A stretch of DNA of 64,000 nt from positions 55,947 through 119,946 of IMG/VR virus record IMGVR_UViG_3300021962_000036, one strand, 5' to 3'. Origin of the DNA: a virus. Below the pieces are notes generated by a model. It was given only the letters and a program-made list of their open reading frames with translations, was not told where the DNA came from and did not search any database. Positions within the stretch are counted from its first letter, which is position 1. Every line of letters begins with the position of its first letter. Positions 1-64,000 of the stretch are shown here, one piece after another. The translations under genes were made by a program, and so were the position numbers.

Positions 1-2793
1 TTATCACAAGCATTTGGAAAAGGAGCAGAAGAACAATTTACAAAACAAGGTTTAAAGACATTCTTAATGGGTGCTTTAACAGGTTCTGTAATCAGACTCC
101 CAACAGCTGTTGCATCACGTTCTTTAGATGCTGCAAATAAAGCTGTTATCAGTAATCAATATAAAAATGATCCAACGTCAAATCCTATTGTAAAAGCTGA
201 AAAGCAATTAGATGAGGACTTGGCACAAATGAACTCATTGTTTAAACAAGCTCATGAGGGTAAGTTTGAACAAAAAGTATTTAACTTTAATGCACAAATG
301 AATGCTGCTCAAGAAGTAGCAGAAGGCGCAGCGCAGGGTTCAAGATATGATTTTGAAAATGGTAAAGATAACTCATTGTTATCTGCTGTAGCAAGTGCAA
401 AACGTACACACTCAATTGACATGCTTTACAAAGCTGTAAAGGATATGGGTGTAGAAATGACTGCTGAAGATTTTGAAAAATCATTTGGTTACAAATTAGA
501 AAACACAAAATATGCTACAGCTCAAGACTTTTCTGAATCTGTAGCTAGAGATATTAAAAAGTATTCTGATACTATTGATAATGTAACAAGTCACGTTAAG
601 AATAAATTAGCCAATCCAATGGCTTATTCTGCAGGTAGTAGAGGTAAATTTGTTACAAGTTTAACAAGACAAGCACAAGAAGATGCTATTCAGGTAATTG
701 CATTGAATAGTGTTAAAGGTGAAATGGCTGCAAATCGTGCTAAACAAGTTGCAAGTGAAATACTAGCTATGCCTAACATGGGCATTTCTGCAGATTTTGC
801 ATTAAGAACTTTGACAAATGCAGGATCAGTTGACGCTGAAGTAGGTAATATTGTTGCAGAACTTAAGATTTTAAATACAAACATGCAGGCAGAAGGTCTT
901 GAACCTGACGCAAAGAAAGCATTGGCTGAACAGATTGCAAATAAACAAGAAGAACTTGCATTAGTTAACAAATGGAAAACATTCTGGGACACTAGAAAAA
1001 ATGTAATAGGGAAAGACTCTGAAGGCAATGATATTGCAGAAGATGAATCTGACTTGTTTGTAGGCCAAAAGTATAGAGGAAAACTTGAAACTCAAGATGA
1101 AAATGGTGACTTTATTTTATCAGAAGAGGAACAGGACTTATTTAGTATAGACCATCCTGAAGTTATAAACACATTCAGAAAGTTAATGTCTATTAAAAAT
1201 AAACAAGCTGGTAACAATACTGAAATATCTGAACAAACACTAAGAGATTCTTTTGAAAAGGTTTATGACTACATGAGATTAGACCAAGACACTAAAGACT
1301 ATATGAGGTCTGTAGATGTGTTAATGAATCCTGAAAATTTCCAAAGAGCATTAGCTAGAATGGCTGATGGTAAGTTTAAACATAAGTTAATCAATTATGT
1401 AGATACAGTATCAGCGCGTTATTCAGTCGCTGCTATGTCTGCTGCAGTAGAACTTGGATTAAATCAACAAGAGTACATAAATCTATTAGCTGATATTGGA
1501 ACTGCTGTAACGTCAAGTGAAGCATACAATAACATTCTTACTTTGGCAGTAGATCCAAATGTTGGTATTGAAAACGCAGAGTATGCTCAAAAATTATCAG
1601 AGCAGATAAATGAAACCATTAAAACTGCAGTTAAAGAAGGTATTGCAAAATACAAGTCTGATGGCATATCTGATTTGTCAGTAGAAGAATTAGATGAAAT
1701 TATTGCAGCTGGTACAATAGATGATGCAAGTGTTAGAAAGTTAGTTATTCTTGACAAGTTAGTAAAGAATCAACCTTTACTTCCTAATGAACAAAAGGTT
1801 TATGATTTGTTTAAAGAAGATTTTGACAAAGAAGCAGAAGCACAGAAAGCTGCACAACCTGTTGCGCAAGAACCTATTATTCCTGTAAATCAAGAAGAGT
1901 TGCCTGAAATTGGCCCTGATGGTGAGTTAGTTGATAGAGTTCCTGTAAATGGTGGTGATCAAGTAGAGGAAGAAGCACCTGTTACATTTGTAGATGAAAA
2001 TGGTGAAGTTGCAGAAGAACCTGCACCTATTGAAACAGAAGTAGAAACTTTAACTCCAGTAGAACCAGCTCAAACACAAACAACAACTGAGGAGGGTGTT
2101 GAAGGTGTTGGTGCTCAAGATGCGTCTAGCATGCTTGCTGGACTACTTGGTATTGAACCTGTAGAGAATGAAGAACCATTTGTTGTTGAAGGTACTACAG
2201 AGTCAGGATTTGATGTTGTAGACAAAAGCAATACTCCAGTAACAAATGAGAAGTTTGAAACAGAAGATAAAGCTCAAGAACTTTCTGACAGTTTAAATGC
2301 TACAAGATTGAACTTAGAGTTTGCTAAACAATTTATATCTCCAATGTTAGAAGATCTTTCTGACAATGGTAAAATTGTAGAGATGCATGATCGTGCGATG
2401 AAATCAATGAAAAGATTTAACAGCATGAACAAGACAAACTTTGAAACTCTTGAAGAATATTACAAGACTCCAAAAGGTAAAGAGTTGTTAAATGGTATTA
2501 GAGATTCTGTCATTTCAGGTCAACCTGTTAAGTATGGTAAACCTAAAGCAATTGTTGTTACAACAAATGATGAGAATCAACCAACATTATTTGATACAAC
2601 AACATCACCAGCAACTTCTGCAAGTTTAACTCTTGAAAGTTTACAAGCATTACACAGTAAAATCCAAGGTTCAATTTCTACACCAGAAGTACAACAAATA
2701 TCAGAAAAAAATAGTAAATTTGTAGAGGGAGGAATTGTCACAGAAGAATCAATTTTAGATGAGTTGAGGAAGATAACTGACTGTTTCTCTTAA
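1..2793 (+). CDS. Giant virion (probably injected) protein, 5' end outside window
   Basis: The reading frame is open from base 1 with coding-like composition, so the ATG at 67 is probably internal and the gene begins upstream of the window. At least 930 codons are visible. The visible part is mostly helical and rich in Ala, Lys and Glu. A small/hydrophobic stretch lies near its start (residues GALTGSVIRL just after 67). A low-complexity Pro/Glu/Val-rich linker runs at about 1840-2120, and a shorter helical domain ends the protein. I see no enzymatic motif. It ends 28 bp before the RNA polymerase-bearing gene, in the position where crAss-like phages encode the giant cargo proteins of the capsid and tail. 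The role in ejection is inferred from this context. Confidence is high that it is a gene and moderate for the role. Confidence 0.85.
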   Translation, partial: LSQAFGKGAEEQFTKQGLKTFLMGALTGSVIRLPTAVASRSLDAANKAVISNQYKNDPTSNPIVKAEKQLDEDLAQMNSLFKQAHEGKFEQKVFNFNAQMNAAQEVAEGAAQGSRYDFENGKDNSLLSAVASAKRTHSIDMLYKAVKDMGVEMTAEDFEKSFGYKLENTKYATAQDFSESVARDIKKYSDTIDNVTSHVKNKLANPMAYSAGSRGKFVTSLTRQAQEDAIQVIALNSVKGEMAANRAKQVASEILAMPNMGISADFALRTLTNAGSVDAEVGNIVAELKILNTNMQAEGLEPDAKKALAEQIANKQEELALVNKWKTFWDTRKNVIGKDSEGNDIAEDESDLFVGQKYRGKLETQDENGDFILSEEEQDLFSIDHPEVINTFRKLMSIKNKQAGNNTEISEQTLRDSFEKVYDYMRLDQDTKDYMRSVDVLMNPENFQRALARMADGKFKHKLINYVDTVSARYSVAAMSAAVELGLNQQEYINLLADIGTAVTSSEAYNNILTLAVDPNVGIENAEYAQKLSEQINETIKTAVKEGIAKYKSDGISDLSVEELDEIIAAGTIDDASVRKLVILDKLVKNQPLLPNEQKVYDLFKEDFDKEAEAQKAAQPVAQEPIIPVNQEELPEIGPDGELVDRVPVNGGDQVEEEAPVTFVDENGEVAEEPAPIETEVETLTPVEPAQTQTTTEEGVEGVGAQDASSMLAGLLGIEPVENEEPFVVEGTTESGFDVVDKSNTPVTNEKFETEDKAQELSDSLNATRLNLEFAKQFISPMLEDLSDNGKIVEMHDRAMKSMKRFNSMNKTNFETLEEYYKTPKGKELLNGIRDSVISGQPVKYGKPKAIVVTTNDENQPTLFDTTTSPATSASLTLESLQALHSKIQGSISTPEVQQISEKNSKFVEGGIVTEESILDELRKITDCFS

Positions 2794-2821
2794 TCTTCGT
2801 AAAATCAAAGAATATAAAGGT

Positions 2822-5800
2822 ATGGCATGTCAAATACAAACTGACAAGTACACTTCAGTTGTACTTAACTTAATTAAATTAGACCCTTCAGTATATAGTA
2901 ATTTTGATAACGCTTCAAAGTTTATACTTGGCAGTGCATTGACACCTGAGCAAAAGATGATGTCATTGCATAACATGGCATATATCTACAAGGGCCTGGC
3001 TGGTATTGATAATAAATTTTACAATGCTGGAAATGCTGAAGGTATCATTAGTGCTGTTGTATTAATGGATGATCCATCAAAGTATGTGTCAAGTGTTAGT
3101 GAAATATTAGGTGTCAAGAAACCTTCAGCTTTAAAAGTTGAGAGTATTTCTAAAGCAATTGATAAGCTATCTTCTAAGAAGAACATCACACGTCAAGATT
3201 TAATTTCTTCTGAAGGTATACTTACATCTGTAAAAAACTATTTCAGTGTTACAGTATTTCCTACTAACGAAGAAAGAGAGCAATTACTAAATGAATTTTC
3301 TACTGCAATTAAAACTGCAATTACAGAACATGATTCACCTCAAGCTCACAAAGACTTCTTAATCAAGCAAGTAGATGAAGCAATAAATTCTTTAAGAAAA
3401 TCTTCTAGTTTTATTCCATTGTCAGATATTGCTAATCTAGCAGATTTGAACAATGTATTGATTACTTTGACAAATGGTCAAATGGTTGAGGGCGTTAGAC
3501 AAGATGAGCAATTTAAAATTATTACAAGTGATGGTTCATTACAAACAGTAGAAGCATCACAGATTCTTACAGCAAAAGATGCACGTGTTGCAGATAACTC
3601 AAGAAGTAATGCTGGAGAACAAGTATTTCAAGAACACACTTTACTTTCTAGTTTTTCAATTAAAGCTGTTGATTCAGCGGATCAATTTGAATTAGAAAAG
3701 AAATTGGCTAACATGAAAAATCCACAAGCTGGTATTAAAATTCATGCAGTCAAGTTAAGCGATGTAGCAGATAGAAGAGTAGAACGTATACAAGAAGCTG
3801 CAAAACAAAATCCTAAGTATTCATCTCTAGAGAATAGAGAACATGAGACTTTTGAAAATGCTACACAAATAAAAGCATTACAATCATCTTCTTCTAAGAA
3901 GATTATGACTGTGTCTAGACCTAAAGCAAGTGAACAACAGTTTGTTCTTGTTGGTGAGATTATTGGAAGTGGTGAGAAATTTTATATGTATTCTTCTGAC
4001 AACTTTGTTTTTGTTAGTAGTGATAACACAACAGAAAGAGTTGACTTTACAAATCCAGAACATATGGAATTGGTTAAGTCTCTTGCTGTAAAGAACACAA
4101 AAGAAGGAAACAAATCATTGTCTGATACAGATATCATTGCAATGTCTGAGTCTAATAAATTATTCCAAGGTTTTAAAGCAAGTCTTTCTGACAAGGTTGC
4201 AAGTTTATCTGATAACTCACTTGATGTTACTAGTGAATTTTTTAATGCTTATGAAGCTAGTTCAAAAAGAACAGACATAAACAAAAAACAATTATTAAAG
4301 AATGAGATTGAAGTAGATACTACTTTATCTAAACCTTTGACAGTTGTTACAATGGTAGATGGAGTTATTGCTAATACAGAAGTAGTTAGTGTACCATTCA
4401 TTTATACAAAAGTAAAAAATGACCCATACATCTTAAAACCATTCTTGGCAAAAGGGCAACTTATTCAATTAGAAAATGGTGCTACTGTTTCTCAAGAAGT
4501 ATACGCAAGTGATGTGTTAGGTATTAATCCTTCTGAGATACAAGGTAAAATTGTAAAACCAGAGCATGGTAATCAACTAAACATATTGTTACGTTTCAAC
4601 AATGATGGTACAATTGGATATAGAAGTATTGCTCCTGTATTACAAATGTCTCAGCAAGTAGAGTTTGCAAAATTCATTGTATCATTGGCTAATATTCTTC
4701 AGACATCTGCAAACAGAACTGGTGATATTAGAAACTTTGATAGAAACTCATATGGTTTTAAGTTTTACAATAAAGCAAAACAAGGACCTAATGATGACAA
4801 TAGAGCACCATTGCGTGTAAACTTTGCAACATCAAAAGCAGGACAGTTACAAATAGAAATAAGACCAATGGACAAACAAGGTCCTTATGGTTTTATTGCT
4901 GAAACAGAAAACAAGAATCAATTTAACTTTCCAGTTAATGAAGCTATTATAACAAACTTAGCTAAAGCATTACTAGGAAAGGGTAATTTAGTTAATCAAG
5001 TAAAAGAAGCATATCCTGCTTTGAAGACTTTGGATTTAACAAATACAAAAGACTTAGTTACATTCTATGAGCAGGTAAACAAATTAAGTAATTCAGAAAC
5101 TGCACTTCCTGTTTTAAAACAGTTAAGTGATAGTATTGAGAAAGCTCAAAAAGAATTTGCTGAATACTTGGTTAATAATATTATAAACAAACTTGCTGAA
5201 AGAACAACAATGTTCCCAGAGTTTGTAGAACAATTAAAGAAAGACTTTACATTCAATGGTGTGTACAGACCAGAATTGTTAGTGGCTGACACTGATGAAT
5301 CAGGTGTATTATATCCTAGAATAGAATATGCACAACCTGCAGAACGCAAAGAGTATCGTGAAGATCTTGCAAACTTTAAAATATTACAAGCAAACAGTAA
5401 GAAGTTTACAGTAGTACCAAAAGCTGCAACTCCACAAGTTACAAAATCACAAGAAGTATTAACTCCAATTGTAGAAAGTGAAAAGATTCACAAACAAGAA
5501 CCTTTAAATACAATTGAAGATGACACTACAGATATTCCTGATATTGAAGTATTCTCTTTAGTTGGGGATGAGAATGTTATTGTAGAGACAGATGAACAAA
5601 GATTAGCAGCATCTGAGTGGTTGTCACAATCTTTACCACAATTTGAAATTGATAATGGTTCTCTAGCAGACATTATTGATCTTACTAAATTAGACGGTAC
5701 TGTTCTTGGTGCATTTAAAGATAGAGTTATCTATTTAAATAATGCATTAAAAGGACAAGGTGTAATTTATCATGAAGCTTTCCACGGTGTATTCAGATTC

Positions 5801-8800
5801 TTAATGAGTTCTGAAGAAAGACAAAATCTTATCAATGCTGTTTCTGATAATAAAAAGCATGCTGGTAAGTTCACAGAAAGCGCTCTAAAGGAGTTTGCAC
5901 GTCAACGCAACTATGTGTATAACAAAGAAGAAATGACGCGCTTACAGGCAGAAGAAATTCTAGCTGATGGATTCCAAAACTACATGTTAAAGAATACTAA
6001 ACCAAAAGGTATTCTTGGTCAGTTTATGGCAATGCTTAAAAAGTTATTGGCAATGTTTGCTTCTAAAGGAGCTTACATTGATAACGTGTATGGTAAAATC
6101 AAAAACGGTCAATATAGAAATGAGGTAATCTCTTCTGGTATACATGAAGGTCAAATAGCTTATGAATTAATACCAGGACTTAAGCAGGTAGTATCAACCC
6201 CAGCAGGTGTTGGGCAAAGAACAAGTGTCTTGTCTAAAGCAGATCAAGATCAACTTGTAAACATGCTTGCAGGATATGTAATTGAAGATGGTCAAAAAGA
6301 AGCATTCTCTACAAAATTTGATAGAATTGCTCAGTTAGTATTAGACTATGAATATAACATGGATGTTTTGTTAAGAACAAACTCTGAGTTATTTAAGTCT
6401 AACCCTGGCCTTAAGGAAAAAGTAATCAAAACAATGGGACCTTTGTATGCTAACTACAGATTTATGTTGGGAGCTAGAGCAAAAGGTGAAGCATTGTATG
6501 ATTTAAATACAACAGATAATCCATCTTATGACAACAGGTTTAACAAAAACAATTCTGTTAAAGTATATGGTGAAGAAGAAGCACAGGATAATCACTTGGG
6601 TCAAGTGTCATATGAGATGCTTAAAAAACAAGTTAAAGAGCAAGTTGATAAAGTAAACTCTATTCTTGATGGTACTGAAAAGACTTCTGATAAAGATGTT
6701 GTTGAAAAAGAAATAGCTGGTGCAAATGAAAATACAATTGCAAATGATGATGCAGAAGACGAACAAGAAGTTTCAGAATCATCTGATTTTGATGCTTCAT
6801 TCAATGAGATAAATGCATTAGAGTCTTTGCCAAGACAAATTAGAAAGTTCTTAGCAGTAGTAAGATATGACCAAGTTCACCCAACATTAGGAATTAAAGT
6901 TCCAAGAATGATTGCAGGTGAACAATTGTTTGGTTCACTTATTAAAGTATCTGCAGAGATGGACCCAAGAAATATTATTGAGCACATCAAGATTGTTGCA
7001 GAACAACAAATTGAAGATGGGTACTTTAATTCTGGAAATGACCTAATGGCTGTTTATGACAAGTTAAGTCGTTACACCAAAATGGATGAGTCAGGAACAC
7101 CTCAATCTAATAAGCAATTATATAACATGATAGTTGATGTCTTACATAAGACTGAGATTGATTATGTAATGATTGATGTAAAAACATCACAAACTTTCTT
7201 GGAAGGGGATGAGGTTCTTACAGATACAAGAAACTTTACACTTGTTGATAAAGTACATTCACAAGATGTAAATAATAAGAAAAGAAATTTAGTTACATCT
7301 GTTATTGAGATGTACAAAGAAAATAAAAATAATCCTGAGTACTTAGCTGCAGTAAATAAATTGTTGCAATTGTCACGTACAATTAAGACAAGCAGTTTTA
7401 TTTTAAGTGATGTTACATCTCAAAATGCAAAATTAGAAAGTATTACTACTGAACTACAAAAAGCATTTGAAGATGTAGGCATGAAGTTTCCTAAGTCTTT
7501 GATTAGAATGTCTGTTATGGCAATTGATCAAGTTGATAATAAAGCAACTTTAAATATTACAGGAACTCCATTAACACATTATAATAATCACTCTAAATTT
7601 ATTTCTGAGAAGAAGTATTTAGAAAAAGATTTCTTTACAGATGTGATTAATATATTTGAAAAGATAAGTGTAAACAAAATCTCTTCAAATGACTTTGCAG
7701 TATTGCTTGATGAAAAGAATAGCAAAAGTGATACAGTTAATCGTTTTAACTCAATCATTAAAAAAGCTGCAGAATATATTGTTAAGTATGATCCTAATGA
7801 ATTACCAAGTACTGTGCGTAACGCAGAGGGTAAACCAATTTACAGATACGTAAGTTATACTCCTGCAACTATTATTGCTCAGTCTATACGTACAAAAGGT
7901 TTACTTGAAACTTTAAAAGAAGATCCTTTCTATGCAGATTTCTTAGAATCTTTCTATGCTGATAATGCAATGTTAGGTGACTTACTTAAAGGATTAGATA
8001 CACAAAAAGCAAGAGAAATGAAATTGTTTATGGACAACTTCAAAGTATCATTGTTTGGAGGTGTATCTCAAACTATTGGAGAAAAACAAAAAGAAGGTAA
8101 AAGTTTTAAAAACATTGATGAAAAATCATTGTACATCACAAACATACTTACATTCTTACAAAGAACTACTGAGGCTAGTTTCAAACAAGAACTAGATGAA
8201 AATGGAAAAGTAAAAGATGTAGCTACAAAGATACAAACATATGTACGTTCCTTCTCTCAGTTAGAAGCATCTCAAACAAACTTCTTAGTGACAGCATTGT
8301 ATAATCAATTTGCTGATTCTAAAGGTCTTGTTATGAATGCTGACAAACGTCTTAAAATTGTAGATACTCTTGAGGCTGTTGTAAAACAAGAATACAACCG
8401 TATTGCAAAAGAGTGGGCAAGAAGTGGTGAAAATAAAACAAACTTTGATAATGCTGACTCTAACAAAATCATTAATAAATATAATGGTGAGTTAGATAAG
8501 AATGATAAATCAAAAGCTGTTACAGATAGTTCATCATTAAGAGCTTACAAATTTAATAAGATTGCAGATTTCTTTAGTGCAAATCCAGAGTTAGAGTCTA
8601 ATGAAACTAAAACTGGTTTAGCAGATTTTGCAAAAGAAGGAATTGCATTTGAAGATCTTGATCAAGAGGTTAAAGATGCATTGCTAGATACATTGGAGAA
8701 CTACGCAAAAGAACAGTTAAACAAACATGCTACTAAGCTTATTGATTTAGGTATCCTGCAAAAAGCAATACAAAAACAAAGAAACTCTAAAGGCGATGTA

Positions 8801-11800
8801 ATTACAAGAGGAGTAGGTGGGCCAGAAGCAGAAGCAATTACTTACTATACTTCTACACTTATACCTTCTGTATTAAAAGTTGACAGTGCTCCTGCGGTAT
8901 CTATTGATGGACTTTACCAAAAGACTAAAGAGAACTACAATGAGGCTGGATTTAAAATAGATTCTTCAACTGATTTAAGAGGGTTAGTTGCTGATGCTTT
9001 CTTTAATAACTGGATGAACGCATTACAATTTAATGAGATCATTGATGGTGACATTGCAATGAACGTTAAAGATGCAACTGATTACTTTAAACGTAATAAA
9101 AAATTATTAGCTGGAGGTAGCACAATGAAAGAAGGTTACCATAAAGTAGCTTTCTTAAATACTATTGAAGGATACATCAATGAGAGCTATCCACAGTATG
9201 GTCCTTACTATTCTAAGCAAGAAGTTATTGAAGATGAATCTATTAAGTCAGATGCAGTAAGAGAAAAGATTCTTAAAGAATATGGCTCTTCTATGTATGA
9301 AATATTTGATGGTCAAAGTGTATCATCCCTTATGCATCAAATTGACATGCATGAGTCCATGGGTAGATTGAGTCCTGAAATATTACACTCTCTTATTGCT
9401 AAGCATTACCGTGAGCTTTCTGAAACAGAAATACGCGTAATGGAAGCGGGTAAGGTTGTAAACAATCCTAAGAAGACTGTTACAGCTGCAAGAAATAGTT
9501 ATCATAAACAATCTGAGAACTATATTGACAGAAATGACGTAAGTGTTCTTACACCAAAAGCTGGTCAAAAGGTTAATGATGCTTATGAAGCATTGCATGG
9601 TTTATACATGGACATTTATAACTTGCGTGGACAACGCCAAGATTTAGTTCTTGCTGGTGAATTAGGCGCTCTTACAGATATAGATAACGCTATTATAAAG
9701 AATGTAGAAGAAATTCATACATACTTTAAACCATTACCACACCGTGAGATTTTACATAACATTTTAAATGCTATGGAGTATCATCAAGTTGATCAACTTA
9801 TGGATACCACTGCATCTAAAAATGCTACAATGCTTCCTGTAGATTATGCAACAGAATCAGAAAGAATTGCAGGAAAAGATAGTTATATTAATCTTGCAAT
9901 GTCTTCTTTGAGTGTAGATAATAAGTTCAAGTTCTTACAAGTAGAGACTTCTGGTGTTAAAGATAAAGCTAAGTTTTCTGTACAAAGTAAGGCCCTTATT
10001 GCTGCTGACTTAATTAATCTTGCTGAGATTGCTAGAGTTAGTGGATTAGACATTACAGATTCTGAACAAAAAGCAATTGATAACATTGCTAGTGTTCTTG
10101 AAAATTATCAAAGCACATTAAAAGAAATTGGTGTTTCTAACTTAGCTAATTTAAAAACTATCTTGAGAAAAGATGGTGACTTTGAAGTAGGTAAAATATT
10201 TACACTTATACGTACAAGTTTAGAAGAACAGGGTGCTCCAACAGCAACATTAAAGTTATTTGATGTAGATGCTTCTGGTAAGCCAGTTCATAGTGCAAAC
10301 CTTCCAGGTGTGCGCAACATGCTTGAGTATTATTTCTTTTCACAATATTCTAAAAATGTTACAGATGAAAAAGGTTCTGGTTTTAAAAATATACATATCT
10401 CTTCTTTTGGTTATAATGTACTTGAAGATGAAAATGGAAATGTTATCACTACAGAACAATATCGTAAGAATCCTACAGCTTTTGGTATAGTAAGATCAAG
10501 ACCATTAGGTGTTACCATTGAAGAAGTAAATGGTGTTAAGACTTACTTTGTAGAAACAATCATGCCTAAGCCTTTATTTAAAAGTGCTGCACATGAAAGA
10601 TTTTACATGGAAAACTTAACCAAAATGTTTGGTGTACGTATTCCTACAGAAGATAAGCGTTCAATGATAGCAATCAAAGTAGTTGACTTTATTGATAGTT
10701 CTAACTTGAATGGTGTAATTGTACCACACTTTGTACATTTGCTTGCTGGTTCTGACTTTGACGTAGATGCTTTATATGGTCAAACATTTGCACACTACTT
10801 TGATTTATCAGGTAATCCTAAGTTATATGGTGAGTATCAAGATGGAAAGAATACAAACTTAAACAAGTATGCTGAGTTTGTTCAGTACATGAGTAAGGAT
10901 GCTGATCTAAAAGCGTTAATTAAAAAAGAAACAAAAGGACTACTTGAAAATAGTTCTTATGAAATAACAGAAGAAGCTTTAAGTATTCTATACCATTCTG
11001 GATTTGATGAGTCAGATTATAATGGTGCAATGAATTTTGCAGAACTTAAAGAATCTTATGATAATCTTGTTATTGACATTGAGGAATTGATGGAAATAAG
11101 AGATGAAGCTAAAGAAGAGTTTGTTGATGCTATTAGAAGAAATGAAGTTAATCCTTCAGATAGACGCGCACTACAAGATAGACTTGATTTAGGCAAAGAG
11201 GTAGGTGAGTATAATGAAGAACTTGGACAGAAACGTGATCAAAGAAATCAATATGGTAGAGAAGTAAGTAGAGCTAAGCGTTTTACATTTGCAGGACTGA
11301 AAGTTGCTGCTACATTACAAGCGTTTACTAAGATGGGATTACCAACAAGTGCACAAGCATTTGAAGCAAATCCTAACTATGCATTATCTGTACGTCCTAT
11401 ATTCCAAAATAAAAACTTACAAGCTAAATTAGACATTGTTTCTAATGAGGCTGTACACAAATTCTTGTACATTCACGAAAGATCTTCTACTCAACGTTTT
11501 GAAGATATCTTAGAATCATTTGGTATTGACATTAAAGATTTCTCTACCAAATATAATATGTACACAACTGATGGTGTAGTTTCCACAAAAGTAGGAAACG
11601 CCATGAACAAGGATGGTATTGGTATTACAGCAAACATTAACAAGTTCTTGGCTCTTGCATCTCAATATGGTTTGGAATTAAAACCTGAAAATGTTATTTG
11701 GGCATTTAAAAATGCAGATTTAGACCAAGTAAACTTGAATAAATTTGGTACATTAAATGCTGAAGATCAACGTGTTATAGCATTAATTGGTAACATTCTT

Positions 11801-14143
11801 GGTATGTTTGCGGATGGTGCTAAGAAACCTATTCCTGCAGCATTGCAAATGAATGAGGTAAATGCTGGTGTTACACTTGCTATGATTGGTGTAGGTATGT
11901 CACCTGAGTTTGCTATTGGATTTAACTTTATACCTGAGATTAAAAAAGCAGTACAAAGTGTTCAGTCTACAAAATATGCTATCAGTGAGTCTATGGCTAC
12001 TGCATATAAATTCTTAAACAATGAGGTAGCTGAACAAATAAAATTGTTAGCTGCTGATAACAAAGATGCATTGAACAACTTAATCAGTTCAGGTTTAATA
12101 TCTCCAAGATCAAATCCTTATAACATTATTATCAATAAAGACAAACTCTTAATTGATTTTAAAGCAAGAGCATTAGATCCAAAAGCAGTATTAAGTAATA
12201 CATTATCTTCTACAGATATTGGTTACAAAGTATCTGCAATTGTAGAATCTAAGTCTGAAGAAAATGCTGCAGAAAAAATATTGAACAGAGTTGAACTATC
12301 TGAGGTTGAACAAAAAATGATTTTGTTACAGCTTTATAAAGAACAGGCTCAACAAACATTTGACATTAAACGCGCAGGTTCTCTTATTGACTTATTCAAA
12401 AAACTTAATCCATCTTTTGTAAACTTTGATAAGTTACTAACTAACGTTAGAAATTTACAAGCAGGTGAAAGTATCTTTACAAGAGAAACAAGTGATAAAA
12501 TATTTGAAGGCAATCAAGTATGGCCACAATTGTTAGAAGCTATTGAAGACTTAAATGAGCAATCATCTAAAATATTCTTAGAAAGAACAGAGTTCTTTGC
12601 TCCAATTAAAAAAGCATTTGAAAGTGTATTTACTGATCAAGCTAATATTGCTAAGATTATCACAAGCTTTGTAGCATTAAGAAAATACCAAATGTCTATG
12701 CCAGGTAGCAGGATTACAGGTACAGCAATGGATGCTTTGATACAAGAAGATGATCAAAACTTAATACAATCATTTACTCCTGAGTTCTGGTTTACAAATG
12801 ATTTAGCAGGAGAATTAGAGGATATGCAAAAAAGATATCCTCAGAATAAGTTCTTGCAATTACTAAGACCTGATATATCTGATAACAAAGTATTCTTGAA
12901 GTCTGGTGGTTATCTAAATGAAAGAAGTATTAAGATGATCAACAAATCTAAGATTTCAGGTAAGTTGGCAGACGAGGTATCAGATGACGCAGATTTCTTA
13001 TTGAGAAATGAGAATATGTTTATGAAGAAGTTATTCTATCATGAGCTTGCTAAAACTGGTATGCAATACAAATCAGGTTCTTTCTTACAGTATATGAATC
13101 CTGAAATGCAATTAGATTTATCTGGTTACATTGAAACATTCATTTCTAAACTTGAAGAAACAAAGGGTGACCGTTACAAGTTAATTAGTGCTATTCAAGA
13201 ATTTTTAGGTAAAGAAGTTACTGAGAAAGAAGTTTATGATTTGTTTGATGAACTGTTTGTTCAAATGGCTCAAGCTGCAAGTAAAGAAGTTGGTAATACC
13301 AAAATTAAAATTGCAGATCCACTATCATTGAACAACATGTCAAACATAATGACATCACTTCAGTTTGAAGAAGGGACCAAAGATAGAGAACGCAGAGCTG
13401 TTGCTAGAGAAGTAATAGCTAGAGTTACAGGTCAACTTACAGAAGGTGATGCTATGCGTGTAAGATTGGTTGACACAATAGATAAAAAACCAGTAGAAAT
13501 ATTGGATATTAACATGGATGTACCTAAAGATGTTGCACAAGCATCTAAGAAAACTGTAGATGAGATTGGCAAGAAGTTGGGTATTAGATTTAATCCTATT
13601 GATGAGGTATATCAATTTCCATTAATGATTTCTATTGGTAGAAGTAAATACTTACTGCAAGGTGTTGATGATGAGATTGGTAATAATAGTTTTGGTAAAA
13701 CAGTTATCAATTCTATTGTAGGGAAGGGAGAATACATCAGTAAAGGTATGTCTGCTAGATATGCATTGATTCCATCACAACTTACAGCTGGAACATTAAG
13801 TCCTATTGGGTTTACAAAAGAGAACACTAAGAAATATATGGATTATGTTTCTGGCAAGGAAAAAATGGAGTATATTGCACCAGAGATTAAAAAGTCTGAA
13901 GAATCAGTAGCAAAACTACCAGAATCTACAGAAAAACAAACTCAAGAATCTGTAACTAAATCTCAGTTGCAAATTGATATGGACAACTTAAACTTAACTG
14001 ATGAGGTTGTTAATTCTTTATATTCAGAAAGTAGTAAGAGAATGGCTCCAGATGTATTTAAAGCTGCAGCGCAAGGTATGATTGCTAACCTAAGAGCAAC
14101 AATGTCAAATGAACAAATTATAGATAAAATTAAGTGCTTATAA
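2822..14143 (+). CDS. Giant virion RNA polymerase protein with zincin-like domain
   Basis: This 3,773-residue protein carries two recognisable elements. Residues 984-988 read HEAFH (an HExxH zinc-protease motif), followed about 56 residues later by an EEILADGF segment (E1044/E1045) that could supply a third ligand, as in gluzincins. Residues 2645-2649 read DFDVD after a hydrophobic run and a Gly-Ser, matching the catalytic D-x-D-x-D Mg-binding loop of crAss-like virion RNA polymerases (family known from Cellulophaga phage phi14:2). The family role is DNA-dependent RNA synthesis by a YonO-like single-chain polymerase packaged in the particle and injected to transcribe early genes. It is longer than the 2,180-residue phi14:2 protein, consistent with added N-terminal domains. 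The remainder is helical and unassigned. The next giant gene starts just past its stop (TAATATG). The polymerase call is firm; whether the zincin is an active protease is not shown. Confidence 0.88.
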   Translation: MACQIQTDKYTSVVLNLIKLDPSVYSNFDNASKFILGSALTPEQKMMSLHNMAYIYKGLAGIDNKFYNAGNAEGIISAVVLMDDPSKYVSSVSEILGVKKPSALKVESISKAIDKLSSKKNITRQDLISSEGILTSVKNYFSVTVFPTNEEREQLLNEFSTAIKTAITEHDSPQAHKDFLIKQVDEAINSLRKSSSFIPLSDIANLADLNNVLITLTNGQMVEGVRQDEQFKIITSDGSLQTVEASQILTAKDARVADNSRSNAGEQVFQEHTLLSSFSIKAVDSADQFELEKKLANMKNPQAGIKIHAVKLSDVADRRVERIQEAAKQNPKYSSLENREHETFENATQIKALQSSSSKKIMTVSRPKASEQQFVLVGEIIGSGEKFYMYSSDNFVFVSSDNTTERVDFTNPEHMELVKSLAVKNTKEGNKSLSDTDIIAMSESNKLFQGFKASLSDKVASLSDNSLDVTSEFFNAYEASSKRTDINKKQLLKNEIEVDTTLSKPLTVVTMVDGVIANTEVVSVPFIYTKVKNDPYILKPFLAKGQLIQLENGATVSQEVYASDVLGINPSEIQGKIVKPEHGNQLNILLRFNNDGTIGYRSIAPVLQMSQQVEFAKFIVSLANILQTSANRTGDIRNFDRNSYGFKFYNKAKQGPNDDNRAPLRVNFATSKAGQLQIEIRPMDKQGPYGFIAETENKNQFNFPVNEAIITNLAKALLGKGNLVNQVKEAYPALKTLDLTNTKDLVTFYEQVNKLSNSETALPVLKQLSDSIEKAQKEFAEYLVNNIINKLAERTTMFPEFVEQLKKDFTFNGVYRPELLVADTDESGVLYPRIEYAQPAERKEYREDLANFKILQANSKKFTVVPKAATPQVTKSQEVLTPIVESEKIHKQEPLNTIEDDTTDIPDIEVFSLVGDENVIVETDEQRLAASEWLSQSLPQFEIDNGSLADIIDLTKLDGTVLGAFKDRVIYLNNALKGQGVIYHEAFHGVFRFLMSSEERQNLINAVSDNKKHAGKFTESALKEFARQRNYVYNKEEMTRLQAEEILADGFQNYMLKNTKPKGILGQFMAMLKKLLAMFASKGAYIDNVYGKIKNGQYRNEVISSGIHEGQIAYELIPGLKQVVSTPAGVGQRTSVLSKADQDQLVNMLAGYVIEDGQKEAFSTKFDRIAQLVLDYEYNMDVLLRTNSELFKSNPGLKEKVIKTMGPLYANYRFMLGARAKGEALYDLNTTDNPSYDNRFNKNNSVKVYGEEEAQDNHLGQVSYEMLKKQVKEQVDKVNSILDGTEKTSDKDVVEKEIAGANENTIANDDAEDEQEVSESSDFDASFNEINALESLPRQIRKFLAVVRYDQVHPTLGIKVPRMIAGEQLFGSLIKVSAEMDPRNIIEHIKIVAEQQIEDGYFNSGNDLMAVYDKLSRYTKMDESGTPQSNKQLYNMIVDVLHKTEIDYVMIDVKTSQTFLEGDEVLTDTRNFTLVDKVHSQDVNNKKRNLVTSVIEMYKENKNNPEYLAAVNKLLQLSRTIKTSSFILSDVTSQNAKLESITTELQKAFEDVGMKFPKSLIRMSVMAIDQVDNKATLNITGTPLTHYNNHSKFISEKKYLEKDFFTDVINIFEKISVNKISSNDFAVLLDEKNSKSDTVNRFNSIIKKAAEYIVKYDPNELPSTVRNAEGKPIYRYVSYTPATIIAQSIRTKGLLETLKEDPFYADFLESFYADNAMLGDLLKGLDTQKAREMKLFMDNFKVSLFGGVSQTIGEKQKEGKSFKNIDEKSLYITNILTFLQRTTEASFKQELDENGKVKDVATKIQTYVRSFSQLEASQTNFLVTALYNQFADSKGLVMNADKRLKIVDTLEAVVKQEYNRIAKEWARSGENKTNFDNADSNKIINKYNGELDKNDKSKAVTDSSSLRAYKFNKIADFFSANPELESNETKTGLADFAKEGIAFEDLDQEVKDALLDTLENYAKEQLNKHATKLIDLGILQKAIQKQRNSKGDVITRGVGGPEAEAITYYTSTLIPSVLKVDSAPAVSIDGLYQKTKENYNEAGFKIDSSTDLRGLVADAFFNNWMNALQFNEIIDGDIAMNVKDATDYFKRNKKLLAGGSTMKEGYHKVAFLNTIEGYINESYPQYGPYYSKQEVIEDESIKSDAVREKILKEYGSSMYEIFDGQSVSSLMHQIDMHESMGRLSPEILHSLIAKHYRELSETEIRVMEAGKVVNNPKKTVTAARNSYHKQSENYIDRNDVSVLTPKAGQKVNDAYEALHGLYMDIYNLRGQRQDLVLAGELGALTDIDNAIIKNVEEIHTYFKPLPHREILHNILNAMEYHQVDQLMDTTASKNATMLPVDYATESERIAGKDSYINLAMSSLSVDNKFKFLQVETSGVKDKAKFSVQSKALIAADLINLAEIARVSGLDITDSEQKAIDNIASVLENYQSTLKEIGVSNLANLKTILRKDGDFEVGKIFTLIRTSLEEQGAPTATLKLFDVDASGKPVHSANLPGVRNMLEYYFFSQYSKNVTDEKGSGFKNIHISSFGYNVLEDENGNVITTEQYRKNPTAFGIVRSRPLGVTIEEVNGVKTYFVETIMPKPLFKSAAHERFYMENLTKMFGVRIPTEDKRSMIAIKVVDFIDSSNLNGVIVPHFVHLLAGSDFDVDALYGQTFAHYFDLSGNPKLYGEYQDGKNTNLNKYAEFVQYMSKDADLKALIKKETKGLLENSSYEITEEALSILYHSGFDESDYNGAMNFAELKESYDNLVIDIEELMEIRDEAKEEFVDAIRRNEVNPSDRRALQDRLDLGKEVGEYNEELGQKRDQRNQYGREVSRAKRFTFAGLKVAATLQAFTKMGLPTSAQAFEANPNYALSVRPIFQNKNLQAKLDIVSNEAVHKFLYIHERSSTQRFEDILESFGIDIKDFSTKYNMYTTDGVVSTKVGNAMNKDGIGITANINKFLALASQYGLELKPENVIWAFKNADLDQVNLNKFGTLNAEDQRVIALIGNILGMFADGAKKPIPAALQMNEVNAGVTLAMIGVGMSPEFAIGFNFIPEIKKAVQSVQSTKYAISESMATAYKFLNNEVAEQIKLLAADNKDALNNLISSGLISPRSNPYNIIINKDKLLIDFKARALDPKAVLSNTLSSTDIGYKVSAIVESKSEENAAEKILNRVELSEVEQKMILLQLYKEQAQQTFDIKRAGSLIDLFKKLNPSFVNFDKLLTNVRNLQAGESIFTRETSDKIFEGNQVWPQLLEAIEDLNEQSSKIFLERTEFFAPIKKAFESVFTDQANIAKIITSFVALRKYQMSMPGSRITGTAMDALIQEDDQNLIQSFTPEFWFTNDLAGELEDMQKRYPQNKFLQLLRPDISDNKVFLKSGGYLNERSIKMINKSKISGKLADEVSDDADFLLRNENMFMKKLFYHELAKTGMQYKSGSFLQYMNPEMQLDLSGYIETFISKLEETKGDRYKLISAIQEFLGKEVTEKEVYDLFDELFVQMAQAASKEVGNTKIKIADPLSLNNMSNIMTSLQFEEGTKDRERRAVAREVIARVTGQLTEGDAMRVRLVDTIDKKPVEILDINMDVPKDVAQASKKTVDEIGKKLGIRFNPIDEVYQFPLMISIGRSKYLLQGVDDEIGNNSFGKTVINSIVGKGEYISKGMSARYALIPSQLTAGTLSPIGFTKENTKKYMDYVSGKEKMEYIAPEIKKSEESVAKLPESTEKQTQESVTKSQLQIDMDNLNLTDEVVNSLYSESSKRMAPDVFKAAAQGMIANLRATMSNEQIIDKIKCL

Positions 14144-14144
14144 T

Positions 14145-17100
14145 ATGAACACATGTCCAAATCCAAATAGTCCTGAGTGGAAAGAACTAGTAGCAAAACT
14201 AGGTGAAGGTCAGGCTATGACTGCTTATACTTTAAATGGAAACAACACTCCTTCTGTTGAAGAAGCTGAAGCATTATTAAGCAAACTTAAGGTTGAAGAA
14301 AAAGATGAACAAGTATCAAGATCTTCAGATGAGTTTAAACTACAACGTGCTGTACAACAAAGAACTTCTTTAGAAAAACTTAAGTTCCAGGCTAATCCTA
14401 AACAGAAAGCTACAATTGATCAGCTTATCACAATGAATGATAACTATCAAGAGTTCTTAAGAAAGAACATAGAACTTGCAAAGAATGGACAACCTATTAT
14501 AAAAACAGTAAGTGTTTCTAACTTTATTGGTTCTTCTGACTTTAATGTAGATCCTAAAGAGTATGAGGCGTTCAAATTATTTGGAACATTCATGCATGAG
14601 GTGTTAGAGTTGGGGCAACTTAAGTCTTTGGATACAGGAAAATCTATTTTTGAAATTGTTGATGAAGACTTCTTTAAAGAAGCTTATGATAACTACACAA
14701 AAAAGAATCCTTTCTTTATTGAAAACTTGGATGAGTCAACCATGTTTGATATGGCAAAGCGTTTAGCAATGCATGTATCTATACACAACGACAGAGGATA
14801 CATGATTCTTCCAGAGATTACAGTAACAGGTACTACCAGAACAGGGACTACAGTTATTGGACGTTTGGATTTAATGTTGGTAGATACTCAAGGACGCGTA
14901 AGTGTATTTGACTTTAAGACTAAGAAAGTAAAACGTCTTGTAGAGTATGATCCAATTGGTCAACCAGTAATGAATGAAGATTTAGCATTTGTTGATCTTG
15001 CAGAAAAATCATTTCCTGTTTCAAATAAAGAAGGAACATCTCCTGCGTTTAGAGGTCAGGGTAGAACAGCATATGATACTTGGACATTGCAATTAAAGGT
15101 GTATGAAAATATCTTGCAGCAAAGTGGTCTTGAGGTTAACGCTCAATCTATTGTTGCTCTTATGTATCAAACAGATGATAACAAGAAGTTTGTTGGAGCT
15201 ACTGTCCATGTATTTGATGAAGATAACTATTACAACTATGCAGGTTCAGCAGATATTCCAAATAATAATGGTCACTGGGTTGCAGATCCTACAAGAGGCG
15301 CAGACTTAATTAAAAGTCTAAGAGATGTTGTAGATAAAGAAATACCAACATCTGATGTAGAGGAAGAAGAAAAAGCAAAAAAGGAAGCAAAACTATTGGA
15401 GTTTGAACCTACTTCTAAAAATGATGAAACATTAAGAAATAGGTTAAAGCAAATTGTAGATGCAGAGTTAGATGAAATTGGCAAACAAATTAAAGAACTT
15501 GATTCTAACCAAAGTAATCCTGCACTTAGAGAAATATTAGCAACTAGACGTAAAACATTAAATGATTTTAATGCTATTATGTCAAGACCTCAATCTGAAG
15601 AAGATGTAAAGTATTCAGTAAACTTAGCATTAGCTATTGAATCTGTAGGTGTTGATTTGGAAACTTTATCAAGATTGTCAGATGAGGCAATTGTAAATTT
15701 TAAAATAAACAAAGATTCTTATACTTCAAAAGAAGGTGCACAAATTCTTGAAGCTTACAAAAAGTCTAAATCATTAGACATTATTGTAGACATTATCAAA
15801 GAAATTGTAGATGATGCTAGAAGTAATCCTGATAATAACATTACAGTTGACAGTGAAATAATGAAACGTCTTTCTGAGATGGAGTCTTCATTAGCTAGAG
15901 TACAATCAAACTTTGCAAAGGTTGCAATGCACAACAGCATTCAGGTATTAAAAACTCCTGGAAGCAAAGTATTTGCAGAAGTAAATGCTGACATAAAAGA
16001 GGCATTACAAGCTAAGTTAATCAGTTTAAAAAAACAACTTGAAAATTTAAAAGCTGGAAAAGCTAATAGTATATTTCAGTCTATTAAATCTTCTGCTCTT
16101 TCTTTTATGAGTAAAGAGTACAAACAAAAACTTGCAGAGAAACTAGAAAAGGATGGCAACAATGATACTCCAGGTTTAATGTTAGAGATTGAAAAGCTTG
16201 AAAAACAAATACTTACAGTTGAAGCTGTCATTGATGGTGGATTAGATTTTGATGACGCTGCTTTAGAAAGATATATTTCTGGTGTAACAACGTCAACGTC
16301 AAATCTTTATTTAGGTTCTAACACAGCATTCAATAGTAATAGTTGGTTACAAAACTTAATGTTAGATAAAGCAATTGCATCTGCTTCAAATAGTAGTGTT
16401 GAAATTGCAGCGTTTACAATGATGTTAAAAAATGCTGAAGGATTGGCTAGAATGGAAATTCAAAACAACCTTGCTGTGTTAAAGTTTGATCAGAAGAGAG
16501 ACTCTCTTTTAAAGAGAATGTCAGTTGAACAACTTAATGAAAGAGTATCTGAGTGGAGAAAAACTACAAGTATAGATAAAGAAGGCAATCCTGTAGAGAA
16601 GAACATTCTTTATATGACCAAACCTTTTGGTGAAGAGTATGAAAATACATACAGATCATTTAGTGCTACAATCAGACAGTTAAATAAAGAAATTTATGAA
16701 GCTAAGATTAAGTACAATGAAAACATTAAAACTGCAGAAGCACAACAATATAAAGATGCTTACCTAGCAAAGCAATCAGAAAGAGAAGCAGAAAATACCA
16801 AGTATATTAAATGGATGATGGACAATGCTCATTTACCTTTTAATGAGAAGTTTTATGAACTGCAACTTGGAATGCCTCATGATATTAAAGATAAGTTACA
16901 AGAGAAGTATCTTGAAATTGAAACAATAACCTTCCAGGTAGGTAAAGGTAATGAAGTGCTACTTGAGGATCATGACTTTGAACGTTTGCAAGAGTTGGAG
17001 ATTGAGATTAAAAAACTTAGAGTAGAAGCAAAAAAACTTAACCCAAAGTATGCAGATATGATAGATGAGTTTAACTCACTATTTGAATTTGATACTAACC

Positions 17101-20042
17101 AAGCATTCTTTGATAGAATGCAGTTCAATGCAAAATCTAGATATGAATCTGAGCATCCAGAACTATGGGAGAAATGGAAAAAAGATAATACTGTTAATAG
17201 ACCAACTTCTGAGTGGTATGAAGAACTTAGTGCTTTATATGAAGCAAGAGCTGCTATATTTGGTTCAGATCCACAGATTGCTGACCTTATGCAAAAGCGT
17301 AGAGACATACTTTCTCCTTACAAAATTGGTGGAAGAATTAAACCTCAGTATTTAAGTCAGTCTGAAATTGATTCTTTAAGTGAGATTGATGCAGAAATTG
17401 AAAGCATCATTGAACAAAATTCTAAATCTGGAGGCACGCTTACTGCTGATGAGAAAAAAGCATCAAGAGAAATAACAGATGCTATTAAAAGAATATCATC
17501 ACTTCAATTGAGTGAATCTTATAATGATACTTTTGAATCAAAAGTAAAATCATTGTACGCACATCAAAGATCAATCATTGATGCTGAAAATAAACTTGCT
17601 ACTGCTAGAACAGCAGGAGATAAGAAAGCAATTGAAGATGCAGAAGAAGCATTGATTTTTGAGGAAACTCAATATGGAATGCAAGAGGCTGAATTTGAGA
17701 CATGGTATAACATGCACCATGAAAACAAATATCAAAGTATTCTTAGTGGGTATGACATTAGAAATAATAGAGTACCAAAAAACTTTAACTTTGAAAAACT
17801 ACCTGCTGCAACTGTAAAGGATCAGTACATGGAAACTGTACCTCATCCTAAATATAAAATCAAACGCTTAAAAGAATCTTCTAAGAATCCTGAATTCTTG
17901 AAGTCACCTGACGGTGTTCCAATGCCAAAAGCAATTAGTAAAAACAAGGATGGCAATTATATAGTTACTCCTGGTTATGAGAACTCTCCTAACATTAATC
18001 CTAAGTATAAAGAGTTAATGAAAGACCAAGAGTTATTTAGTTTTTATAATGACACAATGAAAATGTTCTTTGAACTTCAAATGAAAACTGAAGGACGTAA
18101 GATTGGTTATCAAGTTCCAGGATTTGCTGCATCAACTGTTGAGAATATTTCTAGTAAAGGAATGTTAAGTTCTATTGATGCTGAATGGCAAAAGTTTGTT
18201 GACAAAAGTGTAAAAGTATATGGTTCACAAGATGCTGTTGAAAATGTATTTGGTGATCTTGGTTCTAAGATTAGACATAGATTTACAGATCAATTACCTG
18301 AAAACTTGCAGTCAAGAGATGCAATTGGATCAATTATAAAGTACACAACAGAAGCTCATTACAATATTGCAATGCAAAGTGTTGCTCCTCAAGCAGATAT
18401 GTACATTGAGCATTTAGAGTTTATGGCTGAACAATTACAAAAAAATATTCAGCAGGATAAACCTATGTTTCTTAGAGATGAAGCAACAGGTAAGGAAGTT
18501 AAAGTAGATATGTCTAAGCGTTTAGGTGAACTTAAAAATGTAATTAGCATTCTTCAGTTTGAACGCAGAAAATTCTTATACGGTCAAACAGAAAGTGGTA
18601 ATGACTTAAACAGAAAGCTTACCAAAAGAATGAACTCTGTATTTGCTTATACAAGTTTTATCAGAATTGGTTTTGATGTTGCCAACCAGGCAAAGAACTA
18701 CATCTCTGGAAACGTGCAAGCATTTATTGCTGCAGGTGGATTAGCAGGTGATAAGTATACACAAGCTGATTACATGTGGGCTAAATCTAAAGTATATGGA
18801 TACAATGGATTCTTGCATAACTATTTTGCTGATTGGGGTAAAGTAAGTGATGTTAGTGATTCTACAATGTTATATCGCTTTTTTAATCCTGCACAAAAAG
18901 ACTTTTTAAAATATGTTTCTGAAATTACAGGTACAAAAGGGCGTAGACTAAAAGGTAAAGCGTTGAATGTCCAAGAGTTAGGATACATGTTACAAGATAA
19001 AGGTGATACTGAAATTGCAGTTACAGTAATGTATGCTGTCATGAATCACCACAGATTTAGAGTTATTGATAGTTTTGACAGCCAAGGTAATCCTGTTTAC
19101 AAGAAAGATGCTAATGGTGAAGATGTAACAGTACCAGTTCATGAAATCTACATGAAAGATTCAGAAGGACGTATGGTTAAAAGAAGTGATGTAGAGTACA
19201 CTCAAGATGATGAAAACAGAATAAGAAACATTATCTATTCTGAAATGAGGCGTGCTCAGGGTAACTACGCTAAAGCTGACCAAACAAAGTTTGAAGAAAA
19301 CATGATTGGTAAAATGGTATTCTTCTTTAGAAAATACCTTGTGCCTCAGTTACTTAATAGATTTGGTTACTTAAGACCAAACTGGGAAGGTTCAGAAGCA
19401 GCAATGGGATACTGGAGTGCAGTAGCTACAGCATGGAAAGCATATGGTCCTCAAGAAGTTGGTAAACATTTATTACTAGGAAGTAAAAGAATGTCTAAAA
19501 ACAATAAGAATCAGATGGGTAGCTTTTTGACAAGAAAGGTTAACCAGGCAAGAAGAGATGCAATTGCAATGTTAGTATTGACTGTGTTAGGTATCTTGGC
19601 TAAGAGTTATGTTAATAAGAAAGATGATGATGATGAGGAACTAAGTTTCTTAGAAGGTAACGCCATTAGGGTTCTATGGGGCGTAAAAGGTGAAACTGTA
19701 TCAATGTTCCCTGTTGGTGGAGGTTCTGAAGAATACATCAGAAACTTTACAACTGTATCATCTTATACTAGAGAGTTAAATGCTCTTAAGAAGTTTGGTT
19801 CACACGCAATTAGTTATGGTATGGCTATGACAATAAATGGTGGTGAGGAGCCAGATCCAGATAATGACAGCGAACTTTACCAAGATATCTGGAAAGATGC
19901 ATTCTATGGACGTAAGTATGGAGCATACCAAAAAGGTGATGCTAAAATAGGAAAAGACCTTATGGATCTTACAGGTATTAAAAACTTTAGAGATCTAGTC
20001 AACCCTAATTACAGAATAGATCAGATGAAAGGCAAGCAGTAA
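14145..20042 (+). CDS. Giant virion protein with N-terminal PD-(D/E)XK nuclease domain
   Basis: A 1,965-residue protein. Residues about 145-260 form a RecB/Cas4-like PD-(D/E)XK nuclease core: H151 in a FMHEVLE helix, D242 in GRLDLML, and D256-F-K258 in VFDFKTKK, in the right order and spacing for metal-dependent DNA cleavage. Long charged coiled-coil stretches follow (about 400-1,200). One hydrophobic segment (AMLVLTVLGILA, near residue 1807) sits before an acidic DDDDEE run near the C terminus. It starts two bases after the stop of the RNA polymerase gene, so it is in the same transcription unit and probably also a cargo protein. The nuclease call rests on visible motifs; the biological target (host DNA, phage DNA ends) is unknown. 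Confidence 0.85.
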   Translation: MNTCPNPNSPEWKELVAKLGEGQAMTAYTLNGNNTPSVEEAEALLSKLKVEEKDEQVSRSSDEFKLQRAVQQRTSLEKLKFQANPKQKATIDQLITMNDNYQEFLRKNIELAKNGQPIIKTVSVSNFIGSSDFNVDPKEYEAFKLFGTFMHEVLELGQLKSLDTGKSIFEIVDEDFFKEAYDNYTKKNPFFIENLDESTMFDMAKRLAMHVSIHNDRGYMILPEITVTGTTRTGTTVIGRLDLMLVDTQGRVSVFDFKTKKVKRLVEYDPIGQPVMNEDLAFVDLAEKSFPVSNKEGTSPAFRGQGRTAYDTWTLQLKVYENILQQSGLEVNAQSIVALMYQTDDNKKFVGATVHVFDEDNYYNYAGSADIPNNNGHWVADPTRGADLIKSLRDVVDKEIPTSDVEEEEKAKKEAKLLEFEPTSKNDETLRNRLKQIVDAELDEIGKQIKELDSNQSNPALREILATRRKTLNDFNAIMSRPQSEEDVKYSVNLALAIESVGVDLETLSRLSDEAIVNFKINKDSYTSKEGAQILEAYKKSKSLDIIVDIIKEIVDDARSNPDNNITVDSEIMKRLSEMESSLARVQSNFAKVAMHNSIQVLKTPGSKVFAEVNADIKEALQAKLISLKKQLENLKAGKANSIFQSIKSSALSFMSKEYKQKLAEKLEKDGNNDTPGLMLEIEKLEKQILTVEAVIDGGLDFDDAALERYISGVTTSTSNLYLGSNTAFNSNSWLQNLMLDKAIASASNSSVEIAAFTMMLKNAEGLARMEIQNNLAVLKFDQKRDSLLKRMSVEQLNERVSEWRKTTSIDKEGNPVEKNILYMTKPFGEEYENTYRSFSATIRQLNKEIYEAKIKYNENIKTAEAQQYKDAYLAKQSEREAENTKYIKWMMDNAHLPFNEKFYELQLGMPHDIKDKLQEKYLEIETITFQVGKGNEVLLEDHDFERLQELEIEIKKLRVEAKKLNPKYADMIDEFNSLFEFDTNQAFFDRMQFNAKSRYESEHPELWEKWKKDNTVNRPTSEWYEELSALYEARAAIFGSDPQIADLMQKRRDILSPYKIGGRIKPQYLSQSEIDSLSEIDAEIESIIEQNSKSGGTLTADEKKASREITDAIKRISSLQLSESYNDTFESKVKSLYAHQRSIIDAENKLATARTAGDKKAIEDAEEALIFEETQYGMQEAEFETWYNMHHENKYQSILSGYDIRNNRVPKNFNFEKLPAATVKDQYMETVPHPKYKIKRLKESSKNPEFLKSPDGVPMPKAISKNKDGNYIVTPGYENSPNINPKYKELMKDQELFSFYNDTMKMFFELQMKTEGRKIGYQVPGFAASTVENISSKGMLSSIDAEWQKFVDKSVKVYGSQDAVENVFGDLGSKIRHRFTDQLPENLQSRDAIGSIIKYTTEAHYNIAMQSVAPQADMYIEHLEFMAEQLQKNIQQDKPMFLRDEATGKEVKVDMSKRLGELKNVISILQFERRKFLYGQTESGNDLNRKLTKRMNSVFAYTSFIRIGFDVANQAKNYISGNVQAFIAAGGLAGDKYTQADYMWAKSKVYGYNGFLHNYFADWGKVSDVSDSTMLYRFFNPAQKDFLKYVSEITGTKGRRLKGKALNVQELGYMLQDKGDTEIAVTVMYAVMNHHRFRVIDSFDSQGNPVYKKDANGEDVTVPVHEIYMKDSEGRMVKRSDVEYTQDDENRIRNIIYSEMRRAQGNYAKADQTKFEENMIGKMVFFFRKYLVPQLLNRFGYLRPNWEGSEAAMGYWSAVATAWKAYGPQEVGKHLLLGSKRMSKNNKNQMGSFLTRKVNQARRDAIAMLVLTVLGILAKSYVNKKDDDDEELSFLEGNAIRVLWGVKGETVSMFPVGGGSEEYIRNFTTVSSYTRELNALKKFGSHAISYGMAMTINGGEEPDPDNDSELYQDIWKDAFYGRKYGAYQKGDAKIGKDLMDLTGIKNFRDLVNPNYRIDQMKGKQ

Positions 20043-20044
20043 TT

Positions 20045-20079
20045 GAGCAACTGGTTGCAACATGTGACCAGTTATTCTC
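20045..20079 (+). terminator. Hairpin after the giant-protein operon
   Basis: AACTGGT (20049-20055) pairs with ACCAGTT (20067-20073), and flanking GAG/CTC can extend the stem. No strong U-run follows, so it may be a weak terminator or an RNA-processing or stability hairpin between the giant cargo genes and the fibre genes. Confidence 0.4.
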
Positions 20080-20103
20080 AAATTATGGAAGTATTTTATA
20101 GAT

Positions 20104-20128
20104 ATTTCTGGATTATTTCTTATATTAT
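20104..20128 (+). promoter_or_regulatory. Candidate late promoter (ATTTCTG-N10-TATATTAT)
   Basis: ATTTCTG at 20104 is followed by TATATTAT at 20121-20128 in the 163-bp gap before the first fibre gene. The same arrangement, with identical spacing, occurs at 32101-32125 and 38189-38213, each in a plus-strand intergenic gap ahead of late genes. The element recognised (host sigma, phage factor or phage polymerase) is unknown. The remaining gap sequence shows only the hairpin just upstream and an A-rich leader before the ATG at 20206. Confidence 0.5.
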
Positions 20129-20205
20129 AATAGAGGACACCATTTCTTTAGGAATCTCTGTTCTTATACAGATTTGTAACATTTAACATATAAAAATAAA
20201 ACATT

Positions 20206-21384
20206 ATGGCATCAAAATTCTTAGTGCCTTTACAGCTCCCTGAACTAAATGGTGCTACCATTGCTAATCCAGGTGCAGGTTTTGTGAAGGCTTACATCTT
20301 AAATGGTTGGTTAACCAAGAAAGACAGTGCAGGTACAGTCATTGATTTGGTACTTGACAGAACATTGACAACTTATTCTGTTGCAGCAACAGCTGCAGCA
20401 ATTTCATCTGCTGATACTCTTGTAGTAGCATTGGGTAAATTGCAAAAAAGTTTAAACAGTATCAATCTTACAGGTGATGTTACTGGTTCAGCGTCTTATG
20501 TGTCTGGAGCATTAACAATTTCAGCAACAATTGCAGCAAATAGTGTTACTCTTGGTGCTGATACTACAGGTGATTATGTAGCAGGTGTTGCATCTGGTAC
20601 AGGTATTACTGTATCTTCTTCTGGTGGTGAAGGTTCAACTCCAAGTGTAGCATTGAAAAATGCAGCTAACTTGAGTGACAATACTTTACCTATCTGGGAT
20701 GGTGCTGCAGGTAATTTAAAAAATTCACCTATTCAGTTTAATGGTAGTGATATTATTATCAATGCTAACTTTGTAGTAAACGGAACTACCACAACTGTAA
20801 ATACAGAAACTGTACTTCTTGCTGATAATATTATCACATTAAACAGTAACTATACAGGATCAGCTCCTACAGAAAATGCAGGTATTGAAGTAGAACGTGG
20901 AACATTAGCAAATGTTTCTTTACGTTGGAATGAAACTACTGATAAGTGGGAACTGACTTCTGATGGTACAACTTTTTACACAATCACAACTTCACAGGAT
21001 TCTCCTAATGTTGTTGCGGGTGCTGGTATTACAGTATCAACTGTTGGTAATCAAGTTACTGTATCACATACAGATACATCATCTGCAGCTACAACATCAA
21101 ATACTTTAAGTCAAGTTGTACAAAATATTACAGTAGATACTTTTGGTCACGTTACTGCAATAGGTACATCAACATTAAAGTATAGTGCATTAGTTGGCGA
21201 TGGTACAGCAACTACATTTAACATCACTCACAGTAAAGGAGACAACGTTTTGGTACAAGTTTATGAAGCTGCATATCCTGCTGAATTAGTTGAGTGTGAA
21301 GTTATTGCTACATCTGCAAATGTTGTTCAATTGATATTTGCTTTGCCACCATCATTGAATGAATTTAAAGTTGTTATTATCTAA
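20206..21384 (+). CDS. Tail fibre / adhesin-type structural protein
   Basis: A 392-residue protein dominated by Gly, Thr, Ser, Val and Asn in beta-rich repeats. It includes TTTTVNTETVLLADNIITL and SAPTENAGIEVERG segments, which are familiar from short tail fibres of aquatic phages. The N terminus lacks a signal peptide. The C terminus (FNITHSKGDNVLVQV onward) looks like a compact beta domain also seen at fibre tips. It is the first gene after a candidate late promoter and leads a run of fibre genes. It probably takes part in host-surface recognition as a trimer; the receptor is unknown. Confidence 0.75.
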   Translation: MASKFLVPLQLPELNGATIANPGAGFVKAYILNGWLTKKDSAGTVIDLVLDRTLTTYSVAATAAAISSADTLVVALGKLQKSLNSINLTGDVTGSASYVSGALTISATIAANSVTLGADTTGDYVAGVASGTGITVSSSGGEGSTPSVALKNAANLSDNTLPIWDGAAGNLKNSPIQFNGSDIIINANFVVNGTTTTVNTETVLLADNIITLNSNYTGSAPTENAGIEVERGTLANVSLRWNETTDKWELTSDGTTFYTITTSQDSPNVVAGAGITVSTVGNQVTVSHTDTSSAATTSNTLSQVVQNITVDTFGHVTAIGTSTLKYSALVGDGTATTFNITHSKGDNVLVQVYEAAYPAELVECEVIATSANVVQLIFALPPSLNEFKVVII

Positions 21385-21428
21385 TTGGATAACAATAAAT
21401 AATGTCTTAGACATAAAACAATACTTAC

Positions 21429-21998
21429 ATGAGTCGTAGAGTAGAAGCAGATTTATTAATAAGAGGAATGCTGTCAGTTCACAATCTCCCTAATTTGGGG
21501 ATTGTGGCTGACAAATTTTTAGTTTATGACCCTTCCACCAAAGGAGTAAAATTTAGAACAGCTGTTCAAATGCTTTCTGATCTTGGTGCTGCGTCTTCTA
21601 GTATTGGAATTGATCAGGTATTAGCTAACGATAACATCACTAGTTTAAGCTTAACTCTTGGTGGACTTGCTGTTAATGGTGCTGTTGCTTTTACATCATT
21701 AAGTAATGGTGTATTAAAAGTTGATGTAAATGGTAATGTTTACGCAGATGCATCATCAATAGTTGATATTACTGATTATGATTATGACATCATTGGTGTC
21801 AGAAATGGAGTTAATTCAGCTTTTCAATTAAGAAACGTGTATGTGCCTGATAGCACAAGAGTATACATTAATGGTATTAGACAAACACTTGGTGTAGGAT
21901 ATGATTATGATGAGGCTGGTCCAAACATGATTCAATTTTTTACTCCACCTGCAGTAGACGATTTGCTAACTGTTGATTACAAAATAACCATACCATAA
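21429..21998 (+). CDS. Small fibre-associated structural protein
   Basis: A 189-residue protein with an N-terminal motif resembling adaptor regions of fibres (EADLLIRGMLSVHNLP, then a GIVADKFLVYDPSTKGV beta segment). A C-terminal domain (YDIIGVRNGVNSAFQL, then VYINGIRQTLGVGYDYD) resembles the beta domain that many phage fibres carry near the tip. It lies between two fibre genes with short spacers and an A-rich start region. The virion role is inferred from composition and position. Confidence 0.65.
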   Translation: MSRRVEADLLIRGMLSVHNLPNLGIVADKFLVYDPSTKGVKFRTAVQMLSDLGAASSSIGIDQVLANDNITSLSLTLGGLAVNGAVAFTSLSNGVLKVDVNGNVYADASSIVDITDYDYDIIGVRNGVNSAFQLRNVYVPDSTRVYINGIRQTLGVGYDYDEAGPNMIQFFTPPAVDDLLTVDYKITIP

Positions 21999-22021
21999 CA
22001 AAAATTATAATTACTTAAGAT

Positions 22022-25000
22022 ATGTCAATAACTCTAGTTAGGAAGTCTCAGATAAGACCTCTGAACATTATAAGAAGTGATATAAACACTACTACTTCAG
22101 GTTCAGCTTTGATTACAAAAGTCATAGCTGGAACAGGATTGACGTTGTCTTCTTCAACTGGAATTAATTCAGGTACAGGTGATGTAACAATTGCATTAAG
22201 TATTGCGTCAGCTTCTGTATTAGGTGGTGTTAAAATAGGTTCAGGATTAAGCATTGCTGTTGATGGTACAATTAGTGTAATAAGTACATCTACAACATGG
22301 GGTTCTATAACAGGAAATCTCCCTAGTCAACTAGATTTACAAACAGCACTTAATGCAAAGTACAATAATCCTACAGGAACAACTTCTCAGTACATTGATG
22401 GTACTGGTGCTTACCGCTCATTTCCAACTTTTCTTTCTTCTAACTCAATAAGTCATGAAGTAAAAGCAGGTGTAGCAATAAATAAAGGACAAGCAGTTTA
22501 CGTGACAAGTGCTGATGGAACCAATATGATTGTTGGTTTAGCGTCTAATTCTTCTGAAGCAACATCTTCTAAAACAATGGGTTTACTAGATGCAACTGTT
22601 TCTACAAATGGTTTTGCTAGAGTTGTAACTGAAGGTCTTTTAGCTGGTTTAAACACAAATGGTGCAAATGCTGGAGATCCTGTTTGGTTAGGTACTGGCG
22701 GAAACTTAATTTATGGTTTAGCAAACAAACCTTACGCTCCTGCACATTTAGTATTTATTGGTATTGTTACAAGAGCAAACTCTAGTAATGGTGAAATCTT
22801 TATAAAAGTACAGAATGGCTTTGAGTTTGGCGAATTACATGATTATGTACAAAATGGCGTACAAGATAATTTTGTAATATCATATGAAGCATCTACAAGT
22901 TTATACAAACCCAAATCAATTGCAACTCTTTTAGGATACACTGCTGCAAACGATGCAAACGTAGTTCATAAAACTGGTGCAGAAAGCATTGCAGGTGTTA
23001 AAACATTTTCTGATACTACCCAATCAACTTCAGTTTCAAGTGGAGCAGTTGTTGTTAGTGGAGGTGTTGGCATAACAAAAAATTTATATGTTGGTGGTGA
23101 CATTAACATTTCAGGTAATTTAACAATTGGTGGTACAAACACAATTATAAATGCCCAAAACTTATCAGTTTCAGATAACATGATTTATCTGAACAATGGT
23201 ATTGAAACAACAATTACAAATGTTGTAGCTAATGGCACAACAATAGTATATACAACTCAACAAGTTCACAACTATTCTATTGGAATGGTTGTAACAATTT
23301 CTGGAGTAACTCCAGCAGGATTTAATTTAAATAACCAAGCAATAACTGCAGTAGGTACAAATTCATTTACTATTGCAAGTTCTGTTACAGGATCTTATGT
23401 TTCTGGTGGTACTGCTAGAGCTAAATCATCAGCAAATCCAGATCTTGGTTTTGCAGGTGGATACAACGATGGTACTTATGGACATGCTGGTTTATTTAGA
23501 GATGCTACAGACAATGTTTGGAAATTTTTTAAAGGATATACTCCTGAACCAGACGCATCTCCTTTTATAGATACATCACATGCATCTTTTGCATATGCTG
23601 ATTTACGTGCTTTTAATATTACAGGTAATTCTTTTGTTAAAGTAGGAGGGACTTCTTCTCAATTTCTAAAAGCAGATGGTAGTATTGATAGTTCAACTTA
23701 TGCAACTACATCTCAATTACATAATGCTGTAACTATTGGTACAGCAAATGGCCTTAGTTTAAGTACTCAAGTGTTATCTTTAGGATTAGCTAGTGGTTCT
23801 GCAACTGGAGCTTTAAGTTCTGGAGATTGGACTACTTTTAACAATAAACAGGCAGCATTAAATGGTACAGGTTTTGTAAAAATATCTGGTACAACAATAT
23901 CTTATGACAACAGTGTTTATCAATTAGCTAGTACAGCTATAACAACAACTAACATTGGAAGTCAATCAGTAAGCTATGCTACCACAGCAGGTAGTGCAAC
24001 TGTTCTTCAAACAGCAAGAAATATTAATGGTACAAGTTTTAATGGTTCTGCAGATATTACAACAGCCAACTGGGGTACAGCAAGAACTATCACAATTGGT
24101 GGTACAGGAAAATCTATAAATGGTTCTGCTAACGTGTCATGGACTCTTGCAGAAATTCAAGCAGAATATGAAGTTCCTTTGAATACTTTAAGAACTAATC
24201 TTGGATCTCCAACTGTTCGCGAAGCTGCCCTTTTTCATGGTCAATTTAATAATAAATTTAGATTTATAGTTCCAACTTTACAAGAAGAAAGTACAGATGG
24301 AACAACTTGGGTAACATCAACAAGAGCCAGTGCATCTGTACTTGGAGATATGATGATTGGTGAAGGTCAAGGTACTAGTTTTAATGCAATACCTACTGGT
24401 ACAGTTGGTACATATGGAGCGTACCGTTTAACTTGGAATGTTGTTGGTTCTACAGGATATGTATTCTTAAATGCTTTATATATTTATAACTCAACAAATG
24501 GTAATAATGTAACCGTTACTATTGAAGCGTTTCATAATACAAATGGTTGGCAAGTAATCACAGGTCCTCACACAACAAATAACTGGCCTGGTCACTCTTA
24601 TATTCCACATTCAAATATTCCATATAGTAATAGTGCTGCTCAGTATAGTCAAGTACGAGTAACATTTACTACGACTCATAATGCTAACACAAATGCTTTT
24701 AATATTAATGGGATTGAATGGTTTGGTGGATATCCTCAAGGTAGAAGAAATGCAGAGTCTTATGACAGACTAAAGAATGTAACTTTCCCAGCTGCAATTA
24801 CTGGTACTAATATTATAAAATCAGGTGGAACATCTTCTCAGTTTTTGAAGGCAGATGGTTCTGTAGATTCAAGTGCTTATATTACATCTAGTGCATTGAC
24901 AGGATATGCAACTCAATCATGGGTTACATCTCAAGGATATTTATCAGCTGAAATAGATACACTGGCAACAGTAACATCTCGTGGTAATTCTACATCAACT

Positions 25001-27607
25001 GCTGTTGTTGTCAATAATACATTAACAGTAAATAACACTTCACACTATGATTCAACTCAATTCTCATTAGATGTTAATGGTGGATTGTTAGTAAAGAACT
25101 CTGGTAAAGTAGCTCAGTTTGTTTTAATAAACTCAGACCCTGCTTCTGGTGGTAATGCTGGATTTGTTGTGCACACTGTTGGTGGTGCAACTACAACTTC
25201 ATATGTAGATATTCAAGGATATTATGGAGCGTCTATTGCAGGTAGCACTACACTTAGATTAAATGCGTTAGGTGGTGCTGTCACAATTAATGGAAATACA
25301 GCTTATCATGCTGGTAATTTAACCAATCTAAATCAGCTTGCCAATGGACCTGGTTACATTACATCATATACAGAAACAGATCCAACTGTACCTTCTCATG
25401 TAAAATCAATTACTACTACAAATATAAGTAATTGGAATACAGCATTTGGTTGGGGCAATCATGCAAGTCAAGGATACTTAACAAGTGTTACAAATATTTC
25501 AGGATATGCTGGAACTTTAAATAGAGAAGATAATAGAACAATATCTCCTAGTGAGTTGACAGCTGGCCAAATGAAATTTGGTTTTACATCTTGGAATAAT
25601 AATAATTCAACTCCTTATGCAGATTTCATACACATGCGTTCTTATACTGACGCTTCTGGTGGGTCAGATAATCTCATCATGTTTAAGAAGACTGGTATTG
25701 GTATGCGTATTTGGCAACAAACTTGGGGTTCTTCTACTGCTTATTCTGGATTTGTTGATGTATGGACAACTGGAAACTTTACACAAACAGATGTAGATAC
25801 TTGGAACACTGCATACTCTTGGGGAAATCATACAAGTGGAGGTTATTTAACCTCTGCAATTGCTGCTACAACATATGTATCTCTTACAGGAAGTTACACA
25901 AACCCATCATGGATAACTAATTTAAATTATTCTAAGATTACAGGTGGAACAGCCTCTCAATTTTTGAAAGCTGATGGTACTGTTGATAGCAACATTTATG
26001 CTCTAGATAGTGCTGTAGTCCATTTAACTGGTAATGAAACTGTTGCTGGAGTTAAAACATTTACAAACACTGGGAATTCTCAAACTAACGGAGTAAGATT
26101 TATTAATAACGGTGTTGCTGCAAGTTTCTCATTGTACACTAACAATTCTAATGCAGGATATGGTGTATGGACAACCAACGGTGGTTCAGGTACAGGTTTA
26201 TATTCTCAGAACTCAGGTACTGGAAATGCAATTGTTGCAGAAAACGTAGCTCCTAATGGAATTGCTTTAAAAGCAAGAAATCAGTTTGGTGGTAAAGGGA
26301 TAGAATTAACCAATGAAGGGGCTGGCTTAGGTTTAATAATTAACAATCTTACTGCAGCAACTGGAATGCCTTTTAGCATTCAAAAAAATGGTTCTGACAA
26401 ATTTACTATCAATGACGCAGGAGACGCAACCGCAACTAAATTTGTAAAATCAGGTGGTACATCCGCTCAATACTTAATGGCAGACGGAACTGTTTCTACA
26501 GGTCCTAACTTAGCTGGGTATTTAGCATTAACTGGAGGTACTCTTACAGGTGTGTTGAATGGTACTAGGCTATCTTTTACACAGTCATCAGCTTTTGATA
26601 CATTGTATGCTTACAATGGTTCAGTTGGTGCAATAGCTATTAGTGGTGGTGCTGCTAATGGAACAGGTGGTTATTTTGTCAACAACTCAACTACATATCC
26701 TGTACTTAAAGTATTAGGTTTATCTGGCACTACATTAATTGAAGGTAGAAGTACTAGTGATGCAATTATATTTTCTGTTACATCTACTGGTATAGTAACT
26801 GGTTCTTCTTTTGTTAAAAGTGGTGGTACAGCTGCTCAAATACTTGCAGCTAACGGAACTGTTATTACAGCTGGTACAGGAATTACAATTAGTGGAGGAA
26901 CAATTTCAGCTTCTGCTGTAGGTGGAGTTTCTTCGTTTAATACAAGAACTGGAGCTATAACATTAACATTAGCAGATGTCACAGGAGCTTTAGGGTACAC
27001 ACCATACAACAGTTCAAATCCATCAAGTTACATAAGTTCATACACTGAAACAGATACATTTGCTAGTGTTACAGGTAGAGGAGCTACAACTTCAACTCCA
27101 ATAACCATAACTGGTACTGAAGGAAGAGAAGTTGCTGTATACATGCCTTCATCATATACCACAAATGATTTAGTTTCTGGTCATGAATATGGATGGTATA
27201 GTGATCATTGGAGACTTGGAATGACTCGTTCAGGAGCTGCTGCTGGTGCTGATTTTGTAGTTCAATGGAATGGAGCTAGAAAACTTTCATTAAGTAACGC
27301 AGGTGACATCATTGTAACTGGAACTGTTACTGAACAGTCATCAAAAAGATACAAAGAAAACATTATAGATTTAGAACCAATTTCTGAGAAAGTAAACAAA
27401 CTTAGACCTGTTAGATATAACAAAATAGGATTTGCAGAACAAGAAATTGGATTAATTGCAGAAGAGGTTGGTGAGTTATTTCCAGAATTTGTAAATTACA
27501 ATGATGCTGGTCAAGCTGAATCACTTAACTATACAAGATTGTCAGTGCTATTATTACAGACAGTAAAAGAATTATCAGATAAAATCAAAAAATTAGAAAC
27601 TAAATAA
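22022..27607 (+). CDS. Long tail fibre with C-terminal S74 intramolecular chaperone
   Basis: A 1,861-residue beta-rich repetitive fibre. Its C terminus is a peptidase S74 domain: SSKRYKENI places the predicted catalytic pair at S1773 and K1778, followed by the LRPVRYNK and IGLIAEEVGELFPEFV blocks and a terminal coiled coil. In this family the domain trimerises the fibre and then cleaves itself off just before the Ser. The shaft contains at least five copies of a GGTSSQFLKADG-type unit. A probable jelly-roll receptor-binding insert (about residues 740-910) is rich in Trp and Tyr. It ends two bases before the next fibre gene, which has its own S74 domain. Confidence 0.9.
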   Translation: MSITLVRKSQIRPLNIIRSDINTTTSGSALITKVIAGTGLTLSSSTGINSGTGDVTIALSIASASVLGGVKIGSGLSIAVDGTISVISTSTTWGSITGNLPSQLDLQTALNAKYNNPTGTTSQYIDGTGAYRSFPTFLSSNSISHEVKAGVAINKGQAVYVTSADGTNMIVGLASNSSEATSSKTMGLLDATVSTNGFARVVTEGLLAGLNTNGANAGDPVWLGTGGNLIYGLANKPYAPAHLVFIGIVTRANSSNGEIFIKVQNGFEFGELHDYVQNGVQDNFVISYEASTSLYKPKSIATLLGYTAANDANVVHKTGAESIAGVKTFSDTTQSTSVSSGAVVVSGGVGITKNLYVGGDINISGNLTIGGTNTIINAQNLSVSDNMIYLNNGIETTITNVVANGTTIVYTTQQVHNYSIGMVVTISGVTPAGFNLNNQAITAVGTNSFTIASSVTGSYVSGGTARAKSSANPDLGFAGGYNDGTYGHAGLFRDATDNVWKFFKGYTPEPDASPFIDTSHASFAYADLRAFNITGNSFVKVGGTSSQFLKADGSIDSSTYATTSQLHNAVTIGTANGLSLSTQVLSLGLASGSATGALSSGDWTTFNNKQAALNGTGFVKISGTTISYDNSVYQLASTAITTTNIGSQSVSYATTAGSATVLQTARNINGTSFNGSADITTANWGTARTITIGGTGKSINGSANVSWTLAEIQAEYEVPLNTLRTNLGSPTVREAALFHGQFNNKFRFIVPTLQEESTDGTTWVTSTRASASVLGDMMIGEGQGTSFNAIPTGTVGTYGAYRLTWNVVGSTGYVFLNALYIYNSTNGNNVTVTIEAFHNTNGWQVITGPHTTNNWPGHSYIPHSNIPYSNSAAQYSQVRVTFTTTHNANTNAFNINGIEWFGGYPQGRRNAESYDRLKNVTFPAAITGTNIIKSGGTSSQFLKADGSVDSSAYITSSALTGYATQSWVTSQGYLSAEIDTLATVTSRGNSTSTAVVVNNTLTVNNTSHYDSTQFSLDVNGGLLVKNSGKVAQFVLINSDPASGGNAGFVVHTVGGATTTSYVDIQGYYGASIAGSTTLRLNALGGAVTINGNTAYHAGNLTNLNQLANGPGYITSYTETDPTVPSHVKSITTTNISNWNTAFGWGNHASQGYLTSVTNISGYAGTLNREDNRTISPSELTAGQMKFGFTSWNNNNSTPYADFIHMRSYTDASGGSDNLIMFKKTGIGMRIWQQTWGSSTAYSGFVDVWTTGNFTQTDVDTWNTAYSWGNHTSGGYLTSAIAATTYVSLTGSYTNPSWITNLNYSKITGGTASQFLKADGTVDSNIYALDSAVVHLTGNETVAGVKTFTNTGNSQTNGVRFINNGVAASFSLYTNNSNAGYGVWTTNGGSGTGLYSQNSGTGNAIVAENVAPNGIALKARNQFGGKGIELTNEGAGLGLIINNLTAATGMPFSIQKNGSDKFTINDAGDATATKFVKSGGTSAQYLMADGTVSTGPNLAGYLALTGGTLTGVLNGTRLSFTQSSAFDTLYAYNGSVGAIAISGGAANGTGGYFVNNSTTYPVLKVLGLSGTTLIEGRSTSDAIIFSVTSTGIVTGSSFVKSGGTAAQILAANGTVITAGTGITISGGTISASAVGGVSSFNTRTGAITLTLADVTGALGYTPYNSSNPSSYISSYTETDTFASVTGRGATTSTPITITGTEGREVAVYMPSSYTTNDLVSGHEYGWYSDHWRLGMTRSGAAAGADFVVQWNGARKLSLSNAGDIIVTGTVTEQSSKRYKENIIDLEPISEKVNKLRPVRYNKIGFAEQEIGLIAEEVGELFPEFVNYNDAGQAESLNYTRLSVLLLQTVKELSDKIKKLETK
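23640..26865 (+). repeat. Five diverged GGTSSQFLKADG-type repeats inside the long fibre
   Basis: Copies begin near 23645, 24825, 25945, 26455 and 26820. They encode GGTSSQFLKADG, the same again, GGTASQFLKADG, GGTSAQYLMADG and GGTAAQILAANG, mostly preceded by a (F/I)(V/I)KSG segment. Spacing ranges from about 360 to 1,180 bp, so they mark module boundaries rather than forming a simple tandem array. Confidence 0.75.
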
Positions 27608-27608
27608 T

Positions 27609-30600
27609 ATGGCTACTTTATTAATTGGTACAACAATAGGTGGGTATGCTGCCATACATGCTGGAAACATTGCTTCTCAGTCAGTTAATTATGCCAATAC
27701 TTCAGGGTCCACAACAGGTAATGCTGCAACAGTTTCAAGTATAACTGCTAACACTGGATTATTGAGGGATAGGCTTGCAGCGTCTGCTGTAATAGATGGA
27801 CTTACTGCATCTAACTTTAGAACTACTTTATTTGGATCTACTACTAGTGGTTATCAAATATCAACAGCAAGATGGAACACTGTTCCAGCACCTTTATCAG
27901 GCATTAACTCTTATGGCACAATGATAGCTTGGGCTGGCTCTGACACTCATGGTTTTTTAGCTGTAAATTATAATGATGCAGGAGCAATAATAGGTGGAGG
28001 TAATGGTGATCTTATTAGCTGGAGTAAAAAATTAGCATTTGCAGATGGTACTTCCGCTTCAGGAACATGGGGAATAAACATAACTGGTAACGCATCTTCA
28101 GTAAATACTACTTACGTAACAACAAATGCTGAGTACTATTTAACTTTTGTAGACGCAAACAATGGTTCACCATCAGCTGAATTTCTTTATACAATTGGTA
28201 CAATAAAAGTAAACCCTAGTACTGGAAATTTAACAGCAGCAACTTTTACAGGCGCTGGTACAGGATTGACAGGAACAGCAGCATCATTAAATATTGGTGG
28301 TAATGCAGGTACTGCAACAACTCTTCAAACAGCTAGAACAATCAATGGTGCATCTTTTAATGGGTCTGCTAACATAGTTGCTACAGAAAGAATACATTCT
28401 GATAGAGATTTTCCTAATGGAACATTAATAACAACAAGTATAGACTATTCTGTTACTAATGGTGACCCTTTTATTTTAGAAATAACAGGTAATAGTTATG
28501 GTAATATCATACCACTTGACTTACAAGTTCAAGGGTATATTTATTCTAATACTATTATAAACGTAGGTGGTTTAAGTAATGGTAGAAACATAACAGGACT
28601 AGTTGCGTTAAATGTTGGTGGTAATTTATGTTTCTGGTTTCCTAGTCAAGGTTACTGGAATGGTTATAATGTTAAAGCATACACTGCATATGCAACAAGA
28701 GCTGTTAACAAAGTAACGTCTATAACAGGGCAAGCAAAACCATCTGGTACAAAAGAGGTTGATTTGTCATCGCAAATTAGACAATCATTACATTCTGATA
28801 ATTATACATCATATGCCGTACCTACAACTAGAACAATAACTATTAATGGTACTACATTAGATTTATCAGCTAACAGAAGTTGGACTATTACAGCTAATGC
28901 TGTTGAAACAGATACTCTGGCAACTGTAACAGCTAGAGGAAACACAACAACAACCTCAATAAGAGCAGAAAGATATATAGGTAATAATAGTTTAATATTA
29001 AATTCTTATACAACGGTTAATCCAGCGTCCAATGTATTTTTATATAGTCAACCTAATGACAGGGATTCTTGGCTATATTTAGATAGTGCTGATACAGGAA
29101 GTAACTGGGGTATATACCATAGACAAATTGATTCTGCTGTTTCAGGATTAGAAGGTAATGCAATTGGATTTATTGGTGGAGGAAATAGTGCATTAAAAGC
29201 ATTTATAGGACTATCAACAGGTAATGGATATTTTGCAGGTACATTGAATGCTGTAACATTACAGCAAAATGGAACAGCAGTTGTAACAAATAACGGTGGA
29301 GTTTGGGGTATAAATATTACAGGTTCATCTTCATCAGCTAATAGTGCAACTTATGCTAATTACTTACCAACAGCTTATGCAGGAGGTCAACAGACTAATC
29401 CTCAAGTATATTTCAATAATGGTATTGGAGTAAAAGCTGCTATGACAGGAGCTTGGTCAGTATGGTCTGATACTCTTTGGATTAATGGTTATTCTGGTTC
29501 TGATGTAAAACAAATGTGTGCATTGCATACATTAAGAAATGGTACACCAAGAATGGCTATTAGTGTTCAAGCACATGATGCAACATCTTACGGTACATTT
29601 TATGAATTTATTACAGCATACAATATTGCATCTCAAACTGTTGCTTCTGCAGGTAATGCAACAACAGCAGGTGGGTTAGCAGTACATGGTGGAAGAAACA
29701 ATGAGGTTAATAAAATTGTCAGAACAGACGCTAATGGTTATATTCAAGCAGGTTGGATTAACACAACTTCAGGTTCTTTTGGAAGTGCTATAAATAAAAT
29801 ATACTGTTCTGATGACGACTATATGCGTTATCAAACTCCAGCAAGTTTTATATCAAACTTAGGTTTAATTACTACTTCTAGTATAGGTTCTCAATCTGTA
29901 AACTATGCGTCTAGCGCAGGTTCTGTAGCATGGGGTAACGTTTCCAGTAGACCTTCTTGGATGACAAGTGCTTCTTTAATAGCAAGCCATTCAAATGCAA
30001 ATGAGTGGAGAAACTCTGGATTCTATGAAAATGATGGTGGTGGATCAAATTGGCCTAGTGGAACATGGTATAATTCAATAAACGTAAGACATAGTAATCA
30101 AGGTAACTATCATGGATTCCAAGTAGCAATGAGTTACTATGACAATCTATTATGGTTTAGAAGTTATCAAGGTTCTGGTACTTTTCAATCATGGGCATAT
30201 GCAATATCAAATCAAAATATTGGTTCACAATCTGTTGCGTATGCATCTAACGCAGGAACTTTAAGTGGTTATGCATGGGATTCTGCTGGTAAAGTGATTC
30301 GTGGTTCTGATATTTATGCTGATAGTTGGTTAAGAAACTATAATATTAACACAGGTCTTTATAATCAAGCTACAGGAACGCACTTTTATTCAAATTCTTC
30401 TGAAGGTTTTGCAATAACTGGTTCAGGTGGAATTGTACAATTACAATTTAGAAGTAATCATCAGAGTACCTTAAGAGGATATGTTTATGGAGATACTTCA
30501 TCAAACTTTGGTTTATTAAATGATCAAGGTGGATGGTCAGTACGTTGTTATGCAGGTACTGGTTATGGTGGTGCTTTGACAGGATCATGGACTGCTTCTG

Positions 30601-30896
30601 GTGACTTGATTGCATATTCTGATGCACGTGTTAAAACAGATGTATCTACTATAGAAAATGCTTTAGAAAAAGTATTATCTTTGAGAGGTGTTACATATGT
30701 ACGTACAGATGGAGAAGATCATTCTCAAAAAATTGGTGTAATTGCACAAGAGGTTCAAAAAATATTACCTCAAGTAGTACATGAACAACAAGACGGAATG
30801 CTTGGTGTATCATATGGAAATATAGTTGGAGTTCTGATTGAAGCAATCAAAGAACAACAAAAAGAGATTGAGGAACTTAAAGCAAAACTAAACTAA
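27609..30896 (+). CDS. Second tail fibre with C-terminal S74 chaperone
   Basis: A 1,095-residue fibre sharing shaft modules with the preceding fibre (LQTARTINGASFNGSA and an ETDTLATVTARGN block). The C-terminal S74 domain reads SDARVKTDV, placing the catalytic Ser and Lys at S1004 and K1009, then IGVIAQEVQKILPQVV and a terminal KEQQKEIEELKAK helix. The likely product is a cleaved trimeric fibre lacking the chaperone. The shared modules but different central sequence suggest that fibre tips are exchanged by recombination. Confidence 0.9.
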   Translation: MATLLIGTTIGGYAAIHAGNIASQSVNYANTSGSTTGNAATVSSITANTGLLRDRLAASAVIDGLTASNFRTTLFGSTTSGYQISTARWNTVPAPLSGINSYGTMIAWAGSDTHGFLAVNYNDAGAIIGGGNGDLISWSKKLAFADGTSASGTWGINITGNASSVNTTYVTTNAEYYLTFVDANNGSPSAEFLYTIGTIKVNPSTGNLTAATFTGAGTGLTGTAASLNIGGNAGTATTLQTARTINGASFNGSANIVATERIHSDRDFPNGTLITTSIDYSVTNGDPFILEITGNSYGNIIPLDLQVQGYIYSNTIINVGGLSNGRNITGLVALNVGGNLCFWFPSQGYWNGYNVKAYTAYATRAVNKVTSITGQAKPSGTKEVDLSSQIRQSLHSDNYTSYAVPTTRTITINGTTLDLSANRSWTITANAVETDTLATVTARGNTTTTSIRAERYIGNNSLILNSYTTVNPASNVFLYSQPNDRDSWLYLDSADTGSNWGIYHRQIDSAVSGLEGNAIGFIGGGNSALKAFIGLSTGNGYFAGTLNAVTLQQNGTAVVTNNGGVWGINITGSSSSANSATYANYLPTAYAGGQQTNPQVYFNNGIGVKAAMTGAWSVWSDTLWINGYSGSDVKQMCALHTLRNGTPRMAISVQAHDATSYGTFYEFITAYNIASQTVASAGNATTAGGLAVHGGRNNEVNKIVRTDANGYIQAGWINTTSGSFGSAINKIYCSDDDYMRYQTPASFISNLGLITTSSIGSQSVNYASSAGSVAWGNVSSRPSWMTSASLIASHSNANEWRNSGFYENDGGGSNWPSGTWYNSINVRHSNQGNYHGFQVAMSYYDNLLWFRSYQGSGTFQSWAYAISNQNIGSQSVAYASNAGTLSGYAWDSAGKVIRGSDIYADSWLRNYNINTGLYNQATGTHFYSNSSEGFAITGSGGIVQLQFRSNHQSTLRGYVYGDTSSNFGLLNDQGGWSVRCYAGTGYGGALTGSWTASGDLIAYSDARVKTDVSTIENALEKVLSLRGVTYVRTDGEDHSQKIGVIAQEVQKILPQVVHEQQDGMLGVSYGNIVGVLIEAIKEQQKEIEELKAKLN

Positions 30897-30897
30897 C

Positions 30898-31827
30898 ATG
30901 CCAATAGGAAGTGGATCAGTTGCTGCAACAGGTATAAATATGGAGTTAGGTAGATCATCTAACTCTAACTTATCTATTGATGCTGCAGAAAATGGAGGAT
31001 ATGGTGCTATAAACACTTGTAGTCCATCATATCCAAGTGGGTCAAATCCTGCATCTTTTAGTGAATGGAGAAATTATAATCATGGATTTGCGTGTTGTAA
31101 TGCTCCTTCTATATCTGCTGGTAACGTAGGTTCTGGTAGTGTAGGTGTTTCAATAAGTTATTCTAACTGTTCTTCTATGCATTTTGAGTACAGCTCAAAC
31201 TATGGAAGTAGCTGGAGTACAAACTCTGGAGGATGTACTTCTTTTTGGACACAAAGTGGTTTGGCATCTAGTACAACGTATTTAATCAGAGTAAGAATAA
31301 TATGCGCAAGCACAGGTGGTTATTCAGGATATTCTAACACAATATCAATGACCACTTCTGGAAGTTATCCTGCATATGGTACATACTTGTCACAATATTG
31401 TTCAGGGTGTACATTATACTATAGATATGCAAATGGATCTGGAGGTACGTATGATGTAAGTCAAGGATGTACTACTGCATGTGGTGGATGCTGCTGTGCT
31501 CCTGCATATGGAACATATCAGTATGCTGGTTGTTCTGGTTGTGATTATAACTATTATTATGCAGATGGATGTTATGGAGTATATGCTTCTTTAATAGAAT
31601 CAAATTCAACAAGTTGTGGATGTGGTGGCGGAGGAGGAGCGTGTTTTTTTGCGTATTCTGATGGAAGTGGACGTATGAGAGGGGCATACTGCGATGGTTC
31701 TATTTATTCTGGTTTCTCTTTTAGTTATGGAGAACCTACAGGAGCGTGTATAAATTTTGATCAAGGTACTGTTGGACTATATCACGAAGGTCAATCTTGT
31801 AGTCCTGGTGAACTAATGCCATTTTAA
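30898..31827 (+). CDS. Cysteine-rich tail tip-like protein
   Basis: A 309-residue protein with 22 cysteines (about 7 per cent) and very high Gly, Ser and Tyr. The N-terminal 65 residues (MELGRSSNSNLSIDAAENG, SEWRNYNH) resemble a phage fibre-attachment module. Residues about 70-155 look like a fibronectin type III fold (VSISYSNCSSMHFEYS, SSTTYLIRVRI, SNTISMTT). The C-terminal half has two copies of PAYGTY..xxCSGC followed by a Tyr-rich segment, then further Cys-rich sequence. It directly follows the second S74 fibre. The binding target is unknown; so many paired Cys suggest disulphides or metal binding outside the cell. Confidence 0.7.
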   Translation: MPIGSGSVAATGINMELGRSSNSNLSIDAAENGGYGAINTCSPSYPSGSNPASFSEWRNYNHGFACCNAPSISAGNVGSGSVGVSISYSNCSSMHFEYSSNYGSSWSTNSGGCTSFWTQSGLASSTTYLIRVRIICASTGGYSGYSNTISMTTSGSYPAYGTYLSQYCSGCTLYYRYANGSGGTYDVSQGCTTACGGCCCAPAYGTYQYAGCSGCDYNYYYADGCYGVYASLIESNSTSCGCGGGGGACFFAYSDGSGRMRGAYCDGSIYSGFSFSYGEPTGACINFDQGTVGLYHEGQSCSPGELMPF

Positions 31828-31838
31828 AACATAAAATT

Positions 31839-32093
31839 ATGACAAACTTAAACTCATATACTATTGAAAATCACCTATATAGGATAGGTGATGAATATTT
31901 ATTTGGTAGAGACCAACTAAAAATAGAATCTATAATCAGTGTTATAGACACAGTTTTCTTTTTTTGTAGTAAAAAAGAAAGTAAATTTACAATCAGAATT
32001 ACCACAAATAGGACAGTTGCATCTGATATTATGCCTATAAATGCAATGGTGTTTCACCATAATATTAAGGCAATCCTTGAAGAACAGCAATAA
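31839..32093 (+). CDS. Uncharacterised 84-aa protein
   Basis: A small protein of unknown function in the fibre operon, starting 11 bp after the cysteine-rich gene with an A-rich leader. It has alternating charged and aromatic beta-like segments (NHLYRIGDEYLFG, IDTVFFFCSKKESKF) and no membrane segment or signal peptide. It may be a chaperone or minor structural protein, but nothing in it proves that. Confidence 0.6.
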   Translation: MTNLNSYTIENHLYRIGDEYLFGRDQLKIESIISVIDTVFFFCSKKESKFTIRITTNRTVASDIMPINAMVFHHNIKAILEEQQ

Positions 32094-32100
32094 TTTGCTT

Positions 32101-32125
32101 ATTTGATAGACTTTTTGTATATTAT
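32101..32125 (+). promoter_or_regulatory. Candidate late promoter (ATTTGAT-N10-TATATTAT)
   Basis: TATATTAT at 32118-32125, with ATTT 17 bases before it at 32101 exactly as in the copies at 20104 and 38189. A TTTG at 32094-32097 also lies 20 bases upstream of it, near the usual Bacteroidota spacing. It precedes the 172-aa structural gene. Confidence 0.5.
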
Positions 32126-32157
32126 TAATGTAGAAATTAACTTAAAAAACATAAAAA

Positions 32158-32676
32158 ATGGCACTAAAAATCACATCTGAAATTGGTACAGATCAAGGAA
32201 TTACCAGTGAAGCGTATGTTCGTATTGTAAATTACAATATCAACAAAACTGGTAGCGCAAACTTTGCGTTACAAATTTTTAATTCAGAAGCTGAGGCAAC
32301 TGCTTTATCAGCAGGATCTCCACTTGTAGGATCTTTTCAAAATGGCATTGCTAAAAATGTTCAAATTGGAGATAACTTTAGCATTGGTTTGACAAAAGAA
32401 GTAACTGAGACTATCACTGTACAACGTAGTATCCCAACAGAAGTTGAGGTTACTGAAGAAGTTATTGTACCTGGAGTAGATAGTTCTGAGTCAACTATTG
32501 AAACTATTACAAAAACTGTTATTCAATCTGTATTGACAGATGTTCAAGAAGAAAGAGTAGTAGTAGTACCTGATTTGTCTTCTTTAGCAGAAGTTGATAT
32601 CTTTACATTTGCTTATGGTAAATTAAAAGAAAAATTAGAAGCTGCTTTTGGAGAAGGAAACGTTATTGATTGCTAA
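32158..32676 (+). CDS. Probable virion structural protein (172 aa)
   Basis: A beta-rich N-terminal half (AYVRIVNYNINKTGSANFAL), a Val/Thr/Glu-rich middle (TEVEVTEEVIVPGVDSSES) and a C-terminal helix (IFTFAYGKLKEKLEAAFGE). No enzyme motif. It has its own candidate promoter and an A-rich leader, typical of an abundant late protein. I recognise no named family; the structural role is inferred from position. Confidence 0.65.
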   Translation: MALKITSEIGTDQGITSEAYVRIVNYNINKTGSANFALQIFNSEAEATALSAGSPLVGSFQNGIAKNVQIGDNFSIGLTKEVTETITVQRSIPTEVEVTEEVIVPGVDSSESTIETITKTVIQSVLTDVQEERVVVVPDLSSLAEVDIFTFAYGKLKEKLEAAFGEGNVIDC

Positions 32677-32679
32677 CAT

Positions 32680-32829
32680 ATGGCAGCTAAAAAAGGTGGT
32701 GCAGTTAACTCTGTGGTACACAAAGTTAAGCCCAAAATAAAAAGACCAGGTGTTCATTCTAAAAATAAACATTCTGTTGGCAAAAACTCAAAAAATTATG
32801 TAAAGCCTTACAGAGGTCAAGGTAGATAA
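32680..32829 (+). CDS. Small very basic protein (49 aa)
   Basis: A complete 49-codon frame (ATG at 32680, TAA at 32827) starting three bases after the previous stop. About one third of residues are Lys, Arg or His, with KIKRPGVHSKNKHS in the middle and KNYVKPYRGQGR at the C terminus. Small KRPG-x-HSKNK proteins of this kind recur near the tail genes of Bacteroidota phages. It is probably a nucleic acid- or virion-associated peptide; function unproven. Confidence 0.7.
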   Translation: MAAKKGGAVNSVVHKVKPKIKRPGVHSKNKHSVGKNSKNYVKPYRGQGR

Positions 32830-32830
32830 A

Positions 32831-32861
32831 TTTGCATTTATCAAACATTTGACTATCTTTG
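32831..32861 (+). promoter_or_regulatory. Bacteroidota-type promoter (TTTG-N19-TATCTTTG)
   Basis: TTTG at 32831-32834 and TATCTTTG at 32854-32861, separated by 19 bases, match the Bacteroidota -33/-7 consensus. It lies in the 62-bp gap before the 145-aa gene, about 30 bases upstream of its ATG. Confidence 0.7.
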
Positions 32862-32891
32862 TAAAGACTTTTAATATTAAAAAATCAACTT

Positions 32892-33329
32892 ATGGCAGAA
32901 TCAACTAAAATCAAATTCAATGTTGCAGAGATCTTAACATTGGATGCGGAACTTAATGGAACTGAGAAGTTTCAGGGATTGTTATCCCAAAAAATGGGAC
33001 TGGCAATAAAGTATCAACTTACTAAAATTGCTAAAATTACTGGTGAAGAAAAAGAAACATTTGAAAAAATGCGTCTTGATCTTATTAAAGAACTAGGTGT
33101 AGAAAAAGATGGTCAGATTTCTATTCCAGAAATTGAAACTATCAAAGGTGAAAATGGTGAAGCAGACAAAGTTCAGTTACACCCTAACTACATTAAATTT
33201 AGAGAACAGCTTGAAGAGTTGTTTGTTCAAGAAAAAGAACTTGATCAACCAAGTTTTAAAATTGAAGACTTTAGTGAATTAGAAACTGAAGGAAACTTCC
33301 CTGCATTTTTTAAGTTGCTTGGATTATAA
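32892..33329 (+). CDS. Uncharacterised coiled-coil protein, DUF1617-like (145 aa)
   Basis: An acidic helical protein with an N-terminal coiled coil (residues about 25-75) and C-terminal segment FPAFFKLLGL. The length and helix-rich pattern resemble DUF1617-type phage proteins, but that is a weak impression. It is the last plus-strand gene before the bidirectional terminator and has its own promoter, so it may be expressed separately from the fibre genes. Confidence 0.6.
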   Translation: MAESTKIKFNVAEILTLDAELNGTEKFQGLLSQKMGLAIKYQLTKIAKITGEEKETFEKMRLDLIKELGVEKDGQISIPEIETIKGENGEADKVQLHPNYIKFREQLEELFVQEKELDQPSFKIEDFSELETEGNFPAFFKLLGL

Positions 33330-33353
33330 TAGTAGATTTGTTTGTAGTAATTT

Positions 33354-33386
33354 AAAAGGGCCCTGTTTTGCAAGGCCCTTTTTTTA
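33354..33386. terminator. Bidirectional intrinsic terminator
   Basis: AAGGGCC (33356-33362) pairs with GGCCCTT (33374-33380), with an A-run before and a T-run after (33379-33385). It sits between converging transcription units and can end both the late fibre operon and the dNTP operon. The stop codon of the minus-strand HTH gene lies inside its T-run. Confidence 0.85.
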
Positions 33387-33533
33387 TTTACTTTCTTCAG
33401 CTTTAAACTTATTGAGATAGTTGTGAATTGTTTTTGATGTAACTCCTAGTTCTTTTGCAGCTTTTGTTTTACTATTGTTATGCTTTATAAGAGCTTTTTT
33501 AATCATCTCTTCTCTTAGCTCTAACAGTGTCAT
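33384..33533 (-). CDS. Small Fis-type helix-turn-helix protein (49 aa)
   Basis: A 49-codon frame whose ATG overlaps the thyX stop (ATGA). The sequence is almost entirely one HTH: IKKALIKHNNSKTKAAKEL (residues about 11-29), GVTSKTIHNYLNKF (30-43). This matches the Fis/NtrC C-terminal HTH pattern, in which an N-x(1-2)-KTKAAKELG turn precedes a recognition helix. Likely a DNA-binding regulator or nucleoid-type factor made with the dNTP enzymes. It lacks any sensor or ATPase domain. The fold is clear; the target sites are unknown. Confidence 0.78.
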   Translation of the reverse strand: MTLLELREEMIKKALIKHNNSKTKAAKELGVTSKTIHNYLNKFKAEESK

Positions 33534-34237
33534 AATTCAAATGCTTTAATAGTTTTCTCAAAAGGATTACCTGGAATATCTTTTACAATCTGCAACATCT
33601 GCTGCGCTAATTCTCTAACTTCTTTTTGAGCGTGTTCTGAATTACGTAGTTTTAAAAAGTGAGCAAAACTTCTCCAGTTAAACATTATATCCATAGTAAT
33701 TTGTGAATTAAAAGTCTTAAAGAATCTTGCAGACTCTTTTGCACGTTTACGTCCTATCAATGGCGTTAGATCTGTTAAGGCGTTATGGTAAAGGTAGTTG
33801 CCAATTTCTGTGTAGTCTTGCAGTAAAGAAGCCCAATCAGTTCCTTTTTTCCAAGACAATTCTCCTCCTTCTTCATTTCCATTTGAGTCTTCGTCATGAA
33901 TAAACAATTCTTCAGATGTTTTTAAGCCTTTCCAATCTTCTGGAATATAAAACTTATCTTCCTTAAGTTCTTTGTATCTGGCAGACTCACCGTTGATACT
34001 TACACCAACGCGATGCTTTAATAAATGTATGTGTGTAGCTTGATCTACAGTCACAAGAAAATGCAATGATGATTTTTCAAAAGGAGTATGATGTCCTTCA
34101 GAAGCAAGCATTGCTAATAGTTTGCCAACTCTTTCTAGTTTGTCTTCTGACAAATCTCTGGAAGTACTGGTCCATGCTGATTGTGCATGAACCAGATCTG
34201 TTCCATAGTATCCTAATAATTCTACTTTGTTATCCAT
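33530..34237 (-). CDS. thyX: Flavin-dependent thymidylate synthase ThyX
   Basis: A 235-residue ThyX. Residues 74-88 carry the signature KHR-x8-S-x-RY (H75, R76, S85, R87, Y88), and an N-terminal EGHHTPFEKSSLHF block and C-terminal RSFAHFLKLRNSEHAQKEVR helix are typical of the family. It makes dTMP from dUMP using FAD, NADPH and methylenetetrahydrofolate, independent of ThyA. The tetramer acts in the cytoplasm. It lies downstream of nrdB and nrdA in one minus-strand run, so it supplies thymidine for this AT-rich genome. The first residue of the usual RHR is Lys here. Confidence 0.95.
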   Translation of the reverse strand: MDNKVELLGYYGTDLVHAQSAWTSTSRDLSEDKLERVGKLLAMLASEGHHTPFEKSSLHFLVTVDQATHIHLLKHRVGVSINGESARYKELKEDKFYIPEDWKGLKTSEELFIHDEDSNGNEEGGELSWKKGTDWASLLQDYTEIGNYLYHNALTDLTPLIGRKRAKESARFFKTFNSQITMDIMFNWRSFAHFLKLRNSEHAQKEVRELAQQMLQIVKDIPGNPFEKTIKAFEL

Positions 34238-34632
34238 TAGAATGAAAATATTTGTGGGGGTTTTGTTAGATGTTCCTGATACAGTTTTATTTCTTCTTCA
34301 TCAAGAAATTGTATCATATCAGAAACTTGTTCAACTGTGAATGTAGTATCAGCGTTACCTCCTTCATCATCTGTACCTACTATAAGAGCATGACCAAACA
34401 ATGGTTGTGCAGGATAGATATCAATAAAGAAAGCACCTGGAATTTTGTCAAGAGGTTTCATTAAACCTTCATCATCTACATAGATAACTTCTGATGTAGG
34501 TTCTACTGTTTGCGGATATGCAACAGTCATAATGTTACATTCAAGTAACTCATAAATGTCACTGAGTTGTGGACCTAAATCCACAATCTCAATGCATCTA
34601 TTTTTTGCGTCAATTTTAATTGCTTTAACCAC
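34237..34632 (-). CDS. DUF3846-like protein
   Basis: I place the start at GTG 34632 because MVKAIKIDAKNR then begins like DUF3846 proteins. The longer ATG start at 34689 adds a hydrophobic stretch that overlaps the upstream gene in another frame. The protein (about 131 aa) has YELLECNIMTVAYP, a DDEG loop, and PLFGHALIVGTDDEG, the conserved core of this phage/plasmid family of unknown function. It overlaps thyX by one base (TAATG-type junction), indicating translational coupling. Confidence 0.7.
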   Translation of the reverse strand: MVKAIKIDAKNRCIEIVDLGPQLSDIYELLECNIMTVAYPQTVEPTSEVIYVDDEGLMKPLDKIPGAFFIDIYPAQPLFGHALIVGTDDEGGNADTTFTVEQVSDMIQFLDEEEIKLYQEHLTKPPQIFSF

Positions 34633-34642
34633 TGTATTATAT

Positions 34643-35266
34643 TTAAGGGCCAAAATAATGATAACCAGATTCTGAAACATCTTCATCATTTCCTTCAGCT
34701 ATGTTATAACATATACCTGCAAGATTTGAAATTGTGTTCTTACTCTTGTCATCTTTTTTAATAAAGTATCTTGATGTTTGCATGTATGTATAGTCTGAAT
34801 TAGATTCAAAGCTTTCTACATACTTTTTAGTTGCATTAAAAACATCATCCCAAGTGTATTCAGGATATTCTTTAAAGAACCATACAAATGCAGCAACAAG
34901 TTCTTTAGGATTTGTACGAAACGCCAAGCTTGTACCAGCTTTCTTACCAGCAGGAAATAACTGATTGTATTCAGCAATCTTATCATCCCATTCAGCAAGA
35001 GCAATTGGATTTTTCTTAGCACGTTTTGCTTTGTTTAGGATGTGTTCACATTCTTTTAAAAGGTGCTCACCTGTCAGAGTTATTTTGTAAATATCATTTA
35101 CACCTGTACTTTCTTTTACAAGATGTCCTGTAGTTTCAAGACGGTATTGTTCTGTCTTAAAATTCACATAGGATGGATACATGTAATTGTTAAAGGTGCA
35201 ATGCAATACAAACAATCCATTAGGGCTTACCTTGTTCTTCACTAAGTAATCATATAGATCTTTCAT
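34643..35266 (-). CDS. Uncharacterised protein, possible winged helix (207 aa)
   Basis: The N terminus (MKDLYDYLVKNKVSPNGLF, then a helical YRLETTGHLVKES segment and a YKITLTGEHLL strand) looks like a winged helix. The rest is helical with conserved Trp/Tyr pairs (FVWFFKEYPEYTWDDV). Such proteins can act in phage replication initiation, but no specific motif is present. It lies between nrdA and the DUF3846-like gene in the dNTP operon. Confidence 0.65.
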   Translation of the reverse strand: MKDLYDYLVKNKVSPNGLFVLHCTFNNYMYPSYVNFKTEQYRLETTGHLVKESTGVNDIYKITLTGEHLLKECEHILNKAKRAKKNPIALAEWDDKIAEYNQLFPAGKKAGTSLAFRTNPKELVAAFVWFFKEYPEYTWDDVFNATKKYVESFESNSDYTYMQTSRYFIKKDDKSKNTISNLAGICYNIAEGNDEDVSESGYHYFGP

Positions 35267-35294
35267 GTTGTTGGTTTTACTTTTACAAAGTTAA

Positions 35295-36950
35295 TTATCC
35301 TGCACAAGACTCACAAGAAAGAATGTCTCTAGCAAATTCTTGAGCAGCGTTTTGCCCCAATTGATAGTACAATGTTTTGATACCCAACTCATGGGCTTTC
35401 AGTAACAAAGTATTAATATCTCTTGTTGGCGTTTGTGGATGGATCATAAGATTCAATGACTGTCCTTGGTCAACAAATTTCTGACGCGTAGATGCTTGAA
35501 TAATAATTTCCATCTGGGAGATTTCCATGAATGTTCTAAACACAAGTTTCTCATCTTCTGATAAGAAAGATAAGTGTTGAACACTACCTGCGTTTTGCAG
35601 AATTGATTGCCAAACTTCAAAAGTATCCTGGCCTTTTTCTTCTAAGAGTGTTTTAAGATAAGGATTCTTAACAGAATGCTTAACTTTTGCAGTCTTCTTA
35701 ATATAGTAATTACTAGTGTAAGGTTCTATACTTTGGGATTGTTGTCCCATGATAAAAGAAGAAGAAGTGTTTGGAGCTATTGCAGTAAGAGTAGCATGAC
35801 GTCTGTCATAATTGTCAGAAGCAAGAACATCAGGTTTACCAAAGCGTGACGCCATTTCACGACTTGCTGCCCAGCATTGATCTTGTATTGTTTTGAAAAT
35901 CAAAGTATTTGCAAGTTTAGCTTGCATTGATTCAAAAGGAATCATATTACTTTGCAAGTAAGAATGATAACCAGATGCTCCAATACCAATAGCTCTATGT
36001 CTTTCTGCAAAATGTATAGCTCTACTAATAAAAGGTACGTCTCTGTACTTATTTATAAATTCTGTAAGTACAGCATCAGCAATGTAAACAGCAATACGCA
36101 CAGCGTCTGTATTTTTCCATTCATCAAACTTTACTAGGTTCATACCTACTAAGTCACATACAAAAGATTCTTCTTCTGTAGAAGGAAGTAATATTTCTGT
36201 ACACATGTTAGAAGAATTTATAATAGACTTACTGTCTTTGTAAACATCAACAGTTCCATTGTTTACATTATCAGTATAGAATATGTAAGGAAAACCTGTT
36301 CTGTTTCTACTGTCAATTACCATGGCCCAAAGCTCACGTTTGTCCATGTCGCCAGCTTTCATGTCTTCAAGCCATTTGTCAGAAACACAAACACCAAAAG
36401 GAAAACGTTGAAGTTTGTGGCCCTCACCATTGATTCTTAAGAAATCTTTAATATCACCATGATCAATGTCAAGATACGCAGCAAACTCACCACGTCTAAC
36501 ATTACCTTGGGAAATTACATTTTTTGTTGTGTCAAACATTTGCATAAAGTGAACAGCTCCATAGGTTTCACCACCTGTTGAAACAGCACTACCTGCAGGG
36601 CGTAATTCACCAAAATAACCAGATGTTCCACCTCCTATTTTACAAAGCATTCCAACTTCAGCATTGGCCTTTACAATAGATTCAATACTATCACTGACAT
36701 GTGTGTTAAAACAAGAAATACCAGAACCACGACCAGTACCTACATTACTCCATACAGGTGACGGAAGCACATAGTAACCTTTTTCAATGTAATCTTTTAC
36801 TTTGTCTTTTACCTCTTCATCTTTAAATGTTTCACCAACTAAGTTAGCAATAGAATTGATTCTATCTTCAATAGATTCATTGTTGTGAAAATACCCTCTT
36901 CCCATGAATTCTTCACTGAGGGGTGTGTACCAGTCCATTTTTGTTGTCAT
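35295..36950 (-). CDS. nrdA: Ribonucleotide reductase large subunit, class I, without ATP cone
   Basis: A 551-residue R1 subunit that reduces NDPs to dNDPs using the radical from NrdB. Catalytic residues are all visible: C80 and C265 (redox pair), N248-x-C250-x-E252 (radical Cys motif in NMCTE), Y528-Y529 (radical relay), and C-terminal C546/C549 that accept electrons from thioredoxin or glutaredoxin. E. coli NrdA has 761 residues; the missing part is mainly the N-terminal ATP cone, so dATP feedback through that site should be absent. It follows nrdB by one base. Confidence 0.95.
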   Translation of the reverse strand: MTTKMDWYTPLSEEFMGRGYFHNNESIEDRINSIANLVGETFKDEEVKDKVKDYIEKGYYVLPSPVWSNVGTGRGSGISCFNTHVSDSIESIVKANAEVGMLCKIGGGTSGYFGELRPAGSAVSTGGETYGAVHFMQMFDTTKNVISQGNVRRGEFAAYLDIDHGDIKDFLRINGEGHKLQRFPFGVCVSDKWLEDMKAGDMDKRELWAMVIDSRNRTGFPYIFYTDNVNNGTVDVYKDSKSIINSSNMCTEILLPSTEEESFVCDLVGMNLVKFDEWKNTDAVRIAVYIADAVLTEFINKYRDVPFISRAIHFAERHRAIGIGASGYHSYLQSNMIPFESMQAKLANTLIFKTIQDQCWAASREMASRFGKPDVLASDNYDRRHATLTAIAPNTSSSFIMGQQSQSIEPYTSNYYIKKTAKVKHSVKNPYLKTLLEEKGQDTFEVWQSILQNAGSVQHLSFLSEDEKLVFRTFMEISQMEIIIQASTRQKFVDQGQSLNLMIHPQTPTRDINTLLLKAHELGIKTLYYQLGQNAAQEFARDILSCESCAG

Positions 36951-36951
36951 T

Positions 36952-37926
36952 TTAAAATAAGTCTTTACTTGTTATAGATTTTTGGAATTTAGTGTAGTTA
37001 GTTCCTTGTGTATTGAAAAAGTCATTACGCACATAACCATAGATAGCTTCAACCATCCAATAAAGTTCTGCAAGTTTTTCTTGATCAATTTCAAAAAGTT
37101 CTTTACCACCAATAGCAACTAATGAATCATTAAATCTTGACTTAATAAATTCAATAACAGCTTCTTTTGAAATACTATCAATTGCACCTTCTTCAAATAT
37201 CCAGTCAATGATTTTTACTTCTGCCTCAAAAGCTTTTTTACAAGCTCTATAGATTTTGTCATAAAAGTCTTGTCCAAACCATTCAGGATATTCCTTCTTA
37301 ATAAGATTGATAACATGCATACCAAGCTGCGCATGTATAATTTCTTCTTTCATTGTTGCTTCAATAACAGTGTCTACTTCTTTCAACATGTTTTTCTTTT
37401 CAATAAAAGACTTTACAATGGCAAACTGGCTAAATAATGATACGTTCTCAATAAACATAGAGAAGAGAGCAAGGTTTAGAGTATAGACCTGTTTAGCATT
37501 TTCTCCACTGTTTTTAAGATATTTTGTCAAGTAATCAACGCGTCCTCCAATAACTGGATTCTGCAAGAGCATGTCAAATTCATTGTTTAATCCTAAAACT
37601 TCTAGCAACTTGCTATATGCTTCAGAGTGTACAACTTCATTTTCTGCAAATGTAATCCCTACTGAGTTAAATTCTGGTTTTGGAATATGTTCACCAAGCT
37701 TTGACCAAAATGTTTTTACAGATACTTCTATCTGTGAGATTGCCAAAAGTGTTCTTTTGATTGCCTCTTTTTCATGAGGACTTAATTTGTGTTTGAAGTC
37801 AAAAGCATCAGAGTCAAAGTTGAACTCTTCTACATCCCAACGACTGTGTTTGATTGCATCCCTGAACTTGATAATTTCAGGATACTCATAGGGCTTAAAA
37901 GCCACACGTTTGTCAAAAATACCCAT
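36952..37926 (-). CDS. nrdB: Ribonucleotide reductase small subunit, class I
   Basis: A 324-residue R2 subunit with dimetal ligands E67, E97, H100, E160, E195 and H198 and the radical Tyr at Y104 (ENEVVHSEAY). E67 occupies the place of the Asp ligand (D84) of E. coli NrdB, a change typical of R2c proteins, yet the Tyr is kept. It has no N-terminal ATP cone, unlike some Bacteroidota NrdB proteins. First gene of the dNTP operon, preceded by a 340-bp leader with two terminator-like hairpins. Alignment of E67 is by eye. Confidence 0.93.
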   Translation of the reverse strand: MGIFDKRVAFKPYEYPEIIKFRDAIKHSRWDVEEFNFDSDAFDFKHKLSPHEKEAIKRTLLAISQIEVSVKTFWSKLGEHIPKPEFNSVGITFAENEVVHSEAYSKLLEVLGLNNEFDMLLQNPVIGGRVDYLTKYLKNSGENAKQVYTLNLALFSMFIENVSLFSQFAIVKSFIEKKNMLKEVDTVIEATMKEEIIHAQLGMHVINLIKKEYPEWFGQDFYDKIYRACKKAFEAEVKIIDWIFEEGAIDSISKEAVIEFIKSRFNDSLVAIGGKELFEIDQEKLAELYWMVEAIYGYVRNDFFNTQGTNYTKFQKSITSKDLF

Positions 37927-37972
37927 AGTTGTTTATATTTGTTGTTAATTATTAATTTTTAGTTAGTGATTA

Positions 37973-37986
37973 CCAATACTTATTGG
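37973..37986. promoter_or_regulatory. Palindrome CCAATA-CT-TATTGG upstream of nrdB
   Basis: A 6-bp inverted repeat with a 2-base centre, 47 bp upstream of the nrdB ATG and just past the proximal terminator hairpin. Its symmetry suggests an operator or a short RNA hairpin. It does not look like a canonical NrdR box, and no binding protein can be named. Confidence 0.4.
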
Positions 37987-38021
37987 CAAAAAAACCTGGC
38001 AAAGTTATCACTTCCCAGGTT
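37986..38021 (-). terminator. Leader terminator proximal to nrdB
   Basis: Read on the minus strand, AACCTGG (from 38021) pairs with CCAGGTT (to 37993) and is followed by a run of about seven T. It lies upstream of nrdB with no gene immediately before it, so it would end a leader transcript rather than a coding operon. Confidence 0.65.
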
Positions 38022-38064
38022 GTGTATAGATAAAGTCATATTCTGACTTCACTTATATAAGATA

Positions 38065-38100
38065 CAAAAAACACTATTCTTTACCAAGAATAAGAGTGTT
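38065..38100 (-). terminator. Leader terminator distal to nrdB
   Basis: On the minus strand, AACACT/AGTGTT and ATTCTT/AAGAAT form a long stem with a 3-base bulge and a 4-base loop, followed by a T5-6 run. It lies 65 bp upstream of the second terminator. A mini-ORF of nine sense codons (38126-38097, MKYQNKHKT) ends at its base. The two hairpins together suggest attenuation or a small RNA upstream of nrdB. Confidence 0.6.
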
Positions 38101-38126
38101 AAGTTTTGTGCTTGTTTTGATATTTC
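38097..38126 (-). other. Possible leader peptide ORF (9 codons) upstream of nrdB
   Basis: ATG at 38126-38124 opens MKYQNKHKT and stops at TAA (38097-38099), within the ascending arm of the distal hairpin. A weak minus-strand CATCTTTG (38135-38142) lies just upstream, but no matching -33 is visible. A peptide this short can occur by chance; its placement against a terminator is the only support. Confidence 0.25.
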
Positions 38127-38188
38127 ATAGAGTGCAAAGATGATAAAAATATTTGAAAAGTGATATATTAATTTGAGATTCTTTTGTG

Positions 38189-38213
38189 ATTTCTGAATTA
38201 TTCTGTATATTAT
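38189..38213 (+). promoter_or_regulatory. Candidate late promoter (ATTTCTG-N10-TATATTAT) of the lysis operon
   Basis: ATTTCTG at 38189 and TATATTAT at 38206-38213. The 25-bp window matches the one at 20104 at about 21 positions. A TTTTG at 38182-38186 also lies 19 bases upstream of the TATATTAT. It is about 56 bp upstream of the first lysis gene. Confidence 0.6.
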
Positions 38214-38269
38214 ATATGAGAGAGGTAGGGGTATAATTTATCTTATGAAAACTTATATTCTTACATAAA

Positions 38270-38596
38270 ATGAGCACAAATAAAACAGAATACCCTAAAG
38301 AACAGGTTATTAGCATCCTTAAGGAGTGGGCTAGTCCTGCTCTAATTGGCCTTGTAGGCATGTTACTCTGGAGAGATGTAACAGAAATGCGTTCTGACGT
38401 AAAACTTTTGCTTACACAGCAAAGCGCAGATAGGGTGAAAATTGAACAGCTTGAAGATGATGTCAAGCTATTAAAAACGTATGTACTTACACCTATAAGT
38501 GCACCTTCAAAGTCAGTTCCTCCAGCAAAATCAGAAGAGAAAGTATCAGCAATGATAAAAGATGAGGAGTACGAGCTAGTACCAAAGAAGAAGTAG
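38270..38596 (+). CDS. Membrane-anchored coiled-coil protein of the lysis cassette
   Basis: A 108-residue protein with one hydrophobic segment (SPALIGLVGMLLW, about residues 22-34), then a heptad-rich helix (VTEMRSDVKLLLTQQ through IEQLEDDVKLLKTY) and a charged tail. Such one-span coiled-coil proteins sit beside endolysins in many phages, as holin accessory or XhlA-like proteins. It is the first gene of the cassette and ends TAG-TAA. Function inferred from position and topology. Confidence 0.65.
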   Translation: MSTNKTEYPKEQVISILKEWASPALIGLVGMLLWRDVTEMRSDVKLLLTQQSADRVKIEQLEDDVKLLKTYVLTPISAPSKSVPPAKSEEKVSAMIKDEEYELVPKKK

Positions 38597-38614
38597 TAAC
38601 TTAAAACAAACCAA

Positions 38615-39220
38615 ATGAACCAACGTATATATTTAATTGTGATTGCTGTACTAGTGTGCATTATACTTTTACAGAGATCATGTAGCTCACCAGGAAAAGT
38701 ATTTGTTCCAGGTAAAGATAAAGTAGTGTATGACACAGTTTGGAAAAATGTTGTCAAAACTCAGGTTAAAAAAGTACCTTTTATTGTAAGAGATACTGTT
38801 CCTTTACCAGGAGATAGTATTTTTATTCCAGATGCTAATTATGCCAATCTTAAATTACAATTTGAAAATCTAGCTAAAAACTATGGCGTCAGAAATATAT
38901 ATCGTGATTCAGTACAAGTGGATACTCTTGGATTTATTGTCATAACAGATACACTTCAGTACAACGCTTTAAAGTCTAGGTTCTATCAGCATAATTATAA
39001 AATACCTACAGTTACAGGATATGTACAACAAGAACAACGCAGGCAGTTGTATATAGGAGGTGGAATTTCTATAAACAAAAGTCTTGAGTTAGCTAATCTT
39101 CAAGTAGGTTTACTTTACAAAACTAAAAAGGATCAAATTTATGGAATACAAACAGGTATCTCACAAAATTTGCAACCTTACTTTGGCGTTTCTTCATACT
39201 GGAAAATCAAATTAAAATGA
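38615..39220 (+). CDS. Spanin-like membrane protein
   Basis: A 201-residue protein: N-terminal hydrophobic segment (YLIVIAVLVCIILL, residues about 6-19), a Cys-Ser pair right after it (RSCSS), a Val/Asp/Thr-rich periplasm-like stretch, a helical middle, and a C-terminal beta half (QLYIGGGISINKSLE, then YGIQTGISQNLQPYFGV). This layout would span the periplasm from the inner membrane toward the outer membrane, as spanins do, but no family signature is visible. Its stop overlaps the holin-like start by ATGA. A lipoprotein reading is possible but the Arg before Cys argues against it. Confidence 0.55.
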   Translation: MNQRIYLIVIAVLVCIILLQRSCSSPGKVFVPGKDKVVYDTVWKNVVKTQVKKVPFIVRDTVPLPGDSIFIPDANYANLKLQFENLAKNYGVRNIYRDSVQVDTLGFIVITDTLQYNALKSRFYQHNYKIPTVTGYVQQEQRRQLYIGGGISINKSLELANLQVGLLYKTKKDQIYGIQTGISQNLQPYFGVSSYWKIKLK

Positions 39221-39474
39221 AAAACTTATTAGGATTTTTTAAGTCAATGCTTTCAGATGAAAAAGGATCTGTTAGTTCTAAGCGTGTTGTTGGAATAATG
39301 TGTTCTATTACACTTTGTTTTACACTAGCTTATAGTTTATTCACAAAAACAAATAACACAATATCTCCTACACTTATTGAAAGTGTAGCTTTATTAGCGT
39401 TTGGTTGTTTAGGTTTAACAAGTTTGGACAAGTTTACTTTTGGTAAAAGGTCTGAAGATAAAACAGAGATATAA
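39217..39474 (+). CDS. Holin-like protein with two membrane segments
   Basis: An 85-residue protein with two hydrophobic segments (VVGIMCSITLCFTLAYSLF, about 24-42; LIESVALLAFGCLGL, about 53-67) and charged ends (GKRSEDKTEI). Size, topology and position directly before an amidase fit a holin that permeabilises the inner membrane. Overlaps both neighbours (ATGA upstream; a one-base TAATG overlap with the amidase start at 39474). Confidence 0.7.
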   Translation: MKNLLGFFKSMLSDEKGSVSSKRVVGIMCSITLCFTLAYSLFTKTNNTISPTLIESVALLAFGCLGLTSLDKFTFGKRSEDKTEI

Positions 39475-40127
39475 TGAATATTAAACAAGTAGCTTTTCCA
39501 ATAAGTCAATACTTTCAGGAAGAGCATCCAAAGAAACAAATCTATTTACATCACACTGCAGGTAATGCAAGTGGTGAAGCTGTGTTTTTAGGATGGTCAT
39601 CAAACTCTGAAAGAATTGCAACATGCGTTTCTATTTCTGGTATAGGTAAGAATTGTGTAGATGGTCAAATTGTACAGGGTTTTAGCTCTAAATATTGGGC
39701 ATATCACCTGGGATTAAAACAAGATGTGTTTACAAAAGCTGGCGTTAAGTATCAGAGCATAGATAAGATATCAATTGGTATTGAGATTTGTAACTGGGGA
39801 CAGTTAACATTAAAAGACGGTAAGTTTTACAACTATGTAAATAGAGAAGTGCCTGCTAGTGAGGTTTGTACACTTGAAAAACCTTACAAAGGATTCAAAT
39901 ACTACCATAACTATACAGACGCACAGATTGCTAGTGTAAAAGAATTATTACTTTTATGGAAGGAAACTTACAAAATTCCCTTATCTTATAATGAAGACAT
40001 TTGGGACATCAGTAAAAGAGCTTTGTCTGGTGAACCTGGAGTTTACACTCATAATTCTGTAAGAAAGGATAAGGTAGACATCTATCCCCACCCTAAAATG
40101 ATTGAAATGCTGAAAAGCTTATCATAA
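39474..40127 (+). CDS. N-acetylmuramoyl-L-alanine amidase endolysin
   Basis: A 217-residue Amidase_2 (T7 lysozyme-like) enzyme that cuts the amide bond between MurNAc and L-Ala. Visible motifs are IYLHHTAGNASG (zinc His, residues 26/27), IGIEICNWG, and VYTHNSVRKDKVDIYP, which carries the second zinc His, the catalytic Lys and the Asp that replaces Cys in some members. No signal peptide, consistent with holin-dependent release. No separate cell-wall-binding domain. It ends the lysis cassette before a strong terminator. Confidence 0.92.
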   Translation: MNIKQVAFPISQYFQEEHPKKQIYLHHTAGNASGEAVFLGWSSNSERIATCVSISGIGKNCVDGQIVQGFSSKYWAYHLGLKQDVFTKAGVKYQSIDKISIGIEICNWGQLTLKDGKFYNYVNREVPASEVCTLEKPYKGFKYYHNYTDAQIASVKELLLLWKETYKIPLSYNEDIWDISKRALSGEPGVYTHNSVRKDKVDIYPHPKMIEMLKSLS

Positions 40128-40182
40128 AATATAAAAAAAGCTATACTTAATAGTTTAGTTGGTTTCTTCTTCTGTTAGAAAG

Positions 40183-40204
40183 TCCCCCTTTTCAGGGGGA
40201 TTTT
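40183..40204. terminator. Bidirectional terminator between lysis cassette and replication block
   Basis: TCCCCCT (40183-40189) pairs with AGGGGGA (40194-40200) around a 4-base loop; TTTT follows on the plus strand. On the minus strand the hairpin is followed by ACTTTCT. It separates converging genes ending at 40127 and 40208. Confidence 0.8.
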
Positions 40205-40207
40205 CGT

Positions 40208-40537
40208 TTACATTACTTCAACTATGTCATCAGAATCCACAATGTTGTACTTATCAGGCATTCTGGAGACGTTATTTACAAAATTAAGCATAATAGTCAG
40301 CTCAACAACTTGAGAGTAATCTAGGACCTTATCTGGCTTTGTTTCCCACTTGATTTTTAAGCCATTACCTGAGTCTAAAATTGTAAGTATTACTTCATCT
40401 CTTACATGTTCTGACCATGTACTACTAGAAGAACGTCTTAGAACATACATGTCTTCATCTTCTGGAACATGAATTGTATATTCTACATTGTCATTTTTTT
40501 GGTCTAAAACCAAATATAATTTGTTTTTATTATACAT
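40208..40537 (-). CDS. Uncharacterised 109-aa protein
   Basis: An acidic protein with no recognised domain. Visible features are a HVPEDEDMYVLRRSSSS segment and a hydrophobic VVELTIMLNFVNNV stretch near the C terminus. It lies 13 bp downstream of the dNMP kinase and ends the long minus-strand run at the shared terminator. Confidence 0.6.
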   Translation of the reverse strand: MYNKNKLYLVLDQKNDNVEYTIHVPEDEDMYVLRRSSSSTWSEHVRDEVILTILDSGNGLKIKWETKPDKVLDYSQVVELTIMLNFVNNVSRMPDKYNIVDSDDIVEVM

Positions 40538-40550
40538 AACACTTAGCTTT

Positions 40551-41195
40551 TTAAAAGAAACCTTCAGTATGTGGAGGATATTCTTCTATATCATTTAACA
40601 AATTTAATTCATTACACAACTCTCTGGCCTTATCAATAAGTTCAGACAATGTTCCAGTGTTTTTAATAACAATTGGAAAGTCAAAATCATCAAGGGCTGT
40701 TTCAGAAGGATGATCACCTGTATCAGAATTTCTTTCAAGGCGTACAAGAATACCTCCTTTGTCTAGTACAGCAGCAGCTTCATTTGGAAAACGTACATCT
40801 GTTATTAACCATCTTGAAGATGCATTAAAATTTGCAAATGTTGCGTTTACCCAAGTATCAGTATGCAAGCCATTTCTCATAGCGTCTGTACCTAACTTTT
40901 GAAGGAATTCTCTGTATGTCATATTCCATTCAGGTCCCATCATAGTTTTCTTAAACTCTTGATCCTCAAACTTATATGCAGGAACTCCACATAAAATAGA
41001 AGCAATTTCTTTAAGCTTGTTTGCAAACTTTTTAATAACCCAGTCAGTTTTTGTAACATATGGATTAGGGTTATGCAAATAATGCTCAACAGTTTGATTT
41101 GTCATGTAAGGTGCTGCAATAAGCAGTCTAATAATTTCAGCAAAAGTATCTTTACCAGATCCTATTTTGCCAGAGATTCCAATTAGATTTTTCAT
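40551..41195 (-). CDS. Deoxynucleoside monophosphate kinase
   Basis: A 214-residue P-loop kinase of the phage dNMP kinase type (T4 gene 1-like). Walker A reads GISGKIGSGKDT (residues 6-17). A FQKLGTD-like segment (EFLQKLGTDAMRNGLHTDTW) and SRWLITDVRFPNEA strand, typical of the family, follow. It phosphorylates dNMPs to dNDPs, linking ThyX (dTMP) to triphosphate synthesis. The start ATG overlaps the preceding small gene's stop. Confidence 0.88.
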   Translation of the reverse strand: MKNLIGISGKIGSGKDTFAEIIRLLIAAPYMTNQTVEHYLHNPNPYVTKTDWVIKKFANKLKEIASILCGVPAYKFEDQEFKKTMMGPEWNMTYREFLQKLGTDAMRNGLHTDTWVNATFANFNASSRWLITDVRFPNEAAAVLDKGGILVRLERNSDTGDHPSETALDDFDFPIVIKNTGTLSELIDKARELCNELNLLNDIEEYPPHTEGFF

Positions 41196-41356
41196 ATTTT
41201 TTCTGTTTTCCAGGTTTTAAGTCTGCTGATAAGGCTTGATCTAGAGATGTGAAGACGGTACTTCATTCTCAAGTATCTTCTGAGAAGTAACACTTTGTTT
41301 ACGCCTGGCTTTCTGTTTCTAACTTTCAAGTAGGCATCTTTAATTATATCAGTCAT
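41192..41356 (-). CDS. Small basic protein (54 aa)
   Basis: I use the ATG at 41356; the longer frame starts at TTG 41407 and runs through an inverted-repeat region. The product MTDIIKDAYLKVRNRKPG... is rich in Arg, Lys and Leu with RRYLRMKYRLHISRSSLISR, which could be a small helical nucleic acid-binding protein. It overlaps the dNMP kinase start by four bases. No family recognised. Confidence 0.6.
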   Translation of the reverse strand: MTDIIKDAYLKVRNRKPGVNKVLLLRRYLRMKYRLHISRSSLISRLKTWKTEKI

Positions 41357-41365
41357 AAGTTTATA

Positions 41366-41418
41366 GTTTACTGTTAATAGTAAATAGTAAACAGAGGGAC
41401 GTCTCAATGTCCCCCTGT
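41366..41418 (-). terminator. Inverted repeats between DUF932-like gene and 54-aa gene
   Basis: ACAGAGGGAC (41391-41400) pairs with GTCCCCCTGT (41409-41418) with one mismatch, an 8-base loop; on the minus strand this follows the DUF932-like stop and looks like a terminator without a clean U-run. A second repeat, GTTTACT (41366-41372) and AGTAAAC (41386-41392), lies just upstream of the 54-aa gene and may be an operator. Confidence 0.5.
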
Positions 41419-41432
41419 AACTATCTTAACAA

Positions 41433-42272
41433 TTAAAAAGGATGTAGTTCTTCTACTTCTTCAACTAAAAATACATCAGGCTCAACTTCAGATGACTCCA
41501 CAGTGTAGTCAACTTCAATGTCAGTTGGGTCTTCAATATCTTCAGTTTCTAATCCTAGCATGTTTGCAAAAACCTCATGCACCGCAGTCTGGTCGTCCAT
41601 CCAGGTTGCAGGATGTGAATCTTTTAGGGACAATGTAATGTGATTATAAAGTGCCCATGCAGAATCATTGTCAACCTTGTACTCAAAAGTTGGCTTTTCC
41701 ATCTCAGAACGTATTTGGTTAAGCTGCATTGTGTTCAAAATTTTACGTTTGAAAAACAATTCACCTAACAAATCATGTTGAGTTGTGCTTGTCAATAATA
41801 CGTCCTTCATTTTATCTTTATGCTCTACTAGATTTTCCCAGTACACTTCAGAATCTTTAATAAAGTCTGCAATTTTACCTTCAGCTAATAAATCAGCAGC
41901 ACCTTTATGCACGCGTTTGTACGCACCAAACTTGTTATTGTTTAGCATCATACCATTGTTGCATACTTTTACTAAACCACCAAGGTTAAAGCGAAAGGCG
42001 TATTGCTTGTTGTAAGAGTTTAAAAAGTTGGCAGACAACTCAATGTCTGGATCAGCTTTATAATTCATTCTGAAGGTTCCTATGGCTACCTGAGCATCGT
42101 TTGAACAACGATACTCTTCACCTGTAATAATGAAACCAGCATTTGTGATTTCAGAACGCACTCTATTAATCACATTACTGTGAGCAATAGGCGTGTATGT
42201 GTCAGTTTTTGCAGGCAAAGCTGCTCCAATCATTCTGGAATAAGCATTCATTCCGTTTATTGTTCTTTTCAT
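41433..42272 (-). CDS. DUF932-like phage protein
   Basis: Start set at ATG 42272 (MKRTINGMNAY); an upstream TTG would overlap the polymerase gene. The 279-residue product has the RFNLGGLVKVCNNGMML core typical of DUF932/DUF945 proteins of phages and plasmids, a helical middle and an acidic Glu/Asp/Val-rich tail. DUF932 function is unknown. It follows the DNA polymerase gene by one base, so it belongs to the replication unit. Confidence 0.7.
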   Translation of the reverse strand: MKRTINGMNAYSRMIGAALPAKTDTYTPIAHSNVINRVRSEITNAGFIITGEEYRCSNDAQVAIGTFRMNYKADPDIELSANFLNSYNKQYAFRFNLGGLVKVCNNGMMLNNNKFGAYKRVHKGAADLLAEGKIADFIKDSEVYWENLVEHKDKMKDVLLTSTTQHDLLGELFFKRKILNTMQLNQIRSEMEKPTFEYKVDNDSAWALYNHITLSLKDSHPATWMDDQTAVHEVFANMLGLETEDIEDPTDIEVDYTVESSEVEPDVFLVEEVEELHPF

Positions 42273-42273
42273 T

Positions 42274-44244
42274 TTAAAAGAGTGTAAGTTGATTAACTTG
42301 ATTGTGAGAAGGAAGTACAAGCGATGTGCTTTCTATCTTTTTAATTTCTTCATAGATCTTATCTAGATAGAATTTTTCATCTATATTGTAGTCTTCCCAT
42401 TTTTTATCTTCAAACTTATTGAAGAGTGTCTGGAGTGTTTTACCACTTTCCAGTTGAATTTCCCTGCCATCTGGGTTACATTTGATTATCTTAATACCTT
42501 TCTCAGAGATATAGTAACGCACAAGCTTCTGCAGCTTTGTTGCTACATATTCATTGTTCTTAATACCTCTTTCTTCAAAGTACCAGTTTCCTCTTAGTTT
42601 TGCACCAGCACAATAGTCAAAGATGTTGCGGTTCTCTTTCAAGAATTCAACAGGGTCTTTTCCATGTACAAAATATGCGTACCAAGCTTTGGAGATAATC
42701 AACAAAGACTTGTTCTTATGAAGAGGTAACTCCTCAAATTCAAAACGTCCTTTGCATTTAGTCTTGCCATCTTTGTAAACTGCTATATAGTTGTTTACAT
42801 CACCAATGATCATTTTCTGATACTCTACAGTTTCAAGTTGAAGCTGTGTAAGTTCTTCCCATTCTTTACAAATCTCATAAAATCTGGCTTCATGCTCATC
42901 ATCTACAAGAAATTCTAAACCATCTGTATTCTGCATCAGAGGAATTGCTGTAGGAATTCTAGTAGCAATCATTTCATAAAGCATACTTAACAACAACTGA
43001 CCATTGATTGTAATTCTAAAAGTAAACTCTGGATCATAAAGAAAAGAATATTTATTCTTACTTAAACCATAAGTTGAGTTTAGAATAATCTTGAACAGAT
43101 AGTTTAGTGGAGAAGATTTTGGGTACTTCTTGCGTTCTTCAAAGAACCATTCATACAGTTCACAGAAATCATGTTTAGGTATGTGAGCTGGAGACCATCC
43201 ATTTTTAATAGCTAGGTTAGGATAGAATGAAGTAACATCTGCACTTAATATCTTCTTTCCATTACCTGCTTCATAAATACCAGACTTGGTACAGCCATGC
43301 AAACCACCTAAACCATAATCAGTAGGTGTGTTTTTGTAATTCATCCTATACTTAGGACCAGATTCTTCCTTTTCAGAATCAATTGCAGTATCTACAACAA
43401 GGCTTTTAAACCAGTTGTGTACAGCATTAAACTCAGGTGTATGAAACTTTACAGAAGGTAATATGATATCTCTAACAGTTACAGTTTCCCTTTCTGTTTT
43501 CATCACTTTGATTTCCTTCTTATTCTTACTCAGCTTTTCGCTTAAGAAGTGCAAAAACATCTCTTTGCTAATTCTTGGCTCACTAGCACTGTGTAAGGAT
43601 AGTTCATACTCAGAACTTAACTCAGCTCTTAAGTTTATCTGACTAGCCATTATCTGTTCACCTTTAGGATTTCTAAGTGTAAAAATCTGTTTGGTAGATA
43701 ACACGTCATTAATACAATAGTTGATTACCATATCTAAAGTAGCTTGGTCTTCAACTCTCTCCCCGTGAGGGTGAGGCATTTCTTCTACATTGTGCCAGTC
43801 CATAGAGAACTGAACCCATTTAAGAGAAGTACGTTTTGCATTACTGTCCCAGTGATTTAACTTAAAAATGTCAAGGCATGGAATAGTCAGTCTAAATTCT
43901 GGATAATCAAGAAATTCACCTTTATTTGATTTGTCAATAATAGTTTTTACATAAGCATATATTCTACCAGCAATCTCTTCACCATCTCTGGAAGAATAGA
44001 ATTCTAAGTTTTCAAGTATATGCTCAGTAATTTGCGCGTCAAACGCAAGATTGTTGTAACCAAAATGCCAATCTTTATTCTGTTGATTCTCTAATAAAAA
44101 CTTGATGTACAAGTGAATATCATTACGGTGTTTACCAATAACAAATATGTGTTGTTCATCAGAATCATAAGAGCGAAAAACAGCAATAAAACAATTGACA
44201 ATGGTTTCATAGTCCATTATCCAAAATTTACGCTGTCTATTCAT
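42274..44244 (-). CDS. DNA polymerase, family B, with 3'-5' exonuclease domain
   Basis: A 656-residue replicative polymerase, short for family B. Exonuclease residues: D11/E13 (DYET), D69 (NNLAFD) and D180 (YCIND). Polymerase motif A is DVTSFYP (D336), motif B KIILNSTYG (385-393), motif C QNTDG (D441), with Asn439 where DTD usually has its first Asp. The metal-binding second Asp is kept, so activity is expected. No protein-priming TPR insert is obvious. It overlaps the upstream gene by one base. Confidence 0.93.
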   Translation of the reverse strand: MNRQRKFWIMDYETIVNCFIAVFRSYDSDEQHIFVIGKHRNDIHLYIKFLLENQQNKDWHFGYNNLAFDAQITEHILENLEFYSSRDGEEIAGRIYAYVKTIIDKSNKGEFLDYPEFRLTIPCLDIFKLNHWDSNAKRTSLKWVQFSMDWHNVEEMPHPHGERVEDQATLDMVINYCINDVLSTKQIFTLRNPKGEQIMASQINLRAELSSEYELSLHSASEPRISKEMFLHFLSEKLSKNKKEIKVMKTERETVTVRDIILPSVKFHTPEFNAVHNWFKSLVVDTAIDSEKEESGPKYRMNYKNTPTDYGLGGLHGCTKSGIYEAGNGKKILSADVTSFYPNLAIKNGWSPAHIPKHDFCELYEWFFEERKKYPKSSPLNYLFKIILNSTYGLSKNKYSFLYDPEFTFRITINGQLLLSMLYEMIATRIPTAIPLMQNTDGLEFLVDDEHEARFYEICKEWEELTQLQLETVEYQKMIIGDVNNYIAVYKDGKTKCKGRFEFEELPLHKNKSLLIISKAWYAYFVHGKDPVEFLKENRNIFDYCAGAKLRGNWYFEERGIKNNEYVATKLQKLVRYYISEKGIKIIKCNPDGREIQLESGKTLQTLFNKFEDKKWEDYNIDEKFYLDKIYEEIKKIESTSLVLPSHNQVNQLTLF

Positions 44245-44636
44245 TACATGGGTGTTTCTGTTGTTAGGTCAATAGGTTCATTGATAATATTCAATGCTTC
44301 ATGATCACTGTTTACTGCAAAAGTCAAGATAAATTTTTCAATATCTGTTTTGTTATCAATGTAGTACTCATAATAAGTCTCCATGATTCTGCGTTCTTCA
44401 ACAATTTGTTGACCTTCAGCGCCTCTTAATTGAATTACTTGACCTTTGTCTGATAACTTAGGTAACATTTGAGGTTTGTCTTTTTTATCCTTACTGATAA
44501 CAGCAAGAACTCTTGTGTTAGGATCATAAATTACCTCATTAAATGGGCATTCATGTGACATTGGCATCATACGGAAGCTTTTGCGTCCATACCAGTCTGT
44601 GCTATACACAAACATACATTTGGTTTCTTTTTGCAT
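44244..44636 (-). CDS. Uncharacterised 130-aa protein next to DNA polymerase
   Basis: A protein of unknown function with MFVYSTDWYGRKSFRMM near the start, a VLAVISKDKKD strand, and a C-terminal helix ending IINEPIDLTTETPM. No membrane segment or catalytic motif. Its start and that of the polymerase overlap, so the two are probably co-translated. Confidence 0.6.
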   Translation of the reverse strand: MQKETKCMFVYSTDWYGRKSFRMMPMSHECPFNEVIYDPNTRVLAVISKDKKDKPQMLPKLSDKGQVIQLRGAEGQQIVEERRIMETYYEYYIDNKTDIEKFILTFAVNSDHEALNIINEPIDLTTETPM

Positions 44637-44661
44637 TTGGTTTTTATTAGTATTTAAAGTT

Positions 44662-45222
44662 TTAATTAATCCATTCTAACCCATCAGGGCATTCTTCCAT
44701 AAAGCATTCTTTTTGCTTATCATAATGATCACAAAGTTCACCAACACTTTTAATAAACTCTTCTTCTACATCTAGTATCTGAGCGTATTGTTTAAAGTAT
44801 TTGGTAGGGAACAAGAATGATTCAATGTAAACCCACTCAGGGGTGTGTACTCCATAATAGTCAGTGAGAGCTTTCTTTACAAAAGGAGATAGCTCTGAAT
44901 ACTTTCCTGAAAGAAAAGCATCATAGTCACTTGCCATAGAGTTAAAATCAAAGATATATACAATCTTGTTATTGTCAAGAGGCACACACATGTCTAACAT
45001 TTTGTGTGTGATTAAGTATTCTCTTTCAAATACTTTCCAGTCTTCAGTATTTTTTATCTCATACACACAAATTAGTTTTCTGGAAGAGGCATCATAAGCT
45101 GTCCCACTCCAAGACAAATATGTCTGGAGAGGACGCTGATGTTTGTCTTTTTTGAATCCTAATAATGGATACAAGAAAGTCATAGACTTTTGGAAATACT
45201 TGTTGTATATCTGTGATATCAT
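44662..45222 (-). CDS. Uncharacterised 186-aa protein
   Basis: Unknown function. The N-terminal part (FLYPLLGFKKDKHQRPLQT, YLSWSGTAYDASSRKLICVY) followed by FEREYL and IVYIFDFNSM is a mixed alpha/beta fold with several Trp/Tyr; the C terminus is acidic. It overlaps the PD-(D/E)XK exonuclease gene by four bases (ATGA), so it may assist it. Confidence 0.6.
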   Translation of the reverse strand: MISQIYNKYFQKSMTFLYPLLGFKKDKHQRPLQTYLSWSGTAYDASSRKLICVYEIKNTEDWKVFEREYLITHKMLDMCVPLDNNKIVYIFDFNSMASDYDAFLSGKYSELSPFVKKALTDYYGVHTPEWVYIESFLFPTKYFKQYAQILDVEEEFIKSVGELCDHYDKQKECFMEECPDGLEWIN

Positions 45223-46265
45223 AGTACTATTTCACCGTTGACTAAAAATTCATAAGGAAGCTCAAAAGATTTATTTTCAAAATGAAAATTAGCTCTGTTA
45301 AGCATCTCATCTGTTTTAACTAACCACTCTTTCATTGTATCATCTGATACTCTGATTGGTGCAATTTGCATATAAGGATCAACAACAACAAATCTAAAAG
45401 ATATTTTGTAGTCTGCATATTCAGCTTTGCTTAAATAAACATGCTCAACCATCTTATAGTACATTGCTGCTTGCATCCAGTAACGATAATACTCAATGCT
45501 GTCTGTAAAAGAACCAATGTCTTTAGAAGTTTTCTTCAAGTCATTAACTCTAATTTCTTTAGCATTACTATCAAATACTAGATTGTCAATAAATCCTCTG
45601 AAACCAAATAAGAAGTTTTCATCAAACATTGCAAGTTCAATTTCATTTTGTTTGGTAATACCATTAAAGCTATCACCAAAGAATCCCATAACATCCATGA
45701 CGTTAGGTTTACTTTTAATTTTGTCAACTACAGAAGTCGCAAAAGTATGTGTGTCATGATCAATAACAGTACGTCCTTCAGCTTTCTTCATGTATTCCCA
45801 ATAAGCAACGTGGTCCTCAGTAATAATTTTATCAAGGCGTTGTGCATCAGTCTTTAAAGATTGGTAAAGGTTCATGTCTGTTAGAATGTCAAGGATTGCA
45901 GGATTAAATTCATGCAATTCTTCTCTTGTATCTCCAGAACTTTTTAGTTCTTTATAATGTGCAAATAAAGTTTGCAATAACTTTTTAGGGTTATCACTTG
46001 GTGTGTTTACTGCACTTAGAACAAACTCTTCATCAAACGATTCAGGTTTGAGTAATAGACAATGAATAAGTTTACCTTCCACCATGTTCTTGTCTTCAGT
46101 GTCTTCTCTTTGACCTAAAACATAGTGACTGTAAAATAAAGCAGGGCTAAACAATAATTTGTTAAGTCCTGAATAGGATAATAAGAAGGGCTTTGAAAAA
46201 AACGCTTCTTCTTTTTGCATACGTTCTGCGAATGCAACATCTGTGGTAAATCTAGCTACTGCCAT
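45219..46265 (-). CDS. PD-(D/E)XK exonuclease (RecE/RecB-like)
   Basis: A 348-residue nuclease with the family order: H68 in GKLIHCLLL, D227 in GFIDNLVF, D242-L-K244 in VNDLKKT, and Q265-x3-Y269 in QAAMYY. It probably degrades one DNA strand from an end to start recombination or process replication intermediates, working with the Sak4-like ATPase and SSB-like protein encoded just upstream. It is distinct from the nuclease domain in the giant virion protein at 14.1 kb. Confidence 0.85.
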   Translation of the reverse strand: MAVARFTTDVAFAERMQKEEAFFSKPFLLSYSGLNKLLFSPALFYSHYVLGQREDTEDKNMVEGKLIHCLLLKPESFDEEFVLSAVNTPSDNPKKLLQTLFAHYKELKSSGDTREELHEFNPAILDILTDMNLYQSLKTDAQRLDKIITEDHVAYWEYMKKAEGRTVIDHDTHTFATSVVDKIKSKPNVMDVMGFFGDSFNGITKQNEIELAMFDENFLFGFRGFIDNLVFDSNAKEIRVNDLKKTSKDIGSFTDSIEYYRYWMQAAMYYKMVEHVYLSKAEYADYKISFRFVVVDPYMQIAPIRVSDDTMKEWLVKTDEMLNRANFHFENKSFELPYEFLVNGEIVL

Positions 46266-46269
46266 TTTT

Positions 46270-46725
46270 TTAACATTTACAATTTTCCATATCTCTTGTA
46301 AAGTATCTACCTAAAATATTACCATTGTATGTGTTTGCTTTAAGCACATCATTTTTTACTTGATGTGAAAGTTCACAATAGTTTAAATACTTTTTAGTAC
46401 AACATACTTCCAAGATTTCTCTTTTGAAATTTTCAGGTCCCATTCTAGTTACATCTTCTTTTAAATCTACAGATGAACCATAGTAGGTCATCCAATCAGA
46501 TTCTTTGACTGTTTGCTTGAATATTTTTCTAGTACCTGTTTGTGTTTTTTCTCTTTTGGAGATCCTAGTCTTACGCTTATGGTAAAGACTCTTTTGGCCA
46601 ATGTAAAACTTACCAGTTTTTAAGTTGGTTATTCTGTATATAAAACCAATGACTTCCTCATGATTTGGGATGTCTTCAACTTTTAATACCTTCTTCTTAA
46701 GAGAAGGATAATACCAGTTTGTCAT
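46270..46725 (-). CDS. GIY-YIG endonuclease
   Basis: A 151-residue protein with GFIYRITNLKTG followed by KFYIGQK (GIY-YIG strands), a basic helix with candidate catalytic Arg (YHKRKTRISKR) and a Glu in NYCELSH. It is a free-standing phage endonuclease, either a homing-type enzyme or one that cuts competing DNA. It lies between replication genes with short spacers and shows no sign of an associated intron. Confidence 0.85.
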   Translation of the reverse strand: MTNWYYPSLKKKVLKVEDIPNHEEVIGFIYRITNLKTGKFYIGQKSLYHKRKTRISKREKTQTGTRKIFKQTVKESDWMTYYGSSVDLKEDVTRMGPENFKREILEVCCTKKYLNYCELSHQVKNDVLKANTYNGNILGRYFTRDMENCKC

Positions 46726-46760
46726 AAAATAAAGTGTTAAGTTCTACAAAAATAATGAAA

Positions 46761-47768
46761 TTAATCATCATCTGAATGCAATTTTGCATATTTGTCACAA
46801 GCATTATCAAGCTTTGGAACAAACTCATATATTGCTTTTTTAATACCATGTTGTTTGACAATGTCAGCAATGTCTTTTTCTAATGGTAAATAGCAAAATG
46901 GTAGCTTATACTTTTCTTCATAAGCTTTCATTGCTTTAATTCCAGCATCATCGCTGTCAAAAATAGTAACAACAGATTGATATTCTTCTTTAAGTTCAAA
47001 GATAACATCTGGATGTAGCATGCTGTTCTCACTGTCTGGTGCTATAACATCAATGTTTAAGCCCATACTTTTAATTGCCATACAATCTTTTAGTGAAGAA
47101 GCAATCACAATAATTGGTTTCTTTTCTAACTGATCATAACCTTGAATATAATCACAAATTTTAATAAACTTGCGTTCTCTATTCATTGGTTGGTAGATTT
47201 TATAGAGGACGCCATCACTTGTAAAATAACCATATACATACTTACTTACCACTGTGAATTCATCTTCTATTTCATTGTCATTCAATACTTTTTGCATTGT
47301 ATATCTATCCAAAGGAATTACATTGTAATTATTTAGAATTTTACTTGATATATTATATGCAGACCAAAACTTAGCGTCATTTTCATTCCAACCTCTGGTT
47401 CTCCATTTATCAACTTTCCATTTAGAATGTTGAGTTATGTTTGTTTCACATATCTTACCAGTTTTTACGTAGTCAACATAGTCTTTAATCACTCTGTGAG
47501 AAGCATCAGCAAAACTGAGATTCCACATGTGCATCATTAAATCTATTGCACCTCCACCTTTTCCAGTGGAAAAACATTTATACTTATATACCTTATTATC
47601 AGCATTGTAGTATATGTACATGGAAGGTGTTTTGTCATTCAGATTAAAAAGACTATTAATTCTTACACTTTGACCTGTTAATTTTTGTGGTAGACCAAGA
47701 TAGTTTTCAAATATCCAAGCAGATGGTATTGTATTGATATCTGTTATGTAGTGTTTGGATGAAAACAT
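46761..47768 (-). CDS. DNA primase, DnaG/Toprim type, altered zinc and Toprim residues
   Basis: A 335-residue primase. The N terminus follows the CHC2 zinc-ribbon fold (INSLFNLNDKTPSMYIY through GGGAIDLMMH) but lacks the four zinc ligands, keeping only one Cys. The Toprim core reads PIIVIASSLKDCMAI (218-232), where the usual catalytic Glu is Ser224, and TIFDSDDAG with the DxD at D271/D273. No helicase domain; the separate DnaB is nearby. The loss of the Glu is unusual but the fold is clear. Confidence 0.82.
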   Translation of the reverse strand: MFSSKHYITDINTIPSAWIFENYLGLPQKLTGQSVRINSLFNLNDKTPSMYIYYNADNKVYKYKCFSTGKGGGAIDLMMHMWNLSFADASHRVIKDYVDYVKTGKICETNITQHSKWKVDKWRTRGWNENDAKFWSAYNISSKILNNYNVIPLDRYTMQKVLNDNEIEDEFTVVSKYVYGYFTSDGVLYKIYQPMNRERKFIKICDYIQGYDQLEKKPIIVIASSLKDCMAIKSMGLNIDVIAPDSENSMLHPDVIFELKEEYQSVVTIFDSDDAGIKAMKAYEEKYKLPFCYLPLEKDIADIVKQHGIKKAIYEFVPKLDNACDKYAKLHSDDD

Positions 47769-47783
47769 AGTTTACAAAAGTAT

Positions 47784-47815
47784 AAAAAAAAAGGGAGAAC
47801 CAAAGTCCTCCCCTT
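47784..47815 (-). terminator. Intrinsic terminator after the SSB-like gene
   Basis: On the minus strand a GGGAG-containing stem (CCCTT at 47811-47815 with AAGGG at 47791-47795, plus the CTCCC/GGGAG core) is followed by a run of about nine T. It lies between the SSB-like gene and the primase gene and should reduce primase transcription from upstream. Confidence 0.75.
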
Positions 47816-47840
47816 AATTATGTATAGAACAACTCAGATA

Positions 47841-48641
47841 TTACAAATTCAATCCTTCAGGGACGCTAGATGTAACTTCCATTTCTGGAAATGCTGCTGT
47901 GTTTGTCACAGTAGTTCCAGGAAACCCGTTAAGAGTTGATGTAGTACTTGTACCTGTTACAGAAAACATGTCATTTGCAGATTGTCCACCAAACTCAGTT
48001 ACTGGAGCAGCAACTTCTTCAGTTTTTACAATGATGTGTTTAGCAGCATCATACTGAATAAAGTTTATCATGTTACCTTCAGCATCTTCCAATACAGAGT
48101 AAGGGAAGTCTTTACCTTCTTGTTTAGGGAAGAATAAACGGTAGTTAGCTTTGTCATAACCTTCAGTAAAGTATTCTTGACCACCAATAGTAAAACTAGC
48201 AAATGGACCATTCTTCAAAATAAAGCTACGTACTGCTTCTACATACTCTTCAATTGTTGCAGCAGAGATACCGTCACCAGCATTCATTGCGTTAAACACA
48301 TTAAGTTGTTTAGCCAAGTTGTTAATCCAACGGAAGATTTGCTCATCACGTTTGATTTCTGTACCATTGTAAGTGTAGTCACTAAAAGGGTAACGTCCAT
48401 TGCGTACATTACCAATCTGTCCTTTGTAGTTTCCTAGTGCAGGATTCATTTTGTCAATAGGTAGTCCAACAAAATCAGGACGCTCAGGACCTTCTAAAGT
48501 TACAACTACAAAATACGCATCTTTTTTGTAAGCTGGTGCGTCAAGCTTAATGTCTACAATACGACATACATGTGTACCTGGAGTTAGGATTTTTGGTGCA
48601 TTTGCACCTGCGTTTGGGTTGAAATTACTAGATTTAAACAT
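47841..48641 (-). CDS. Probable single-stranded DNA-binding protein
   Basis: A 266-residue protein with a beta-rich core (TPGTHVCRIVDIKLDAP, KKDAYFVVVTLEGPERP, FASFTIGGQEYF) consistent with an OB fold. A low-complexity Thr/Ser/Glu C-terminal tail (residues about 215-266) ends EGLNL rather than the DDDIPF tip of bacterial SSB. It sits directly downstream of the Sak4-like ATPase, the usual partner of such SSBs. Called from fold pattern and context, not a signature. Confidence 0.7.
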   Translation of the reverse strand: MFKSSNFNPNAGANAPKILTPGTHVCRIVDIKLDAPAYKKDAYFVVVTLEGPERPDFVGLPIDKMNPALGNYKGQIGNVRNGRYPFSDYTYNGTEIKRDEQIFRWINNLAKQLNVFNAMNAGDGISAATIEEYVEAVRSFILKNGPFASFTIGGQEYFTEGYDKANYRLFFPKQEGKDFPYSVLEDAEGNMINFIQYDAAKHIIVKTEEVAAPVTEFGGQSANDMFSVTGTSTTSTLNGFPGTTVTNTAAFPEMEVTSSVPEGLNL

Positions 48642-48675
48642 ATTTATTTGATTTTAATTGTTTACTTGTTATTAA

Positions 48676-49431
48676 TTAGTCAATGAATATTTTGTCCCAT
48701 GAGGTAGTGACAGAACCATCAGCGTTTACTTCAGAAACTACAATCTCTGCGTTTCTCAAATGTTCTGGACGTGCGCCACAAGCAATCTCATCTGCAGTTT
48801 TAAAACTTAAGATGTTCTGATTTCCTTTGCGATATAAATATCCAATAGCATCTGAGTTAGAAGTTGTGATACGTTTCAACTTACCTGTCAAGTCAAGGTC
48901 AAGAGAATTAAATTCTGCACCATTCTTTTCAAGAAGTGTATCTTTAATGTGCCCTACAAGAATAACATGTGGAGCAAGTGTCTTGATGTAGTCAACAATT
49001 TTCTCAAATGCTTGACGTAACCAAGGATAACCAGCACCATTTGCCATGTTTAAAATAGAACCATATTCTGCTTTGCCTTTGGTAAACCATGATTTACCCA
49101 TTGCACTTTTAGAATAAAGCTCTTCTGCATATGGAATACACATTTCTTCCAATGCTGTGATTGTGTCTACAGCAATAAACTTGTAAGGTTTTCCTGCATC
49201 TGTAATTGCTTTACCAATCTTGGCAATATCAGCAACGCTGTTTGCTTTGACCTTAAGAGCATCTACATAGTCAGTACCATTTTCCAAGTCAATAATCAAA
49301 CAGTTATCAAGTTGGGCCAGCAAAGTTGTTTTTCCAACTTTAGGCTTACTGAAGATAATCATGTTCTTTGGACTTTTTGTTGTTGCCTTCACAATTTTAG
49401 TAGGAAGGACAAACTCAGTTGATTCTGCCAT
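48676..49431 (-). CDS. Sak4-like RecA-fold ATPase (AAA_24)
   Basis: A 251-residue RecA-like ATPase. Walker A is SKPKVGKT (28-35), Walker B FIAVDTI (about 84-90), and VILVGHIKD is the Sak4-type sensor strand. Such proteins anneal or exchange single strands with SSB help in phage recombination. It lies between the SSB-like gene and an unknown gene that leads to DnaB, in one minus-strand operon. Confidence 0.85.
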   Translation of the reverse strand: MAESTEFVLPTKIVKATTKSPKNMIIFSKPKVGKTTLLAQLDNCLIIDLENGTDYVDALKVKANSVADIAKIGKAITDAGKPYKFIAVDTITALEEMCIPYAEELYSKSAMGKSWFTKGKAEYGSILNMANGAGYPWLRQAFEKIVDYIKTLAPHVILVGHIKDTLLEKNGAEFNSLDLDLTGKLKRITTSNSDAIGYLYRKGNQNILSFKTADEIACGARPEHLRNAEIVVSEVNADGSVTTSWDKIFID

Positions 49432-49436
49432 TTTGT

Positions 49437-50078
49437 TTACTTGTTTTTAGAAATTAATTGATTTAACCATTTTTTGTTAGACATTGGCACATTTTGTATC
49501 ATACAATAAATATCTCTTATTGTCAATGATGTATAGTGGTTGTCTTCTTTTTCTGCAAAAGCCTCGTCAAAAGACTGTTCATTAAATGGATCTTCTAAAT
49601 TGTCAAACAAACTGCTGTTAGAAGACTTAAACATTCCAGGAGCAGATTCTTTATGAACTGTTGGAATAATAGCTGTAACATCACTTTTGTTTACAATCTC
49701 AAGATCGCTCAACCTAACAGCATATGTTGATGTAGGTAGTTTGTCAGATGGAATTTCTACATACTTCTCAGGTTCACTTTTCCAATGAGGATTGTGAGGA
49801 AGTTTGTACAAAGTTCTATGATTTGGGGTAAAATAATACTGATCCCAGTCAAATAGTTCAGTGTAATAGTCATTTCCACTATTAAGTTCACTAGGAAAAA
49901 ATCTAACACATGCTTCGCGTGTGCCATCATTACTAAATTCTTTGCCCATGTAGCAAAGTTTAGCTCCAAAAGTAGGATTGTCAATTGCCAAATCCTTAAA
50001 TAGTGGTTGCCAGAAAGGCTTGTAATCAGCAGTGATCTCAGAGATATGCTTTTTAGGTTTGTCTGTTGCGTTACTCAT
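49437..50078 (-). CDS. Uncharacterised replication-operon protein (213 aa)
   Basis: Unknown function. Visible pieces are HISEITADYKPFWQPLF near the N terminus, a WDQYYFTPNHRTLYK segment, and a C-terminal basic stretch (SNKKWLNQLISKNK) after an acidic SFDEAFAEKEDN helix. It lies 21 bp downstream of dnaB and 5 bp upstream of the Sak4-like gene, so it is expected in replication or recombination, but no domain is recognised. Confidence 0.6.
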   Translation of the reverse strand: MSNATDKPKKHISEITADYKPFWQPLFKDLAIDNPTFGAKLCYMGKEFSNDGTREACVRFFPSELNSGNDYYTELFDWDQYYFTPNHRTLYKLPHNPHWKSEPEKYVEIPSDKLPTSTYAVRLSDLEIVNKSDVTAIIPTVHKESAPGMFKSSNSSLFDNLEDPFNEQSFDEAFAEKEDNHYTSLTIRDIYCMIQNVPMSNKKWLNQLISKNK

Positions 50079-50099
50079 TTGCGTTTGCGTTTTAAATTA

Positions 50100-51200
50100 T
50101 TAAGTTGTTCTTTTTGGTTTCATTCTAGGTGCTGGAACTTCTTCCAATCCCATTACTTTATAGTTTGCGTAATACCATTGCACACTAACATCACCAAAAC
50201 GATTCTTCAATACATGAAGAGCAAGGTGATTTTCCATAGATGGTTCAATAATATACTGATTAGGACCATACAAACTAATGTTATATTTAGCAGGTCTATT
50301 CATTGCAATCATTACATCAGCACATTGTAACAAAGAGTCACTGCCAAATACATCAGCTTCTGTAGGATAGTTAGATAACTTTCCAGGAATTTGACGTTCA
50401 GCATTGTCAATGTCACGATTTAACTGTGTCAATACAATAAAAATAACAGGATACCTATTTTTTATCATTGTCATCATAGTAGCCAACTTCTCTAAAGTTT
50501 GTTGCTTGCTTGTTTCAGAAGCACCTTGCTTTATTAAAAGGGTATGATCCAATGTAACAATAAATGGTTTTTTAGTCTCATGATAAAACTTCTCAATTAT
50601 CTCTTGCATTTGAGCAACATTAGTAGCAGTATCAACTACATACTCTTGCCTATCTGATTGCTTACCTGCATATTCTGCAAGTTTTTTGAAATCAGTTTCT
50701 GATAATGGTGGTAATCCATCATCTTGAGCAGACTGAATGTATCTAACATTTAGATTAGAGGCATTTGATAATTCTCTAATTGCCATGTTTCTACCAAGCA
50801 TCTCAAATTGAAAATGTAATACAGAGAAATCTTGTTCTGGATTTAATCTTTGCAAATCTCTTGTAATAGAAGATGCAAAAAGTGTTTTACCAACACCAGG
50901 TCTAGCACCAACTACATAAAGTGATTGCCATTCTAATCCATTAAGACCAATTTTGTTAAAACCACTCCATTGAGTTTTGAGTGATGTAGCGCGTCCTGAC
51001 TTGCGTTGTTCTAAATAGTTAACGCCTTCTGCCATAAGATCACCATAACGTTTCCATATTTTACTATGAGGTGGGTGATTGGCTGGTTTTGTAGCAGGAT
51101 TGCTATAAGAGACAGGTGGTGAAGTTGTTTTAGGTGCGTCACCAGCACCTTGATCAGCCACAGATCTTTCTGCAGATAATCCTGACTTTGAATTAAACAT
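50100..51200 (-). CDS. Replicative DNA helicase, DnaB-like
   Basis: A 366-residue SF4 helicase. Walker A GARPGVGKT (98-106), Walker B region FIVTLDHTLLI, and FIVLTQLNRDID are in the right order. The N-terminal primase-interaction domain of bacterial DnaB is replaced by about 50 Pro/Ser/Thr-rich residues, and the family's usual length is about 450. A strong Bacteroidota promoter lies just upstream. It unwinds DNA for the family B polymerase and primase. Confidence 0.92.
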   Translation of the reverse strand: MFNSKSGLSAERSVADQGAGDAPKTTSPPVSYSNPATKPANHPPHSKIWKRYGDLMAEGVNYLEQRKSGRATSLKTQWSGFNKIGLNGLEWQSLYVVGARPGVGKTLFASSITRDLQRLNPEQDFSVLHFQFEMLGRNMAIRELSNASNLNVRYIQSAQDDGLPPLSETDFKKLAEYAGKQSDRQEYVVDTATNVAQMQEIIEKFYHETKKPFIVTLDHTLLIKQGASETSKQQTLEKLATMMTMIKNRYPVIFIVLTQLNRDIDNAERQIPGKLSNYPTEADVFGSDSLLQCADVMIAMNRPAKYNISLYGPNQYIIEPSMENHLALHVLKNRFGDVSVQWYYANYKVMGLEEVPAPRMKPKRTT

Positions 51201-51232
51201 GTACGTTGCGTTAAGCGTTTGCGATTGAGTTA

Positions 51233-51263
51233 CAAATATACAAAAACATTCTCAATTTGCAAA
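51233..51263 (-). promoter_or_regulatory. Bacteroidota-type promoter of the dnaB operon (TTTG-N19-TATATTTG)
   Basis: On the minus strand TTTG (51263-51260) and TATATTTG (51240-51233) are separated by 19 bases, an exact match to the -33/-7 consensus. It lies 33 bp before the dnaB ATG and is the clearest minus-strand promoter in the replication block. Confidence 0.85.
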
Positions 51264-51989
51264 TCACCAAATGATATTTTTACCATCCATTTTAGTAATT
51301 TCTTCATTGATTTTGTTAAATATATCATTACAATCCCACTCTTGTTGCTTTTGATATGCAGCAGATGCAGGATGAGTTGCATATAGTTTAACATGTTTGT
51401 CAGAAATTAGTTCTTCATACTCTTGCGCTTTCTTTCCTAAGAAAACAAAAATGACTGACTTATCCATAGAGTTTATCATGTCAAGTACATAATTAGTAAA
51501 GGGTTCCCATATACTAAAATGTTTGCCAATCTTGCCAATTTCTGTTGTAAGAGAAGTATTTAGCATTAGAATACCTTGATTAGCCCATGGAGTTAAATCT
51601 GCAGATAAATCTTTTGCTTGTACTTTGTCTTGATAAACAGTTTTTGCAATTGCGTTATGGATATAACGTAGAGATGCTTCTTTTTTCATTGTGTTACCAC
51701 AAGAAAAAGAAATACCATCTGCCACATTTAATTGTGGATAGGGATCTTGCCCTATAAATACCACTTTTAAGTCATTAGCAGGACATTCCTGAAAAGATCT
51801 AAATACTTGTTTTAAAGGAGGTGTAAAACGTTTATCATTTTCTACCTGATCTTTTAAAGCCAAGATGACCTTTTCAAAATCTTCAGACAGCAAAAATCCT
51901 TTTAGGACATTATGCCAACCTGATAATTTTAATGATTCTGCCAGCTTAAAACTGATATCTTTTGGATCAATAACAATTTTTTCTGCCAT
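51264..51989 (-). CDS. ung: Uracil-DNA glycosylase
   Basis: A 241-residue family 1 UDG. The active-site water-activating loop reads VVFIGQDPYPQLNVADGISF and the leucine loop HPASAAY, with LMLNTS between them. It excises uracil from DNA; with dUTPase it keeps uracil out of the phage genome. Length is normal for Ung. Its start codon lies next to the divergent promoter of the plus-strand gene at 52044. Confidence 0.95.
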   Translation of the reverse strand: MAEKIVIDPKDISFKLAESLKLSGWHNVLKGFLLSEDFEKVILALKDQVENDKRFTPPLKQVFRSFQECPANDLKVVFIGQDPYPQLNVADGISFSCGNTMKKEASLRYIHNAIAKTVYQDKVQAKDLSADLTPWANQGILMLNTSLTTEIGKIGKHFSIWEPFTNYVLDMINSMDKSVIFVFLGKKAQEYEELISDKHVKLYATHPASAAYQKQQEWDCNDIFNKINEEITKMDGKNIIW

Positions 51990-51992
51990 TTT

Positions 51993-52023
51993 TTTGATAC
52001 TTTGAATTATTTGTTTATTTTTG
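51993..52023 (+). promoter_or_regulatory. Bacteroidota-type promoter of the lone plus-strand gene
   Basis: TTTG at 51993-51996 and TATTTTTG at 52016-52023, spacing 19, match the consensus. It starts 4 bp from the ung start codon and drives the only plus-strand gene in the replication block. Confidence 0.8.
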
Positions 52024-52043
52024 TTGAAATTAAACTACACAAC

Positions 52044-52382
52044 ATGTCTGAAGTAAATCAAACTAATGAAAGTGCTGAAAACCTACCGTCAATGGTTGAG
52101 GTTATTATGCCAAGTGCAATTGTTGAAATTAAGATGAGTACAGGATACTATCAAAAGATTCAAGCAATTGTTGGTTTTTTTGTAAAAGGTAAGACTCCTG
52201 AACAAATGCAGGATGCACATAACCAAATAAAAGACCAAAACATTACAGAAGAATGGGTTGGTCACTATGAGACAATCTTAATTCTTTGTAGAGAATTTGA
52301 ATCTAAAGCACAAGAACAAGGATTTGTTCAAAAAGTTACTTTAGAAGAAGCCCAAAAGCTTATTGGAGAAACTGAAGATTAA
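52044..52382 (+). CDS. Uncharacterised 112-aa protein on the opposite strand
   Basis: Start chosen at ATG 52044; an upstream TTG frame overlaps the promoter. The helical product (MSEVNQTNESAENLPSMVEV start, YYQKIQAIVGFFVKGKTPEQ middle, an acidic C terminus) has no recognised domain. It is surrounded by minus-strand genes, has its own promoter, and its last four bases overlap the end of the convergent NinB-like gene. Transcription from this promoter would run antisense into that gene. Confidence 0.75.
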   Translation: MSEVNQTNESAENLPSMVEVIMPSAIVEIKMSTGYYQKIQAIVGFFVKGKTPEQMQDAHNQIKDQNITEEWVGHYETILILCREFESKAQEQGFVQKVTLEEAQKLIGETED

Positions 52383-52771
52383 TATAAGTTGCAACCAAAC
52401 ATGTGACCTACTTCAATGCAGGTTTCAATAGCAGCAGATAATTCTTCCTTAGAACAATCACCAAAACTTTTTAATTGTTTATCAGATGAGCTGGTTCCTG
52501 TAATAACATACAGACCAGCTTTTTCTTTTATAACATCTTTCATTTCTTCAAAAGTGTGACCAGTAAAAGCAGCAAGTTCTCTAATTAATGCATGAGCTTT
52601 TGCAAGTTGCCCAGCAGTTTTGTCAACGTTGTTTGTCATGGACATGTAAACTTCTATGTTTGTCCCTTCTTTCAAAGACATTGCAAAAAGTTTCAACTTG
52701 CCCGCATCAGATTCAGACGCGGGAACAAGTTGTCCATCTTTCTTGATGAATTTAACTATTGTATTGTGCAT
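52379..52771 (-). CDS. NinB-like recombination protein
   Basis: A 130-residue protein with the pattern TAGQLAKAHALIRELAAFTG, then EEMKDVIKEKAGLYVI and KSFGDCSKEELSAAIETCIE, which resembles NinB/Orf-type phage recombination mediators. In that family the protein binds single-stranded DNA or SSB to load recombinases. The residues of the family are not strongly conserved, so the call is moderate. Four-base overlap with the convergent gene at 52382. Confidence 0.55.
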   Translation of the reverse strand: MHNTIVKFIKKDGQLVPASESDAGKLKLFAMSLKEGTNIEVYMSMTNNVDKTAGQLAKAHALIRELAAFTGHTFEEMKDVIKEKAGLYVITGTSSSDKQLKSFGDCSKEELSAAIETCIEVGHMFGCNLY

Positions 52772-52773
52772 AA

Positions 52774-53889
52774 TTAATTAATAGGATCTGTGTAAACTAT
52801 TTTTTCAGGGTCTAGATCTCTTAATGCATCTTGTACCCAATCTTCATCTACAGTGTTACCATACATAAGAATATGAATTACAGCTTTATCATCAGGATTC
52901 AAACGCAATAAACGTCCTATTCTTTGACTAGCTTTTCTTTCATTAGAATATGCATGAAGTATAATACCATACTTTAGATCAGGAATGTTGATACCCTCAT
53001 TCAATTGTTGAACACATGTAAGTTCATCTATTTTCCCTTCTTTAAAAGCTAACAAAGCATCTTCACTCATAGAGTTTTTGCTATGGTATCTATTTACAGA
53101 TATTCTATCAGCTTGATCAGTAGTATTACAGAATACTAGGCATTTTTCATGCATCATATTTAACAATTCTCTGGCGTATTTTTCTTTAGATCTAAATTGC
53201 ATTAGAGCTTGCATTCTCATAATCCTAAAGATTTTAGTCTGTGCAGGATTAGTAGCAGAAGCAAGTCTTCCACACCAGTAATCATAGTTCTGAGACTCAG
53301 ACGTCATAAAGAATCCACCTTTTTTGGTTTCTACTCTGTGTGTCTTTGCATTGGATAATGGAATCCTGTGTACTAAGATTTTGTAATCATTAAGAATTTT
53401 ATCATCTACAGCGTCATCTGTAATGTAAGTGTAAACAATGGGACAGTATCTGTTAACCATCTCACCTTTTTCAGAGTTCTTGTAACGTGGTGGAGTACCA
53501 CTTAAACCAAGAATCTTACCTGTATATGTAGCCAAATAGTAATCATGAGTAAAAAGAAGACTGTGACATTCATCTAAATAGATGACATCATAATCTCTTG
53601 TTCTTTTACTTAATGATATGTACGTTGTGAAGTCAATATAATCCAACAAGTATTCTAGTCCAAACTTTTTAGCATCATCTTTCCAGCTTTCAAAGATTGA
53701 AACTTTTGGAGCTACTACCAGAAATCTGGTTTTTAAATTTGGAAACTCTTTTTCCATGTGACGTAAACCAATTAATGTTTTACCTACACCCATGGAAATG
53801 CCAAGACCACATCTGTAATGGGAGGCAGATGCGGTCAAAGCTTCCTGTTGAATCAACTCTCTCTTGGTTAATTCAATTGTGTCGCTCAT
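52774..53889 (-). CDS. SF2 DNA helicase (DECH box)
   Basis: A 371-residue SF2 helicase. Walker A is MGVGKT (33-38), motif II DECH (106-109), motif III SGT (130-132), and motif VI QRIGRLLRL near the C terminus. It probably remodels DNA or displaces proteins during phage replication or recombination. Compact for the family. Located two bases upstream of the NinB-like gene in the same operon. Confidence 0.9.
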   Translation of the reverse strand: MSDTIELTKRELIQQEALTASASHYRCGLGISMGVGKTLIGLRHMEKEFPNLKTRFLVVAPKVSIFESWKDDAKKFGLEYLLDYIDFTTYISLSKRTRDYDVIYLDECHSLLFTHDYYLATYTGKILGLSGTPPRYKNSEKGEMVNRYCPIVYTYITDDAVDDKILNDYKILVHRIPLSNAKTHRVETKKGGFFMTSESQNYDYWCGRLASATNPAQTKIFRIMRMQALMQFRSKEKYARELLNMMHEKCLVFCNTTDQADRISVNRYHSKNSMSEDALLAFKEGKIDELTCVQQLNEGINIPDLKYGIILHAYSNERKASQRIGRLLRLNPDDKAVIHILMYGNTVDEDWVQDALRDLDPEKIVYTDPIN

Positions 53890-54215
53890 TACTTGTTTGG
53901 TTTTACTCTAGGAGTTTGCCTTGGCTTTCTTGGAGCTTCTTGTAACTTAGGTTTTTCTACTTCTGCAACAACAGATTTATCATCTTTAACTTTTGCAAGT
54001 TCTACAGGTTGATCTTGTGCTTGCATAGTTTTACCTTTGTCTTGACCACCAACAATTCTGTCTTTGTCTACCCAGTAGATACCTAACAATGTTTCATTTA
54101 ACCAACGTTTAAGTGCGTTTGGTTTGTTTGGAGACCAAAGCATTAAACCTTTTTCATTTTGTGCGTCTTCTTGTGTGTTTGCACCAATGATGTAATAACC
54201 AATGAATTTTTTCAT
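53889..54215 (-). CDS. Uncharacterised 108-aa protein with disordered tail
   Basis: The N-terminal 55 residues (MKKFIGYYIIGANTQEDAQ, LMLWSPNKPNALKRWLNETL, IYWVDKDRIV) form a compact domain; the C-terminal half is a Lys/Pro/Glu-rich low-complexity tail (PRKPRQTPRVKPNK). Its stop overlaps the SF2 helicase start. No family recognised. Confidence 0.6.
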   Translation of the reverse strand: MKKFIGYYIIGANTQEDAQNEKGLMLWSPNKPNALKRWLNETLLGIYWVDKDRIVGGQDKGKTMQAQDQPVELAKVKDDKSVVAEVEKPKLQEAPRKPRQTPRVKPNK

Positions 54216-54227
54216 TTTCTTCTTTTT

Positions 54228-54644
54228 TTATAATCTAGATTGTGACAAATTGAGTTCTTTTGCTTGCGCAGGGTGCTCTTCTACCCATTGATGACATGTC
54301 ATGCACAAAGGAATCCATGTAGTACTATCAAGATAGTATCTTCCACGTCCTTTTGTATGATGTATTGTGAGATTTTCTGCCATGGAATTGAGACATCCAG
54401 GGAGCTTTGCAAAACATGTGGAGTTTTCAGGTTTAGACAAGAATTCCTTTCTCATCTTGCTATAAAGTAAGTCCAAAGGTTTCTTTTTGTCAGAAGTCAG
54501 TTTTAATATTCCTGTCTTCTTTGGATATTTCACTGGGGATTGTCTGTTCCAGCAATCTTTGCAGAACTTTTCACCCTCATGATTCTTCCATATTACTTTG
54601 TCTTCACCACAAGCTGAGCATGTTTTTAATTTTGGTTGCAGCAT
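54228..54644 (-). CDS. Zinc-ribbon HNH-type endonuclease
   Basis: A 138-residue protein: an N-terminal zinc ribbon (CSACGEDKVIW, FCKDCW, residues about 9-32), then an HNH-like core with LTIHHTKGRGRYYLD and WIPLCMTCHQWVEEHP giving the His pair and Cys-x2-Cys. Phage proteins of this form cut or nick DNA, some in packaging or Holliday junction processing (NinG-like). No intron or homing site is visible. Confidence 0.8.
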   Translation of the reverse strand: MLQPKLKTCSACGEDKVIWKNHEGEKFCKDCWNRQSPVKYPKKTGILKLTSDKKKPLDLLYSKMRKEFLSKPENSTCFAKLPGCLNSMAENLTIHHTKGRGRYYLDSTTWIPLCMTCHQWVEEHPAQAKELNLSQSRL

Positions 54645-54659
54645 TCTTATTAAATAAGG

Positions 54660-54950
54660 TTACTGTTCTAAGTTGTCGTAGTCAATGTATTCATCATCAT
54701 AAAGCTTTTCTTCAGGAAGTACATCTGTTAAATCTTCTACGTATTCTTCCTCTTCTATAATTGAGTCTTCATCAATAATTTCTTCTTTTTCAGATGCGTT
54801 TCCATATTTTAAAACGCTTAAAGCAAAAGGATCATTAACTTCTTCACCATAGTTAAAGGCAACATACATGTTTAATTCATCATCTGTCATCCTCAAATAT
54901 TGCTCAATTGAGATTTCTATACATTTACCATTTGGCAATTGATATAGCAT
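54660..54950 (-). CDS. Uncharacterised acidic protein (96 aa)
   Basis: Extremely acidic, especially from residue 55 (EEIIDEDSIIEEEEYVEDL). A short beta-like N terminus (MLYQLPNGKCIEISIEQYLR) suggests a small domain with an acidic disordered tail, of a kind phages use as DNA mimics or chaperones, but this is speculative. Upstream 110 bp has a weak TATCTTTA promoter-like element and no other gene. Confidence 0.55.
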   Translation of the reverse strand: MLYQLPNGKCIEISIEQYLRMTDDELNMYVAFNYGEEVNDPFALSVLKYGNASEKEEIIDEDSIIEEEEYVEDLTDVLPEEKLYDDEYIDYDNLEQ

Positions 54951-55060
54951 TTGAGTGTCAGTGTTTATTATCTGCCACTAAAATACAATTTTTCTCAGAA
55001 CATTGAATATGTAAAGATAAATATTTAAAATTAAAATAGTACTATATTGCTATGATTTTT

Positions 55061-55429
55061 TTAGAAACTTGCTTTATTAGCATATGATTCAATAAAGTCT
55101 TCAAAAGTAAGCATGATTTTGTCATACTTATCTTCCATTGAATGTATTGTTATTGTTTGCTGAACAGTATTGACTGTTATAAGTAAATTTACATCATTGT
55201 ACAATTGAGTACCAATTCCAAAACCTTTATCTTCCAACCAACATTCTAATGGTAACATTCTACAGAAAATCATTTTAGATAAGTAATCAGGGTCATCCCA
55301 TCTTTTACCTACTTTTAATGCATCATAGACATCACTTACAAGTGTGTTTGCTGTATCATGTGTATATAAATATACGCTGCCATATAGTCCAATTATTTGA
55401 ACTTGACCACTGTTTTTATTTATATTCAT
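55061..55429 (-). CDS. Uncharacterised 122-aa protein
   Basis: Beta-rich N terminus (NKNSGQVQIIGLYGSVYLYT) with a central YLSKMIFCRMLPLECWLED segment and C-terminal FEDFIESYANKASF helix. No recognised domain. It is flanked by promoter-like AT-rich gaps and by a 48-aa gene upstream. Confidence 0.55.
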   Translation of the reverse strand: MNINKNSGQVQIIGLYGSVYLYTHDTANTLVSDVYDALKVGKRWDDPDYLSKMIFCRMLPLECWLEDKGFGIGTQLYNDVNLLITVNTVQQTITIHSMEDKYDKIMLTFEDFIESYANKASF

Positions 55430-55440
55430 AAATAAAAGTT

Positions 55441-55587
55441 TTACTGTAGAAATTTAACTCCAACTTCAAACCACAAGAAATGTATAAACAACTTGTGTTT
55501 AAATTCAGAAGAAGCATACTGTTTTTCATGCAGTAAAGCAAATCCAAATTTTCTTGAGTTAAATTCTAAAAATAATTTAAAAATCAT
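55441..55587 (-). CDS. Small conserved-looking protein (48 aa)
   Basis: A complete frame (ATG 55587, TAA 55441) with zero gap after the dUTPase stop (TAA then ATG). MIFKLFLEFNSRKFGFALLH at the start and KHKLFIHFLWFEVGVKFLQ at the end give an aromatic, beta-like small protein of the type seen in phage early regions. It fills the otherwise empty 158-bp gap. No function is recognised. Confidence 0.65.
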   Translation of the reverse strand: MIFKLFLEFNSRKFGFALLHEKQYASSEFKHKLFIHFLWFEVGVKFLQ

Positions 55588-56013
55588 TTAATTACCTGTT
55601 GAGCCATGACCTCCATCACCTCTTTCAGTTTCAGATAATTTATCAACTTCTTCAAAGTCAATGTGAGGATAAGGCATGATGATTAATTGTGCAATCTTTT
55701 CACCTACTTTGTATTTTACATCTGCGTAAAAACGTGAGTTAAAAGTTGCTTGAATCTCTCCACGATAACCTGAATCAATAACACCAACTGAATTGCTGAG
55801 GTATTGTTCATATTTGCGTATTGAGCTGCGCGGGAATACAAGTCCTACATATCCTTCTGGAATTTCTACTGCAAGTCCAGTTCCATATACAACTTGTTCT
55901 TTGTCATAACTAATGATGTGTGTAGCTACTAAATCTAAACCAGCGTCTCCTGGTTTTGCATATACAGGAACTACAGCATCTTTGTGTAAACGTTTGATTT
56001 TAACTTTCATCAT
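55588..56013 (-). CDS. dut: dUTPase (deoxyuridine triphosphatase)
   Basis: A 141-residue trimeric dUTPase. The five motifs are visible: DAGLDLVATH, VFPRSSIRK, NSVGVIDSGYRGEI, VGEKIAQLIIMP and ERGDGGHGSTG (the mobile C-terminal arm). It hydrolyses dUTP to dUMP, feeding ThyX and preventing uracil in DNA together with UDG. It overlaps the upstream gene by 14 bases. Confidence 0.95.
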   Translation of the reverse strand: MMKVKIKRLHKDAVVPVYAKPGDAGLDLVATHIISYDKEQVVYGTGLAVEIPEGYVGLVFPRSSIRKYEQYLSNSVGVIDSGYRGEIQATFNSRFYADVKYKVGEKIAQLIIMPYPHIDFEEVDKLSETERGDGGHGSTGN

Positions 56014-56227
56014 CGCTATTTTTGTATTTTTCTAAATCTTTTAGTTCTTCAGCTTGTTCTTTTATAAAGTTTTCAATACCATCATTGTGAAATCCATCTG
56101 CTACAAGGAGTCCTTGTATTGCTTGAAAGATTTCTTCTAATGGAGAATCCCATGGAAGTTCTGCTGTTAATGTTTTATCATAGTGCTTTACTGTGATAAT
56201 CATTGGTGAAGGTGTTCTGTAAGACAT
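56000..56227 (-). CDS. Uncharacterised 75-aa protein
   Basis: Starts MSYRTPSPMIITVKHYDKTL, with a beta strand, a helix (LEEIFQAIQGLLVADGF) and an acidic tail. No domain recognised. It overlaps dut by 14 bases in another frame and the gene upstream by one base, so it belongs to a tightly coupled early operon. Confidence 0.6.
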   Translation of the reverse strand: MSYRTPSPMIITVKHYDKTLTAELPWDSPLEEIFQAIQGLLVADGFHNDGIENFIKEQAEELKDLEKYKNSDDES

Positions 56228-56397
56228 TATTTTTTCTTCTTGTGTTTTCTTTTTAAAACTATTTCTTCAGGTTCATCATCTTCTGTTACAAAGTGAAGAG
56301 TTAAATCTTCATCTGATGGTTCAGTTTTTGGTTCAACGCCATTCTTGATCATATCTACTATAAGTAGTAGTTCTGTCATAGAAATTTCTATTTTCAT
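56227..56397 (-). CDS. Small charged protein (56 aa)
   Basis: Start at ATG 56397 (MKIEISMTELLLIVDMIKNG); a longer TTG frame runs through the promoter. Short helix, then an acidic stretch and a Lys-rich end (LKRKHKKKK). The charge switch suggests nucleic acid or protein contacts, but nothing more can be said. It follows a candidate promoter directly. Confidence 0.6.
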   Translation of the reverse strand: MKIEISMTELLLIVDMIKNGVEPKTEPSDEDLTLHFVTEDDEPEEIVLKRKHKKKK

Positions 56398-56415
56398 AAT
56401 AGTCAGTTTTAATTG

Positions 56416-56447
56416 CAATAATACAAAAAATATTTTAATACACAAAA
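56416..56447 (-). promoter_or_regulatory. Bacteroidota-type promoter upstream of the dut operon
   Basis: Minus strand TTTTG (56447-56443) and TATTATTG (56423-56416) with 19-base spacing, one mismatch in the -7 box. A 7-bp inverted repeat (56454-56478) lies just upstream and may be an operator or end the previous gene. Confidence 0.65.
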
Positions 56448-56453
56448 CAGAGC

Positions 56454-56478
56454 TTAAGGTCACAAATTGCAACCTTAA
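56454..56478. promoter_or_regulatory. Inverted repeat TTAAGGT-N11-ACCTTAA
   Basis: The perfect 7-bp arms lie between the stop of the 83-aa gene at 56510 and the promoter at 56416-56447. It could be a weak terminator or a regulator site; a second small stem GTGA/TCAC lies next to it. Confidence 0.4.
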
Positions 56479-56509
56479 ACCCTTGTTTTTGTGATTTTTT
56501 CACAATTTC

Positions 56510-56761
56510 CTAGTCAAAAACGTAAGAAACTGTGTTGTTAAATGGATTAAACTCCACTTGATTTGTTTTGTAATAAGTGCCTGGTTTCAACACAATTGTA
56601 CCATGTTCTTCATGAGTAATCAAAGCTTGTTCTTTAACATGCATTTTGATTGTCTGATTTCCCATGTCACTATATTCAACAGGTACTTTACTGTTTAGAG
56701 CATGTGTATTTGCTCCTTCTCCTGTGGCTAACACCACGCGTTTTGCTGATTTTGTTTCCAT
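56510..56761 (-). CDS. Small phage protein, DUF6745-partner-like (83 aa)
   Basis: A beta-rich protein with GEGANTHALNS near the start and HVKEQALITHEEHGTIVLKPG in the core, a pattern recurrent in phages where G-E-x-x-x-H-A-L and L-x-HEEHG-x-I-x-L-x-PG-x-Y are conserved. It lies two genes from the AWTFQL protein (57011-57712) with which such genes are often found. Function unknown. Confidence 0.6.
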   Translation of the reverse strand: METKSAKRVVLATGEGANTHALNSKVPVEYSDMGNQTIKMHVKEQALITHEEHGTIVLKPGTYYKTNQVEFNPFNNTVSYVFD

Positions 56762-56762
56762 G

Positions 56763-57014
56763 TTACAATTTTGATTCAGGTAATTGTTCTTTTTCTTTAT
56801 ACTCTTTACAATCTTCTGTCATCCATACTGGATCATAATCATAAGGAAACTCCCACCATCCATTTTTTATAGCATGTTCGCTACCTTTTGGATGAGCAGA
56901 TTTGTTCTTTTTGTAATATGACCAGTATAGTTTGCAATGCACATGAGCTGAGTTCACAAAAGAATTGCTTCTTGAGTGAACACAGTTGTGACAATTTGTT
57001 TTTGATAAACTCAT
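56763..57014 (-). CDS. Small Cys/His protein (83 aa)
   Basis: Contains CHNCVHS, HVHCKLYW and MTEDCKEY, four Cys in a C-x2-C..C..C pattern that could bind zinc. Trp-rich centre (KNGWWEFPYDYDPVW). It overlaps the upstream gene's stop by ATGA. Probably a small zinc-binding phage protein; no named family. Confidence 0.6.
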   Translation of the reverse strand: MSLSKTNCHNCVHSRSNSFVNSAHVHCKLYWSYYKKNKSAHPKGSEHAIKNGWWEFPYDYDPVWMTEDCKEYKEKEQLPESKL

Positions 57015-57712
57015 GATTGTGATTTTAAAAGTTTAAGATACATGTCCTTTTCAATGTGATAAGGACGAGACAACTCTCTTGAATTTACACCTGCTTTTGC
57101 AATAATGATATCACCTTGGCGATACAATGCTTCAGGTTCAGAAATGTTTAATTGAAAAGTCCAGGCAATTGCTTCAATTGCATCTTTCTTTTCACCAACA
57201 TGTCTTGGAACATAAATCCAATACTCACGCCCTGTTGTTGTACACCAACAACGTACAGCATAAATATCAGCATTAGCTCTACGCCAATCAGATTTTTCTT
57301 CTGGAAACAATTTATCACCTTTGATCAAGTATAATTCATACTTGTCATGAATGATTTTTACATCCATACTGTTGTCTGATTCATTCCAAACAGCATTATT
57401 AAACACAATAGTTTCTTCTGCTACAAGAGAAGGTTCAAGTTCTTGAAACATTTTTTCAATTCCAATAGCTTTGAAGAATAGTCTACGCATTTCTAGATTT
57501 TCTTGTCCAAAAGCATCTTGGGCAGTTGCAACTTCAATGTCTTTCCAGACTGAAGCACAATGATCACCAAAATCTTTCATAGAATCATATCTGATTACAT
57601 TTGTCAAAAAAGCATTGAAGTCTTTGTACATTGTTTTCCAAAGAATCAACGCATTTTTATAAGAGACACCATGCTGGTTCTCTACTGTGTACTTTAAGTC
57701 TTGATAATTCAT
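57011..57712 (-). CDS. DUF6745-like protein (233 aa)
   Basis: The C-terminal half carries YAVRCWCTTTGREYWIYVPRHV and AIEAIAWTFQLN, followed by YRQGDIIIAKAG, matching the [IV]-x-C-x-STG-x-x-Y-x-L-x-VP and A-[IV]-AWTF pattern of a recurrent phage/bacterial DUF. Function unknown. It sits with the 83-aa GEGANTHAL protein and other small genes in the early block. Confidence 0.55.
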   Translation of the reverse strand: MNYQDLKYTVENQHGVSYKNALILWKTMYKDFNAFLTNVIRYDSMKDFGDHCASVWKDIEVATAQDAFGQENLEMRRLFFKAIGIEKMFQELEPSLVAEETIVFNNAVWNESDNSMDVKIIHDKYELYLIKGDKLFPEEKSDWRRANADIYAVRCWCTTTGREYWIYVPRHVGEKKDAIEAIAWTFQLNISEPEALYRQGDIIIAKAGVNSRELSRPYHIEKDMYLKLLKSQS

Positions 57713-57714
57713 GA

Positions 57715-58398
57715 TTATTCAGTTTCGTCTTCTAAAAGTTGTTTAAGATCAATTTCTACATAATTTTCTGTAGTAGAACGTCTTGAGTATTCAACATCTT
57801 CTAAGATGTAAACAATTTCATTTCCTTCTTCAGTAAAATCAGTTCTAAATATTTGGTAGTTACCCCAATATCCATCAATCTCATCTTCATCATCAACGTC
57901 CAGTTTAGCAGCTTCTACAATCTTTTCTTGTATCATTTCTGATAATTGTTTTGCTACACTTTCTGTTTCAGGATGATCAAAACCATTTCTAATACCAAAA
58001 GTTACGTCAACATTACACTCTTCGTCTTGAGTATTGATATCAATATCATCAAAATGAATATGTTTTGGAATTCTGATTTCAATTTTAGTTTTTACACTTT
58101 CAGTATCAGTTTCTGTATAATAGTCAGTACCTTGAAACATTTGTGTTTCAGGATCAAATGGAGCTTCACCAGATGCAGAGAACTCACCAGCCCATGAACC
58201 ATAATCAAGTTGATCATACATCATGTCTATTAGTCTTTCTGCTTCAGGATCATTACTGTCTTCACCATCTACTTCAAGATGAACCCATCCTGAATCTCCT
58301 CCACCATCCCATTGTAGGATAACTTCAGATCCTTCTTCTGTTTTTTTTAAACACCAATCAAGGATTTGTTTGATTGTAATATCTTTTTCTTCACTCAT
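57715..58398 (-). CDS. Uncharacterised acidic protein (227 aa)
   Basis: Very acidic with the N-terminal helix DITIKQILDWCLKKTEEGSE, a WDGGGDSGWVHLEV loop, and repeated Asp/Glu-rich strands. It resembles the soluble acidic proteins phages use to bind host factors or mimic DNA, though no family is recognised. Starts overlap its upstream neighbour by four bases. Confidence 0.55.
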   Translation of the reverse strand: MSEEKDITIKQILDWCLKKTEEGSEVILQWDGGGDSGWVHLEVDGEDSNDPEAERLIDMMYDQLDYGSWAGEFSASGEAPFDPETQMFQGTDYYTETDTESVKTKIEIRIPKHIHFDDIDINTQDEECNVDVTFGIRNGFDHPETESVAKQLSEMIQEKIVEAAKLDVDDEDEIDGYWGNYQIFRTDFTEEGNEIVYILEDVEYSRRSTTENYVEIDLKQLLEDETE

Positions 58399-58793
58399 AA
58401 CAATTGTGGTTTTTCTTGTTTAACAAAATCTGATTTGTCTTTTGACATTTCTTTTAACATTTTTCTTCCATCACCTGGTTTAAACATCCAGCCTTGTACA
58501 ACCATGTGGTCAAGGTAATCTTTAATTGTTGGAATCCAACCAAGGTCTTCCATACAATGTTGTTCACCAATTGCTCTTACAGGAACCATGCGTCCTTCAG
58601 AGTTAGTGATATATGTGCCAAATTCATGCTCACAAAAGAAGATACCTTCTGAGTGATGTCTTAATGCCCTATGACGCATGTCAGGGTAGTGCATTTTAGT
58701 TTCGTCAAACCAGTTGTGAATGGGCAAGTAGTCATCTACATGCCCACCCCATTTTTTCTGGCTTGAAATACTATGATGTAAAGGATGACTCAT
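58395..58793 (-). CDS. DUF6915 protein
   Basis: Start at ATG 58793 (MSHPLHHSIS); the TTG at 58802 is less likely. The 132-residue product follows the DUF6915 pattern: HPLHHSISS, KKWGGHVDDYLPIHNW, RHRALRHHSEGIFF, FGTYITNSEGRMVPVRAIG and EDLGWIPTIKDYLDHM. Widespread in phages, function unknown; the conserved His pairs suggest metal binding. Overlaps the gene upstream by 23 bases. Confidence 0.85.
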   Translation of the reverse strand: MSHPLHHSISSQKKWGGHVDDYLPIHNWFDETKMHYPDMRHRALRHHSEGIFFCEHEFGTYITNSEGRMVPVRAIGEQHCMEDLGWIPTIKDYLDHMVVQGWMFKPGDGRKMLKEMSKDKSDFVKQEKPQLL

Positions 58794-59100
58794 TGTTTTC
58801 AAGTTCTAAAGTTTCAACTGCAAATTCAATAGCTGCTGATATACAACGTGTTGTTGCACGCCACATATTATATTTGTGAGAACCAGTAACAAAACCAAAT
58901 TCAGTTCTGCCGTCACCTGGAACAACTTTAAAAGTTTTACGTAAAACATCCATTTCTAAATAAACAGCTGCATGTTTCTTAATACCTTTTTCATCTTCAT
59001 AAGAATGAGAGAATTGGTATTTTTGTTCTACTAAAGATTGTTGTACTGGAGAATCTATTTTTTCTAGAAACTCATCAATTGGTAAATTATTCATGCTCAT
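58771..59100 (-). CDS. Uncharacterised 109-aa protein
   Basis: Visible segments are MSMNNLPIDEFLEKID, then VEQKYQFSHSYEDEKG, a strand region and C-terminal AAIEFAVETLELENNE. No domain recognised. It overlaps DUF6915 downstream and the 78-aa gene upstream (59087), typical of coupled early genes. Confidence 0.55.
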   Translation of the reverse strand: MSMNNLPIDEFLEKIDSPVQQSLVEQKYQFSHSYEDEKGIKKHAAVYLEMDVLRKTFKVVPGDGRTEFGFVTGSHKYNMWRATTRCISAAIEFAVETLELENNESSFTS

Positions 59101-59323
59101 CTTCTTGAGTTATTATATCAAAATGATCACCTATTTTTCTAAGAGTGTTGGCAAGGTGTTTAGCCAAATTTTTAACTGCTTCAGGATCAAGTGAATTTAA
59201 CCATTCATCTTGTCTAGATTCTGGGCAATCTTCAAAGCATGTTGGTTCACGCTTTTCTTCATTGTCAAACTTGTGGAATATATAAACTCCACTAAGATTT
59301 CTGCGATTTAGAGTTGCTTCCAT
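59087..59323 (-). CDS. Uncharacterised 78-aa protein
   Basis: Helical and acidic, with CFEDCPESRQDEWL and LAKHLANTLRKIGDHFD. The two nearby Cys are unlikely to form a zinc site alone. Overlaps the 109-aa gene by 14 bases. No function assignable. Confidence 0.5.
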   Translation of the reverse strand: MEATLNRRNLSGVYIFHKFDNEEKREPTCFEDCPESRQDEWLNSLDPEAVKNLAKHLANTLRKIGDHFDIITQEDEHE

Positions 59324-59574
59324 TAGTTAATTAGTTCAAAAAAGTTTTCATTAATGTAATCATCAACTGCATCTATATCACGTGGTTGTCTATCTAACCA
59401 AATGATTTCTTCTAAATGATAAGATTGATTGTCATTGTCATGAGTTACTACTACAGTAAACTCATAAACTTCTTCTTGATATTCATCTTCCCACTGAGAA
59501 CAGTCACAAGTGTAAGTACCAGAATAATGTTTTGTTTCGCTGAATGGTTTCTTTTCTATTTTTAAATCTTTCAT
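59323..59574 (-). CDS. Uncharacterised 83-aa protein
   Basis: Start at ATG 59574 (MKDLKIEKKPFSETK); the TTG at 59589 would overlap the gene upstream. Beta-rich with CDCSQWEDEYQEEVYEF and a C-terminal DAVDDYINENFFELIN helix. No family recognised. Its stop overlaps the 78-aa gene's start by one base. Confidence 0.55.
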   Translation of the reverse strand: MKDLKIEKKPFSETKHYSGTYTCDCSQWEDEYQEEVYEFTVVVTHDNDNQSYHLEEIIWLDRQPRDIDAVDDYINENFFELIN

Positions 59575-59578
59575 GTTC

Positions 59579-60028
59579 TTAAAATTCAACTGTTACTGAT
59601 TTTAATATTCCATCACTGCCATACTTTGCGTATACAGGATAATAGCCATCACCAAATGCTGTTGCAAATGCAACTCCAACACCAGGATGTCCAAGATCAT
59701 AGTTTAGTTGACCATGTCCATCATTTGACAATGTAGCATGACAGCAAGAATTGTAACTGAAAGAATGTTCTGTTGAATCGCTTACATCAACTTTTTTCCA
59801 TTCACCAGTTTCATTTAATTCATTCATTGTCTTACCATATTTAGGTATTTCAATGGCGTAATGAGGAAAGTCTACTCTGTATTGTAGTCTTTCTTTAGTT
59901 GTCACATGTTCATAGATTCTGATATCTTCAAAATCTTCTTTTTTCCATTGAGAATCAATGTAGCAGGGATCACACATTAATAGTTGACCTGAATCAACTC
60001 CAACATGTCCAATTAATACTTTTTTCAT
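59579..60028 (-). CDS. Phage DUF4241-like protein (149 aa)
   Basis: Begins with VGVDSGQLLMCDPCYI, followed by a FSYNSCCHATLSNDGHGQLNYD segment and GHPGVGVAFATAFGDGYYPVYAKYGSDG. This arrangement recurs in phage and bacterial DUF4241-type proteins of unknown function, likely a beta barrel binding a small molecule. It lies in the early gene train. Confidence 0.7.
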   Translation of the reverse strand: MKKVLIGHVGVDSGQLLMCDPCYIDSQWKKEDFEDIRIYEHVTTKERLQYRVDFPHYAIEIPKYGKTMNELNETGEWKKVDVSDSTEHSFSYNSCCHATLSNDGHGQLNYDLGHPGVGVAFATAFGDGYYPVYAKYGSDGILKSVTVEF

Positions 60029-60030
60029 AA

Positions 60031-60591
60031 TTATCTTACAATAAATTGATTTGGTGGAAGTTCGTAAGTTCTAAAAACTCTCATGCCTTTATAAAATATC
60101 TTAGCTTCAGCATCAATATTAATCATTGTACTGCTAAAACTGTTACTCATTACTTCTTGAGCAATTTCTTTAAAAGTATCAGGATTACACATAATGATAA
60201 ATTCTTCAGCAGAATAATGTCCACCTTTGCGATATGCTTCTACAATAGCTTTTTCTAGTAATACATATGGAGTTGTAAGGTCTGACATATAAGTTTCATA
60301 ACCTACAGGTACTTTAACCTTTTTAAATCCATAGTTTGGAGCTGTCATAGCTTTTAATTGATGATGCTGATTTTGGATCTGATCATAGATGTTTTGATAA
60401 TAGTCAATGTTTCTTTTAACAGATTCCATTCCAGCTTCTAAATTGACAAGTTCTTCAACCATTTGGTTGTTGTAAGAACTTGAATGCTCAGCTTCTGCAT
60501 ATCCTTTTTCAGATTCAGCATGCCATAAAGCGTGCTTATATGCTTCAGCTTGCATCATATACATGTACTCAGCTTCATCATGTGGTTCCAT
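60031..60591 (-). CDS. Uncharacterised 186-aa protein
   Basis: Helical N-terminal half with repeated Ala/Glu/Tyr (EYMYMMQAEAYKHALWHAES) that may form a coiled coil, then a VKVPVGYETYMSDLTTPYVLL domain and a FYKGMRVFRTYELP end. No named family. Shares a one-base start/stop overlap with the next gene upstream. Confidence 0.55.
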   Translation of the reverse strand: MEPHDEAEYMYMMQAEAYKHALWHAESEKGYAEAEHSSSYNNQMVEELVNLEAGMESVKRNIDYYQNIYDQIQNQHHQLKAMTAPNYGFKKVKVPVGYETYMSDLTTPYVLLEKAIVEAYRKGGHYSAEEFIIMCNPDTFKEIAQEVMSNSFSSTMINIDAEAKIFYKGMRVFRTYELPPNQFIVR

Positions 60592-60923
60592 TACTTTAAA
60601 TTTTCAAGTTCTTTAATAATAGATTCCATTTCAACACCAATTTGTTTGTGTAATTTGTGCTGACTCTTTGGTTCATGAAGTTCACTAAGCGTTCTGTAAC
60701 GAATTTTGAGTTCTTGTTCTCTTTTTGATTTTTCTTTTGCTGCTTCTTGATGTTTTACAAGAATTTCAACAGCAGATTTTACATCAAATTGTAAACCCAT
60801 TCTGTCAATTGCCAAGACTGTGTCAAGAATAATACTTGCTGTATTTTCATTTACACCTATGTCTACTAATCCAAGAGCTACTCTGAACTCTTGTGGTTTA
60901 ATTTTCTTTAATGCTGATGCCAT
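60591..60923 (-). CDS. Uncharacterised 110-aa protein
   Basis: Begins MASALKKIKPQEFRVALGLV, then a hydrophobic/helical SIILDTVLAIDRMGL segment and a charged coiled-coil tail (KHQEAAKEKSKREQELKI). No recognised domain. It overlaps the zinc-type protein upstream by 26 bases. Confidence 0.5.
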   Translation of the reverse strand: MASALKKIKPQEFRVALGLVDIGVNENTASIILDTVLAIDRMGLQFDVKSAVEILVKHQEAAKEKSKREQELKIRYRTLSELHEPKSQHKLHKQIGVEMESIIKELENLK

Positions 60924-61299
60924 GTTCTTTTCTGTATTGAATTTCTTTTCTAATAAGATCTAAATGCCAGTCTGGTCCACCATAATCTAATACAGCTTCT
61001 AACCAGTTATCATTCATATCGCATATTGCAATCCACGATAATGGTTGTTTACCATCAACGCCTCTTCCTCCACGCGTAGCATACTTGCGTACAAGTTCAA
61101 AATCATCATCTGCATAAACAGCATAGATTTTTATTTTTGTCATATCTTTTGCACCATATCTTAAATAAGAAGTGCCACCATCTACCATTGCGTTGTTAGG
61201 ACAAGAACATGTTTTGTAATCATGTCTGTGATAACTTACAATAGTTTCATTACACTCTTGACATGTCACAGAGTTGTAAACTAATTGTTTATCTTGCAT
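60898..61299 (-). CDS. Small zinc-type phage protein, DUF7695-like
   Basis: A 133-residue protein whose N-terminal part has CQECNETIVSYHRHDYKTCSC followed by VDGGTSYLRY, a Cys-x2-Cys plus Cys-x-Cys pattern with HRHD that recurs in phages and prophages. A helical second half follows (ISWIAICDMNDNWLEAVLDY). Probably a zinc-ribbon protein of unknown role. Confidence 0.65.
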   Translation of the reverse strand: MQDKQLVYNSVTCQECNETIVSYHRHDYKTCSCPNNAMVDGGTSYLRYGAKDMTKIKIYAVYADDDFELVRKYATRGGRGVDGKQPLSWIAICDMNDNWLEAVLDYGGPDWHLDLIRKEIQYRKEHGISIKEN

Positions 61300-61513
61300 T
61301 TTCTAATGGAATAAAAGTTTTGTTAAAATATTCTTCTGATACTATTTTTTTGATTTTTTCATAGCAATCAGAGTTTGTTGTAAGTTTATTGCCTACTTTT
61401 TTAAAAGTTACACAAACATCACTATTTATATAACGTATGCCATACTCATGATTACTTTCTAGCATCCTGTCAAATAAAAATTCTTGTATTTTTTTTTCTG
61501 ATTCACTAATCAT
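61289..61513 (-). CDS. Uncharacterised 74-aa protein
   Basis: Helical start (MISESEKKIQEFLFDRML), then YINSDVCVTFKKVGNKLT. No domain recognised. Its ATG overlaps the stop of the 28-aa membrane protein upstream. Confidence 0.5.
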   Translation of the reverse strand: MISESEKKIQEFLFDRMLESNHEYGIRYINSDVCVTFKKVGNKLTTNSDCYEKIKKIVSEEYFNKTFIPLENAR

Positions 61514-61596
61514 AAAAACATTAACATTACGCCAGCAAATCCAATACCTGCAAAGAAGTATATAAGATTATTTAGCCATTGAGGATAATTTTCCAT
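61510..61596 (-). CDS. Very small membrane protein (28 aa)
   Basis: ATG at 61596 opens MENYPQWLNNLIYFF and continues AGIGFAGVMLMFL, a single hydrophobic helix, ending in TGA that overlaps the 74-aa gene's ATG (ATGA). The overlap and clean hydrophobic segment support a real gene. It could influence the host membrane or be a small toxin-like peptide. It is the only content of the 92-bp gap. Confidence 0.6.
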   Translation of the reverse strand: MENYPQWLNNLIYFFAGIGFAGVMLMFL

Positions 61597-61605
61597 ATGA
61601 GATCT

Positions 61606-62463
61606 TTAAAAAATGTATCTAATTTTATTCCAAGGAATAATTTCATCATGAAGGTTTGTGAACTCTTCTATGTACTGTGATTTCAAACCATGCTTGTAGC
61701 GTAGATTCAATCCTCCATATTGAGATACTTTATCTTCTTGAATAGAAGGATTCCATAGCAAGTCTTCACCTGTCAAGTTATTCTTTAAATTATAAAAGTG
61801 TTTATCACGATTATGTGTTAAGAATATAACCTCAGCTTTGACTTGTTCTTTGTACTTTCTATCTACAAGAGCATCCACACCTTCAAAAAGCATTCTATAT
61901 TGTTCTAACCAATCATCTTTTACAATAACAGGTGAAAAATTGATATGAACATCATAACCTGCTTCAATAAAGTCATTAATAGCTTTAATTCTATCAATGA
62001 TTTTACTGGTGTTTGGCTCTAGCAAATCTGCATACTTTTGAGGCATCAATGAAAATCTTATACGTATCTTTCCTTCAGGATTGTACGTACAAAGTTCTTC
62101 ATTAACATACTTTGTTGCAAAAGAACCCATGGCAATTTCACTTTGCTTAAAAAAGTCAAAAATATACTGCCATTTGTGGTACTTAAGATGCAATGCGAAG
62201 TCTTCATTACATGAAATGTCATAAGTAACAAACTTCTCATGAGTTTGATTAGGTTTATCTACAGTAGAAAACCAGCTATGATTATTAATTTCTGTAAGAA
62301 TCTCACTGGTATTCTTGGCAATGTCTAATCCTTCAGGTTTATGACGTTTCATGTAACAATAAGTACAGTTAAATAGACAACCATGCCCAAAGCTTGGTGA
62401 TATAAAGTCTGTACTTCTGCCACTCTCACGTATGAGCATTGATTTTCTAATTACTTGTTCCAT
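61606..62463 (-). CDS. Radical SAM enzyme of the spore photoproduct lyase type
   Basis: A 285-residue radical SAM protein. The CLFNCTYC motif (C29, C33, C36) has the C-x3-C-x2-C spacing that holds the 4Fe-4S cluster, and the IRIRFSLMPQKYADLLEP and GYDVHINFSPVIVKDDW segments resemble spore photoproduct lyases. In that family the enzyme splits UV-made thymine dimers in DNA with S-adenosylmethionine. A phage DNA-repair role is inferred; substrate not proved. The gene train continues on both sides. Confidence 0.82.
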   Translation of the reverse strand: MEQVIRKSMLIRESGRSTDFISPSFGHGCLFNCTYCYMKRHKPEGLDIAKNTSEILTEINNHSWFSTVDKPNQTHEKFVTYDISCNEDFALHLKYHKWQYIFDFFKQSEIAMGSFATKYVNEELCTYNPEGKIRIRFSLMPQKYADLLEPNTSKIIDRIKAINDFIEAGYDVHINFSPVIVKDDWLEQYRMLFEGVDALVDRKYKEQVKAEVIFLTHNRDKHFYNLKNNLTGEDLLWNPSIQEDKVSQYGGLNLRYKHGLKSQYIEEFTNLHDEIIPWNKIRYIF

Positions 62464-62465
62464 TA

Positions 62466-62798
62466 CTAATCTTTTTTAGTAAGTTCTGAGATGTAAGTAT
62501 CCCATCCTAATTTCTTAGCATAAAAAGCATGCTTAACAGTATGACCAACCATACCTCCAGTTTGCCCATCACCACCTGCAATCATATGATTTACAAGAGG
62601 TTCAAGTTCTGGATCAAATGCATTTTTGCCACCACCATTAATAATGTTAAACATTTCTTGATTATCATCAAAATATTCAACTCCTTTGATTACCATACGT
62701 TGGCATTCAAGTTCATAGTCACATGGATTTGTGTCATCGTCTGAAAATCCACTTAAAAAGTCTCCTACAGGATACTTGTACTTTGATTCTTTTATCAT
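62466..62798 (-). CDS. Uncharacterised 110-aa protein
   Basis: Begins MIKESKYKYPVGDFLSGFSD; contains CDYELECQRMVIKGVEYF and C-terminal VGHTVKHAFYAKKLGWD with possible metal-binding His. No family recognised. Its ATG is provided by an AAACAACAAGAACAATGA box that also ends the upstream gene. Confidence 0.6.
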   Translation of the reverse strand: MIKESKYKYPVGDFLSGFSDDDTNPCDYELECQRMVIKGVEYFDDNQEMFNIINGGGKNAFDPELEPLVNHMIAGGDGQTGGMVGHTVKHAFYAKKLGWDTYISELTKKD

Positions 62799-62812
62799 TG
62801 TTCTTGTTGTTT
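62795..62812 (-). repeat. Start/stop box copy 1 (AAACAACAAGAACAATGA)
   Basis: On the minus strand this 18-base box encodes the C-terminal KQQEQ of the 69-aa gene and its overlapping TGA, while supplying the ATG of the next gene. Copies 2-5 lie at 63001-63018, 63369-63386, 63606-63623 and 63794-63811. Confidence 0.85.
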
Positions 62813-63004
62813 AAAGGTTTCAATTTCTATTACTTCACAATAACTACTTCTCCCACCATATCTTGTCCAGTAATCAGAGTAAGATATCAACCTTAATTGG
62901 TAAGCATTATCATTAAACGAACGTTTATACCAAGTTCCTTTTCTTAATTTTCTATACCACTTAAATCTACCGAGATAAGTGTCAATCCAAGTTTGTTTCT
63001 TCAT
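62795..63004 (-). CDS. Small basic protein (69 aa)
   Basis: Rich in Arg/Tyr/Trp (DTYLGRFKWYRKLRKGTWYK), then a beta segment and C-terminal TFKQQEQ contributed by the start/stop box. Both its ends lie in such boxes. Function unknown; the basic N terminus could bind nucleic acid. Confidence 0.6.
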   Translation of the reverse strand: MKKQTWIDTYLGRFKWYRKLRKGTWYKRSFNDNAYQLRLISYSDYWTRYGGRSSYCEVIEIETFKQQEQ

Positions 63005-63018
63005 TGTTCTTGTTGTTT
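63001..63018 (-). repeat. Start/stop box copy 2
   Basis: An exact copy of AAACAACAAGAACAATGA; it ends the 123-aa gene (KQQEQ) and starts the 69-aa gene. Confidence 0.85.
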
Positions 63019-63372
63019 AGTTTCTACAATCTCAATTATTTTCTCAAGACAAGCAAGTTCTGTTTCTTCATAAGTATCATAAGCATCTGAAAGAATTGAT
63101 TCTGAAAGAGTGGTGCTATCTGGCATTGACCATTTAATATAGAAATCATGATTATTATAATTATGGGTGGAAAAACTGACAAAAAACCCTTTCTCCCTAA
63201 ACCATCTAAATGCTTGTGAAAATATTGGTGCTTTTACGGCATAAGAATAATCATATTCCTCTGACTCTAGGTCTAAATAGTTTTCATTATGGTATGCACC
63301 AAAACATTCTTCATTAAATCCAATTGCTTTGAGTTTAACCGCCAACTCATAAGGTACAAATTCTTTTATCAT
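63001..63372 (-). CDS. Uncharacterised 123-aa protein
   Basis: MIKEFVPYELAVKLKAIGF N terminus, FSQAFRWFREKGFFVSFSTH middle, C-terminal ETKQQEQ. The FRWFREKG-x-FVSF pattern occurs in small phage proteins of unknown role. Coupled by start/stop boxes at both ends. Confidence 0.6.
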   Translation of the reverse strand: MIKEFVPYELAVKLKAIGFNEECFGAYHNENYLDLESEEYDYSYAVKAPIFSQAFRWFREKGFFVSFSTHNYNNHDFYIKWSMPDSTTLSESILSDAYDTYEETELACLEKIIEIVETKQQEQ

Positions 63373-63386
63373 TGTTCTTGTTGTTT
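63369..63386 (-). repeat. Start/stop box copy 3, with a frame-shifting T upstream
   Basis: Same 18-base box, but here the preceding sequence has one extra T compared with copy 1 (CCTTTTAAAC versus CCTTTAAAC), so the upstream gene stops at ETF before the box and the KQQEQ codons are not translated. Confidence 0.8.
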
Positions 63387-63609
63387 AAAAGGTTTCATCC
63401 CAATACTCTTCAAATGTTTGCCAATTTTCTTCTGCAATACCTTTGCCTTCAAATCTACCCGCTTGATGTGCTATATCCCAAGTTTCTTTGTGTGATTGCT
63501 TCTCCATTCTTCTTGCGTGGTTATAAATTGAAACTTCACTAAAATATTCACTAATACCTTTTCCGTAATTATCTAACTCTTTTATTAACCATTCTACTGC
63601 TGTTTTCAT
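63385..63609 (-). CDS. Small paralogue A (TAVEW-type, 74 aa)
   Basis: Contains TAVEWLIKELDNYG at the start and NHARRMEKQSHKE in the middle, matching the neighbouring 62-aa protein (TAVEYIKEKL, KARSMEKKQ). This family of small proteins is common in Bacteroidota phages and prophages, function unknown. The tail ends WDETF. Confidence 0.65.
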   Translation of the reverse strand: MKTAVEWLIKELDNYGKGISEYFSEVSIYNHARRMEKQSHKETWDIAHQAGRFEGKGIAEENWQTFEEYWDETF

Positions 63610-63623
63610 TATCCTTGTTGTTT
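63606..63623 (-). repeat. Start/stop box copy 4 (variant AAACAACAAGGATAATGA)
   Basis: Diverged copy: ends the 62-aa gene (KQQG) and supplies the ATG of paralogue A. Confidence 0.8.
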
Positions 63624-63797
63624 AGGTATATAACCATAGTTTTCAATTCCCTTTTGGTACATATCTACCATTTGCTTTTTCTCCATTGACCTTGCTTTTT
63701 CAAAGATTTGGTCAAAGGTCATCTTTTCATACCAATACTCATCGCACATTAATTTCTCTTTAATGTACTCTACTGCTGTTAATTGTTCTTCTTTCAT
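63609..63797 (-). CDS. Small paralogue B (TAVEY-type, 62 aa)
   Basis: Starts MKEEQLTAVEYIKEKLMCDE and carries EKARSMEKKQMVDMYQKG, then YIPKQQG. Homologous along its length to paralogue A but with a different middle. Both ends lie in start/stop boxes. Confidence 0.65.
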   Translation of the reverse strand: MKEEQLTAVEYIKEKLMCDEYWYEKMTFDQIFEKARSMEKKQMVDMYQKGIENYGYIPKQQG

Positions 63798-63811
63798 TGT
63801 TCTTGTTGTTT
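63794..63811 (-). repeat. Start/stop box copy 5
   Basis: Exact AAACAACAAGAACAATGA; ends the 61-aa frame gene (KQQEQ) and starts paralogue B. Confidence 0.85.
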
Positions 63812-63973
63812 AGTTATCATTTCGTGTTTCACTCCGAATTCATCATACCCATCTTTGTACTCTGGCGAAAGATGGCTAAACTCCACACTATCGTCCACTA
63901 TCTGAAGGTTACCAGTGAAGCAGTACCCCGTACATTTTAGAAGATTTTCGAGTATCTCTAGCATCTGCTCCAT
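63794..63973 (-). CDS. Uncharacterised protein at window edge (59 aa)
   Basis: Start at ATG 63973 (MEQMLEILENLLKCTGYCF); a TTG at 63979 is possible and the frame may extend further beyond the window. Contains DDSVEFSHLSPEYKDGYDEFG and C-terminal ITKQQEQ from the start/stop box. No family recognised. Confidence 0.55.
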   Translation of the reverse strand: MEQMLEILENLLKCTGYCFTGNLQIVDDSVEFSHLSPEYKDGYDEFGVKHEMITKQQEQ

Positions 63974-64000
63974 ATTCAAATCGTTGTATGGTACTTCGTA

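Follow-up and report, generated by a model that had tools for sequence, protein, structure and literature searches.

The window analysed here is a 64,000-nucleotide stretch that corresponds to bases 55,947-119,946 of a 119,946-base virus record. It includes an ORF that begins with an ATG at position 2,822, ends with a stop codon at 14,143, has no internal stops and encodes a 3,773-amino-acid protein, just as an earlier note on this DNA had claimed. The ORF sits in a run of giant genes with structural genes on one side and tail fibres on the other. The genome belongs to the Crassvirales, as it encodes both a homologous portal and a homologous terminase, which are recognised by PHROGs. The portal matches those of crAss-like phages (uncultured cr10_1, E = 2e-28) and Cellulophaga phi17:2, and the best match, at 31.5%, is the portal of the cyanobacterial phage Leptolyngbya phage Lbo-JY46 (PP438436). 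Searches with the whole 3,773-amino-acid protein against PHROG, Pfam and PDB sequences returned nothing usable. The features of the region are listed below.

1..2793, + strand: preceding giant ORF of the cargo block, open at the left end of the window
2822..14143, + strand: fused cargo protein of 3,773 aa (N-terminal module, zincin and virion RNA polymerase)
2822..5521, + strand: N-terminal module, residues 1-900, from the conservation map
5534..6361, + strand: putative zincin domain, residues about 905-1180, from the 83-homologue alignment, AF2 models and the match to the Intestiviridae zincin profile
5771..5785, + strand: HEAFH, residues 984-988, with predicted zinc ligands H984 and H988 and predicted general base E985
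5954..5956, + strand: E1045, predicted third zinc ligand, in an ExxA(D/E)xF helix
6359..6571, + strand: junction, residues about 1180-1250, approximate, counted from homologues
6569..13621, + strand: virion RNA polymerase module, residues about 1250-3600, approximate, from the profile comparison with 6VR4
10637..10672, + strand: RIPTEDKRSMIA, residues 2606-2617, the highest conservation within the polymerase
10754..10768, + strand: DFDVD, residues 2645-2649, catalytic metal-binding loop of the polymerase
14145..20042, + strand: following protein of 1,965 aa, related to phi14:2 gp076

The 1,965-amino-acid protein shows a PDDEXK_1 nuclease match at residues 139-262 (E = 1.6e-5), and the ORF at 1..2793 has weak similarity to Lbo-JY46 XAI97382. 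Lbo-JY46 possesses relatives of both flanking giant proteins with no zincin-polymerase ORF between them; its protein XAI97381 includes two HExxH motifs. Residues 1-900 of the fused protein had no match in Pfam or PHROG and probably correspond to the portion of crAss001 gp47 that precedes the gp47 zincin.

The polymerase module

The earlier note had taken DFDVD to be the loop of a crAss-like virion RNA polymerase, and profile comparison bore this out. An 11-sequence profile of the polymerase region (alignment A2) matched the crystal structure of the phi14:2 virion RNA polymerase (6VR4) with E = 3.3e-79 over 920 profile positions, which is almost the whole profile; the core extends over about residues 2212-3130, and the G.DFD.D and RIPT motifs are aligned. 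DFDVD falls in invariant columns of A2 and is the sole DxDxD of the protein, for which shuffling gives an expectation of 0.9 DxDxD and 0.05 DFDxD. Using the second half of the protein as query, tblastn identified crAss002 gp33, p-crAssphage gp44 and other polymerase proteins at about 1e-12. Counting from homologues, the module begins near residue 1250, immediately after the zincin. By homology, which we consider settled, residues about 1250-3600 are a two-barrel RNA polymerase of the phi14:2 type. The polymerase is presumably packed in the virion, as judged from its crAss001 and phi14:2 homologues: gp47, gp49 and gp50 were detected by mass spectrometry in crAss001 virions (PMC10172136), and gp076-gp083 of phi14:2 are virion proteins according to the record annotation derived from MS/MS.

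The zincin domain and its relatives

HEAFH is, as the earlier note had pointed out, present at residues 984-988; the protein has no other HExxH, and composition shuffles give an expectation of 0.03. When residues 801-1800 were used as tblastn query a single stretch, about 933-1100, matched the C-terminus of crAss001 gp47. This C-terminal zincin, in which HEAFH and EE are kept, is the nearest relative from a phage with studied virions, and gp47 is annotated as 'putative RNA-polymerase subunit'. An alignment of 83 homologous domains, with 17-92% identity to that of the window, has only four invariant columns, H984, E985, H988 and E1045, while E1045 follows the second histidine at a spacing that ranges from 30 to 68 residues. 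The domain tolerates an insert, and as far as the alignment indicates it does not tolerate changes at these four residues. The EE pair that had been proposed as the source of the gluzincin glutamate can now be narrowed: E1044 is the weaker candidate (E in 80 of the 83 domains) and, since E1045 is invariant (83/83), the latter is the likely third ligand.

Many of the 83 loci had been found by HExxH motif scans, so that the conservation of HEAFH among them is biased by the search pattern, and HExxH was therefore rechecked on loci selected on the polymerase alone. Eighty such loci were available (a redundant collection, 35 of them being in the non-redundant tree set), seven of which are cut off before a complete zincin. 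HExxH is kept in 72 of the 73 informative loci, either in the polymerase protein itself or in the one before it: 61 loci have it in the zincin domain, and 11, from Intestiviridae-type genomes, have it close to the C-terminus of the protein before. The background elsewhere in these giant proteins is 0.027 HExxH per 1000 aa. When invariant 12-residue segments were ranked in 20 full-length relatives, the polymerase segment with RIPTEDK came first and the DFDVD and HEAFH stretches tied for second; clade-wide, the HEAFH and EE sites are in the top five together with polymerase catalytic motifs. The dN/dS value of the zincin core against the nearest relative is 0.07, similar to that of the polymerase core, and HExxH is under purifying selection.

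In a model of residues 904-1184 (mean pLDDT 78.5), a helix at the N-terminus is followed by strands, the HExxH helix and a long helix that carries E1044/E1045. In this model and in that of a compact homologue, L072 (pLDDT 89.3, pTM 0.83), the order of elements (N-terminal helix, small sheet, HExxH helix, glutamate helix) fits the zincin fold. Helix placement in the AF2 model as well as invariance favour E1045 as the predicted ligand. A search of solved structures with this 281-amino-acid model of the window's own domain gave no useful match, probably as a result of the insert and a flexible tail. The top two PDB matches of L072 were the gluzincins PprI and IrrE (probability 0.63, TM 0.41-0.43), with E values of 0.43 and 0.68 that are non-significant taken alone; against viral predicted structures its named significant matches came from crAss-like phages, followed below significance by IrrE-like phage proteins. 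The IrrE/PprI and ImmA gluzincins (COG2856, M78) resemble the domain in having HExxH and a glutamate helix of similar pattern, and IrrE/PprI are the nearest solved folds, but the fold similarity is weak and none of the Pfam peptidase families, not even M78, matches the zincin sequence. The M78 family PF06114 gave no hit with the window's domain up to E = 1, was absent from the 25 families listed for the 83 members, and had no match in the phage genome. The zincin alignment had no match among PDB sequences; its weak Pfam and PHROG matches were spread over unrelated families and were dismissed as noise.

Profile comparisons link the domain to other phage zincins; they were run one-to-one, hence their E-values are lenient. 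The same invariant H, E, H, E quartet is found in a set of 13 Intestiviridae-type zincins, p-crAssphage gp45 among them, which the window-type profile matched with 90% probability (E = 1.6e-6, 100 columns). The Intestiviridae-type set in turn matched the metallopeptidases of N4-like virion RNA polymerases with 87% probability (E = 4.3e-6, 131 columns), and the direct comparison of the window type with the N4 zincin gave 37% (E = 3.6e-4, 44 columns). Negative controls with an unrelated profile were at 0.1-0.3%. The Schitoviridae relatives in the N4 set were drawn from GenBank; a scan of IMG/VR for N4-type zincins found N4 itself only. If this connection is right, related zincins would be joined to two unrelated virion polymerases. 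In bacterial genomes we found five relatives, two of which (L189 and L192) are also accompanied by a phage-type polymerase while the others are small contigs or fragments, and thus nothing points to a cellular family. In the GTDB contigs L190 and L192 the zincin or polymerase frames are interrupted by stops, which may reflect stop-codon reassignment.

By sequence, the stretch at residues about 905-1180 is a metallopeptidase domain of the gluzincin type with the predicted active-site quartet H984, E985, H988 and E1045. The coexistence in one chain of a gluzincin-type zincin and a crAss-like polymerase, as the earlier note had envisaged, is thus upheld by the homology of both modules. Its link to a protease, offered there as an inference, gains support as regards the domain but is less new than it appeared, as p-crAssphage gp45 already carries the annotation 'putative RNAP associated protein fused to zincin protease'.

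Fused and split arrangements

A single ORF holds zincin and polymerase in 64 of the 88 rows of the polymerase tree, and four changes account for all the zincin-polymerase arrangements on it. Fusion is the rule in the clade of the window and may be ancestral, the root of the tree being a midpoint root only. Two other clades are split: in the Intestiviridae type the zincin ends the protein before the polymerase; in the Steigviridae type it terminates a gp47-like protein and the polymerase is usually on the other strand. In the split genomes of crAss001 and Dulem virus 41 the break into two proteins coincides with the junction at about residues 1180-1250. In L160 and L064 zincin and polymerase share single ORFs of 6,887 and 5,782 aa that run off the end of the locus, and L064 has two extra HExxH motifs upstream. 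L007 and L008 have a second HExxH (HEAIH) in the protein that follows the polymerase.

The idea that the zincin is universal was dropped, as it is absent in phi14:2 and L163; the domain is therefore dispensable in some lineages. In phi14:2 (KC821624) no zincin was found in gp077 or gp078; gp076 and gp081 do contain HExxH motifs. The C-terminus of phi14:2 gp078, at the place occupied by the zincin in relatives, includes a GNAT-like motif recognised by eye (YRRKGIASSVY), which suggests that enzyme modules beside the polymerase are exchangeable.

Several known systems resemble the arrangement in the window. In p-crAssphage (Carjivirus communis, BK010471) the zincin of gp45 lies directly upstream of the phi14:2-type polymerase gp44 but, unlike in the window, the two proteins are separate and the zincin is divergent (HESLH), connected via profile comparison only. 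In crAss001, gp47 and gp50 are also two genes, on opposite strands. The 4,946-amino-acid gp14 of cr118_1 (NC_055872) does have both a zincin (HEAFH at about 1737) and a polymerase (DFDID at about 3212) within a single chain; however, it is distant, its zincin being 25% identical, and it is annotated only as 'exonuclease V'. N4-like virion RNA polymerases carry polymerase and an HExxH...E zincin in one injected chain (PMC5512222), although their polymerase is T7-like and unrelated and the zincin is C-terminal, after the polymerase. Thermus phage P23-45 gp96 is a giant chain with a two-barrel-type virion RNA polymerase and a metallopeptidase (PMC10770324); in contrast to the protein of the window it is the tail tape measure protein of a long-tailed phage, and the two metallopeptidases are likened by domain label. 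The 2017 paper that reported N4 polymerases to be always fused to zincins, and that put forward cis action or host proteins as targets for them, makes no mention of crAss in its text (PMC5512222), and we found no paper on a crAss zincin in the open-access literature searched.

Possible role of the zincin

The conservation of the quartet makes it very likely that the zincin is an active protease. The opposite reading, that HExxH is a chance motif or that a dead fold merely holds the chain together, could appeal to the lack of a significant match to a solved peptidase, and we regard it as extremely improbable: the residues that alone remain invariant while the identity of the domain falls to 17% are four of catalytic type, the independent Intestiviridae-type set has the same quartet, and HExxH persists in the loci selected on the polymerase (72/73). 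A structural role by itself would not predict this pattern.

The 3,773-amino-acid protein is best explained as a crAss-like fused cargo protein. We favour, as a probable reading, that its zincin is an active protease which accompanies the polymerase and acts in trans. Homologues suggest that the protein is carried in the virion and enters the cell together with the DNA; in the host cell, its most likely site of action, the zincin would then cut a host or defence protein while the polymerase transcribes early genes. Two readings of the kind that the earlier note had raised, cleavage of this protein or of neighbouring giant proteins, we rate lower. The location of the zincin at the junction where split genomes place a gene boundary makes self-processing worth considering, by a cut at or near residues 1180-1250 that would free the polymerase in the head or after ejection, and autoproteolysis has been proposed for the zincins of polyvalent proteins, P1 DdrB being cleaved before packaging (PMC5512222). 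Steigviridae- and Intestiviridae-type genomes, however, retain an intact quartet although their polymerase is a separate gene, and the N4 virion polymerase, with its zincin, is reported to be packaged unprocessed (PMC5512222), so release of the polymerase is not the sole role of the zincin. Moreover, the phi14:2 virion polymerase is functional (PMC7886860) with no zincin there or at the end of the preceding chain. We therefore consider processing in cis rather unlikely, and a target other than the protein's own junction probable. A protease that cuts back nearby cargo or structural proteins as the virion matures would agree with the packing of homologues beside other cargo proteins (PMC10172136) and with the proximity of the gene to structural genes, but the main text of the crAss001 structural paper mentions no cleavage of virion proteins (PMC10172136) and the domain is dispensable in phi14:2 and L163; this role seems improbable.

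For the favoured action in trans, a host protein as the substrate is a tentative guess by analogy with the cleavage of repressors by IrrE/ImmA proteases; IrrE cuts the repressor DdrO (PMC7907104). A more specific proposal, which we consider speculative and on the whole unlikely, is that a virion-delivered IrrE/ImmA-like protease would cut a host regulator of transcription or defence at the onset of early transcription. Unrelated polymerases, two-barrel in crAss-like phages and T7-like in N4, would each have been coupled to related zincins for a service that they need, and phi14:2 would have swapped its zincin for an acetyltransferase-like domain.

The zincin-polymerase pairing is, on good support, widespread in crAss-like phages and not new in kind, its precedents being the annotation of p-crAssphage gp45, the N4 polymerase zincins (PMC5512222) and P23-45 gp96 (PMC10770324). 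What is added here is its breadth, the invariant quartet, the choice of E1045, the fused form as a common state, the profile link to the N4 zincins and the exceptions phi14:2 and L163. Four residues that can be mutated are now named, and phi14:2 and L163 can be used as natural controls. CrAss-like phages are among the most abundant viruses of the human gut, and the question of what their injected putative protease cuts is now directly testable.
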